From the NCBI GenBank assembly GCA_026129095.1, contig JAHCIT010000016.1, positions 1 to 34,537 on the forward strand: DNA of 34,537 nucleotides. The letters run 5' to 3'. The notes below the pieces were generated by a model, which ran no database searches, had not been told where the DNA came from, and saw only the letters and a list, made by a program, of their open reading frames with translations. Source of the DNA: Deltaproteobacteria bacterium. GTDB taxonomy: Bacteria > JAGRBM01 > JAHCIT01. The position numbers and the translations under genes are program-made. Below are positions 1 to 34,537 of this stretch, in pieces (position 1 is the stretch's first letter; each line of letters begins with the position of its first letter).

Positions 1-16
1 CCCCCCCCCCCCCCCC
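1..16. repeat. Homopolymer of 16 C at the window edge
   Basis: The window begins with sixteen consecutive C. On the minus strand this is a G-run inside the start of the lipoprotein gene, coding for poly-Gly. It may be a real slippage-prone tract, or an artefact at a contig end: two-colour Illumina chemistry produces false G-runs. Confidence 0.9.
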
Positions 17-139
17 ACCGCAAGACGTACCGTTCCCGCCGGTTGAGCCGGAGCCGCATGCCGAAAGGGCAAACACGACCAAGCCAGCAATGCGAGCCCA
101 CAAGGTCGGATACTTTCCGTGGGAGATATGACATCTCAT
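1..139 (-). CDS. Lipoprotein, N-terminal part only (gene runs off the window)
   Basis: From an ATG at 139 the minus strand is open to the window edge (46 codons). The product starts with a short polar segment and a hydrophobic core, then the lipobox LSAC and a Gly/Ser-rich stretch (CGSGSTGG), which is a classic bacterial lipoprotein signal peptide. After this the reading frame enters the run of 16 C, read as consecutive Gly codons. A near-consensus promoter lies just upstream (174-202), giving a leader of about 28 nt. The ribosome site before the ATG is weak; a TTG near 103 with GGAAAG before it is an alternative start that would still keep the signal peptide. The mature protein is outside the window, so its function cannot be told. 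Confidence 0.72.
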   Translation of the reverse strand, partial: MRCHISHGKYPTLWARIAGLVVFALSACGSGSTGGNGTSCGGGGGG

Positions 140-173
140 AAGTTTTCTGGATCGAATGAGGATTCCGTAAGCT

Positions 174-202
174 ATTATCACTTATCTCTTTGTTTTTGTC
201 AA
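174..202 (-). promoter_or_regulatory. Sigma-70-type promoter for the truncated lipoprotein gene
   Basis: On the minus strand TTGACA (197-202, 6/6 to consensus) is separated by exactly 17 bp from GATAAT (174-179, 5/6). It points toward position 1, and the expected transcription start near 167 lies about 28 nt before the ATG of the lipoprotein. This is the best sigma-70 promoter match I found in the window, and the local AT-rich composition also fits a promoter. Confidence 0.8.
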
Positions 203-234
203 GCAGTACCGGCTTAATTCCGGTTCCCGTCCCC

Positions 235-1503
235 CTACCGCTGCTCCTCGTATTCGACGACCATCTTGAGGAGCGTGGCGTCGGGCCGCGCACGGAGCTT
301 GCGGCCGTTGACGATGATGGTCGGGGTTCCCTCGACGCCCACCTTCGTGCCGGTGTCGAGGTCGTCGCGGATCATCCTGTCCGTCAGGGGGTCTTTCATG
401 CACTTCTCGAACTTGCCCATGTCGAGGGCGAAGTTTTTGGCGATGGACCGGATGCTGGTTTCGTTGAGGCCGCGCCCCTGGATTTCGAACATCGCCTCGT
501 AGATCTCCCAGAGTTTCCCCTGCTGGCTGGCGCAGATGGAGGCGCGGGCCGCCTCGCAGGCGTTCTGGTGCCCGCGGCCCTTGGGGATGCGCGGGTTGCA
601 CTCTCCGTCGAGCGGATAGTTGCGGTAGCAGACCTTCACCCGGTCGCCGTGGGTTCGGACGAGTTCCTTCAGCGCCGGCACGAATCCCTTGCAGGCCGGA
701 CACTGGAAGTCAGCGAACTCCACCAGCATGACCGGGGCATTGGGGTTGCCCTTGGGCTGGAGCGGTCCGCAGTCGAGATCAACCTTCGGCATGGCGTCCA
801 GGAATCTCGCCACGAGTCTCAGGGTGTCCTCGCGTTCGGTGGTTTGTTCCCCGTCGATTATCACGTCAGGCTTCGGGGTTTCGGGGCGGGCGACAGCGGG
901 ATCTTTCTTCTCGATGGCGTCCACCGGGCTCATCCGTGCGGAAAGGCCCCAGAGCACCAGCAGCGACGCCACGACCGAAGCTCCCGAAATCCCGAGGAGC
1001 TTCGGGCTGAACAGGGCGGAGATCTCGTCGCCAAACCCGCCGCCGGGGGCCGACTTCAGCGCGATCCACCCGAAAGCGAGCAGTGCGAACGAGCAGACAT
1101 AGAGGACCGTGCAGGCGGGACAGATCGTTTTCAGGACGGCATAGGACAGGTAGGCCATCACGAGGCTCACCAGCGTCGTAAAGGCGCCGCCCGCCAGCAG
1201 AAGACGCGGCAGGGCCTTCTTCGGGTCCAGAATCCCCGACAGCGCCACGACTCCGATCAGTACGTAGGTAATGACGGCGAAGTTCGAGATGGGGACACCG
1301 AACAGTTCCGAATACTTCGATTCAATCGTGATCTGGCAGTTGGCCACGTCGCTGATCGTGCAGAGCGAGCCCAGAAGTTCCTTCGTGTACCGGATCGTGT
1401 GCAGATGCGTCAGGTAGAACGACACGATGACGGCAACGGCGGAAACTGCCACAGCTGCCGGATAGAGCCATCTGGGCGTGGCGGACGTTTTTTCCTCGGA
1501 CAT
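235..1503 (-). CDS. VKOR-DsbA fusion thiol oxidase
   Basis: This is a two-domain protein of 422 residues. Residues 1-190 are a vitamin K epoxide reductase (VKOR) membrane domain with several hydrophobic helices, the loop cysteines C48 and C56 and the quinone-site motif C128-P-A-C131. Residues about 245-422 are a DsbA/thioredoxin-fold domain with catalytic C268-P-A-C271 and the cis-proline loop GTP at 392-394. By family knowledge, the membrane part passes electrons from its own periplasmic thioredoxin domain to quinone, doing the work of DsbB plus DsbA in disulfide formation. The thioredoxin domain has extra cysteines (C292, C302, C316, C324, C368), so it may carry structural disulfides or act as an isomerase or reductase. 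The start has a good ribosome site (AGGGGTG, about 7 nt upstream). It appears to be transcribed alone, with 111 bp to the next gene upstream. Confidence 0.92.
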   Translation of the reverse strand: MSEEKTSATPRWLYPAAVAVSAVAVIVSFYLTHLHTIRYTKELLGSLCTISDVANCQITIESKYSELFGVPISNFAVITYVLIGVVALSGILDPKKALPRLLLAGGAFTTLVSLVMAYLSYAVLKTICPACTVLYVCSFALLAFGWIALKSAPGGGFGDEISALFSPKLLGISGASVVASLLVLWGLSARMSPVDAIEKKDPAVARPETPKPDVIIDGEQTTEREDTLRLVARFLDAMPKVDLDCGPLQPKGNPNAPVMLVEFADFQCPACKGFVPALKELVRTHGDRVKVCYRNYPLDGECNPRIPKGRGHQNACEAARASICASQQGKLWEIYEAMFEIQGRGLNETSIRSIAKNFALDMGKFEKCMKDPLTDRMIRDDLDTGTKVGVEGTPTIIVNGRKLRARPDATLLKMVVEYEEQR

Positions 1504-1614
1504 GGATATTCACCCCTAGGTATGGATGGAACTCAGGTAACGGGGCGAGCCTAGACCATGCCGCTGGGGGGTGGAAGTCGGACTGATAGCGGAATGAAGC
1601 CGGTTTAACGCTTT

Positions 1615-2598
1615 TCAGCGCAGGAGTGCGCCGGGGTCCACTTCCCAGGGCGCGTCCGAAAGCCGGTCCCGGCGATAGTGGGGCAGAAGGCCTGCGGGGG
1701 TGACCGGTTCGGGCCGATCCAGAAGGCCGAGCGAATGGGCGAGGTAGCCCAGGATTTTCTCTACGGTCCAGCCGTGGTGGAGCAGTTCCGGCAGGGTAAT
1801 ATCACGCTCCCGTTTGGCGAACTTGCGGCCACCCAGACCCGTGACGAGCGGGACATGCAGGAATCCGGGTGGTGTCCAGCCGAGTGCTTCATACAGGAGA
1901 ACCTGCCGGGCGGTGGAATCGAGCAGATCGGCCCCCCGCACGACGCACGTCACCCCCATCGCGCGATCATCGGCGACGACGGCGAGCTGGTAGCTCGCCA
2001 CGCCATCCTTGCGGAAAACGATGAAGTCGCCCCGGAGCGTCGAGACGTTTTCCGCCGCAGCGCCCGTATGGATATCTGTCATCGTGACCAGCCGGTCGTC
2101 GGCCCGGAACCGGAAGGCATAGGATTCGCCGCCCGAAATCCGGCGGCTGGCATCAGCAGGCGGCAGGTGCCGACAGGTGCCGGGATAACGGGGACCGTCT
2201 TCACCGGGAGCAGGGGCCCCGGCGGCCGTTTCGATCTCCTTGCGGCTGCAGAAGCAGGGGTAGACAAGGTTCCGGGCTTCCAGTGCCGTAACAATCTTCC
2301 GGTAGTAATGGGCCCGTTCGCTTTGCCGGTAGGGGGAGTGAGTATTCCGGAGTTCAGCCGGCCCTGCCGTTGCACCGGGGCCTTCGTCCCAGTCGAGACC
2401 CATGGCCCGGAAATCCTCGATGATCTGGTTTTCAAACTCCGGGCGCGAACGGGCAGGATCCAGATCCTCGATCCGGAGGATGAGCCGCCCTCCGTGGGCA
2501 CGGGCATCGAGCCAGGCGACGAGTGCCGTTCGCAGGTTGCCGATATGCTGGCGGGCCGTGGGAGACGGGGCGAGCCGCCCCACATAGGGAGTGGTCAC
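1615..2598 (-). CDS. gluQ: Glutamyl-Q tRNA(Asp) synthetase
   Basis: The product is a class I aminoacyl-tRNA synthetase catalytic core of 327 residues without the anticodon-binding domain of GltX, as in the GluQ (YadB) family of about 300 residues. Visible motifs are the HIGH-type signature SPTARQHIGN (12-21), the KMSKS counterpart KFAKR (259-263) and the zinc site C115-x-C117 with Y138 and C142. Known role: GluQ attaches glutamate to the queuosine base of tRNA(Asp), not to an acceptor end. The start is a GTG with a poor ribosome site. Only 11 bp separate it from the upstream isocitrate dehydrogenase-like gene, so the two probably share a transcript. A short discriminating glutamyl-tRNA synthetase is less likely given the missing C-terminal domain. 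Confidence 0.9.
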   Translation of the reverse strand: MTTPYVGRLAPSPTARQHIGNLRTALVAWLDARAHGGRLILRIEDLDPARSRPEFENQIIEDFRAMGLDWDEGPGATAGPAELRNTHSPYRQSERAHYYRKIVTALEARNLVYPCFCSRKEIETAAGAPAPGEDGPRYPGTCRHLPPADASRRISGGESYAFRFRADDRLVTMTDIHTGAAAENVSTLRGDFIVFRKDGVASYQLAVVADDRAMGVTCVVRGADLLDSTARQVLLYEALGWTPPGFLHVPLVTGLGGRKFAKRERDITLPELLHHGWTVEKILGYLAHSLGLLDRPEPVTPAGLLPHYRRDRLSDAPWEVDPGALLR

Positions 2599-2609
2599 GG
2601 GAAAACGGT

Positions 2610-3632
2610 CTAGGCGGCCTTCGCCAGAACGGCGTCAACCATCCGGGTGGTCGTGGCGCTGCCGCCCATGTCACCGGTGACATCGCGGCCTCCGGTCACG
2701 ATGCTGTCGATGGCGGCATCCAGCCGTTGCGCCTTCTCGCGTTCGTTGATGTGCTCCAGCAGCATCACGACCGTGCGGAGTATTCCCGTGGGGTTGGCCC
2801 AGTCGCGGCCATCCCGGTGGGGGCGGGCGCCGTGAAACAGCTCGAAAACCGCCATGCCCCCATCTCCATAGCTCGCGCTCGCCACCGTGCCCGGACCACC
2901 CACCAGGCCTGCGCCGAGGTCGGAGAGGAGATCGCCATAAAGGTTGGTCGTCAGGATCAGGTCGTATTTCTGCGGCCGCTGGACCATCTGGAGCGAGGCG
3001 TTGTCCACGATGAAGTCGCTGAACCCGATGAATGGGGATTCGCCCGCCACCCGCCGGGCGGTTTCAAGGAACAGGCCGTCCGACTTCTTCATGATGTTTG
3101 CCTTGTGGACGCAGGTGATGGAACGGCGGCCGTATCGTTTGGCGTATTCGAATGCGAAATGGCTGATCCGCTCGCAGGCTATCCTGGTCGCCAGCTTGAT
3201 GGTGAGGACCACTCCCTGTGCCACCTTGTGCTCGATGCCTGCGTATATGTCTTCCGTGTTTTCGCGGATAATGACTGCGTCAATCCCGCGAAACGCCTCG
3301 CGGACATGAGGCAGGCTTTTGAGAGGCCGGACGTTGGCATAGAGATTGAGCGTTTTCCGGAGCTGGACGTTCGGAGAGGAGTATTTGACGCCCATGGCCG
3401 ATTCTACCGGCCCCTTGATGGCAACCCGGGTGCGGCGGATCGATTCAACCAGTGTCCTGGGTACAGCTTCTCCGGTCCGTTCAAATGCCGTCCGGCCCAT
3501 TTCCTGCTCGTCCCATCTGGTGCCGGGCAGGAGCGCATCAATGACCCGGCGGGCATGAAAGAGAAGTTCCGGGCCCAAACCCTCGCCGGGGACATAGGTG
3601 ATTTCGATGCCCATGGCGGGAAACTGTACCAT
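2610..3632 (-). CDS. NAD-dependent isocitrate/isopropylmalate dehydrogenase family protein
   Basis: This is a beta-decarboxylating dehydrogenase of 340 residues. Family motifs are RENTEDIYAGIEH in the substrate region, the conserved VHKANIMKKSDGLF stretch, TNLYGDLLSDLGAGLVGG around the metal aspartates, and the cofactor region FELFHGARPHRDG...ANPTG. The overall pattern is closest to NAD-dependent isocitrate dehydrogenases of bacteria and mitochondria. The usual HGSAP.IAGK motif is altered to HGARPHRDGRD, so isopropylmalate, homoisocitrate or tartrate as substrate cannot be ruled out. I take the ATG at 3632 because CGGAG sits about 10 nt before it. A TTG at 3641 is too close to that site, and an ATG at 3614 is possible. 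It lies just upstream of gluQ. Confidence 0.85.
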   Translation of the reverse strand: MVQFPAMGIEITYVPGEGLGPELLFHARRVIDALLPGTRWDEQEMGRTAFERTGEAVPRTLVESIRRTRVAIKGPVESAMGVKYSSPNVQLRKTLNLYANVRPLKSLPHVREAFRGIDAVIIRENTEDIYAGIEHKVAQGVVLTIKLATRIACERISHFAFEYAKRYGRRSITCVHKANIMKKSDGLFLETARRVAGESPFIGFSDFIVDNASLQMVQRPQKYDLILTTNLYGDLLSDLGAGLVGGPGTVASASYGDGGMAVFELFHGARPHRDGRDWANPTGILRTVVMLLEHINEREKAQRLDAAIDSIVTGGRDVTGDMGGSATTTRMVDAVLAKAA

Positions 3633-3683
3633 GCGGAACAATCTCCGTGAAGCGGGGATACCTGAATGGCCGCATCCGCACCT

Positions 3684-3719
3684 GAAAAAACACGCGGGCC
3701 GTTTTTAGGCGGCCCGCGT
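3684..3719 (-). terminator. Rho-independent terminator of the small membrane protein gene
   Basis: A perfect 10-bp stem (3692-3701 with 3710-3719, arms ACGCGGGCCG and CGGCCCGCGT) encloses an 8-nt loop. On the minus strand it is followed by GTTTTTTC. It lies 27 bp after the stop codon of the gene at 3746-3970 and separates that gene from the isocitrate dehydrogenase-like gene. Confidence 0.88.
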
Positions 3720-3745
3720 CCCGAGAGAAAAGAAAAGGAACGTCG

Positions 3746-3970
3746 CTACATTAAACCGGCGGGGTTGGCCGGAGCGGAGTCCAGCCATGAAACCGTGCCG
3801 GCAATAGAGCCGGTACCAATGGCGGCTTCGTTAGGGGAAGCGCACCCGAACAGGACGATATAAACGATGACGCCGATCAGGAGGGCGATATAGAGCTTCG
3901 CCGACAGCGGCGCCTTGCGGGCTTTGTTGAGGATGACGGAGTTTTCAAACATTTCGCAGGGAGCATACAA
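3746..3970 (-). CDS. Small membrane protein or lipoprotein, unknown function
   Basis: The product has 74 residues (68 if the ATG at 3952 is used): a short basic N-terminal segment, one strong hydrophobic segment (about residues 25-42) ending in VLFGC, and a small Ala/Gly/Ser-rich tail. The GC after the hydrophobic core could act as a lipobox; otherwise it is a single-pass membrane peptide. Neither start has a clear ribosome site. The case for a real gene is the hydrophobic pattern plus the strong terminator immediately downstream in the same direction. I do not recognise a family. It stands alone between ligA-acyP and the dehydrogenase genes. Confidence 0.55.
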   Translation of the reverse strand: MYAPCEMFENSVILNKARKAPLSAKLYIALLIGVIVYIVLFGCASPNEAAIGTGSIAGTVSWLDSAPANPAGLM

Positions 3971-4042
3971 GATCTGTGCCGCGGGCCGGTGCAGTAAAAC
4001 CCCTGCTAAGGTGTCCTAGCAACGGGATTTCTGAAGGGTTGT

Positions 4043-4075
4043 CCCCGGCCTGTCACCTTGCGGCGACAGGCGGGG
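4043..4075 (-). terminator. GC-rich hairpin after the acylphosphatase gene, possible terminator
   Basis: The arms GCCTGTC and GACAGGC, extended across a one-base bulge by CCCC/GGGG, can form an 11-bp stem just after the end of the ligA operon. No T-run follows on the minus strand, so it may only be a 3'-end stabilising stem or a weak terminator. Confidence 0.35.
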
Positions 4076-4089
4076 CTGAAAGTTCGGGC

Positions 4090-4368
4090 TCACCCCGTTG
4101 GCCGGATACTGAAACCGGCGTCCTGGTCGAGGGGTGGTATCTCTGAAGTGGCAAGACGTTCGACGCGGGCTGCTGGTGGTCCCTTTTCCAGCCAAAGGAG
4201 CATTTTTGCGCAGGCCGCGTCGTGACCCTGGAACTCGCCCTCGACGGAACCATCGGGCCGGTTCCGGACCCAGCCACTTAGCCCCAGTACGGTTGCTTCA
4301 TCCCGGGCCGTATACCGGAAAGCGACGCCCTGTACCCGGCCCGTGACGGTAAACCGGTACCGTTTCAT
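4090..4368 (-). CDS. acyP: Acylphosphatase
   Basis: The protein has 92 residues, the normal family length, with the signature GRVQGVAFRYTARDEA and GWVRNRPDGSVEGEFQG. The catalytic pair of the family is visible as R18 (phosphate cradle) and N36. It hydrolyses the carboxyl-phosphate bond of acylphosphates in the cytoplasm; its physiological substrate is usually unclear. It begins 7 bp after the ligA stop codon, so it is the last gene of a four-gene operon with ligA and two lipoprotein genes. Confidence 0.93.
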   Translation of the reverse strand: MKRYRFTVTGRVQGVAFRYTARDEATVLGLSGWVRNRPDGSVEGEFQGHDAACAKMLLWLEKGPPAARVERLATSEIPPLDQDAGFSIRPTG

Positions 4369-4375
4369 GGGGCTG

Positions 4376-7133
<2,758 letters not shown>

Positions 7134-7137
<4 letters not shown>

Positions 7138-7745
7138 GGTTCGCTGCTCCGGAGGATGATCTGGGTGTCGGTGCCCTGCGTTCCGTCCTCGTTCCACAAA
7201 ATGCAGGAGAGCTCCATACGGCTGCTCATTTTCTCCTCGTAGACAAGCACTCCTTCGGTCTTTGAGCCCGGTACCAGCCGGACAGGAGCGAGCATCTTCT
7301 GCTGGAAATCATCAAGCCGGTCGGCGTTGGCACTCGCCTGCATTTTCCGGGCTCCGTAGTCGAATGGAAGCATAGCAATACGCAGTGCCAGCCAGACGAT
7401 GCCGAAGCTGTCCTGGCCGGGCCGGCTGTCCGGCCGGGCCGATGTGGATACGGCTGCCCGCAACGGGCTTAATGGGTGCACATCCATGCGGGTTGAAGAG
7501 AGGCGGCAGTCCCAGGGTTCCAGATCCACCGGGACGTCGCCGTGGTTTTCGGCAGTCAAGTGGATCGCAACCAGATCCTTGCGGCCGCCCGAATCCCATT
7601 GCCTCCGGTCCAGTAGAACAGCACGGAAGGTCCTGTCCGGACTCGTGGCGGCATCCGCCCCGGCATCTGGCGGAGCAAATGGACGGTACGCACAGGCCGA
7701 AAGCACAAAGACGGCAATGAGCCCCGTAATTCGTATGCAATTCAC
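7134..7745 (-). CDS. Putative lipoprotein, unknown function
   Basis: I place the start at the GTG at 7745, giving 203 residues that begin with a compact signal peptide and the lipobox LSAC. A TTG at 7781 would add 12 residues before the signal peptide. The mature part has a stretch (VAIHLTAENHGDVPVDLEPWDCRL) typical of Ig-like beta-sandwich envelope lipoproteins, where a polypeptide strand pattern such as xVxLxxxNxGxxP recurs, but I cannot assign a family. It is the first gene of the operon lipoprotein-lipoprotein-ligA-acyP. It is divergent from the membrane glycosyltransferase at 7801, with about 55 bp between the two starts for both promoters. Confidence 0.72.
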
Positions 7746-7800
7746 CCGTCCATCGTTGCCGACACCCCCCGCTGGGAGCAACTATTGGAACGGGTACCAA

Positions 7801-9666
7801 ATGACCGAAGATCGCACTCCAGATTCGGCGCTCCGGCCAGCCGGTCCTGCCGCCGGGCAGACATCCGTCACGGTGACAGCCATTTGGGCCGCTGGCTTCG
7901 CCCTGATGCTCCACTTCGGCTGGGGCCGGGCGGGCGACATCGTGATCGATTCGTTCCACGACCTCGTGACCGTTATGCGGCTTGCGGCCGGCGAGCCGCT
8001 TTATACTGGCATTGCTTATCTGTACGGCCCGGTGGGGCCCACGTTCTTGCGGGGTTCGATGGCGCTGCTCGGGCTGGACGTAACGGCATACCTCGCACTG
8101 TGCGTGTTGCTGGCGGCGGCGGAACTGCATCTTGTGGACCGGATTGCCCGGCGGTTCGTGGCTCCGGCAGGCCGCATCCTGCTCCTGCTCGCAGTGGCCG
8201 GTGTTTTTACCTTTCACAGTGAACTGTTCAGCCGCCTGATGCCGTATTCATTTTCGGCCCTGCTGGCTGCGGTTCTGTATCTGGCGTTTCTGGACCGCTG
8301 GCTGGATGCCCGTCAGGGAGTAACTCCGGCCGCGGACGGTCTTGTGGCGGGCCTTGTCGCCGGTTTGCTGCTCCACACGAAGTTCGAGTTCGGCCTGGCG
8401 GCTGCAGGGGTACTGGCCGCCGATTTCATTGTCGAGGGGATTTCGCGGTCCGAAAGTGGCCGGCGGAGCGGTTATCACCTGCCGGCACTGGCAGGAATGG
8501 CTTTGGCGGCCGGTGCCGGCTTTCTGCTGGTGCCGGGACTCGGCGGTACGGTTGAAACGTATCTTCAGAACGTCGATCCCCGGCCGTTCCTGACAAGTCC
8601 CGCCGGGGCGGCTCTGGCCCGGACGGCGGGTGCAGTCACTTCATGGAAAGCACTGGGGAATATCCTGGGGTTGTCACTCTATTCGTTTGCATTGCTGCTT
8701 GTGCCAGCGGCGTTGATTCTTTTCCTGGCGCGGCGAAACTTGCGTGTGGCGATGTTCCTGTCGGCGACGCTGCTGATCCCGCCGGCCGTGAGATTTGTGG
8801 CCGGATATCCGGCCCGGTCGCTGGACGGACTTGTCCCGCAGCTCCGGCTGCTCGCGGACTATACGATTCTGACCGGGGTTATTCCCCTGTTGCTGCTGGT
8901 GGTTGCGGGGCTTGCCATCGGAGGGGTGCCGGGTCCGGAGCGGCGGACCCGGTTACTGCTTGTTGTCGCCAGCGCGGGGCTGCTTGTCCGGACGCCGGCG
9001 TCACTGTCCCCGGGACTTTTTGGCTCGTTCTATCTGCTCCCTGCCGTCGTCGTCGCCGTATCGTTGTCGGGCGAATGGCTCCGGTGGATTGTCAGCGCCC
9101 GCAGACGCCAGTCCGCCGGACTTGTGGCGCTCGGGCTGCTGGTATTCGGGGTACCTGGCATTCTTGCCAATTTCCAGCGGTTCCGGCTGAAGGGATATGC
9201 CCCGGCAGTTTCCCTGCTCCCGTTTGCCACAGATGGTGTGCGGGCGCGGATATTCGGCGAGGCGATAGAGTTCCTCGCTGCCCGCACGAAGCCCGGCGAC
9301 CCGCTGGCAGTATTTCCCCAGGAGCCGGTGCTCTACTTCGCTACCCGGACCCGTCCCGCATTACCGGACCATAACTTCATCGCCCATGTGGTTCGTGGCG
9401 ACCCAATGGAAGATCTCGTCCGGCGGCTTGAGGAAGCCCGGCCGGAGTTCGTGGTCGTAAGCAACCGGGTTTACCGCGAAGGCGGGCTTGGCGCCTTTGG
9501 CCAAGGCTATGGGGCGGACCTGCAGAAGGTGATCGCCCGTGACTATGAGGCTGTTGCCAGGTTTGGGCTGGATGACACCCGGCGATCAGCCACGCCCGCA
9601 ACAGGTGCGTTGGGCGATCCATATTATGCGCTGCTGGTCTTTGGACGGAAAACCGCTGCCGAATAG
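7801..9666 (+). CDS. Polytopic membrane protein, probable GT-C-type glycosyltransferase
   Basis: The product has 621 residues with ten or more hydrophobic segments in residues 20-450 and a soluble C-terminal domain (about 460-621). The first extracytoplasmic loop contains Asp residues followed by the pattern GEPLYTGIAYLYGPVGP, which matches the first-loop architecture of GT-C (ArnT/PMT-like, GT39/GT83) enzymes that use polyprenyl-phosphate sugars. The C-terminal segment with PEFVVVSNRVY resembles the soluble domain of such proteins. The ATG at 7801 starts directly before the first hydrophobic helix; the frame is open much further upstream, but that part is antisense to the lipoprotein gene. 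Sugar donor and acceptor are unknown. It converges with the next gene, leaving 2 bp between the stop codons. Confidence 0.72.
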   Translation: MTEDRTPDSALRPAGPAAGQTSVTVTAIWAAGFALMLHFGWGRAGDIVIDSFHDLVTVMRLAAGEPLYTGIAYLYGPVGPTFLRGSMALLGLDVTAYLALCVLLAAAELHLVDRIARRFVAPAGRILLLLAVAGVFTFHSELFSRLMPYSFSALLAAVLYLAFLDRWLDARQGVTPAADGLVAGLVAGLLLHTKFEFGLAAAGVLAADFIVEGISRSESGRRSGYHLPALAGMALAAGAGFLLVPGLGGTVETYLQNVDPRPFLTSPAGAALARTAGAVTSWKALGNILGLSLYSFALLLVPAALILFLARRNLRVAMFLSATLLIPPAVRFVAGYPARSLDGLVPQLRLLADYTILTGVIPLLLLVVAGLAIGGVPGPERRTRLLLVVASAGLLVRTPASLSPGLFGSFYLLPAVVVAVSLSGEWLRWIVSARRRQSAGLVALGLLVFGVPGILANFQRFRLKGYAPAVSLLPFATDGVRARIFGEAIEFLAARTKPGDPLAVFPQEPVLYFATRTRPALPDHNFIAHVVRGDPMEDLVRRLEEARPEFVVVSNRVYREGGLGAFGQGYGADLQKVIARDYEAVARFGLDDTRRSATPATGALGDPYYALLVFGRKTAAE

Positions 9667-9668
9667 GC

Positions 9669-10184
9669 TTATCCGCCGGGGATTCCGTATTCGTCCAGCA
9701 AGGCCGATAGCCGTTCGACATTGACGAATTCGATGGGCGAGCCTTCGACGATCTTGTGCACGTCGGCAGTGAAGTAGTCGGTGGTGACGAAAACCCCCTT
9801 GAGACCCCGTTCTCCACGGACCGAGCTTTTGAGCTCTTCCACACGTTCGGCGGTGACCGGTTCGTCGCTCATCCGGCAGTGGAAAATGACAAGGCCTGAT
9901 ACGAGTTCCCCCGGAAGCCGGGCATGAATCTCGAACTCGTCTTCACCAGACCGCTGAAGCGCGGCCACTTCCATGCCCTGCGCCGCCACCAGTGCATGCA
10001 TTGCCTCTGCGAATGCCTCAAGCGAGGTAAACCGCCGGAAACCGGCCTTGTCCGGCGGCAGTTCGAGTCCACCGCCTTCTGTGCCGCCGTCCTCGCGGAG
10101 AATCGGAACCGGATGCCGCCCCACGACAGCCATCAGGATGAACCCGAGCAGAAGCCCGGCGACTGCGATGTAGATGACGCTCAT
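9669..10184 (-). CDS. Membrane-anchored Mrr-like (restriction endonuclease fold) protein with degraded catalytic motif
   Basis: The product has 171 residues: one N-terminal transmembrane helix (about 3-22), a linker, then a domain (about 50-168) resembling the Mrr/PD-(D/E)xK nuclease family. The match is in FEIHARLPG...GLVIFHCRM followed by the typical late strand KGVFVTTDYFTADV...I.FVNVERLSALL. In Mrr enzymes the core strand ends in QCK, whose lysine is catalytic. Here the equivalent is HCR (102-104), so the lysine is replaced by arginine, and the acidic position is a Glu (E85) rather than Asp. It may be an inactive or repurposed nuclease fold fixed to the membrane. Family membership is by motif reading only. 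Confidence 0.6.
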   Translation of the reverse strand: MSVIYIAVAGLLLGFILMAVVGRHPVPILREDGGTEGGGLELPPDKAGFRRFTSLEAFAEAMHALVAAQGMEVAALQRSGEDEFEIHARLPGELVSGLVIFHCRMSDEPVTAERVEELKSSVRGERGLKGVFVTTDYFTADVHKIVEGSPIEFVNVERLSALLDEYGIPGG

Positions 10185-10236
10185 CCTCGGCCCACCTTAG
10201 CGCGCTTTTCTGCACGAAGCCCGGCCGGATGATACG

Positions 10237-10261
10237 AAAAAGCCCGCTCATGGCGGGCTTT
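10237..10261 (-). terminator. Rho-independent terminator of the small membrane protein gene
   Basis: A perfect 9-bp stem (10239-10247 with 10253-10261, arms AAAGCCCGC and GCGGGCTTT) with a 5-nt loop is followed on the minus strand by a short U-run. It is about 27 bp after the stop of the 10288-10539 gene. The symmetric A/T ends allow weak function on the plus strand too. Confidence 0.88.
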
Positions 10262-10287
10262 GCCGGCTTCGAGGCAGGGTGGCGGCG

Positions 10288-10539
10288 CTATTCGCACATT
10301 TCCTTGTACATCTCGGCCCGGCGGCCCTGGCGGATCAGTTCATCATTGCGGAATGCCTGCCGGTAGGCGATCCAGATTGTCCCATTCACAAGGAAGATCA
10401 TGCCGACGATCGGAATGTTGTCCCCCTTCTTCACAATCGACAGGAAACTGGGGCTGAGCACGCAGCCGGCAACAAGACCGACAAGCAGGGCCAGATTCAG
10501 CACGATCATGGAAAGATCAAGAATTTTAACGCGGTTCAT
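10288..10539 (-). CDS. Small two-helix membrane protein, unknown function
   Basis: The product has 83 residues with two hydrophobic segments (about 9-33 and 42-60) and a charged C-terminal tail (RNDELIRQGRRAEMYKEMCE), suggesting a hairpin in the inner membrane with the tail in the cytoplasm. A strong ribosome site (GGGAGC and GGGAA within 15 nt of the ATG) and its own terminator make it a convincing gene. I do not recognise the family. It is a single-gene unit, divergent from the DedA/phosphomutase gene. Confidence 0.75.
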   Translation of the reverse strand: MNRVKILDLSMIVLNLALLVGLVAGCVLSPSFLSIVKKGDNIPIVGMIFLVNGTIWIAYRQAFRNDELIRQGRRAEMYKEMCE

Positions 10540-10737
10540 GGTTCCCGTGCTCCCTGATGGTATCCGTGGAAGCCCGGGCCCGTTTTCCTTCTAAGGCCCG
10601 GTGGCCGGTTGTTAGGCCCCCCCAGCCGCAAAATCAAGCGCGAATTCAGCCAAGTCATGGCGCCGGGCACTGGCCGGAGCTATAGGCCCCTCCGGAAGGT
10701 CCGGGTCACGCCGGAACCCGGACAGGAGCCATCCAGT

Positions 10738-12828
10738 TTGTTCGACCGGTTCTTCCAGATTCTCCAGGAACAGCCGCCTGGTGTGCTCATCGGGATGATC
10801 GTGGGTGTGCTGCTGGCCTGCGGCTTGGGACTTCCAATGCCCGAGGATATCATTCTCGTAACGACGGGCTATCTGGCTTATCTGGGCAAGCTGGACATGC
10901 GCCCCGCGATTTTCCCGGCACATCTGCCTCAGGGGCTGGCGCTGGGGATTGTGGCGACCTTCGCTGGTGTGATTGCGGGGGATTCGATCATCTTCACTCT
11001 GGGTCGCCGGTTCGGCCCGCATATCATCGAGTTTCCGCTGATCCGGAAGATCGCCACCCGTGAACGGGTGGAAGCCGCGGAGTATTATTTCGAGAAGTAC
11101 GGTACCCGGTTCATCTTCGTGGGCCGGTTCATGGCCGGCGTGCGGGCGCCGATGTTTCTCACGGCGGGTATTCTCAGGGTGCCCTACCGGAAATTCATCC
11201 TCTATGATGGCATGGGCGCGCTGATCAGCGTTCCGCTGCTGGTGTACGCCGGTTACTACTTTGGCGAGGATATCGACCGGGCGTTTCATCTGGCCCGCGA
11301 GGCGCAGCAAACCGTCCTGTATGTGCTGGCCGCCGCAGGGGGCTTTTTCGGACTCCGGTACCTGCTTCGTGCAACCGGTCTGCTGGGCGAGCGGGTTCTG
11401 GTGGAACCGGCCGCCCGGAAGTTCGAGGCCGAGCATCCGGTTCCGGACGGACATGTTTACTTTCCCGGTGAAACCGGAGGCGGAAAGGATCGAAAGGCGA
11501 TGAGCATTTTCAAGGCGTACGACATCCGGGGTGTCGTTCCTGACGAACTGAACGAGGAACTGGCAGGCCGTATCGGGTCAGCAATCGTAGATTACCTGAA
11601 GGTGGACCGGATTGTTGTGGGCCGGGATGTGCGGACTACAGGCGAAACGATTTTCAACGCCTTTGCCGGTGGAGCCCGCCTTCGCGGCGCCGACGTATAT
11701 GACATCGGCCGGGCGACGACGCCGCTCCTCAATTTTACGGTGGGTCAGCATGGCTTTCCGGCGGGTGTGATGATTACCGCCAGCCACAATCCGCCGCGCT
11801 ACAACGGGTTCAAGATATGCCGCGCGAATGCAGTGCCGGTTTATGACAGGGAAATAAGGACCATCGGCGAGATGGCTACCGCCGCCGGGGCGCCAGCCGC
11901 AGCAGCCAAAACTGGCAGGCTGATCCCTTTCAGCAGCCTCGACGAATATTATGGCAAGATCCGGGGCCGCGTCCGGACCGGCGGCCGGCGCCTGAAGGTG
12001 GTCGTGGACATGTCGAATGGCGCTGCCACCACCATCACGCCTGCGTCCCTGAAAGATCTCCCGCACGACATCGTGGTCATCAATGGCGATCCGGATGGAA
12101 CATTTCCGAACCATGAGCCCGATCCGCTGAAAGAGGAAAACCTTGAACAGTGCCGCCGCAAGCTGATTGAACTCGGTGCCGACATGGGGGCCGTATATGA
12201 CGGTGACGCCGACCGGCTGGTGTTTCTGGACGAAACGGGACGGACGGTAACGGGTGACCTGACGACGTTGCTCATTGCACTGGACATGATCGGCGGCCGG
12301 AAGGGCGAACTGGTGCTTTACGATGTCCGTTCTTCCTGGGTAGTCCGTGAGGAGCTGGAAAAGGCGGGGGCGCGCTCGGACGTCTGCCGGGTAGGACATG
12401 CCTTTATCAAGACGGCCATGCGTGAACGGGATGCCCTGTGCGCCGGCGAACTGTCGGGCCACTACTACTTCCGTGACAACTTCTATGCCGAAAATACCGA
12501 TCTGGCCCTTGTCCTCATGCTGAACCAGCTGGCTTTTTCCGCAGAACCCATGAGCCGGATCGTGGGCCGTTATCGCCGGTACCATGCTTCGGGGGAGATC
12601 AATTCGGAAGTGGCCGATAAAGCAGCTATTATCGCCAGCATAAAGGAACGTTACGGCAAGGCTGGCAAGGTAACCGAGGTAGATGGCCTGACAGTGGAGT
12701 TTGACGACTGGTGGTTCAACCTTCGGGCATCGAACACTGAATCGTTGCTCCGGCTGAATGTAGAGGCCAAGGCCCCAGACCGGCTGGAAGAAAAGACCCG
12801 GGAGCTGTTGGCGCTGATCCGGGGGTAA
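10738..12828 (+). CDS. DedA-family membrane domain joined in frame to phosphomannomutase/phosphoglucomutase
   Basis: One uninterrupted frame encodes two proteins' worth of sequence. The first part (10738-11499, about 254 residues) is a DedA/SNARE-associated membrane domain, with GLPMPEDIIL, AGDSIIFTLGRRFG and FVGRFMAGVRAPMFLTAG. This is the family of lipid-carrier scramblases. The second part begins at a possible ATG (11500) and is a full phosphohexomutase of about 440 residues: catalytic serine S95 in TASHNPPRYNG, metal loop DGDADR (234-239), GELSGHYYF sugar loop and the phosphate-binding RASNTES (numbered from 11500). The TTG at 10738 has GGAG 9 nt upstream and fits the DedA N-terminus; an ATG at 10657 lacks a ribosome site. 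The +1 frame ends in TGA overlapping the ATG at 11500 (ATGA), so a one-base error could have fused two normal genes. Confidence 0.85.
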   Translation: MFDRFFQILQEQPPGVLIGMIVGVLLACGLGLPMPEDIILVTTGYLAYLGKLDMRPAIFPAHLPQGLALGIVATFAGVIAGDSIIFTLGRRFGPHIIEFPLIRKIATRERVEAAEYYFEKYGTRFIFVGRFMAGVRAPMFLTAGILRVPYRKFILYDGMGALISVPLLVYAGYYFGEDIDRAFHLAREAQQTVLYVLAAAGGFFGLRYLLRATGLLGERVLVEPAARKFEAEHPVPDGHVYFPGETGGGKDRKAMSIFKAYDIRGVVPDELNEELAGRIGSAIVDYLKVDRIVVGRDVRTTGETIFNAFAGGARLRGADVYDIGRATTPLLNFTVGQHGFPAGVMITASHNPPRYNGFKICRANAVPVYDREIRTIGEMATAAGAPAAAAKTGRLIPFSSLDEYYGKIRGRVRTGGRRLKVVVDMSNGAATTITPASLKDLPHDIVVINGDPDGTFPNHEPDPLKEENLEQCRRKLIELGADMGAVYDGDADRLVFLDETGRTVTGDLTTLLIALDMIGGRKGELVLYDVRSSWVVREELEKAGARSDVCRVGHAFIKTAMRERDALCAGELSGHYYFRDNFYAENTDLALVLMLNQLAFSAEPMSRIVGRYRRYHASGEINSEVADKAAIIASIKERYGKAGKVTEVDGLTVEFDDWWFNLRASNTESLLRLNVEAKAPDRLEEKTRELLALIRG

Positions 12829-12831
12829 TTT

Positions 12832-15513
12832 GTGGCCGCGCCGGCGGCTGGCGCGGGTGTCGGGATGGATGAGGAAATTGAAAGCCTGTCGCTGGAGGAG
12901 CTGCCGAAGTCGGCAACCCGGCTGTTTGCCGAAGCGCTGCTGATTGCCGCCTGCTTTGCCACGCTGACCATTGCCATTGGCGTGGCAGGCATCCTGTTCA
13001 CCGGCGGGCTGTTCGAGCCCGCCACCCAGCGTTACCTGGAAGGGCTGATTGGCTGGGATCGTGTAAGCCAACTTGGGTGGTTCACGCTGGTGCTGGCGAC
13101 CATCTGGACCGGCTGGTTCTGGTACTTGTTCAAAAGCGTCCGAGAGTTCCGCTCGCTGCCGCCCGAGGAATGGAAATCCCGTCCGGACGATCTCGTTCGG
13201 CTGTTCCGGCAGGTTCATGATATTCCGTACCTGGGGACGCTGGTCAGCGTGTTCCTGTGGGTTGCTGGTGGAATTGTTGCGATCTGGTTCTTCCGTGACC
13301 TTTCCAGCTCCTTTTACTGGGTGATCCCGACGCTCTCCACCTGCACGGCGATGTCAATCAACCTGCCCCAGATTTACGCCCAGCGTGATCTGCTCCGTCC
13401 GCTCGAAAACGAGATACGTGTGCTTAACCCCGCCATCAACGTGTCCAACGTGAAGCGGCGGAACTCCATAGGCCGAAAGCTCAGGAGCGGACTGTTCGGG
13501 CTGCTTCTCTTCACGCTCGGGGTCGGATTTCTCGTCTCGTTCGTGGTGGTAGAGCGGTTCCGTGTGCAGGACCGGGTGGAGCGGCTCGACAGCCTCCTTC
13601 CGCTTTTTGCCGACTGGGTGCAGAGGGCACAGCCGTCGGATTTTTCTCCGTCTGAGCGGGAACGATGGACCGGACCACTCGGCCGGTTTCATACGGGAAG
13701 CCGTGCGGGGCCGGTTTTATATGACCTGACCGACGGGATTTTCCTGGTGAATGTTCCTGGCGTTGCCGAAGACAGTGCCACCGTGGAGATCATGCAGCGC
13801 GCCCAGGAGCAGTATGAGGAAGACTACCGGCATGGAGTTACCTTCCATTCACTTCCGGAAAGCATTTTTGACGAATTCGGCCTTCAGCACCGCTATCTTC
13901 TGGCGCTGGCCGAATTGCACACCCATAGTTCGACGGACCTTTTTCGCAGCCTGATCGTCATTTATGCGTTGATTGCAGTTTTGTGCCTGCTCGTGTCGGT
14001 ATTCCTCAGCCGGGATCTCATTGTCCCGCTGCGCAGCCTGCTGAAATACACCCGGCGCGTCGGACAGGGGCGTCTCATCCGGCATCGGCCGTTTGTGACA
14101 GGAGACGAACTGGGCGAACTGGCCGAGCAAACCGCGCAGACGGTCTCCAATCTGGCTGACATCGTCACGGATATACGGGAAGCGAGCACGGCGCTGGGCG
14201 AGGCCGCCCGGGCGGTGGCTACCCGGAGCGTCACGCTCTCGGAGGCAAGCCGCGGCCAGTATGATCTGGCTGACAATACAGCCCGCTCGGTGGACCAGCT
14301 TGCGGCACGGCTGGAGTCCGGCAAGCAGGAGATCGACCGTCTGGAAGAAGCCGTGGAGGGCAGCTCATCGGCTGCCATTGAGCTGCACGCCACTGCCCAG
14401 CAGGTAAATACTTCCACCGGAGAGCTGGCTGCGGAAACCGGTGATATCCGGAAGGCATCGGGCGAAATGCTTGCTTCAACCGAGCGGCTGGCATCCCGGC
14501 TGTCGGATCTGGAGAGTTTCACGGCGCAGACCGTTTCGGCCGTTCAGCTTATTGAAGACCGTGTGAACGCCTTGCGGACCGATGCGGTGATGAGCGAGCA
14601 GCTTTCCAGCGACGTGCTTGCCAATACCCAGTCCGGACGGGACGCACTCGCACAGACGGTTCGTGCCATTACCGAAAGCCGCCAGCTTGTCGATGAAACG
14701 GCCGGTATTGTCGTTTCTCTCCGGAGCCGCAACCGGGCCATCAACGAGATCATCGAGACCATACGGAGCGTGGCCAGCCGGACGACGCTGCTGTCGCTGA
14801 ATGCCTCCATTCTGGCGGCACAGGCCGGCGAACACGGTGCCTCTTTTCAGGTGGTTGCCGAGGAAATACGGCAGCTCGCCTATGGCACCACCGGCAAGGC
14901 ACGGGAGATCGCCGAACTGATAGAAACGATCCAGGTGGAGACCGAGCGGGCGGCCAATTCCATCGAGGAAGTGATGGTCCGTGCGGGACAGAACGTTGCC
15001 ATGGCTGAGAGTACCTCCCGCGTGCTGGACGAGATCACGCAGAAGGCGGAAGAGTCGCTGTCGGTGGTCGAACGTACCCGGCGTGCGGTGGACGACCAGA
15101 GCCAGTCGGCACGGTCGATCACCCAGGTGGTGAACCAGCTTGGCGAACTGGTCCGGGAATTCAGTCGTCTGGGTGAAACCCAGCGTTACACCGGTACCCA
15201 GATCGCAACCCGCATCGAGCAGGTGCAGCAGCAGGTGGCCCGGGTGAACCGCGCAAGCCATGAACAGGTGCGGGCCTCAGCCCAGGTTACCGAGGGTGTC
15301 GAGACCGTGAATCACACGCTGCAGTCGGTGCTTCGGACCCTGAATGAGGAGATCGGCGCCAGCGGTGACATACGCCGGTCGGCCGCCACGGTAAGGGAAA
15401 CAGCGAGCCGGTCCCGCGAGCAGACGGATGAACTCGTGCGGGTGGCACGGGAACTGGAAACCCTGGCATCACGTCTGGACAGCGACGTGGGCCGGTTCCG
15501 TCTGGAAGACTGA
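12832..15513 (+). CDS. Methyl-accepting chemotaxis protein with multi-pass membrane input region
   Basis: The product has 893 residues. The N-terminal 240 residues contain about five hydrophobic segments (near 31-57, 80-100, 133-153, 160-178, 210-232). Then come an extracytoplasmic stretch (about 235-395), another membrane helix (395-415), a HAMP domain and a long coiled-coil signalling domain. The signalling tip LLSLNASILAAQAGEHGASF...VAEEIRQLA is the MCP hairpin, but L661 and Q664 replace the usual Glu and Arg of NASIEAARAGE. By family knowledge it would feed an unknown signal to CheA through CheW. No cache or PAS sensor is recognised. The GTG at 12832 follows the phosphomutase stop by 3 nt with GGGGG before it; an ATG at 12865 is the alternative. 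Confidence 0.9.
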   Translation: MAAPAAGAGVGMDEEIESLSLEELPKSATRLFAEALLIAACFATLTIAIGVAGILFTGGLFEPATQRYLEGLIGWDRVSQLGWFTLVLATIWTGWFWYLFKSVREFRSLPPEEWKSRPDDLVRLFRQVHDIPYLGTLVSVFLWVAGGIVAIWFFRDLSSSFYWVIPTLSTCTAMSINLPQIYAQRDLLRPLENEIRVLNPAINVSNVKRRNSIGRKLRSGLFGLLLFTLGVGFLVSFVVVERFRVQDRVERLDSLLPLFADWVQRAQPSDFSPSERERWTGPLGRFHTGSRAGPVLYDLTDGIFLVNVPGVAEDSATVEIMQRAQEQYEEDYRHGVTFHSLPESIFDEFGLQHRYLLALAELHTHSSTDLFRSLIVIYALIAVLCLLVSVFLSRDLIVPLRSLLKYTRRVGQGRLIRHRPFVTGDELGELAEQTAQTVSNLADIVTDIREASTALGEAARAVATRSVTLSEASRGQYDLADNTARSVDQLAARLESGKQEIDRLEEAVEGSSSAAIELHATAQQVNTSTGELAAETGDIRKASGEMLASTERLASRLSDLESFTAQTVSAVQLIEDRVNALRTDAVMSEQLSSDVLANTQSGRDALAQTVRAITESRQLVDETAGIVVSLRSRNRAINEIIETIRSVASRTTLLSLNASILAAQAGEHGASFQVVAEEIRQLAYGTTGKAREIAELIETIQVETERAANSIEEVMVRAGQNVAMAESTSRVLDEITQKAEESLSVVERTRRAVDDQSQSARSITQVVNQLGELVREFSRLGETQRYTGTQIATRIEQVQQQVARVNRASHEQVRASAQVTEGVETVNHTLQSVLRTLNEEIGASGDIRRSAATVRETASRSREQTDELVRVARELETLASRLDSDVGRFRLED

Positions 15514-15619
15514 TTTTCGCATCAGAATGGGCCGAACATCCGGCGGGACAAGCTCTTGCACCCGTGGCCCATGCGGCCCTATGTTCACGCCGGGCTGAAC
15601 GCCCAGGGACAGTCATCAG

Positions 15620-16855
15620 ATGAGTGCATTTCCCCGCAAGCCAACCACTGCCGTACGGATCGGCAATGTCACTGCAGGTGGCGGCCATCCGGTCGTCGTC
15701 CAGTCGATGACCAACACCGATACCGCCGACGTCAGGGCCACGGTGGAGCAGGTCAAGCTGCTGGCCGATGCCGGATCGGAAATCGTCCGGATCACGGTCA
15801 ACAACCCGGAGGCGGCCGAAGCCGTGCCGGAGATCATCAAGCGCCTGCGTGATCTGGGGTGCAATGTTCCGGTTGTCGGCGATTTTCACTACAACGGGCA
15901 TATTCTGCTGACCAAGTACCGGGAATGTGCGCGGCTTCTGGACAAGTACCGGATCAATCCTGGCAACGCCGGGATGGGCAAGCGCGAAAACGCCAATTTT
16001 CGTGCCATGATCGAGACAGCCATCGAGTTTGGAAAACCCGTACGCATTGGCGTCAACGGCGGCTCGCTGGACCAGAACCTGCTTACAAGGCTCATGGACG
16101 AGAACACCGCCTCGCCGGAGCCCCGGTCGGCGGGGGACATTCTCATTGAGGCGATGGTCCAGAGCGCCATTGATTCAGCGAGGCTTGCCGAGCAGATCGG
16201 CCTGCCGCACGACCGCATCATCTTGTCGGGAAAGATTTCGAATATTCCTGAACTGATCAGGGTTTATGTGGAACTGTCGAAGCGGTCCGACTACGCCCTG
16301 CATCTCGGACTGACCGAAGCCGGCATGGGCATGAAGGGCACGGTGAGTTCATCCGCCGCGCTGGCAATCCTGCTTTCCCAGGGAATTGGGGACACGATTC
16401 GCGTCTCGCTTACGCCGCAGCCGGGTGGCGACCGGCGCGAGGAAGTCTATATCTGCCAGCAGATACTCCAGTCACTGGAGATTCGCAGCTTCATGCCCCA
16501 GGTGACAGCCTGCCCCGGCTGCGGCCGGACCACATCGACGTTCTTCCAGGAGCTGGCGAATGACATCCAGGGGTACCTTCGTGCCCAGATGCCCATCTGG
16601 CAGCAGCAGTACAAGGGTGTTGAGGAACTGAAAGTGGCCGTCATGGGCTGTATCGTGAACGGACCAGGCGAATCGAAGAGTGCCGACCTTGGCATCTCGC
16701 TTCCCGGCACGGGCGAGGACCCCAAAGCGCCTGTCTATAAGGATGGCGAACAGATGACGACGCTCAAGGGAAAGACCATCGCCCAGGATTTTATCCAGAT
16801 CGTGAACGACTACGTGGAAGCCCGTTGGGGTGGTGCTTCCAGCACCCGGCGGTAG
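15620..16855 (+). CDS. ispG: 4-hydroxy-3-methylbut-2-enyl diphosphate synthase (IspG/GcpE)
   Basis: The protein has 411 residues, with [28 protein letters not shown] read from the N-terminus, the TIM-barrel motif INPGN and the [4Fe-4S] ligands C298 and C301 (CPGCGR) and C344, with the fourth ligand E351 seven residues on, as in E. coli. It converts MEcPP to HMBPP in the MEP isoprenoid pathway in the cytoplasm, drawing electrons from ferredoxin or flavodoxin. The linker between C301 and C344 is about ten residues longer than in E. coli. The RbfA-like gene begins 2 nt after the stop codon, so the two genes are probably co-transcribed. Confidence 0.96.
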
Positions 16856-16857
16856 TC

Positions 16858-17208
16858 ATGCCGATTGATGAGGAAGGCGAGGGCCGCGTTCGGCAGGTCC
16901 GTGACGGACGGCTTCATAGTGCCTATGAGCGCGAAATCGCCCAGCTGATCCGGCACTTTTCCGATCCCAAGCTGGAGGGGCTTACCCTGTTCAGCATTGA
17001 GGTTTCGGCGGATGGCTCCCGTATCCGGGCAGTCTGCGTCCCGGTGTCAAAGCCGCGCCATGCGCGGGCGGAAGTCGAGAGTGCCTTGAAACGTACCGCT
17101 CCGTACCTCCGGCGTACATTGGCGGAGACTTTTGCGAAGAAAAAGACGCCGGTCGTCACACTTCGGTACGCTCCAGAACTGGCGGGTCCATTTCGAGCGG
17201 ATACCTGA
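16858..17208 (+). CDS. rbfA: RbfA-like ribosome-binding factor
   Basis: The product has 116 residues with the RbfA pattern: YEREIAQLIRHFSDPKLEGLTLFSIEVS (helix, then DP.L...T...VEVS), a strand pair and ESALKRTAPYLRRTLAETFAKKKTPVVTLRYAPE. By family knowledge RbfA is a KH-fold protein that helps mature the 16S rRNA 5' end in 30S subunits. The kink motif normally AxG (as in AAGFLRR) reads TAP here. The start at 16858 is chosen because GGCGG precedes it and it sits just after the ispG stop. The gene is normally beside infB and truB; its place behind ispG is unusual, so it could be a second copy or a divergent relative. Confidence 0.72.
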   Translation: MPIDEEGEGRVRQVRDGRLHSAYEREIAQLIRHFSDPKLEGLTLFSIEVSADGSRIRAVCVPVSKPRHARAEVESALKRTAPYLRRTLAETFAKKKTPVVTLRYAPELAGPFRADT

Positions 17209-17319
17209 ATTGTGGGGCAGTAAGAGTCCTGGAATAGACGAGTAATTCCAACCAGTTAGCTGGGCTCCAGGAATCGGCTCAGGTGGTCCTCTGGGCATGG
17301 TTTTTGCGTGCATGCCGGC

Positions 17320-17997
17320 ATGAGGATTTTCTTACCGTTCATGCTGGGTTTTATTTTGTCGCTGCCTGTCGGGTGCGCCCAGCGGCGATCGGTATTCGGA
17401 AAAACACCGCCGCCAGCTCTCTATGACGGTAACTGGCATCCGCCATCAGCAGCCAAAGATGAGACAAAAGATTTTGCGGTGGACCTTTCTGCCAAGGTCA
17501 TTCAGGCGGGCGATATGGCGGACAAACGGCTTGTGGCCCCGCAGTTCCAGGGGGCTACGCTGGTGAATGCCAGTTTCGAAAATGGAAAACTGCTCAGTCC
17601 GGTTTTTGACAAGGCCCGGATTGTCCGCGGACGTTTTGTGGGAGCGGATGTCCGGGAGGGGAGTTTCCGTGACGCCGATCACCGGTTTGCGAACTTCAAC
17701 CATGCTGTATTGGAACGGGCGAATTTCGACGCGGCCAACCTGACCCGGTCGGTATTTCAGTTCAGCAAGCTGCGGCGGGCTTCGTTTGCCGGCACGAACC
17801 TGGCACATGCTGATTTCCGCGGGGCTGACCTCCGGGATGCCGTATTCATGAACGCTGATCTCAGGTGGGCCGATTTTCGGGGTGCAAATATCGAGGGTGC
17901 CCGGTTCATTAGTTCACAACTGTCCGGAACGAAGTTCAGTGATCCCGGCAAGCAGGAAAATGCCGCCAGGATGAACCTTTCGATGGCGATACCCTGA
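17320..17997 (+). CDS. Pentapeptide-repeat envelope protein
   Basis: The product has 225 residues with an N-terminal hydrophobic signal (ending SLPVGC, a non-ideal lipobox). From about residue 60 onward there are repeated A(D/N)(L/F)xx pentapeptides, for example RFANFNHAVLERANFDAANL and ADLRDAVFMNADLRWADFRG. These repeats fold as a right-handed quadrilateral beta helix. Family members vary widely in role, and nothing here shows a gyrase- or ligand-binding task. A GTG at 17308 would add four residues; the ATG at 17320 is preferred. The preceding 110 bp (17209-17319) contain a 7-bp inverted repeat (TCCTGGA/TCCAGGA, 17227-17233 and 17266-17272) but no clear promoter or terminator. Confidence 0.85.
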   Translation: MRIFLPFMLGFILSLPVGCAQRRSVFGKTPPPALYDGNWHPPSAAKDETKDFAVDLSAKVIQAGDMADKRLVAPQFQGATLVNASFENGKLLSPVFDKARIVRGRFVGADVREGSFRDADHRFANFNHAVLERANFDAANLTRSVFQFSKLRRASFAGTNLAHADFRGADLRDAVFMNADLRWADFRGANIEGARFISSQLSGTKFSDPGKQENAARMNLSMAIP

Positions 17998-18006
17998 AAA
18001 CCGGCC

Positions 18007-18052
18007 CCCTGTCCGTTAGACCTGACCGGGCAAATCAGATACTCGGACAGGG
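18007..18052. repeat. Perfect 9-bp inverted repeat in the leader of the aldo-keto reductase gene
   Basis: CCCTGTCCG (18007-18015) and CGGACAGGG (18044-18052) are exact inverse complements, separated by 28 nt, directly before the ribosome site of the aldo-keto reductase. It could be a stem in the 5' leader, or two half-sites of an operator. No T-run follows, so it does not look like a terminator of the pentapeptide gene. Confidence 0.6.
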
Positions 18053-18074
18053 AAACCTTGCTGGAGGGGATGAC

Positions 18075-19097
18075 ATGGAAATCCGCAATCTGGGCCATTC
18101 GGGGCTGCGCGTGCCGGAACTGTGCCTTGGAGCGATGACGTTCGGCGAATCGCAGTCGTTCATGCGGGGGGTAACCTCTCCCGACGAGGAGGCCCGTGCC
18201 GTGCTGGACCGGTGTCTGGACCGTGGCGTGAATTTCATCGACACGGCCAATGTCTATTCCGAGGGCCGGTCCGAGGAACTGCTCGGAAAATGGCTTGAAG
18301 GGCGGCGCGAGCAGGCGATTATCGCCACCAAGTGCCGTTTTCCCATGATGATGGGTGCGGGCCGCCCGGACCCGAACAGCTACGGACTGTCGCGCAAGTC
18401 GGTCATCTGGAACTGCGAGCAGTCCCTCCGGCGTCTGAAAACGGACTATATCGATCTTTACCAGGTTCACATGCAGGACCGGCGCGCCCCGATCGAAGAG
18501 ACCCTGCGTGCGCTCGACGATCTCGTTACCAGCGGCAAGGTCCGCTATGCGGGATGTTCCAACTATACGGGCTACCGCCTGGGGGAGGCCGTTGGGGCAG
18601 CAGCCCGCATGGGCGTGCAGGGATATGTATCGGTCCAGTTCCAGTGGTCCCTGATCGTTCGTGACGCCGAACGCGAGATTGTTCCTGCATGCCGCCAGTT
18701 TGGCCTTGGCATGATGGTCTGGTCACCGCTCGGACGGGGGTTTCTCTCCGGAAAATACCGGAAGGGAATGGAACCCCCGAAAGGAACACGGCTCGCCGAG
18801 TGGCGCGATTCGTGGAAACAGATCGACCGGGATTCCAACTGGAAGGTGCTCGATGCGGTGGACGCCGTGGCGAAACGGCACAACGCCGCCCCGGCATCGG
18901 TTTCGCTCGCGTGGCTTCGCCAGCAGACTGGAATGACTTCCATTATTGTCGGGGCGCGAACGGTGGCGCAGCTGGATGAAAACCTGAAGGCACTCGATCT
19001 CAAGCTGGATGCCGACGACCTGAAACAGCTCGATGCGGCGTCGAAGCCATACTGGGGATACCCATACGACTTTATCGGCGGGCGGGAGCCCTGGTAG
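18075..19097 (+). CDS. Aldo-keto reductase
   Basis: The protein has 340 residues with a TIM-barrel aldo-keto reductase core. The catalytic tetrad is visible as D56, Y61 (FIDTANVY), K86 (ATKCRF) and H132 (LYQVHMQD), and the late region VGARTVAQLDENLKAL is the NADPH-binding segment. It belongs to the prokaryotic AKR group that includes YghZ- and Tas-like proteins, reducing aldehydes or ketones in the cytoplasm; the natural substrate is unknown. A strong ribosome site (GGAGGGG) lies 8 nt before the ATG. It converges with the coiled-coil gene at 19104-19691, with 6 bp between the stops. Confidence 0.92.
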   Translation: MEIRNLGHSGLRVPELCLGAMTFGESQSFMRGVTSPDEEARAVLDRCLDRGVNFIDTANVYSEGRSEELLGKWLEGRREQAIIATKCRFPMMMGAGRPDPNSYGLSRKSVIWNCEQSLRRLKTDYIDLYQVHMQDRRAPIEETLRALDDLVTSGKVRYAGCSNYTGYRLGEAVGAAARMGVQGYVSVQFQWSLIVRDAEREIVPACRQFGLGMMVWSPLGRGFLSGKYRKGMEPPKGTRLAEWRDSWKQIDRDSNWKVLDAVDAVAKRHNAAPASVSLAWLRQQTGMTSIIVGARTVAQLDENLKALDLKLDADDLKQLDAASKPYWGYPYDFIGGREPW

Positions 19098-19103
19098 CCG
19101 AAG

Positions 19104-19691
19104 TCACTTGGACCCGCCGGGCTTGGGCCCGTGGACCATTTCGGACAGTTTCTGAAGCGGGAGGACGGCAGCGCGGCTGTCATCGAGGCCCAGGCGGTTC
19201 AGCCGGTCCAGGGTCGACTGGAACTCGGCCTCGGTGATCCGGCCCTTTTCCAGCAGATACCGGTTCATGTCCCGCAGGTGGAGCAGGTAGAGATCGGCTT
19301 CGAGGCGGGAGAACCGGCGGTCCAGGTATTCGCCGACACTCCGCAAGATAATATCCCGTTCGACATGTTCGAGCTTCAGCCACAAGTCGTTCCGGAGAAT
19401 CAGGAGCGTGTCCTTGAGATCATTTCTGAGATCACCGGTTAAGGTCGCCTCGATTGCCCGAAGTGTGTATTCAAACGCCTGAAGTGTGGGCGACAGTGCA
19501 TCCAGTGAAACCGAATTTGCGTCTGACTTCTGTCCCAGGTTCTGGATACCGCCCTCAATGCCGTCCAGACGGCGCTCCATGGTTTCCAGCAGGCGCGCAT
19601 GGGACTGGCTGCGTTTGACCAGCAAAAGCACGGCCAGTAACGTCACCAGCATCAGGAAGCCGGCCACCGCGATGAACCATTCAGGAAGCAC
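19104..19691 (-). CDS. Membrane-anchored coiled-coil protein, unknown function
   Basis: Starting at the GTG at 19691 the product has 195 residues: one N-terminal transmembrane helix (about 4-26) followed by a long, charged helical region with heptad-like spacing (SHARLLETMERRLDGIEGGIQNLG...). The arrangement suggests a cytoplasmic or periplasmic coiled-coil attached to the membrane, possibly a scaffold. No enzyme motif is seen. A TTG at 19775 would extend it, but the extension overlaps the start of the ABC permease on the other strand. The gene is divergent from the exporter; the two starts lie about 40 bp apart. Confidence 0.7.
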   Translation of the reverse strand: MLPEWFIAVAGFLMLVTLLAVLLLVKRSQSHARLLETMERRLDGIEGGIQNLGQKSDANSVSLDALSPTLQAFEYTLRAIEATLTGDLRNDLKDTLLILRNDLWLKLEHVERDIILRSVGEYLDRRFSRLEADLYLLHLRDMNRYLLEKGRITEAEFQSTLDRLNRLGLDDSRAAVLPLQKLSEMVHGPKPGGSK

Positions 19692-19734
19692 GTCCGTACC
19701 ATTTCCACACGGGCAGGCCCCGGTGTCAAGCGGA

Positions 19735-20484
19735 ATGGACCGGGTGGTGGCGGTTCTTTCGGTTGCGCTGGCCAATATACGGCAGCGCTACGCCACCATG
19801 TCCGGCGGTCTCATCTGGACCGTGCTCCGTCCACTGCTTCTGGCAGGAATCTTTACCGTCGTATTCGGCGGGATTTTTGGCGGTCGCAGCAGCTATGTGG
19901 TCTGGATGCTGTCGGGCTTTATTCCCTGGATTTTCACGGACGAGGCAGTCCGCAGCGGAGCCCGGACGTATCTCTCACAGTCGTCGCTTCTCAGAAGCCA
20001 CCAGTCGCACCCGGAACTGCTCGCGGCGATAAGCGCGGCCGAGGGCGCCATCCTGCTTGGGGCCGGCACGGGCGCTGTCTGGCTTGTCTATCTCGCCGGG
20101 GTCCGCCCGCTGTCGGCCAGTGATCTCCTCATTCCGCTGGCGGTGTTCGTGGCTTTTCTGACCATCTGGGGAGCCGTGCTCCTGGCGGCCCTTCTGGTGA
20201 CGGTCATCCGTGATCTGGAGCCGTTGATTGAGCCAGTCATGACCGTCGTCTTCTGGTCAGCGCCTGTTGTTTACCGGCCGGAGGTACTTCCCGTGAGGAT
20301 GAGGGTATTTCTGGAGTGGTGGCCCCCGGCCGCCTGGGCGCGTATCTGGCAGGCGCTGGTTGGCGAAGGGGCGATGCCGGTTTTGACCGATATTGCCGTG
20401 GCTCTGGGAACGGCTGCCGTCCTGTTGCTGTCAGGCCTGCTGCTGACCCGGTGGAGGGTGGCGCTCATTACCGACCGGGTGTGA
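19735..20484 (+). CDS. ABC-2-type glycan exporter permease (Wzm-like)
   Basis: The product has 249 residues, close to the usual 250-270, with six predicted membrane helices. Near the N-terminus it has the family-like segment RQRYATMSGGLIWTVLRPLLLAG, the coupling-helix region of Wzm permeases, and the later pattern YRPEVLPVRMRVFLEWWPPAAW resembles the NP..y.l..lNP..... stretch of that family. It would pair with the ATPase encoded 13 bp downstream to export an O-antigen, capsule or teichoic-type polymer across the inner membrane. The start is taken as ATG at 19735, where similarity begins; AGCGG lies close to it. The reading frame is open further upstream, in antisense sequence. Confidence 0.82.
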   Translation: MDRVVAVLSVALANIRQRYATMSGGLIWTVLRPLLLAGIFTVVFGGIFGGRSSYVVWMLSGFIPWIFTDEAVRSGARTYLSQSSLLRSHQSHPELLAAISAAEGAILLGAGTGAVWLVYLAGVRPLSASDLLIPLAVFVAFLTIWGAVLLAALLVTVIRDLEPLIEPVMTVVFWSAPVVYRPEVLPVRMRVFLEWWPPAAWARIWQALVGEGAMPVLTDIAVALGTAAVLLLSGLLLTRWRVALITDRV

Positions 20485-20497
20485 CGAAACACGCCGG

Positions 20498-21709
20498 GTG
20501 ATGGTGATGGACGCTATACTGGAATCCTGTATGGAACCCGCCACCGTTTCGATCCGGTCTCTCAGCAAATACTACCCGGCGGTGTCGGGGTTCGGGCATA
20601 ACATGCAGGCGCTCATGACCGGCCGCTGGCCGGTCACGGGCGGGGTGCCCGCTCTCGATGACGTCAGCCTGGATATTGCCGCCGGTGAGGCGGTCGGACT
20701 GATTGGCCGGAACGGTTCGGGCAAGACAACACTCCTCCGGCTCATTGCCGGCGTCTCGGCTCCCACCGGCGGGGAGATCCGGCTGCCCGGCCAGATCAGT
20801 TCGCTGATCGAGCTTGGCGCAGGTTTCTCGCCCCAGCTGGACGCGGTGCGGAATATCCGCCGCGAGTGCGCCCTCACCGGCCTCCCGGTCCGCTGGGCTG
20901 ACGCCCATATGGACCGGATACTGGGGTTTGCGGAGCTTCCCTCGGAGGTTGCCCGCCGCCCGCTGGGTACCTGGTCCACGGGCGAGCGGATGCGGCTGGG
21001 GTTTGCGCTGGCGGTGACCCGGCCGGCCAGCCTGCTGGTGATCGATGAGCTGCTGGCCGTGGGCGACGAGAGGTTTCACCAGCGGTGCCTTGAGACATTC
21101 CGCGATCTTCGCCGGGCCGGATGCACGGTGGTGCTGGCGAGCCATGCCCTCGGGCAGGTGCGGGCGGTCTGCGACCGGGTGGTGTGGCTGGAAGGCGGCC
21201 GGGTGAGGTCGCTTGGCCCGGCCTGGCAGGTTACGGAAGACTACCGGCGGGAAATGAGCCGGCTTCCGGAGCCTCCGGCAGATCAGCAAGAGTCAGCCAC
21301 GGATGCCCGGCGTGATTTCGTGATCGAGCGGGTCGTGATCGAGCCGGGGCTTGTGCCCCTGGGCTCGGCCATTTCCATCCGGGTTCAATACCGGGCCGCC
21401 CGCACCGTTGCGCGGCCGAACCTGGGCGTGGCGATTCACCGCGACGATGGTGTGCTCTGCTACGGAACATCGAGCGTGAAACTGGGTATCGAACGGGACG
21501 AGATGCCCCCGGGAACCGGTGTCGCGGAGGCGGTGATACCCGGCTGCCCGCTGCTTCCCGGCCGGTATTTCGTCACCGTCGCGCTTTTTGATGCCGATGA
21601 CGTGGTGAAATACGACTACCACGACCGGCGCTACAGCTTCACGGTCACGGGAACCACCCGCGATGACGGCGTGAGCCGGATCGAAATGCGCATGGACTGG
21701 GGCCGGTAG
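20498..21709 (+). CDS. ABC exporter ATPase with C-terminal sugar-binding-type domain (Wzt-like)
   Basis: The protein has about 400 residues. The N-terminal nucleotide-binding domain has Walker A GRNGSGKTT, Q-loop near SSLIELGAGFSPQ, signature STGERMRLGFA, Walker B LLVIDELLAVGD and H-loop ASHAL, in the form typical of O-antigen/capsule exporters. The insertion YYPAVSGFGHNMQALMTG before the core is also Wzt-like. From residue about 262 a beta-rich domain follows, matching the Wzt C-terminal carbohydrate-binding module that reads the capped end of the polymer. The start is uncertain: GTG at 20498, or ATG at 20501, 20507 or 20531. It completes a two-gene operon with the permease and converges with the SCP2-like gene, leaving 1 bp. 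Confidence 0.85.
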   Translation: MMVMDAILESCMEPATVSIRSLSKYYPAVSGFGHNMQALMTGRWPVTGGVPALDDVSLDIAAGEAVGLIGRNGSGKTTLLRLIAGVSAPTGGEIRLPGQISSLIELGAGFSPQLDAVRNIRRECALTGLPVRWADAHMDRILGFAELPSEVARRPLGTWSTGERMRLGFALAVTRPASLLVIDELLAVGDERFHQRCLETFRDLRRAGCTVVLASHALGQVRAVCDRVVWLEGGRVRSLGPAWQVTEDYRREMSRLPEPPADQQESATDARRDFVIERVVIEPGLVPLGSAISIRVQYRAARTVARPNLGVAIHRDDGVLCYGTSSVKLGIERDEMPPGTGVAEAVIPGCPLLPGRYFVTVALFDADDVVKYDYHDRRYSFTVTGTTRDDGVSRIEMRMDWGR

Positions 21710-21710
21710 C

Positions 21711-22193
21711 CTATTCCAGGGGCCTGCGCGTGGAGCGTATCTTCTGGCGGATTGCCGTCAGCGATCCCAGTCCCTTTCGTTTCAGGAACTCCATCATCGG
21801 CGGTCCACCGAGCCGCAGCAGCCCGAAATAGCCGTGCCGCCAGAGGGTCCACACCCCGGAGTGGATATTGCCCCTGACCTTGATCGCTGGGTCGTCGCTC
21901 GCGGCCATCTCCAGAATGCAGAGAGCATAGGCGGAAAGGGTTTCGTCCGTCAGCGACACGAGCCGTTCCGCGGCGGCATCCGGAACGGTAATGGTGAGGT
22001 CCACCGGCTCTCCCGCGTACGGGTCAAGCCGCGGCTGGCCGCGGTGAGCGGTAAACAGGTATTCACCGCCATGACCGGTCAGCCGGAGGCGCAGCGCGGC
22101 CCTGTCCGATAGCGGCGCGACCGCCCGCCGGGAGACTTCACGCTCCTCGAAAAAGGACTTCAGCCTCAGGTAAACGGGGCTGGCTGGTGTCAC
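21711..22193 (-). CDS. SCP2-like lipid-binding-fold protein
   Basis: The product has 160 residues. The middle (about 50-125) shows the SCP2 sterol-carrier pattern: GGEYLFTAHRGQPRLDPYAGEPVDLTITVPDAAAERLV, then AIKVRGNIHSGVW. By family knowledge this fold holds lipids or acyl-CoA in a hydrophobic tunnel, and bacterial single-domain relatives assist quinone or lipid metabolism. The GTG at 22193 is chosen since GCCGGAG is 5 nt upstream and it overlaps the preceding stop codon as GTGA (22190-22193). It is thus the last gene of the radical SAM operon. A longer frame to 22259 is possible but would lie entirely inside the preceding gene. Confidence 0.7.
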   Translation of the reverse strand: MTPASPVYLRLKSFFEEREVSRRAVAPLSDRAALRLRLTGHGGEYLFTAHRGQPRLDPYAGEPVDLTITVPDAAAERLVSLTDETLSAYALCILEMAASDDPAIKVRGNIHSGVWTLWRHGYFGLLRLGGPPMMEFLKRKGLGSLTAIRQKIRSTRRPLE

Positions 22194-24064
22194 GGCAACT
22201 CCGGCGTCCCGGCGGCCTGAAGCACCTTCCCGCAGGAAGTCAGGTACCCGCCATCCCATGACTTCAGGCGGAACGGTTCCGGCAGGTTCTCCAGCCAGTA
22301 GGGACCGGATTCCAGTTCCTGGAAGAACTGGTCGAACGGCCGGATGTAGGGAAGCGGCTGCGAGAGGTAGTCCTCCGTGTAGTAACGGTCCAGGACGGCC
22401 GCATGAAAATCCGGATGCCGGCGGCAGAACGATGCCGCCCCCGCTGCATCACGCGAATACAGGAACGCAAGGGCCTCAAAGGTCCGTTCTTTCATGATTG
22501 GCCACGTGACCGCGCTGATTGGCGAGGCACTGGTATAGGAAATGTACACAGACCGGAGGCCGTACCCCATAACGCAATCGGCCGCGTAAGGATGAGTGAC
22601 GATCATCGTGTCGTTCGGAAGTTGGGCAGCAGTTTCATACAGGGAGACATCCTCACACCTGGTATGATCCCACAGGGGACCGGCGGCCGCTGTCAGGGCG
22701 ATGACCCCGATCGCGGCAGCGGGCAAAGTCTTCGGAAACGGGATCAGACCCGCCGAAACGGAATGGCGGATCGTGTGTGCGAACATGAGCGAGAGGCTGA
22801 CCGGGAAGAAGTAGCGGAACTGGTGGGGGGCATAATAGAAGCGGATGCCGACGATCGGGTGCGTGAGAAACACAAACGCCGTCATGAACAGCGCCGAGAG
22901 GAGCAGGATAAGGGCAATCCGGTCGGTTACGGGAGGCGGGGCGGAGAGACGGAGCAGGATAAGCCAGAGCGCCGCGAGCATGGCGGTTCCGGCCATCGCG
23001 CCCAGCCTGCCGCCGGCGACCAAAGCCAGCAGCAGCCCCGCCACGGACAGGAGTCCGGCCGCTCTTGTCCACCTCGCGGCTCCGTATCTCCCGGTCCGGT
23101 GGCGCGAACGCGCATGGAGGCCGCACAGCACGGCGAGGACGAGGGCGAGGGTGAGGTAAGGGGCCGTCTCTGGCGTGATGGGCCGCCGCGAGTAGAACAG
23201 GAGCTGGGCGATGAAATCCCAGGAAAAGACGTATGAGGGCGTGTGGTCAATGAGCACCTGGACCGGATGGCCGTGTCCGCCCGGCCCGAACTCCGGCCGC
23301 TGGAATATTTCGTCATAGGATGGCGTCGAATAAACCTGCCGCTCCGGAGCCCACACGTAACCAATGGCAAAAGCCAGAAGAAACGAACCCGCGATGGCGA
23401 GGCCGCCCCGGACGGCCTTTCCGGTATCGCGTCCGGGTGCAGTGATGAAATCCGAGATCGCCACTGAAAGGCCGGTCAGCAGCATCACTGGTGCGAGAAG
23501 CGCATAGGAAAAAATGGTCAGGAAGATGACCGCTCCGGCGGCAGCCCAGGCCCGCCGCTGGAGCGCCGTGATGTACAGGAGCGTGAGCGGCAGGGCGAAC
23601 ACCCGCCAGGACCCGGTGTAGAAGTAGTGCCAGCGGCAGAGAAGCAGCAGAATTGCCACGGCCAGCCAGGCGGTCTTCACGTCCCGGCAGGCCCGGAACG
23701 TGTAGTGGAAAAGAAGCACACCTGCCAGCGGGATCAGGAGGAGCGGCAGCAGTTTTGACAGGGTCAGGGGATGGACGAATGGGAACAGAATCCCATACAG
23801 ATAGACCGCGCCGCGGGGTGCGTACGCGATGAGCGTATTTGCCGCCAAATCGTCTGGGAAAATATCTGGATTAACGCCCTGTGCCAGATAGGCCATGACC
23901 AGCGAATCGCCTTCGATCTGGTAGGGGTCACTAAACAGCGGATACTGGAAAGTGGCGGCGATTACCGCAGAAAACAGAAGTGCACAATAATAGTGGGTGT
24001 TCAGACTATCCGGACGACGTTGTATGTTATGTTGGAGTGCAGCCCTGACAATAATCTTCGTCAT
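22190..24064 (-). CDS. Polytopic membrane protein, possible GT-C-like glycosyltransferase
   Basis: The product has 624 residues with about twelve hydrophobic segments spread through residues 25-470 and a soluble C-terminal domain (475-624). The first loop has acidic residues followed by GVNPDIFPDDL, and the C-terminal region includes a segment like the periplasmic domain of GT-C enzymes (FDQFFQELESGPYWLENLPEPFRL). No specific family is certain. The ATG at 24064 is preceded directly by an in-frame stop and has no strong ribosome site. The first 40 codons have lower GC than the rest of the gene, continuing the composition of the radical SAM gene beside it. It sits in an operon between that gene (43 bp upstream) and the SCP2-like gene. 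Confidence 0.6.
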   Translation of the reverse strand: MTKIIVRAALQHNIQRRPDSLNTHYYCALLFSAVIAATFQYPLFSDPYQIEGDSLVMAYLAQGVNPDIFPDDLAANTLIAYAPRGAVYLYGILFPFVHPLTLSKLLPLLLIPLAGVLLFHYTFRACRDVKTAWLAVAILLLLCRWHYFYTGSWRVFALPLTLLYITALQRRAWAAAGAVIFLTIFSYALLAPVMLLTGLSVAISDFITAPGRDTGKAVRGGLAIAGSFLLAFAIGYVWAPERQVYSTPSYDEIFQRPEFGPGGHGHPVQVLIDHTPSYVFSWDFIAQLLFYSRRPITPETAPYLTLALVLAVLCGLHARSRHRTGRYGAARWTRAAGLLSVAGLLLALVAGGRLGAMAGTAMLAALWLILLRLSAPPPVTDRIALILLLSALFMTAFVFLTHPIVGIRFYYAPHQFRYFFPVSLSLMFAHTIRHSVSAGLIPFPKTLPAAAIGVIALTAAAGPLWDHTRCEDVSLYETAAQLPNDTMIVTHPYAADCVMGYGLRSVYISYTSASPISAVTWPIMKERTFEALAFLYSRDAAGAASFCRRHPDFHAAVLDRYYTEDYLSQPLPYIRPFDQFFQELESGPYWLENLPEPFRLKSWDGGYLTSCGKVLQAAGTPELP

Positions 24065-24107
24065 TCAGTCAGCACTAAAATGGTTCATAGGTGCGGGCTT
24101 TTGTAAC

Positions 24108-25628
24108 TTATGCGGCGAACTGTGTTTGGAGACGCAGAGGCCGGTATAGTTCGGCAGGCAGCTTGTAAGCGAAATAGTTACTCACAGCACCTTCTTCGGT
24201 ATCCTGCTTCAACAACATATTTGGCAGTCGGCCTTTGAATGCAAAAGACAGGATTGCTTCAGGAATAATCCGTATCAGTTCTGGCCGAATATACATTTTC
24301 TTGAGCAGATGGCCCACATAGGCTGGCCGGAGGTAATAGCGCCGAGTGAACTCCTGCCGAAGCCGGTAAAGCTCCTTGGTGGGAATATGGGGCGTCTTTA
24401 CAGTTGCTTCACGTATGTTGAAATGGTCCGTATCGTCTGTCAGCAGCAGCCCTTGTTCATCAACCTGCCGCCGGAATTCCGTTCCTGCAAACGGTGTGAC
24501 AAAAAACACGCCAAGCATATCGATTGGTTGTTTCAAGAGCCACTGGAATGATTTTTCGAGTGATTCTGGGGTATCCCAAGGAAATCCTATAATCCAGCCA
24601 CCCGATATGGTGATACCCTTGTCGGCTATCATGCGGAGGGACGCAGATGCCTCTTCAATATCATAGTGCTTTTTCATTTTAGCTCCCCGCTCGGTGTCAG
24701 TGGCTTCAAGCCCTAATACCATATAACGGGATCCGGCAGCGTACATCGTGTCCACTAATTCCTTCGACATGTCATCTACCCGCGCAAAGGAACCCCAGCG
24801 CAAACTCTTTTCCATGCCCCGACGCACTATTTCATTGCAGATTTCCACGACCCATCGCGGACGGACCGTGAACTCTTCATCACGAAAGAAAACATTATTT
24901 ACTCCATAATTATTTGCGAGATGCTCCAACTCATCAACTACTGATTCCGGAGTCCGGCTGGTCCATGCGCTTCCCCACAGCGCCGGTGTCTGGCAGAAGG
25001 TACATTTGTACGGGCAGCCCCGCGAGGCCTGTACGGAGAGAAACCGTGATTTTTTTACTGGATGGGTCAGCATTGCATGGAATTGGAACTGGTTGATCGG
25101 AAGGCCTTCCCGCATAGGAAACGGTATGCTCGTAATGCGTTTGATCCGGGTGCGGCGTTCAGTTGCCTGGTAACCGTCTCGGGTCTTGTACGCGATCCCT
25201 TGTACTTCCTCGATCTGCATCTTGCCTTCAAAACAGTCCAGAACTTCCAGGATCGTTTCCTCGCCCTCGCCAATGACCACGCAATCCACGGCCGGGTCGA
25301 GTATCGCGGAGGGGTCGCCGGATACGTGCCAGCCGCCATAAACCACCTTGCATCCGTATCGGGCTTTGACCGCCCTAGCGAACTCCAAGCCGTTCTTGAA
25401 GTTTTCCGTCATGGCGGTAAACCCGACCACGTCAGGCTGAAACTCGTCTAGCTCGGCGAACAGCCGTCGGGCATCCTCCACTTTGGAATTGAACATGTCC
25501 CGTATCCGGACATCATGCCCTGCATCGCGGCAAACGGCCGAGATATAAGCGAGCCCCAGTGGTTCCATCCATACGGACACATCGACATAGCTAAAATTTG
25601 ACGGCGGATTGATGAAGAACAGTTTCAT
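24108..25628 (-). CDS. B12-binding-domain radical SAM protein
   Basis: The protein has 506 residues. Residues 1-135 form a cobalamin-binding Rossmann-like domain (FINPPSN, VVGFTAMTENF, VVYGGWHVSG, VVIGEGE). The radical SAM motif CxxxCxxC is C205, C209 and C212 in ASRGCPYKCTFCQTP, followed by a TIM-barrel with GGWIIGFPWDTPESLE and a C-terminal extension of about 120 residues. Enzymes of this class (the B12-radical SAM methylases and BchE- or HpnJ-like ring-forming enzymes) methylate or rearrange unreactive carbons, often of lipids. AGGTG overlaps the stop of the upstream radical SAM gene. By hand count 24121-24300 is about 46% G+C, against about 59% in 25981-26160, which suggests transfer from another source. 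Confidence 0.9.
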   Translation of the reverse strand: MKLFFINPPSNFSYVDVSVWMEPLGLAYISAVCRDAGHDVRIRDMFNSKVEDARRLFAELDEFQPDVVGFTAMTENFKNGLEFARAVKARYGCKVVYGGWHVSGDPSAILDPAVDCVVIGEGEETILEVLDCFEGKMQIEEVQGIAYKTRDGYQATERRTRIKRITSIPFPMREGLPINQFQFHAMLTHPVKKSRFLSVQASRGCPYKCTFCQTPALWGSAWTSRTPESVVDELEHLANNYGVNNVFFRDEEFTVRPRWVVEICNEIVRRGMEKSLRWGSFARVDDMSKELVDTMYAAGSRYMVLGLEATDTERGAKMKKHYDIEEASASLRMIADKGITISGGWIIGFPWDTPESLEKSFQWLLKQPIDMLGVFFVTPFAGTEFRRQVDEQGLLLTDDTDHFNIREATVKTPHIPTKELYRLRQEFTRRYYLRPAYVGHLLKKMYIRPELIRIIPEAILSFAFKGRLPNMLLKQDTEEGAVSNYFAYKLPAELYRPLRLQTQFAA

Positions 25629-25636
25629 GGGTCACC

Positions 25637-27193
25637 TCAGGCAGCCTGGCGCTGTTTCCGGTTCAGGTTTGGGGGTTCCGAGTATGTGGCAGCGGCCGGG
25701 CTGAAAAAACGCTTCAGCCCCAGATGATGCGCGTAGTGCTTGAGGTAACGGCGAACCATGGCTTCCTCATTCGCTCCGCTGCGGTTCAGCATCCGCGAAA
25801 TGGCATAGGAAACACCCATGAAACCGAATGGCGGCAGGAACCGCCAGAGCCGCCGGTCGAGAATTGCGTTCAGGGTTTTCTTCGGCAGCACCTTGATGAG
25901 AACAAACAGGTTGTAGAACTGCCGCGACATCGGCGAGGGGTTGTACCCGCCGGTCATGACCGACCCCAGTCCCGCGCCCGCATCCAGCGATCTGACGTCG
26001 GTGTCGCTGAGGTAGCCCATCTGCCGGGCCGTCTCCACGATCTCCGTGTTCGGGTAGTAGCGGAGCCAGTAGAACTTGATCACATCGGGACGGTGCTCAT
26101 TGTAGAACCGGGCCATCTCCACGAGATCGTCCTCGGTTTCGCCGGGCAGGTTAACGATGTTCTCCGCGGCCACAGCCACCCGGTTGGCCCGGAGCCGTGC
26201 AAACGCGTCCCGCACCTGGTCGTTGCTTTCCCCGCGGTTCAGGATCGCCTTTTTCTTGCCCGCCTGGGTCGAGACCGACTGCACACCCATGTCCACCTTG
26301 ACGCAGCCGGAACGGCCCAGCAGTTCGGCGCGCTTTTCGTTCACCATGGACGGATAGACGCAGCACATGTAGGGGATGCCGATTTCCTTCTCGTAGCGCG
26401 GGGCGAACTCCTCGAACCACTTCATGCCGACGGCGAATATCTCGTCGTAGAAGTTGACGACCACCGGCCGGTAGACCGTCTTTGCCCATTTGAGCTCGGC
26501 GATCACGTCGTCAACCGAACGGGCCCGCAGGTAGTTGTCATCGCCTTCATACACGCGGTGCAGGAGGTTCGAGTTGCAGAACGAGCATTTGTACGGACAA
26601 CCCCGGCTCGTCATGATCGTATAGACGTCGGACGGATAGAGCCCCGTATTCTCGTACATCGTCTTGTCTGCCCAGGGGATGGTGTCGAGGTCGCGGATCA
26701 GCGGACGGGGTTCGTTGACCCGGATGCGGCCGCCCTCGCGGATGACGAGGTTGGGCATGTCGGGCCGGACCTTGCCGCGCCCGATGGCGTCCACCAGCTC
26801 GACAATCGCCTCCTCGCCCTCGCCCCGCATGGCGAAGTTGCAAAAGGAGTTGGCGGCGAGTGTTTCTTCCGGCGCGCTGGTGACGTGGATGCCGCCAGCG
26901 ATGATCGGCACGCTGGAAAGCTCGCGGATCCGCCGCCCCACCTCCTGGAACCAGGGGTATTCATCGGTCACGACCGAGAAGGCGACGATATCCGGGTTCC
27001 AGTCCACGACGGACCGGGCGACCTGGGCGGTCCGGGCGAACCGGCGCGCAAGGAACGGGATGCGCACGAAGGCGTCGTCGAACAGTTGCGGGTCATAGAA
27101 AAGCCGGGTCTCGTGTCCCTCGCGCTTGAGCACGGCCGAGAGATACTCGACCGCGAGGCTTTCATAGGCTGGGTATACAAACGCGATTTTCAT
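25637..27193 (-). CDS. B12-binding-domain radical SAM protein
   Basis: Taking the ATG at 27193, the product has 518 residues. A cobalamin-binding domain lies at about 1-135 (MKIAFVYPAYES, VVTDEYPWF, IIAGGIHVTSAPEE, RGEGEEAIVELV). The radical SAM cysteines are C199, C203 and C206 in TSRGCPYKCSFCNSN, followed by the barrel pattern ENIVNLPGETEDDLVE. It is a different member of the same broad group as the next gene, sharing little identity, so the pair are not simple duplicates. Both belong to the same operon (8 nt apart). A start at 27289 would add 32 unconserved residues. Its GC is close to the window average. The reaction cannot be assigned from sequence alone. Confidence 0.9.
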   Translation of the reverse strand: MKIAFVYPAYESLAVEYLSAVLKREGHETRLFYDPQLFDDAFVRIPFLARRFARTAQVARSVVDWNPDIVAFSVVTDEYPWFQEVGRRIRELSSVPIIAGGIHVTSAPEETLAANSFCNFAMRGEGEEAIVELVDAIGRGKVRPDMPNLVIREGGRIRVNEPRPLIRDLDTIPWADKTMYENTGLYPSDVYTIMTSRGCPYKCSFCNSNLLHRVYEGDDNYLRARSVDDVIAELKWAKTVYRPVVVNFYDEIFAVGMKWFEEFAPRYEKEIGIPYMCCVYPSMVNEKRAELLGRSGCVKVDMGVQSVSTQAGKKKAILNRGESNDQVRDAFARLRANRVAVAAENIVNLPGETEDDLVEMARFYNEHRPDVIKFYWLRYYPNTEIVETARQMGYLSDTDVRSLDAGAGLGSVMTGGYNPSPMSRQFYNLFVLIKVLPKKTLNAILDRRLWRFLPPFGFMGVSYAISRMLNRSGANEEAMVRRYLKHYAHHLGLKRFFSPAAATYSEPPNLNRKQRQAA

Positions 27194-27345
27194 CGTCAAA
27201 TATCGGTTCCTGGACTCCGGTTCTGCCGGTTTTCCACCGCCGGTTTTCCGGCCACTCGACGGCTCTTGTGTGAGGGATAAGTCTATCATGCTCCGGCGGG
27301 GACTGCACCCCTCAAAGGCTGCTGAATCCCAATAAAATAGGGCAG

Positions 27346-27367
27346 CCCGCCAGATCTTTCCGGCAGG
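27346..27367 (-). terminator. Possible terminator hairpin before the radical SAM operon
   Basis: In the 192 bp between the radical SAM start and the membrane protein stop, CCTGCC and GGCGGG (one G-U pair) form a 6-bp stem on the minus strand. It is followed after 6 nt by CTATTTTATT. It would terminate the 27386-28543 gene. The weak stem and spaced T-run keep confidence low. The rest of the intergenic stretch should contain the promoter of the radical SAM operon, but I see no clear box. Confidence 0.35.
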
Positions 27368-27385
27368 TTCTGGAAGTGGGCCGTA

Positions 27386-28543
27386 TCACTTCACCGGGGA
27401 TTCAGTCCGTTGACGGAAAAGGGCGGCCGTTTCGGCTGCAAAAATGATCCCCGTCAGTACGGTTGCGCCGAGCAGCACCTCTTTGGCGAGGAAAAGCTCC
27501 GGCCGGAACTCCCCGGCCAGCCAGAAAGCGGCGATGATTACGGTGAGCCATCCTGTTGCCGCCGCCGGGTGAGGCCGCCAGTGAACACACGCGCCGATGA
27601 TTGCGCCAGCCCCGGCGCCCCAGACGAGACGAACCGCCGCCGGGTATCCCCCGTTTCCGGAAATGACGAATGCGAGGAGGCCGGAGACGGTCAGGAGCAG
27701 GGTGGCCAGTGCGGTGGCAGCAGAAAGGTGCCGTGGAAGGAGGGCGACGAGGACGGCGATGGCAAGAATGGTAATAGCCGGTTCCCGCCACAGGCTGATG
27801 TCCTGCTCCATGTAGGCATGACGAAACCCGATGCCGGTGGGTATGAGGTGCATCAGCATAACGGCGGAAAGAATGGCTGCTACCGGCACCATCATTCGCA
27901 GTCTGAATGGAAGCGAAGCCACCGGCGCCGCAGGCGGGGTGGCCCCGTCCTGTATCCTTGCCGCGGTGAGATAGCCCGCCGCAAGCAGCAGGAAGGCCAG
28001 CGCGGACACGGCGGCGCTGCCAAGCATGAACGGGCGAAAATCGTCGGTTGCGAACATACGGAGGGGCGTCAGGAACTGGCCGGCGAGGAAGGTTCCCGCC
28101 AGCCACGCGGCCGGAACCGGGAGGCGTTTCAGGAGGCTCGGCCGGCCGCCTGCCTTGAAGGCGCGATGAGCAAAGGCCAGTACGGCAAAGGACGCGCCAC
28201 GCTCAAAACAGAGAACCAGGACATGGACATCACCCGGATGGCTGGCAACCAGAGGCATGAGCCGGAGGGCCGGAACCGCCAGCGCGGCCAGAACCGGACT
28301 GGCTCCGCGGTCGCCGGGAACCAGAGCCACCATCGCCTTCCACATGAACAGTCCGGAGATGCACCAGCAGGCAACGGCGGCTGCAATCGTTGGGTCTGCC
28401 GTGAGGGGACTATGAAGCTGGTTCAGGCTTTGACCCTCTGCGTACCATGAGCGGACCGAAACGGCGAACCACAGCCCCGCCACGCCTTCCAGGAGGGCGA
28501 ACATCATCAGCAGGATTCCAGAGGTGGCGGACCGGAGGCTCAT
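27386..28543 (-). CDS. Polytopic membrane protein, unknown function
   Basis: The product has 385 residues with about ten hydrophobic segments, few charged residues between them and no recognised catalytic motif. The segment AYMEQDISLWREPAITILA marks a possible extracytoplasmic loop. The ATG at 28543 has no strong ribosome site. It is divergent from the PilZ gene, with 182 bp between them. I do not recognise the family and no functional context stands out; it may be in the same direction as, but not part of, the radical SAM operon. Confidence 0.6.
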   Translation of the reverse strand: MSLRSATSGILLMMFALLEGVAGLWFAVSVRSWYAEGQSLNQLHSPLTADPTIAAAVACWCISGLFMWKAMVALVPGDRGASPVLAALAVPALRLMPLVASHPGDVHVLVLCFERGASFAVLAFAHRAFKAGGRPSLLKRLPVPAAWLAGTFLAGQFLTPLRMFATDDFRPFMLGSAAVSALAFLLLAAGYLTAARIQDGATPPAAPVASLPFRLRMMVPVAAILSAVMLMHLIPTGIGFRHAYMEQDISLWREPAITILAIAVLVALLPRHLSAATALATLLLTVSGLLAFVISGNGGYPAAVRLVWGAGAGAIIGACVHWRPHPAAATGWLTVIIAAFWLAGEFRPELFLAKEVLLGATVLTGIIFAAETAALFRQRTESPVK

Positions 28544-28611
28544 GATTGATTCAAAACGGAACGCCGGCCATTCCGTCAGGATTTCCTCCCTGCCATCATG
28601 GGCGGCGGAAC

Positions 28612-28641
28612 TTGATAGCCACGAATGGAAAAAATCATAAA
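28612..28641 (+). promoter_or_regulatory. Candidate promoter of the PilZ gene
   Basis: TTGATA (28612-28617, 5/6 to the -35 consensus) and CATAAA (28636-28641, 4/6 to -10) are 18 bp apart. They sit about 85 nt before the PilZ start. A hairpin (GCCGCC/GGCGGC, 28681-28701) lies in the leader near the start. Supported only by the matches. Confidence 0.4.
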
Positions 28642-28725
28642 CCTGTTCATGAGCCGATTCTATACCCAGGCAGTAAGCAGGCCGCCATTCATTCCGGCGG
28701 CTGCAGGGATGTGTGCTGAAACCTG

Positions 28726-29484
28726 ATGGTGACCGTCATTGACCTCCTGGACAACCGTGCCAACCGGCGCGTTCCGATTGACCTCAAGGTCCATGTCCGT
28801 ACGGAGGGGAATCTGCCGGAACAGACGCTCCTGTCGGTTGACTGGTCGAAGCGGGGCGTGTTTCTCCGTACACGCGAGCCACTGCCGCCCGGCACGCCGG
28901 TGACGCTCGGTGTTCTGGTGCCGAGCGAGCATGGACTGGTGAACTTCCCTGCCGTGGTTGCCCGTGCTGTTGCTGAGTGCCACGACACGCGGGGCCGTCC
29001 GCCGGGCATGGGAGTCTATTTCGACACGCTGCCGGCCCCGCTCGCCCAGTATCTCAGCCAGATTTCCCATGCGGCGCGTCTCAGGGCCGAGGATGACGCC
29101 AGTGCCGCCGGCAACCAGGATCTGGTACTGCTGGTGGGAGGGAGCGGAGCCGAACGGCTCAAGGCGTCGATCCTGTTCGACCATTCAGGTCTCGATGTGG
29201 CCGAGGCTGCGACCATTGCCCAGGCTGAGGATCTGGTCACTCACGGGGTCCGGCCGGAGGCGGTGGTGGTGTTCCTGGCGGAAACGGCCCCTATGCTGCT
29301 GGCATTCCTGGACCGGCTTCACGACCGTATACAGCCGCGCCCGCGCTCGGTGATCGTGGTGGGGGATGCGGATTTCGACAGCAAGGCGGCCCTCATGCAC
29401 CATGCCTCCCTGTTCGTCCGCCGCCCGGTGACGGCTGACAAGCTGTTTGGGCTGCTTGGGCTGAAGACGCGCCTCCGGCGGTGA
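28726..29484 (+). CDS. PilZ-domain protein with degenerate receiver-like C-terminus
   Basis: The product has 252 residues. The N-terminal PilZ domain (about 10-118) has the two c-di-GMP-binding signatures: RxxxR as R11-A-N-R-R15 and DxSxxG as D39-W-S-K-R-G44. So it should bind the second messenger. From about 130 to 250 the fold pattern (DLVLLVGGSG... PEAVVVFLAE...RSVIVVGDAD...FVRRPVTADKLFGLLG) is that of a response-regulator receiver. However, the acidic pocket is absent (VLLVGG in place of DD), so phosphorylation is unlikely. It probably acts as a c-di-GMP effector with a partner-binding pseudo-receiver. It is convergent with dinB, 2 bp apart. Confidence 0.82.
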   Translation: MVTVIDLLDNRANRRVPIDLKVHVRTEGNLPEQTLLSVDWSKRGVFLRTREPLPPGTPVTLGVLVPSEHGLVNFPAVVARAVAECHDTRGRPPGMGVYFDTLPAPLAQYLSQISHAARLRAEDDASAAGNQDLVLLVGGSGAERLKASILFDHSGLDVAEAATIAQAEDLVTHGVRPEAVVVFLAETAPMLLAFLDRLHDRIQPRPRSVIVVGDADFDSKAALMHHASLFVRRPVTADKLFGLLGLKTRLRR

Positions 29485-29486
29485 TC

Positions 29487-30659
29487 CTATTTTTTCCTGA
29501 GCGTCCGGCCCCGGACGACCGCTTTTCCGCCAAAACGGGCCCGTAGCTGGTCCAGCGTGTCGTCGATTTTACGCGCCTTCACGTCCGTGGGAGGGTCAAA
29601 CAGGCCGCCCTGGGCGGGTGTTTCACGTCCGAGGCCGCTGCAAGTGACTCCAATGAGCCGGACCGGGCGGGATCTGGGCCAGTTTGCGCGGAACAGGCGC
29701 CGGGCCGTCTCCGTGATCCGGTCGTCCGTATCGGTCGGGGAGGGCAGGGTCTCGGCCCGTGTGATCGTGCGGAACTTTCCGTCACGGATCTTCACTGTCA
29801 CTGTGCGGGCCTTGACGCCGTGCCGCCGGAGCCTTGAGCCAATATCCTCGGCCAGGGTGGCAAGCACCCGTTCCAGTTCGGCCATATCCTTCACGTCTCG
29901 TTCGAAAGTCGTTTCCCGGCCCATCGATTTGGATTCCGAATTCGGTTCCAGCTCCGCAGATCCGTGGCCGGTCGCTTTCTCGTGTATCCACGCCCCCAGT
30001 GTGCCGAGCTTTTTCTCCAGTTCCGCAGGCGTTCGGCGTGCGGCATCACCCAGTGTGAAAATACCGGCCCCGTTCAGGCGGCTTCGGGCGGCCGGGCCGA
30101 CACCCGGCATGATGTCAACGGACATGGGGGCAAGGAAGGCGGCTTCCGATCCGGATGGAACCCACAGGAGGCCATCCGGCTTGGCCAGCCCCGATGCAAT
30201 CTTGGCAATGGTGCGGTTGGTTCCCAGACCGACTGAAGCCACAAGCCCCGTTTCTTTCAGGATTTCGGCATGGATCCGGTGGGCGGCAGCCAGTGGAGGC
30301 CCCAGGAGACCCTCGCAGCCGGTAAGGTCCAGATAGGCTTCATCGACCGATACAGGCTCCACGACCGGTGCGAGCCGCTCCAGCACGGCAAATACACGGT
30401 GCGAATAGTCCCGGTAGGCTGCCGAATTGCCATCCAGCACGACCGCTTCTGGGCAGAGCTGGATTGCCTGGCGCATGGGCATGGCCGAGCGGCAGCCGAA
30501 TTTCCGTGCCTCATACGATGCAGCGCTGACAACGGCCCGTGCAGAGCGGCCTCCCACGAGGACCGGTTTGCCCCGGAGCGAGGGGTCGAGGAGACGCTCC
30601 ACGGAGACAAAAAAGGCGTCCATGTCCACATGGGCGATGAGCGGTGGCCGGGTTTCCAT
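29487..30659 (-). CDS. dinB: DNA polymerase IV (DinB)
   Basis: The product has 390 residues, typical for the Y-family polymerase. It has the N-terminal metal site D12 (AHVDMDAFFVSVE, with a Phe steric gate), catalytic D106-E107 (VSVDEAYLDLTG), the thumb helix-hairpin-helix around PGVGPAARSRLNGAGIFTLGD and a little-finger domain ending near residue 350. It makes error-prone bypass of lesions, usually under SOS control. No beta-clamp motif is clear at the C-terminus. It starts 28 bp after the rpoH stop codon, with GCGGAG about 10 nt upstream of the ATG, so it may be read through from rpoH. Confidence 0.95.
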   Translation of the reverse strand: METRPPLIAHVDMDAFFVSVERLLDPSLRGKPVLVGGRSARAVVSAASYEARKFGCRSAMPMRQAIQLCPEAVVLDGNSAAYRDYSHRVFAVLERLAPVVEPVSVDEAYLDLTGCEGLLGPPLAAAHRIHAEILKETGLVASVGLGTNRTIAKIASGLAKPDGLLWVPSGSEAAFLAPMSVDIMPGVGPAARSRLNGAGIFTLGDAARRTPAELEKKLGTLGAWIHEKATGHGSAELEPNSESKSMGRETTFERDVKDMAELERVLATLAEDIGSRLRRHGVKARTVTVKIRDGKFRTITRAETLPSPTDTDDRITETARRLFRANWPRSRPVRLIGVTCSGLGRETPAQGGLFDPPTDVKARKIDDTLDQLRARFGGKAVVRGRTLRKK

Positions 30660-30687
30660 GCGCAGTGACTCCGCGGCTGGTGCGGTT

Positions 30688-31848
30688 TCAGATGGCGTAC
30701 TTGTCCCGGTTGTCGTTCAGGAATTTGCGGAAATTCAGCTTGATCCGCTCTTCGAGCTGGCGGGCTCGTTCCTTGGAGATGCCAAACCGGTCGCCGATTT
30801 CCTGGAGTGTCACCGGTTCTTCCGTATCCATTCGCCGGTCGAAGATGACGGCATCGCGCTCCTCCAGCGTCGCCCGGTAGGCGTTCATCGCCGCCCGGAA
30901 CCGCTCCATGCGTTCGTGATCGGCCAGCCGGTCGTCGACCGGACGGTCATCTCCGGAAAGGGTGTCACCGAGCGTCATCTCCGTGTCGGCACCGAGCGGC
31001 GCGTCCATGGATACCTCGCCCTGCGAGAGCCGCTGGTCCATTTCGGTGACCTCGCTCTCCTTCACGTCAAGCCGCTCGGCCAGCAGCTTTGCGGTCGGCA
31101 CGAACCCTTCGCGTTCAAGCCGGGCCTTCTCCTTGCGGAGGTTGAAGAAGAGCTTGCGTTGCGCCTGGGTCGTACCGAGCTTCACCAGATGATAGGAGTT
31201 GACGAGGTACCGGAGGATGTACGCCCGGATCCAGTACTGGGCATAAGATGATAACCGCACCCCCTGGTAGGGGTCGAAGTTCTTCACGGCCATCATCAGG
31301 CCGATATTCCCCTCCTGAACGAGGTCCAGAATATTCTTGTAGGCGTTGTGGTATTCCCAGGCGATCTTGACCACGAGCTTCAGGTTCGAAGTGATGAGCT
31401 TCTTGGCAAGCTCCGGATCCTGGGTCTTGTGAAAGCGGGTAGCGATCTCGTGTTCCTCTTCCCGCGAGAGAATCGGGAAGCGCTCGGCCTCGCGCATGTA
31501 GCTAGAGAGGGCCGTCCCCATCGGTTCACTGGTTTCGGCTGGTGGAGTTGCCGGAACGAGCGCCGTGGCAGGTTCAGCCTCCACTACTGTTTCGGGAATG
31601 AAATCCAGAGCCTCGTCTGCGGGATTTTCCGCCTCATCCGGCTTCGGACCGGTTTTCGAAACTGGCTCTGAGGGGAGGCGGCGCGCTCCTGGTGGCCGGC
31701 CGGCTGAAACGGCCGGGCGGGCTGGTTTTGATGCCGGTTTGGTCCGGGAGTTCCGGGATGGCGCGGCAGACCGGCTTCCGGCAGCCGCTTTTGACGGCTT
31801 GCCGGAAGCCTTTGGTGGTCCATGCCGGGTGGGAGTGCGCTTTGTCAC
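30688..31848 (-). CDS. rpoH: Heat-shock sigma factor RpoH (sigma-32) with a long basic N-terminal extension
   Basis: The product has 386 residues, about 100 longer than E. coli sigma-32 (284). Residues 1-105 are a Lys/Arg-, Pro- and Ala-rich low-complexity tail that turns acidic near 70-105. The sigma core follows: region 2 (SNLKLVVKIAWEYHN to SYAQYWIRAYILRYL, about 154-216), the RpoH-box QRKLFFNLR (230-238) that defines the family, and region 4 with a helix-turn-helix (LQEIGDRFGISKERARQLEERI, about 348-369). It would direct RNA polymerase to heat-shock or envelope-stress promoters. The start is a GTG with a poor ribosome site; an internal start nearer the core is possible. It is flanked by a START-like gene upstream and dinB downstream. 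Confidence 0.93.
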   Translation of the reverse strand: MTKRTPTRHGPPKASGKPSKAAAGSRSAAPSRNSRTKPASKPARPAVSAGRPPGARRLPSEPVSKTGPKPDEAENPADEALDFIPETVVEAEPATALVPATPPAETSEPMGTALSSYMREAERFPILSREEEHEIATRFHKTQDPELAKKLITSNLKLVVKIAWEYHNAYKNILDLVQEGNIGLMMAVKNFDPYQGVRLSSYAQYWIRAYILRYLVNSYHLVKLGTTQAQRKLFFNLRKEKARLEREGFVPTAKLLAERLDVKESEVTEMDQRLSQGEVSMDAPLGADTEMTLGDTLSGDDRPVDDRLADHERMERFRAAMNAYRATLEERDAVIFDRRMDTEEPVTLQEIGDRFGISKERARQLEERIKLNFRKFLNDNRDKYAI

Positions 31849-31896
31849 CCCGCTAGGTTATTCGGATGGTTCCCGCCGCGTCTAGCGCCGGGCCCA

Positions 31897-32607
31897 TCAG
31901 TGCAGCAGGTCGTCCAGGCCTTCGGTCTTGATCTCGCCGGGCTGCATCTGCTTGCGCTGCTTGCGCGGCATGCTGAACCACGGCTCCTTGAGGACGCGGC
32001 CTTTCATGTCGTCAGCCCAGCGGCGGACAACCCACTCGGTAACGCCGTTAATGACCTTGGCAGGCACGTTGTCGTACTCAAAGTCGGCGAACGTCTGGAA
32101 TGTGATGGACGCAAAGCCGTCACCCCAGTCCTCGATGCGGAGTCCGCCGTACATCTCGCGCAGATTGCCCTCGATGGCAAAGAAGTCGCAGGACAGGGTC
32201 TCCTCGTTGCAGGTCATGTCCACCTTCGTCCGGATATTCCGGAACGGGAACGGGGCGTTGATGTAGAACTCCAGGATACGGTGCGCGGTGGGACTGTTCG
32301 GGCTTTTCACCTCGACGATCTTCGTTTCCAGCATGCCGAAGAGGAATTCGGGGTATTTCTCGACGTCGAGGATGATCTCCCACCCGCCCTGGACCGAGGC
32401 CTTGGCGCCACCGGCAGCGGTGACGAGGTTCAGGCCGCGGCTTCCGACCGGTGTCGTCCAGACGATGATGTCACCCTTCCTGATGCGCTCGCGAAACTCG
32501 GGCGAACCGGGCACGGGTTTGCCCGAGCAGCTCGCCAGCACGGTCCACAGGGTGGCAAGGGCCATGAGCCCCGTGGCGCGGCGTTTGAATGGCAGCTTGG
32601 TACCCAT
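31897..32607 (-). CDS. START/polyketide-cyclase-like (SRPBCC) lipoprotein
   Basis: The ATG at 32607 (CGGAG about 8 nt upstream) gives 236 residues starting with a signal peptide and lipobox LASC. The mature part (about 40-205) is read as an SRPBCC/START helix-grip fold, with GGWEIILDVEKYPEFLFGMLETKIVE, IRTKVDMTCNEETLSCDFFAIEGNLREMYGG and AKVINGVTEWVVRRW. Such domains bind hydrophobic ligands in a cavity; this one appears fixed to the envelope. The ligand is unknown. It is encoded between recA and rpoH on the same strand, with 48 bp to rpoH, but a strong hairpin separates it from recA. Confidence 0.75.
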   Translation of the reverse strand: MGTKLPFKRRATGLMALATLWTVLASCSGKPVPGSPEFRERIRKGDIIVWTTPVGSRGLNLVTAAGGAKASVQGGWEIILDVEKYPEFLFGMLETKIVEVKSPNSPTAHRILEFYINAPFPFRNIRTKVDMTCNEETLSCDFFAIEGNLREMYGGLRIEDWGDGFASITFQTFADFEYDNVPAKVINGVTEWVVRRWADDMKGRVLKEPWFSMPRKQRKQMQPGEIKTEGLDDLLH

Positions 32608-32757
32608 AAAAAATCTCCGTTGCGGGGACACCCCGCGGGGCACAGGACATTTCTCCGTATCGTTATGAAATTGTAGCGGATTCCTGACGGATGGCCACCC
32701 CTCCCCGAAGGAAATCGGGCACCCCTGCTGCCTGCCTGAAAACAGGCAGAAAAGGAG

Positions 32758-32789
32758 AACGGGAAGGGGCCTGGGGCGCCCTTCCCGTT
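32758..32789. terminator. Rho-independent terminator after recA
   Basis: A perfect 11-bp stem (AACGGGAAGGG at 32758-32768 with CCCTTCCCGTT at 32779-32789) and a 10-nt loop lie 36 bp past the recA stop. Both sides are T-rich in the relevant direction (CTCCTTTT on the minus strand, TTCCTCTTT on the plus strand). A second, weaker hairpin (32732-32749) lies beyond it on the minus strand. Confidence 0.8.
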
Positions 32790-32825
32790 TTCCTCTTTCT
32801 CAATGCCCGTTGAGAATTTCTGTGC

Positions 32826-33962
32826 TCACGCCTCGGCGATCTCCTCGCGGGAAGGTTTCTTGCCCGTGGCCGCGGGGCGGGGTTTTGCCTCCCCATTGCT
32901 TCCCGGGCTGCGTCCGGCGCCGTCGGCCGTATCGGGCTGGGAGGCTGCGCGGACCCGGACGATGCCGTGGTTTTCGAGGATCTTCCGCTCGATCTCGTCG
33001 GCCGAATCGGAGTGCTCCCGCAGGTAGCCCGCCGCCTGTTCGCGGCCCTGTCCGATGCGGTCGGTGCCGTAGCTGTACCAGGAACCGGTCTTCTGGACCA
33101 CGCTGATCTCGGTGCCGAGGTCCAGGATATCGCCTACGCGCGAGGGTCCTTCGCCGTAGAGCAGGTCGAACTCGGCCTCACGGAACGGCGGAGCGAGCTT
33201 GTTCTTGACGATCTTGGCACGGGTGCGGTTGCCGATCATCGTCTCGCCCTGCTTGATCGCGCCGATCCGCCGGATGTCGATGCGGACCGAGGCGTAGAAC
33301 TTGAGGGCGTTGCCGCCGGAAGTGGTTTCCGGGCTGCCGAACATGACGCCGATCTTCTGGCGGATCTGGTTGATGAAGATGAGCGTGGTGTTGCTGCGGG
33401 CAACGGCGGCATTCAGCTTGCGCATCGCCTGGCTCATGAGGCGGGCCTGCAGGCCCGGCAGGGAGTCGCCCATCTCGCCCTCGATTTCGGCCCGGGGGAC
33501 GAGCGCGGCCACCGAGTCCACCACGAGCGCATCTATCGAATTGGAGCGGATCAGGGCCTCGGCGATCTCAAGGGCCTGCTCGCCATTGTCGGGCTGGGAG
33601 ATGAGGATGTCGTCGATCCTGACGCCGAGCTTCTTTGCATAGCCCACATCAAGGGCATGCTCGGCGTCGATGAATCCGCAGATGCCGCCGGCCTTCTGCG
33701 CCTGGGCGACGATGGAAAGAGCCAGTGTCGTCTTGCCCGATGACTCGGGACCGTAGATTTCGACGATGCGGCCACGGGGCACGCCGCCCACGCCGAGGGC
33801 GATATCGATCGCCAGGGAACCGGTCGGTATCACCTCGACCTGCTGGGTCGAGTTCTCGCCCAGCTTCATGATGGCACCCTTGCCGTGGGCCTTTTCGATC
33901 TGGGCCAGCGTGTCGGCCAGCGCCTTCCGCCTGTTGTCGGTGGGGTTGCGTGAATCCTGCAT
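32826..33962 (-). CDS. recA: Recombinase RecA
   Basis: The product has 378 residues, slightly longer than E. coli RecA (353), due to a C-terminal tail rich in Arg, Gly, Lys and Glu. It has Walker A GPESSGKT (71-78), the loop around [13 protein letters not shown], Walker B region [16 protein letters not shown] and the family pattern [30 protein letters not shown]. It forms filaments on single-stranded DNA, driving recombinational repair and LexA-type SOS induction. The ATG at 33962 has GGAAGGG upstream. A -10 element and a candidate operator are found about 70-105 bp before the start. It is divergent from tRNA-Ser. Confidence 0.98.
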
Positions 33963-34035
33963 GAGAGTATCCCTTCCTTAGGTTATGCACCGGGTTCCCG
34001 CCTCACCGTGGCCGAACATGTCAGCGTGCGAGACG

Positions 34036-34065
34036 GTTATACCCGCTTTCGGTTTGTATACGCAA
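34036..34065 (-). promoter_or_regulatory. Candidate recA promoter
   Basis: On the minus strand TTGCGT (34060-34065, 3/6 to -35) and TATAAC (34036-34041, 5/6 to -10) are 18 bp apart. The start would be near 34029, about 67 nt before the recA ATG. The -10 is good, the -35 weak, as is common for a regulated promoter. Confidence 0.5.
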
Positions 34066-34067
34066 CC
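34051..34067. promoter_or_regulatory. Candidate SOS-type operator overlapping the recA -35
   Basis: The sequence (minus strand GGTTGCGTATACAAACC) has GGTT and AACC ends around a GTATAC core and overlaps the -35 element. It is similar in ends, but one base shorter and not matching at the internal C/G, to the Geobacter LexA box (GGTT-N2-C-N4-G-N3-ACC). No lexA gene is in the window. Suggestive only. Confidence 0.3.
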
Positions 34068-34080
34068 GGAATCTTCCGGT
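34065..34080. repeat. 16-bp palindrome just upstream of the recA -35
   Basis: ACCGGAA (34065-34071) and TTCCGGT (34074-34080) are exact inverse complements around TC. A two-base gap is too short for an RNA hairpin loop, so a binding site for a dimeric DNA-binding protein is more likely. It is at the usual location for an activator site of the recA promoter. Confidence 0.55.
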
Positions 34081-34249
34081 TTTCTCCAGAGGGTGGCTTC
34101 CTTGGCCTCCACCATCTGCATCTGCGGAGAGTATGCCCCCGGCATATGACAGGACGTGGCACTGCCATAAACACTTTTAATTTCAGATGGTTATTGAAGC
34201 AATTTCGGCCAGGAATGGCGGTATTTCCGGGCTTTCCATCTGCGGCAGC

Positions 34250-34280
34250 GGTTCGGAAACCGAACTGGTGCCCGAACCAG
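34250..34280. repeat. Pair of overlapping, mutually exclusive hairpins
   Basis: GTTCGG (34251-34256) can pair with CCGAAC (34260-34265) across AAA, and CTGGT (34265-34269) with ACCAG (34276-34280). Alternatively GGTTCGG (34250-34256) pairs with CCGAACC (34272-34278). Such switching is seen in attenuators, but no start or terminator is nearby to make the case. Confidence 0.4.
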
Positions 34281-34369
34281 CCCGGACGGTTTGACCTCAC
34301 CGGCGGACGGGATTACTAACAAACGCTTTCCGGTCATAATCGGCCGGATAATTCCTGCCGTTCCCATAC

Positions 34370-34461
34370 GGAGAGTTGGCCGAGTGGCTGAAGGCGGCGG
34401 CTTGCTAAGCCGTTATACGGGGAAACCCGTATCGAGGGTTCGAATCCCTCACTCTCCGCCA
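34370..34461 (+). tRNA. tRNA-Ser, anticodon GCU
   Basis: The 7-bp acceptor stem GGAGAGT/ACTCTCC (34370-34376, 34451-34457), the GG-containing D arm, the 5-bp anticodon stem with loop TTGCTAA (anticodon GCT at 34404-34406), a long variable arm (ACGGG/CCCGT) and a T arm with GTTCGAATC are all present. The long variable arm is diagnostic of the Ser/Leu/Tyr class, and the discriminator G (34458) fits Ser. CCA follows at 34459-34461 and is encoded. It reads AGC and AGU codons. Confidence 0.97.
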
Positions 34462-34474
34462 AAAGAGACGATCG

Positions 34475-34505
34475 CCGTTTTCCGCCCAGAACGAGAACGG
34501 TTTTC
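34475..34505 (+). terminator. Rho-independent terminator of tRNA-Ser
   Basis: CCGTTTTC (34475-34482) pairs with GAGAACGG (34493-34500) as an 8-bp stem with one G-U pair and a 10-nt loop, followed by TTTTCTATAG. It lies 14 nt after the tRNA CCA end, as expected for a single-tRNA transcript. Confidence 0.82.
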
Positions 34506-34537
34506 TATAGTCCCCGCGCAGGGTTGCGCCGTCGAGT

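Follow-up and report, generated by a model that had tools for sequence, protein, structure and literature searches.

A DedA domain and a phosphohexomutase in one reading frame

The stretch of DNA analysed here (the window, 34,537 nucleotides of a genome called G000 below) contains on its + strand a single stop-free frame, 10738-12828, that spans a DedA/VTT membrane domain and a phosphomannomutase/phosphoglucomutase (PMM/PGM). The first-pass annotation had described a complete DedA domain followed without a stop by a complete mutase whose catalytic S95 and DGDADR are intact, and we find the same: the frame has 696 codons, Pfam recognises the domains of both families in it, the serine is fusion residue 349 within TASHNP, and DGDADR occupies residues 488-493. 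The features of the locus are as follows.

10738..12828, + strand: DedA-PMM/PGM fusion gene, 696 codons plus TAA; open frame, with a full-length homologue (51%) in the related genome G001
10738..11349, + strand: DedA/VTT membrane domain, residues 1 to about 204; VTT_dom at 35-173 (Pfam E 6.5e-20) and alignment with E. coli YghB, YqjA and DedA
11350..11499, + strand: linker of roughly 50 residues (205-254), from hydropathy and low pLDDT; conserved EHP in G001
11476..11499, + strand: purine-rich stretch, possible internal ribosome site; anti-SD duplex of -5.4 kcal/mol, before a conserved internal ATG
11500..12828, + strand: PMM/PGM domain, residues 255-696; Pfam PGM_PMM I-IV at 257-688, invariant columns, Foldseek match to 5bmp
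12832..15513, + strand: methyl-accepting-chemotaxis-type membrane protein, directly downstream of the fusion; Pfam MCPsignal here and in the G001 counterpart

Each Pfam domain of the fusion (VTT_dom and the four PGM_PMM domains) scores above its own gathering score; for VTT_dom (PF09335) the values are 72.3 bits in the window and 72.6 in G001, against a gathering score of 33.9. The frame remains open 5′ of TTG 10738 (756 aa in total), and this TTG is most likely the start of the gene, because it aligns with the ATG of the G001 relative and has AGGAG upstream. The stop is TAA 12826-12828, and by hydropathy the linker lies at, and beyond, the point where the last hydrophobic helix ends.

The chemoreceptor-type gene begins 3 bases past the fusion stop if a GTG start is used; its counterpart in G001 (L149 1409-4036, - strand) lies about 90 bases past the stop, and in that genome a CDP-alcohol phosphatidyltransferase is encoded just upstream of the fusion on the same strand. 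Near the fusion in both genomes, in differing arrangements, lies a gene whose small product combines a hydrophobic N-terminal stretch with a restriction endonuclease domain of Mrr_cat type (window 9669-10184, - strand; G001 L149 385-903, - strand). Further along the window, an RbfA-like gene (16834-17208) overlaps the end of ispG.

Inheritance and distribution of the fusion

The sole other genome of the window's phylum in the searched set, G001, belongs to the same order and to another family, and the fusion is present in both (2/2). The G001 protein aligns to fusion residues 3-694 with 51% identity and no internal stop, and its Pfam layout matches that of the window. The fused domains align from end to end, and the alignment takes in EKEHP/EAEHP, which precedes the linker; the linker sequence is poorly conserved. 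The mutase halves are 59% identical across 439 columns and are sisters in a 137-row tree (SH-aLRT 99); the DedA halves are about 37% identical in the compared region and group together weakly (support 0.33). The proposed search for homologues of the same two-domain architecture therefore yields one in G001, and no pair of separate, ATGA-overlapping genes is found among the homologues examined. We take the fusion to be a real inherited gene, encoding an ancestral two-domain protein, because a second, distantly related family of the order carries the same in-frame join.

DedA and mutase occur together in 2 of 136 loci, those of the window and G001, the other loci having flanks of at most 1.5 kb (genome searches) or 6 kb (contig searches), several shortened by contig ends. 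A DedA HMM built from three sequences, which later recovered 6/6 diverged DedAs, matched three open frames in these loci: the two fusions and a stand-alone paralogue, included in the set because it matched DedA. Among the matches listed from 386 genomes at E 1e-60, a threshold that could pass over fusions whose mutase is very different, and from 60 genomes at E 1e-3, there is no further fusion. In a contig search the best 80 loci matched from residue 215 onward only; none of 294 matching plasmid records covers 80% of the fusion query (tblastn), and viral contigs yielded no relatives of the fusion or of its DedA half. Seven genomes of the phylum with the nearest stand-alone mutases were searched; six gave a match at 1e-110, confined in every case to the mutase half, and four of these matches pass through a stop when read back. 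Two upstream genes, at L116 and L173, are by eye fumarate-hydratase-type and not DedA, and the long open frames that precede other mutases (e.g. L045, 554 aa) are not DedA either. Locus L045 also has a tandem repeat at 5689-5940, in frame upstream of the mutase gene, which reads as HRPW repeats.

According to PMC10127716, 93% of COG0586 proteins are a DedA domain alone, and rhodanese and PAP2 fusions are known. Such DedA-PAP2 and DedA-rhodanese proteins (e.g. P. aeruginosa PA4011 and PA1209) resemble ours in having an N-terminal DedA domain and a C-terminal enzyme, as described in PMC10127716 and PMC12893004; the partner here is a phosphohexomutase, which is not named among the fusions in the parts of PMC10127716 consulted. 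No paper in our literature search was recognised, from its title or the start of its abstract, as a description of a fusion between DedA and a mutase. Within the reach of these searches, the fusion is a new architecture of known families.

Properties of the two halves and of the internal start

The mutase half has four PGM_PMM domains and the TASHNP serine, DGDADR, GELSGH and SNTE loop, the motifs of PMM/PGM alpha-D-phosphohexomutases. Its closest structural match by Foldseek is 5bmp (TMt 0.93), and phmmer finds 5kl0 at E 6.9e-87. The X. citri PGM 5bmp and the P. aeruginosa enzyme 1k35 (AlgC/ManB type) share its fold and catalytic motifs, at 38% and 32% identity, respectively, in the Foldseek alignments; unlike the fusion, these chains have about 450-470 residues and no DedA domain. 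Some AlgC proteins are said to have a long membrane N-terminus, on which a literature look-up found nothing. The general type of the mutase (PMM/PGM) is clear. Its substrate lies beyond what the sequence fixes and is left unassigned, because the scores fall below the curated NCBIfam equivalog cut-offs (best PRK09542, 393 bits vs 618). In an AlphaFold model the mutase is confident, with most blocks at 80-97 pLDDT, whereas the DedA domain and linker are poor (under 50 for residues 191-260). A poor DedA model is expected, since no row of the alignment extended over DedA, and given this low confidence we make no claim about domain packing.

Four residues, Glu39, D51, R130 and R136 (YghB numbering), are essential in the undecaprenyl-phosphate flippases studied, according to PMC10127716. 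Both arginines are invariant in six aligned sequences that include E. coli YghB, YqjA and DedA, and the D51 site is acidic, with Asp in the window and in the C8 paralogue, and Glu in G001. The Glu39 site has no acid: it is Cys in the window and the C8 paralogue and Asn in G001. In other genomes, all six near stand-alone DedAs (L193-L198) likewise have no acid at this site, which is Cys in five; the sixth, L198, has another residue there and is without the proline that usually precedes the D51 site. By its residues the fused DedA thus resembles the COG0586 undecaprenyl-phosphate flippase subfamily, with an incomplete residue set, and proton-driven flipping of undecaprenyl phosphate by it is doubtful, because the Glu39 equivalent is Cys or Asn. 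At E 10 the DedA half has no sequence match in the PDB. Immediately past the last helix the net charge is close to neutral (+1 and -1), so the placement of the mutase on the cytosolic side follows from enzyme logic.

Both fusions retain the Met with which the mutase begins, and a Shine-Dalgarno-like stretch precedes it. The canonical anti-SD sequence was used to score it. The window's value of -5.4 kcal/mol is equalled or exceeded at 18% of 623 internal in-frame ATGs in the sampled G000 sequence, and that of the G001 counterpart, -8.9, is equalled by 4.2% of 95 internal ATGs in the sampled G001 sequence. The predicted internal-start signal is therefore suggestive in G001 and weak to moderate in the window, and the stretch may be a relic of a separate gene.

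Possible roles and alternative explanations

In both genomes PF02878 matches exactly two genes, of which one is the fusion and the other GlmM (TIGR01455); beta-type (HAD) phosphoglucomutases fall outside this count. In G000 glmM lies in a cdaA-ybbR-glmM-like row, named by reading, and the GlmM of G001 is cut by a contig end. Candidate users of glucose-1-phosphate and mannose-1-phosphate were scored with NCBIfam for 7 of 16 matches. GlgC (459.9 bits) and RfbA (501 bits) of G000 are above their TIGRFAM cut-offs; a GalU-type (244.6) and two ManC-type proteins (263.1 and 131.1) of G000, and a ManC-type (229.3) and a GalU-type (233) protein of G001, are below cut-off. PF09335 matches number four per genome including the fusion, two of those in G001 being below cut-off. 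BacA is present in both genomes, and neither has a member of the other flippase family, DUF368. On contig C404 of G001 (5475-7185), bacA adjoins a gene of ManC type (mannose-1-phosphate guanylyltransferase) on the same strand; in G000 the bacA and ManC-type genes are on different contigs.

The explanation that we favour, with moderate confidence, is that the fusion is an ancestral membrane-tethered PMM/PGM, in which DedA anchors a cytosolic alpha-D-phosphohexomutase that is possibly also made free from the internal start. The N-terminal DedA domain would hold the C-terminal mutase at the inner membrane face, where the enzyme might supply glucose-1-phosphate and mannose-1-phosphate to GlgC-, ManC-, GalU- and RfbA-type enzymes. 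Tethering would bring this sugar-phosphate supply close to membrane glycolipid assembly, and the DedA half may still move a phosphate-bearing lipid. A free second mutase, initiated at the conserved internal ATG, would allow one gene to serve both cytosolic and membrane-side needs. In favour of this explanation are the stop-free homologue and sister mutase domains in G001, GlmM as the sole other PF02878 gene, the candidate users of the two sugar phosphates, BacA without DUF368, the retained R130, R136 and D51 acid, and the SD-like stretch at both junctions. Counting against it are the small number of natural examples (two), the poorly conserved linker, the Glu39 site, the modest internal-start signal in the window, the mutase scores below cut-off, the near-neutral charge past the last helix and the poor DedA model. 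A related idea, raised in the first-pass annotation, is that undecaprenyl-phosphate recycling is coupled to precursor supply; this is plausible, and is weakened because the fused DedA has no Glu39 equivalent. A further reading, improbable in our estimate, is a covalent link from lipid-carrier traffic to sugar-phosphate supply: the lipid or proton load of the DedA half would govern how active the sole PMM/PGM-type enzyme found in the cell is, or where it lies, with the internal start giving a free pool.

A partial likeness is offered by the CdaA-GlmM complex (PDB 7olh), in which a phosphosugar mutase is bound to a membrane-linked protein (PMC8573169, PMC6368335); it differs from the fusion in being non-covalent, in having a different mutase and membrane partner, and in its signalling role.

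Two further scenarios deserve consideration, and we regard both as rather unlikely. One is that the DedA half has lost its transport function and is a mere membrane anchor for the mutase. The Cys or Asn at the Glu39 site, the lower identity of the DedA halves (37%) than of the mutase halves (59%), and the other VTT proteins in both genomes would all fit such an anchor; however, R130, R136 and the acid at D51 are retained, and absence of the Glu39 acid is common to the six stand-alone DedAs, proteins without a partner that they could anchor. The other, to which we give about the same low weight, is a neutral fusion, a chance joining of neighbours whose halves work alone without coupling. The internal Met and SD-like stretch would permit a free mutase, and the fusion is confined to one lineage among the matches listed. 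Yet it was retained in both families of the order despite DedA halves at about 37% identity.

Least likely is an assembly or sequencing indel that merged two separate, overlapping genes, which we consider very unlikely because two separate assemblies share the same in-frame join. The doubt arose from ATGA at 11500-11503, which is indeed present, and from the higher GC at third positions in the +1 frame over the last 17 codons before it (0.65 vs 0.41). The excess is confirmed, but as a sign of an indel it carries little meaning: 214 of the 643 17-codon windows inside the fusion gene have one as well, and so does the junction of the uninterrupted fusion in G001 (0.88 vs 0.59). It arises because the +1 frame takes as its third positions the first positions of the real codons, which in the linker are often G, and the +1 TGA arises because an ATG is followed by A, the mutase beginning ATG AGC in both genes. 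A base lost or gained near 11430-11500 is not supported, the same stop-free fusion being present, at 51% identity, in the separately assembled G001. Moreover, real-frame residues are conserved up to EHP, the +1 frames are unlike except in the last few codons, and none of the 136 loci has a separate DedA gene adjoining the mutase. Annotation should accordingly neither split nor 'correct' this gene model.

Gene fusions often mark cooperating proteins. If functional, this fusion would link a DedA lipid transporter to the supply of mannose-1-phosphate and glucose-1-phosphate, and would offer a way to learn which lipid is moved by DedAs without Glu39. As a separate observation, the stand-alone proteins L193-L198, which lack the Glu39 acid and keep both arginines, may represent a separate DedA subgroup.

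Follow-up and report, generated by a model that had tools for sequence, protein, structure and literature searches.

The window, the whole stretch of 34,537 nucleotides from a Deltaproteobacteria bacterium that was analysed here, contains four consecutive minus-strand genes for two cobalamin-binding radical SAM enzymes (rSAM1 and rSAM2), a polytopic membrane protein (MP) and an SCP2-like small protein. We tentatively read these genes as a lineage-specific, anaerobic-type operon that tailors an envelope lipid or glycan. The gene order, the tight junctions, the B12-binding and radical SAM domains, the Wzt_C domain of the adjacent exporter, the neighbours of related genes and a squalene-hopene cyclase encoded in the genome all support this reading. 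Counting against it, the set was found in no other genome examined, MP was not detected in the one other genome of the phylum and the remaining homologues are scattered there; in addition the SCP2 match lies under its cut-off and MP gives no match to a named family or a solved structure.

Gene map and domain content

We re-read the gene map from the sequence. The coordinates of all six open reading frames and the junctions given by the first-pass annotation were correct. rSAM1 (25637..27193, minus strand; 518 aa counted from the start at 27193, with the ORF opening at 27289) is followed after 8 nt, where a Shine-Dalgarno-like GAGGTGA stretch is found, by rSAM2 (24108..25628, minus strand; 506 aa). 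A spacing of 43 nt separates rSAM2 from MP (22190..24064, minus strand; 624 aa), and the GTG start of the SCP2-like gene (21711..22193, minus strand; 160 aa when counted from this codon, at 22193) overlaps the MP stop in a GTGA. Judged by this spacing, the four genes probably form one operon with a single transcript. The plus-strand genes for a Wzm-type ABC-2 permease (19735..20484) and a Wzt-type ATPase (20498..21709) converge on the series, leaving 1 bp between the Wzt and SCP2-like stops.

Both enzymes carry an N-terminal B12-binding domain (PF02310; 1.8e-18 for rSAM1 and 2.2e-23 for rSAM2) and a radical SAM domain (PF04055; 1.5e-18 and 1.6e-18), all exceeding the Pfam cut-offs, and the CX3CX2C cluster motif lies at residue 199 in rSAM1 and at residue 205 in rSAM2. 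This bears out the initial call of two B12-radical SAM enzymes. A motif scan detected no DxHxxG motif in either protein; it is also missing from other members that bind the cofactor base-off but not His-on (PMC13331322). Neither enzyme reached the equivalog cut-off of any named family in NCBIfam, and we thus found no sign that they belong to a known, unrelated pathway, which the first-pass annotation had listed as a finding that would refute its proposal. Against TIGR02026 (BchE, cut-off 481 bits) rSAM2 scored 187 bits and rSAM1 99.5 bits; rSAM2 also scored 162 bits against the HpnR model (cut-off 650) and 152 bits against the HpnJ model (cut-off 578). rSAM2 shares with BchE, HpnJ and HpnR the order of a B12-binding domain and then a radical SAM domain, and aligns along most of their length. 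However, it falls outside the reference groups of all three in the tree, and the locus has no hpn or bch neighbours. On the NCBIfam cut-offs and the tree, we rejected membership of rSAM2 in these families. In the same tree rSAM1 and rSAM2 fall in separate clades, and rSAM1 groups with homologues from the genomes G258, G121 and G384 (SH-aLRT 100).

For MP, hydropathy suggests about 9 transmembrane segments, the acidic residues D53 and D72 are invariant across five homologues, and GT2 genes adjoin MP homologues in three genomes (G363, G192 and G069). These features make MP a candidate GT-C-type sugar transferase. GT-C enzymes are expected to have 7 to 13 TM helices and acidic residues following TM1. 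The earlier description as GT-C-like depends on these features, and it is weaker than first stated, as Pfam, NCBIfam and PDB gave no match and no named GT-C family. Outside the phylum, MP has homologues in 14 genomes; a search of G001, the other genome of the phylum, found none. The SCP2-like protein scored 12 bits against PF02036, below the gathering cut-off of 21.3, but the weak matches are consistent across the family: SCP2 is matched weakly by 4 of the 9 members (best E 0.0053), and the best PDB profile match of the protein itself is an SCP2 protein (E 0.08). The name can be kept for a resemblance that stays under the Pfam threshold. AlphaFold models predicted from the single sequences, with no alignment, did not give a usable fold, with a pLDDT of 43 for MP and 39 for the SCP2-like protein. 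Along its length the latter is homologous to a second gene of the window genome (contig C9, 81486-81953; 39%) and to one in G001 (contig C458; 36%), both of which sit amid unrelated genes. By sequence comparison it is a paralogue of this stand-alone gene, and it may bind lipid.

Conservation and genomic neighbours

The host lineage has almost no sequenced relatives, and at the family, order, class and phylum level the comparison comprises at most one other genome, G001. The set rSAM1-rSAM2-MP-SCP2-like was absent from every other genome examined. In G001, the one close relative in which synteny could be tested, the homologues of rSAM1, rSAM2 and the SCP2-like protein lie in three unrelated places; the neighbours are unconserved there, an outcome that the first-pass annotation had named as refuting its proposal. 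The rSAM1 homologue adjoins three PMT_2 proteins and one methyltransferase. The rSAM2 homologues, two tandem copies (51% and 49%), are grouped with a further radical SAM gene, a UbiA prenyltransferase with no close homologue of solved structure and a polytopic membrane protein. A contig scan with rSAM2 returned one irrelevant match only (36% over a short stretch). Adjacency of rSAM1 and rSAM2 in G001 by joining contigs C436 and C121 was rejected, as the contig ends share no overlap. A minus-strand ORF comes after the rSAM1 homologue on C436, and Pfam gives no support for reading it as a polysaccharide deacetylase. From the placement of these homologues, the operon seems to have been put together in the window organism out of genes that relatives keep in separate places. 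Among the papers listed by our literature search, none described an SCP2/radical-SAM or Wzm/radical-SAM lipid system.

We then compared 84 genes around 17 rSAM1-family loci with 84 control genes, which were not drawn at random but taken from around members of other families. Radical SAM genes accounted for 25 of the 84 neighbours (16 of them with a B12-binding domain), and there were 10 GT2, 4 PMT_2 and 4 methyltransferase genes; the listing of 25 families for the 84 control genes contains none of these four kinds. Epimerase, polysaccharide-deacetylase and PIG-L genes also neighbour rSAM1-family genes. Together with the UbiA and membrane protein genes beside rSAM2 in G001, this enrichment makes an action on a membrane lipid or a lipid-linked glycan plausible. 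The glycolipid-type modification suggested at first is supported in part, but the further step to a new, defined pathway that has its own exporter is not. A comparable setting is found on Solidesulfovibrio carbinolicus pDCAR1 and the Lawsonia plasmid pl03, where B12-radical-SAM genes (27% to rSAM2, 29% to rSAM1) lie amid glycosyltransferases, epimerases, methyltransferases, an SIS isomerase and sugar kinases. Unlike the window, these clusters have no annotated SCP2-like gene, and their sugar enzymes are more numerous.

Exporter and alternative readings

The permease (PF01061, 29.7 bits against a cut-off of 26.9) and the adjoining ATPase (PF00005, 4e-19), which carries a C-terminal Wzt_C domain of the glycan-recognition type (PF14524, 5.3e-18), all exceed the Pfam cut-offs and form the exporter with a sugar-binding domain that had been proposed. 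As a permease and ATPase pair with Wzt_C they resemble the exporters of O antigen and lipid-linked glycans; they differ in that a Pfam scan covering a subset of the window proteins showed no glycosyltransferase or nucleotide-sugar gene. The pair converges with the operon rather than belonging to it, which speaks against the earlier inclusion of the exporter in the system, and export of the operon's product is only a possibility.

The exporter would have a direct role if the product were an unusual sugar or glycan. The radical SAM enzymes would then modify a sugar, by a methyl branch, deoxygenation or ring contraction, MP would add it outside the membrane and Wzm/Wzt would export the backbone. 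The GT2, PMT_2, epimerase, polysaccharide-deacetylase and PIG-L neighbours and the Wzt_C domain are in favour. There is also a precedent in pentofuranose side chains, where UbiA and GT-C genes are known to go together with an ABC-exported O antigen (PMC11127046), and UbiA and a membrane protein stand beside rSAM2 in G001. MP is similar in size and predicted topology to the GT-C component of three-component extracytoplasmic glycosylation, which combines it with a UbiA-type donor synthase and a flippase (PMC11127046), and the G001 copies of rSAM2 with their two neighbours are a further likeness. However, the window has no identified donor synthase or flippase, and MP is outside the named GT-C families. 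The scanned window proteins include no nucleotide-sugar enzyme or cytoplasmic glycosyltransferase, the UbiA of G001 has no close solved homologue, and a hydrophobic ligand fits the SCP2-like protein better. We regard this account as possible but rather unlikely.

rSAM1 could also be an enzyme of lipid tails that closes rings or methylates carbons, as has been proposed for the making of tetraether or membrane-spanning lipids in bacteria; in this genome it would act on a hopanoid or a fatty chain. Its three closest relatives (G258, G121 and G384; 46-49% identity) each lie directly downstream of a Tes/TrsS-like radical SAM gene; the copy of this upstream gene in G121 matches the tetraether synthase of PDB 7tol at 1.4e-52, and the copy in G258 shows 58% identity. 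In G315 a 30% homologue of rSAM1 adjoins another gene of this kind. Tes-like genes (E<=1e-25) are found in 8 of the 17 genomes with a strong rSAM1 match and in 2 of 40 others, a comparison confounded by radical-SAM-rich genomes. The window genome contains a 41% relative (C6:72055-73485) of the B12-radical SAM gene that lies beside rSAM1 in G121 and G384. A squalene-hopene cyclase is encoded in the window genome (C2, 2.6e-110; DCDDTA motif), with no hpn-like neighbours recognised by eye, and in G001. Against these points, a Tes-like gene is absent from both genomes, the best matches (4e-12 and 2e-12) covering the radical SAM core only. The neighbouring enzyme scores 216 bits to TrsS and 198 bits to Tes, under both cut-offs, and rSAM1 reaches 93 bits against the ladderane-type model with its cut-off of 360. 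The loci share rSAM1 orthologues with the window, but their second B12-radical SAM gene is not orthologous to rSAM2. A Tes cluster as the answer was rejected, given the missing Tes-like gene and the closeness to TrsS elsewhere. We consider this lipid-tail role of rSAM1 unlikely. At the time of the surveys (PMC8941075, PMC11868695), what the Tes and GrsA homologues of bacteria do was still untested.

A chance neighbourhood, in which rSAM1 and rSAM2 belong together in some unrelated function, of the cofactor or RiPP type, and have no connection to MP, the SCP2-like protein and the exporter, would account for several findings: synteny is not conserved in G001 or elsewhere, the SCP2 homologues stand among unrelated genes and the exporter is convergent. 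It is quite improbable given the shared strand, the close and overlapping junctions and the glycan and lipid genes enriched around the rSAM1 family. Also quite improbable is the specific proposal that both enzymes are new lipid enzymes, installing methyls, rings or cross-links in a hopanoid, polyprenyl or fatty lipid; this lipid would be presented by the SCP2-like protein and receive its sugar from MP.

Discussion

In the tailoring operon that we tentatively prefer, rSAM1 and rSAM2 both work with a [4Fe-4S] cluster and with SAM, as their motifs show, together with cobalamin, for which both have the binding domain. On a precursor associated with the membrane, they may add methyls to unactivated carbons, join these into rings or rearrange them. 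MP, if it is a GT-C enzyme, would attach a sugar, supplied by a polyprenyl-phosphate donor, to this lipid or glycan. The SCP2-like protein, a paralogue of the stand-alone gene that would have been recruited through duplication, may bind or present the hydrophobic substrate. Wzm/Wzt would serve for the export of some glycan by this cell, with no more than a possible link to the operon.

Only some of the enzymes that install methyls and rings in the membrane lipids and glycans of bacteria are known. The rSAM1 clade is a concrete, testable candidate, which is found in several lineages beside a Tes/TrsS-like enzyme or glycosyltransferases. The main interest of the combination in the window is that it points to a possible coupling of lipid with glycan functions in the lineage.

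Locus organisation

The window is an entire contig of 34,537 bp from a 3.67 Mb genome that is 96.65% complete. Between positions 19,735 and 27,193 it carries two convergent gene groups whose stop codons lie 1 bp apart; gene calls and a check of the junctions reproduced the coordinates and spacings in the first-pass annotation for all six genes. On the plus strand we find Wzm (19735..20484, 249 aa) and Wzt (20498..21709, 403 aa, with a Wzt_C domain). The minus strand carries the radical SAM genes rSAM1 (25637..27193, 518 aa) and rSAM2 (24108..25628, 506 aa), followed by genes for a polytopic membrane protein, MP (22190..24064, 624 aa), and an SCP2-like protein (21711..22193, 160 aa with the GTG at 22193 as start). 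The junctions in this order are an 8 nt gap, a 43 nt gap and a GTGA overlap, a spacing which suggests that the four genes are co-transcribed. Some 190 nt upstream of rSAM1, another gene of the minus strand (27386-28543) encodes a 385-aa protein that has ~10 hydrophobic segments and matches no Pfam family. In a single ORF at 10609-12828 a VTT (DedA-type) membrane domain precedes a complete phosphoglucomutase/phosphomannomutase, an unusual-looking fusion.

Radical SAM enzymes

Both rSAM1 and rSAM2 matched PF02310 and PF04055 above the Pfam cut-offs and contain the CX3CX2C motif. The DxHxxG motif is absent from both sequences; base-off cobalamin binding without a histidine ligand is common among such enzymes (PMC13331322). 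The highest NCBIfam score of rSAM2 was for BchE (187 bits compared to a cut-off of 481), followed by HpnR and HpnJ, while rSAM1 scored 99.5 for BchE and 93 for a ladderane-type model, and neither protein reached any equivalog cut-off. As the known members of this class include methylases, ring formers and ring contractors (PMC13142503), sequence does not reveal which chemistry applies here. A tree of 81 rows grouped rSAM2 only with two tandem copies from G001, which belongs to a different family and is the only other genome of the phylum in the collection searched. The rSAM1 clade contains homologues from the genomes G258, G121 and G384 (SH-aLRT 100 for both clades). The two clades are separate and thus do not reflect a recent duplication. 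Four more B12-binding radical SAM genes lie in tandem on one strand of another contig of the window genome (G000:C9:43649-51035; L015:5650-13036). Their products are about 590-630 aa long, and each has a C-terminal extension of no recognised kind; at least two similar genes are found together on contig C571 of G001.

Gene neighbourhoods

At E <= 1e-45 rSAM1 had matches in 49 of 386 genomes. The 84 neighbours of 17 rSAM1-family loci include 25 radical SAM genes (16 with a B12 domain), 10 GT2, 4 PMT_2 and 4 methyltransferase genes; all four types are missing from the 25 families listed for 84 control genes, a rough comparison, since the control genes were taken from loci retrieved with other proteins in view. 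On Solidesulfovibrio and Lawsonia plasmids rSAM2-like and rSAM1-like genes sit in glycan clusters.

MP had no match in Pfam or NCBIfam, nor did its five-sequence profile match any solved structure. It has ~9 hydrophobic segments and homologues in 14 genomes, all outside the phylum; a search of G001 found none. The family shows invariant acidic residues close to the first loop, and a GT2 gene adjoins the homologue in G363, G192 and G069, in G363 together with an LPG_synthase_TM gene. This context is consistent with a candidate GT-C enzyme that would use a polyprenyl-phosphate sugar. At L095:8811-13783 an MP-family gene is followed by GT2, an unassigned gene of 542 aa and LPG_synthase_TM, an order apparently repeated in L100 (G192).

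The SCP2-like protein scored 12 bits for PF02036, below the cut-off of 21.3. Four of nine family members matched this model weakly (best E 0.0053), and the top solved-structure match of the family profile was an SCP2 protein (E 0.08). The protein may bind lipid. A paralogue in the window genome (G000:C9:81486, 39%) and a homologue in G001 (C458, 36%) are surrounded by unrelated genes; the copy in the operon appears to be a duplicate that was recruited there. Tailoring centred on a sugar would suit the GT2 genes and glycan clusters, less so an SCP2-like protein, and we consider it rather unlikely.

Possible tetraether and triterpenoid links

Each of the three closest rSAM1 relatives is directly preceded by a radical SAM gene of the tetraether synthase (Tes)/TrsS kind (L131:9097-11977, L132:8220-12511, L133:1079-5370). 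In G121 and G384 the rSAM1 relative is followed by a second B12-binding radical SAM gene, to which C6:72055-73485 of the window genome is related at 41%. The upstream protein of G121 matched tetraether synthase 7tol (1.4e-52); the neighbour scores higher for TrsS than for Tes and misses both cut-offs. Tes-like genes were commoner in rSAM1-strong genomes (8/17 compared to 2/40, Fisher p about 0.0005), with the confounder that such genomes are generally rich in radical SAM genes. Searches of both phylum genomes found no Tes-like gene, and we treat the tetraether link as a lead on the rSAM1 clade, not as an explanation of the window.

Squalene-hopene cyclase is encoded in the window genome (G000:C2, about 506489-508558, L092/L093 boundary, with a DCDDTA motif) and in G001 (L094:2534-4501), which makes it likely that both organisms produce a polycyclic triterpenoid. 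By eye we recognised no hpn-like genes beside it, and hopanoid-cluster neighbours are apparently lacking. Tailoring of a membrane core lipid, to which both links would point, is unlikely.

Conservation and interpretation

In G001 the rSAM1 homologue (C436, 35%) has three membrane proteins of the PMT_2 type and a methyltransferase as neighbours. The two rSAM2 homologues (C121, 51% and 49%) accompany another radical SAM gene, a UbiA prenyltransferase and a polytopic protein of 555 aa, and the SCP2-like homologue is located away from both loci. The UbiA-containing cluster (L028:2095-8699) ends next to ParA/ParB-like genes. The exact set of four genes occurred in none of the genomes examined. The first-pass annotation had named unconserved neighbours as a refutation, which would count against a conserved system; this is what G001 displays, a single, fragmented close relative in which the contig with the rSAM2 pair runs out 172 nt upstream of its leading copy. 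A chance neighbourhood would account for this scatter, would leave the close junctions to coincidence, and appears improbable. The reading of which the sugar-centred and core-lipid forms are variants is the best one, and we hold it tentatively: a lineage-specific operon that would tailor an envelope lipid or a lipid-linked glycan, possibly linked to export by Wzm/Wzt.
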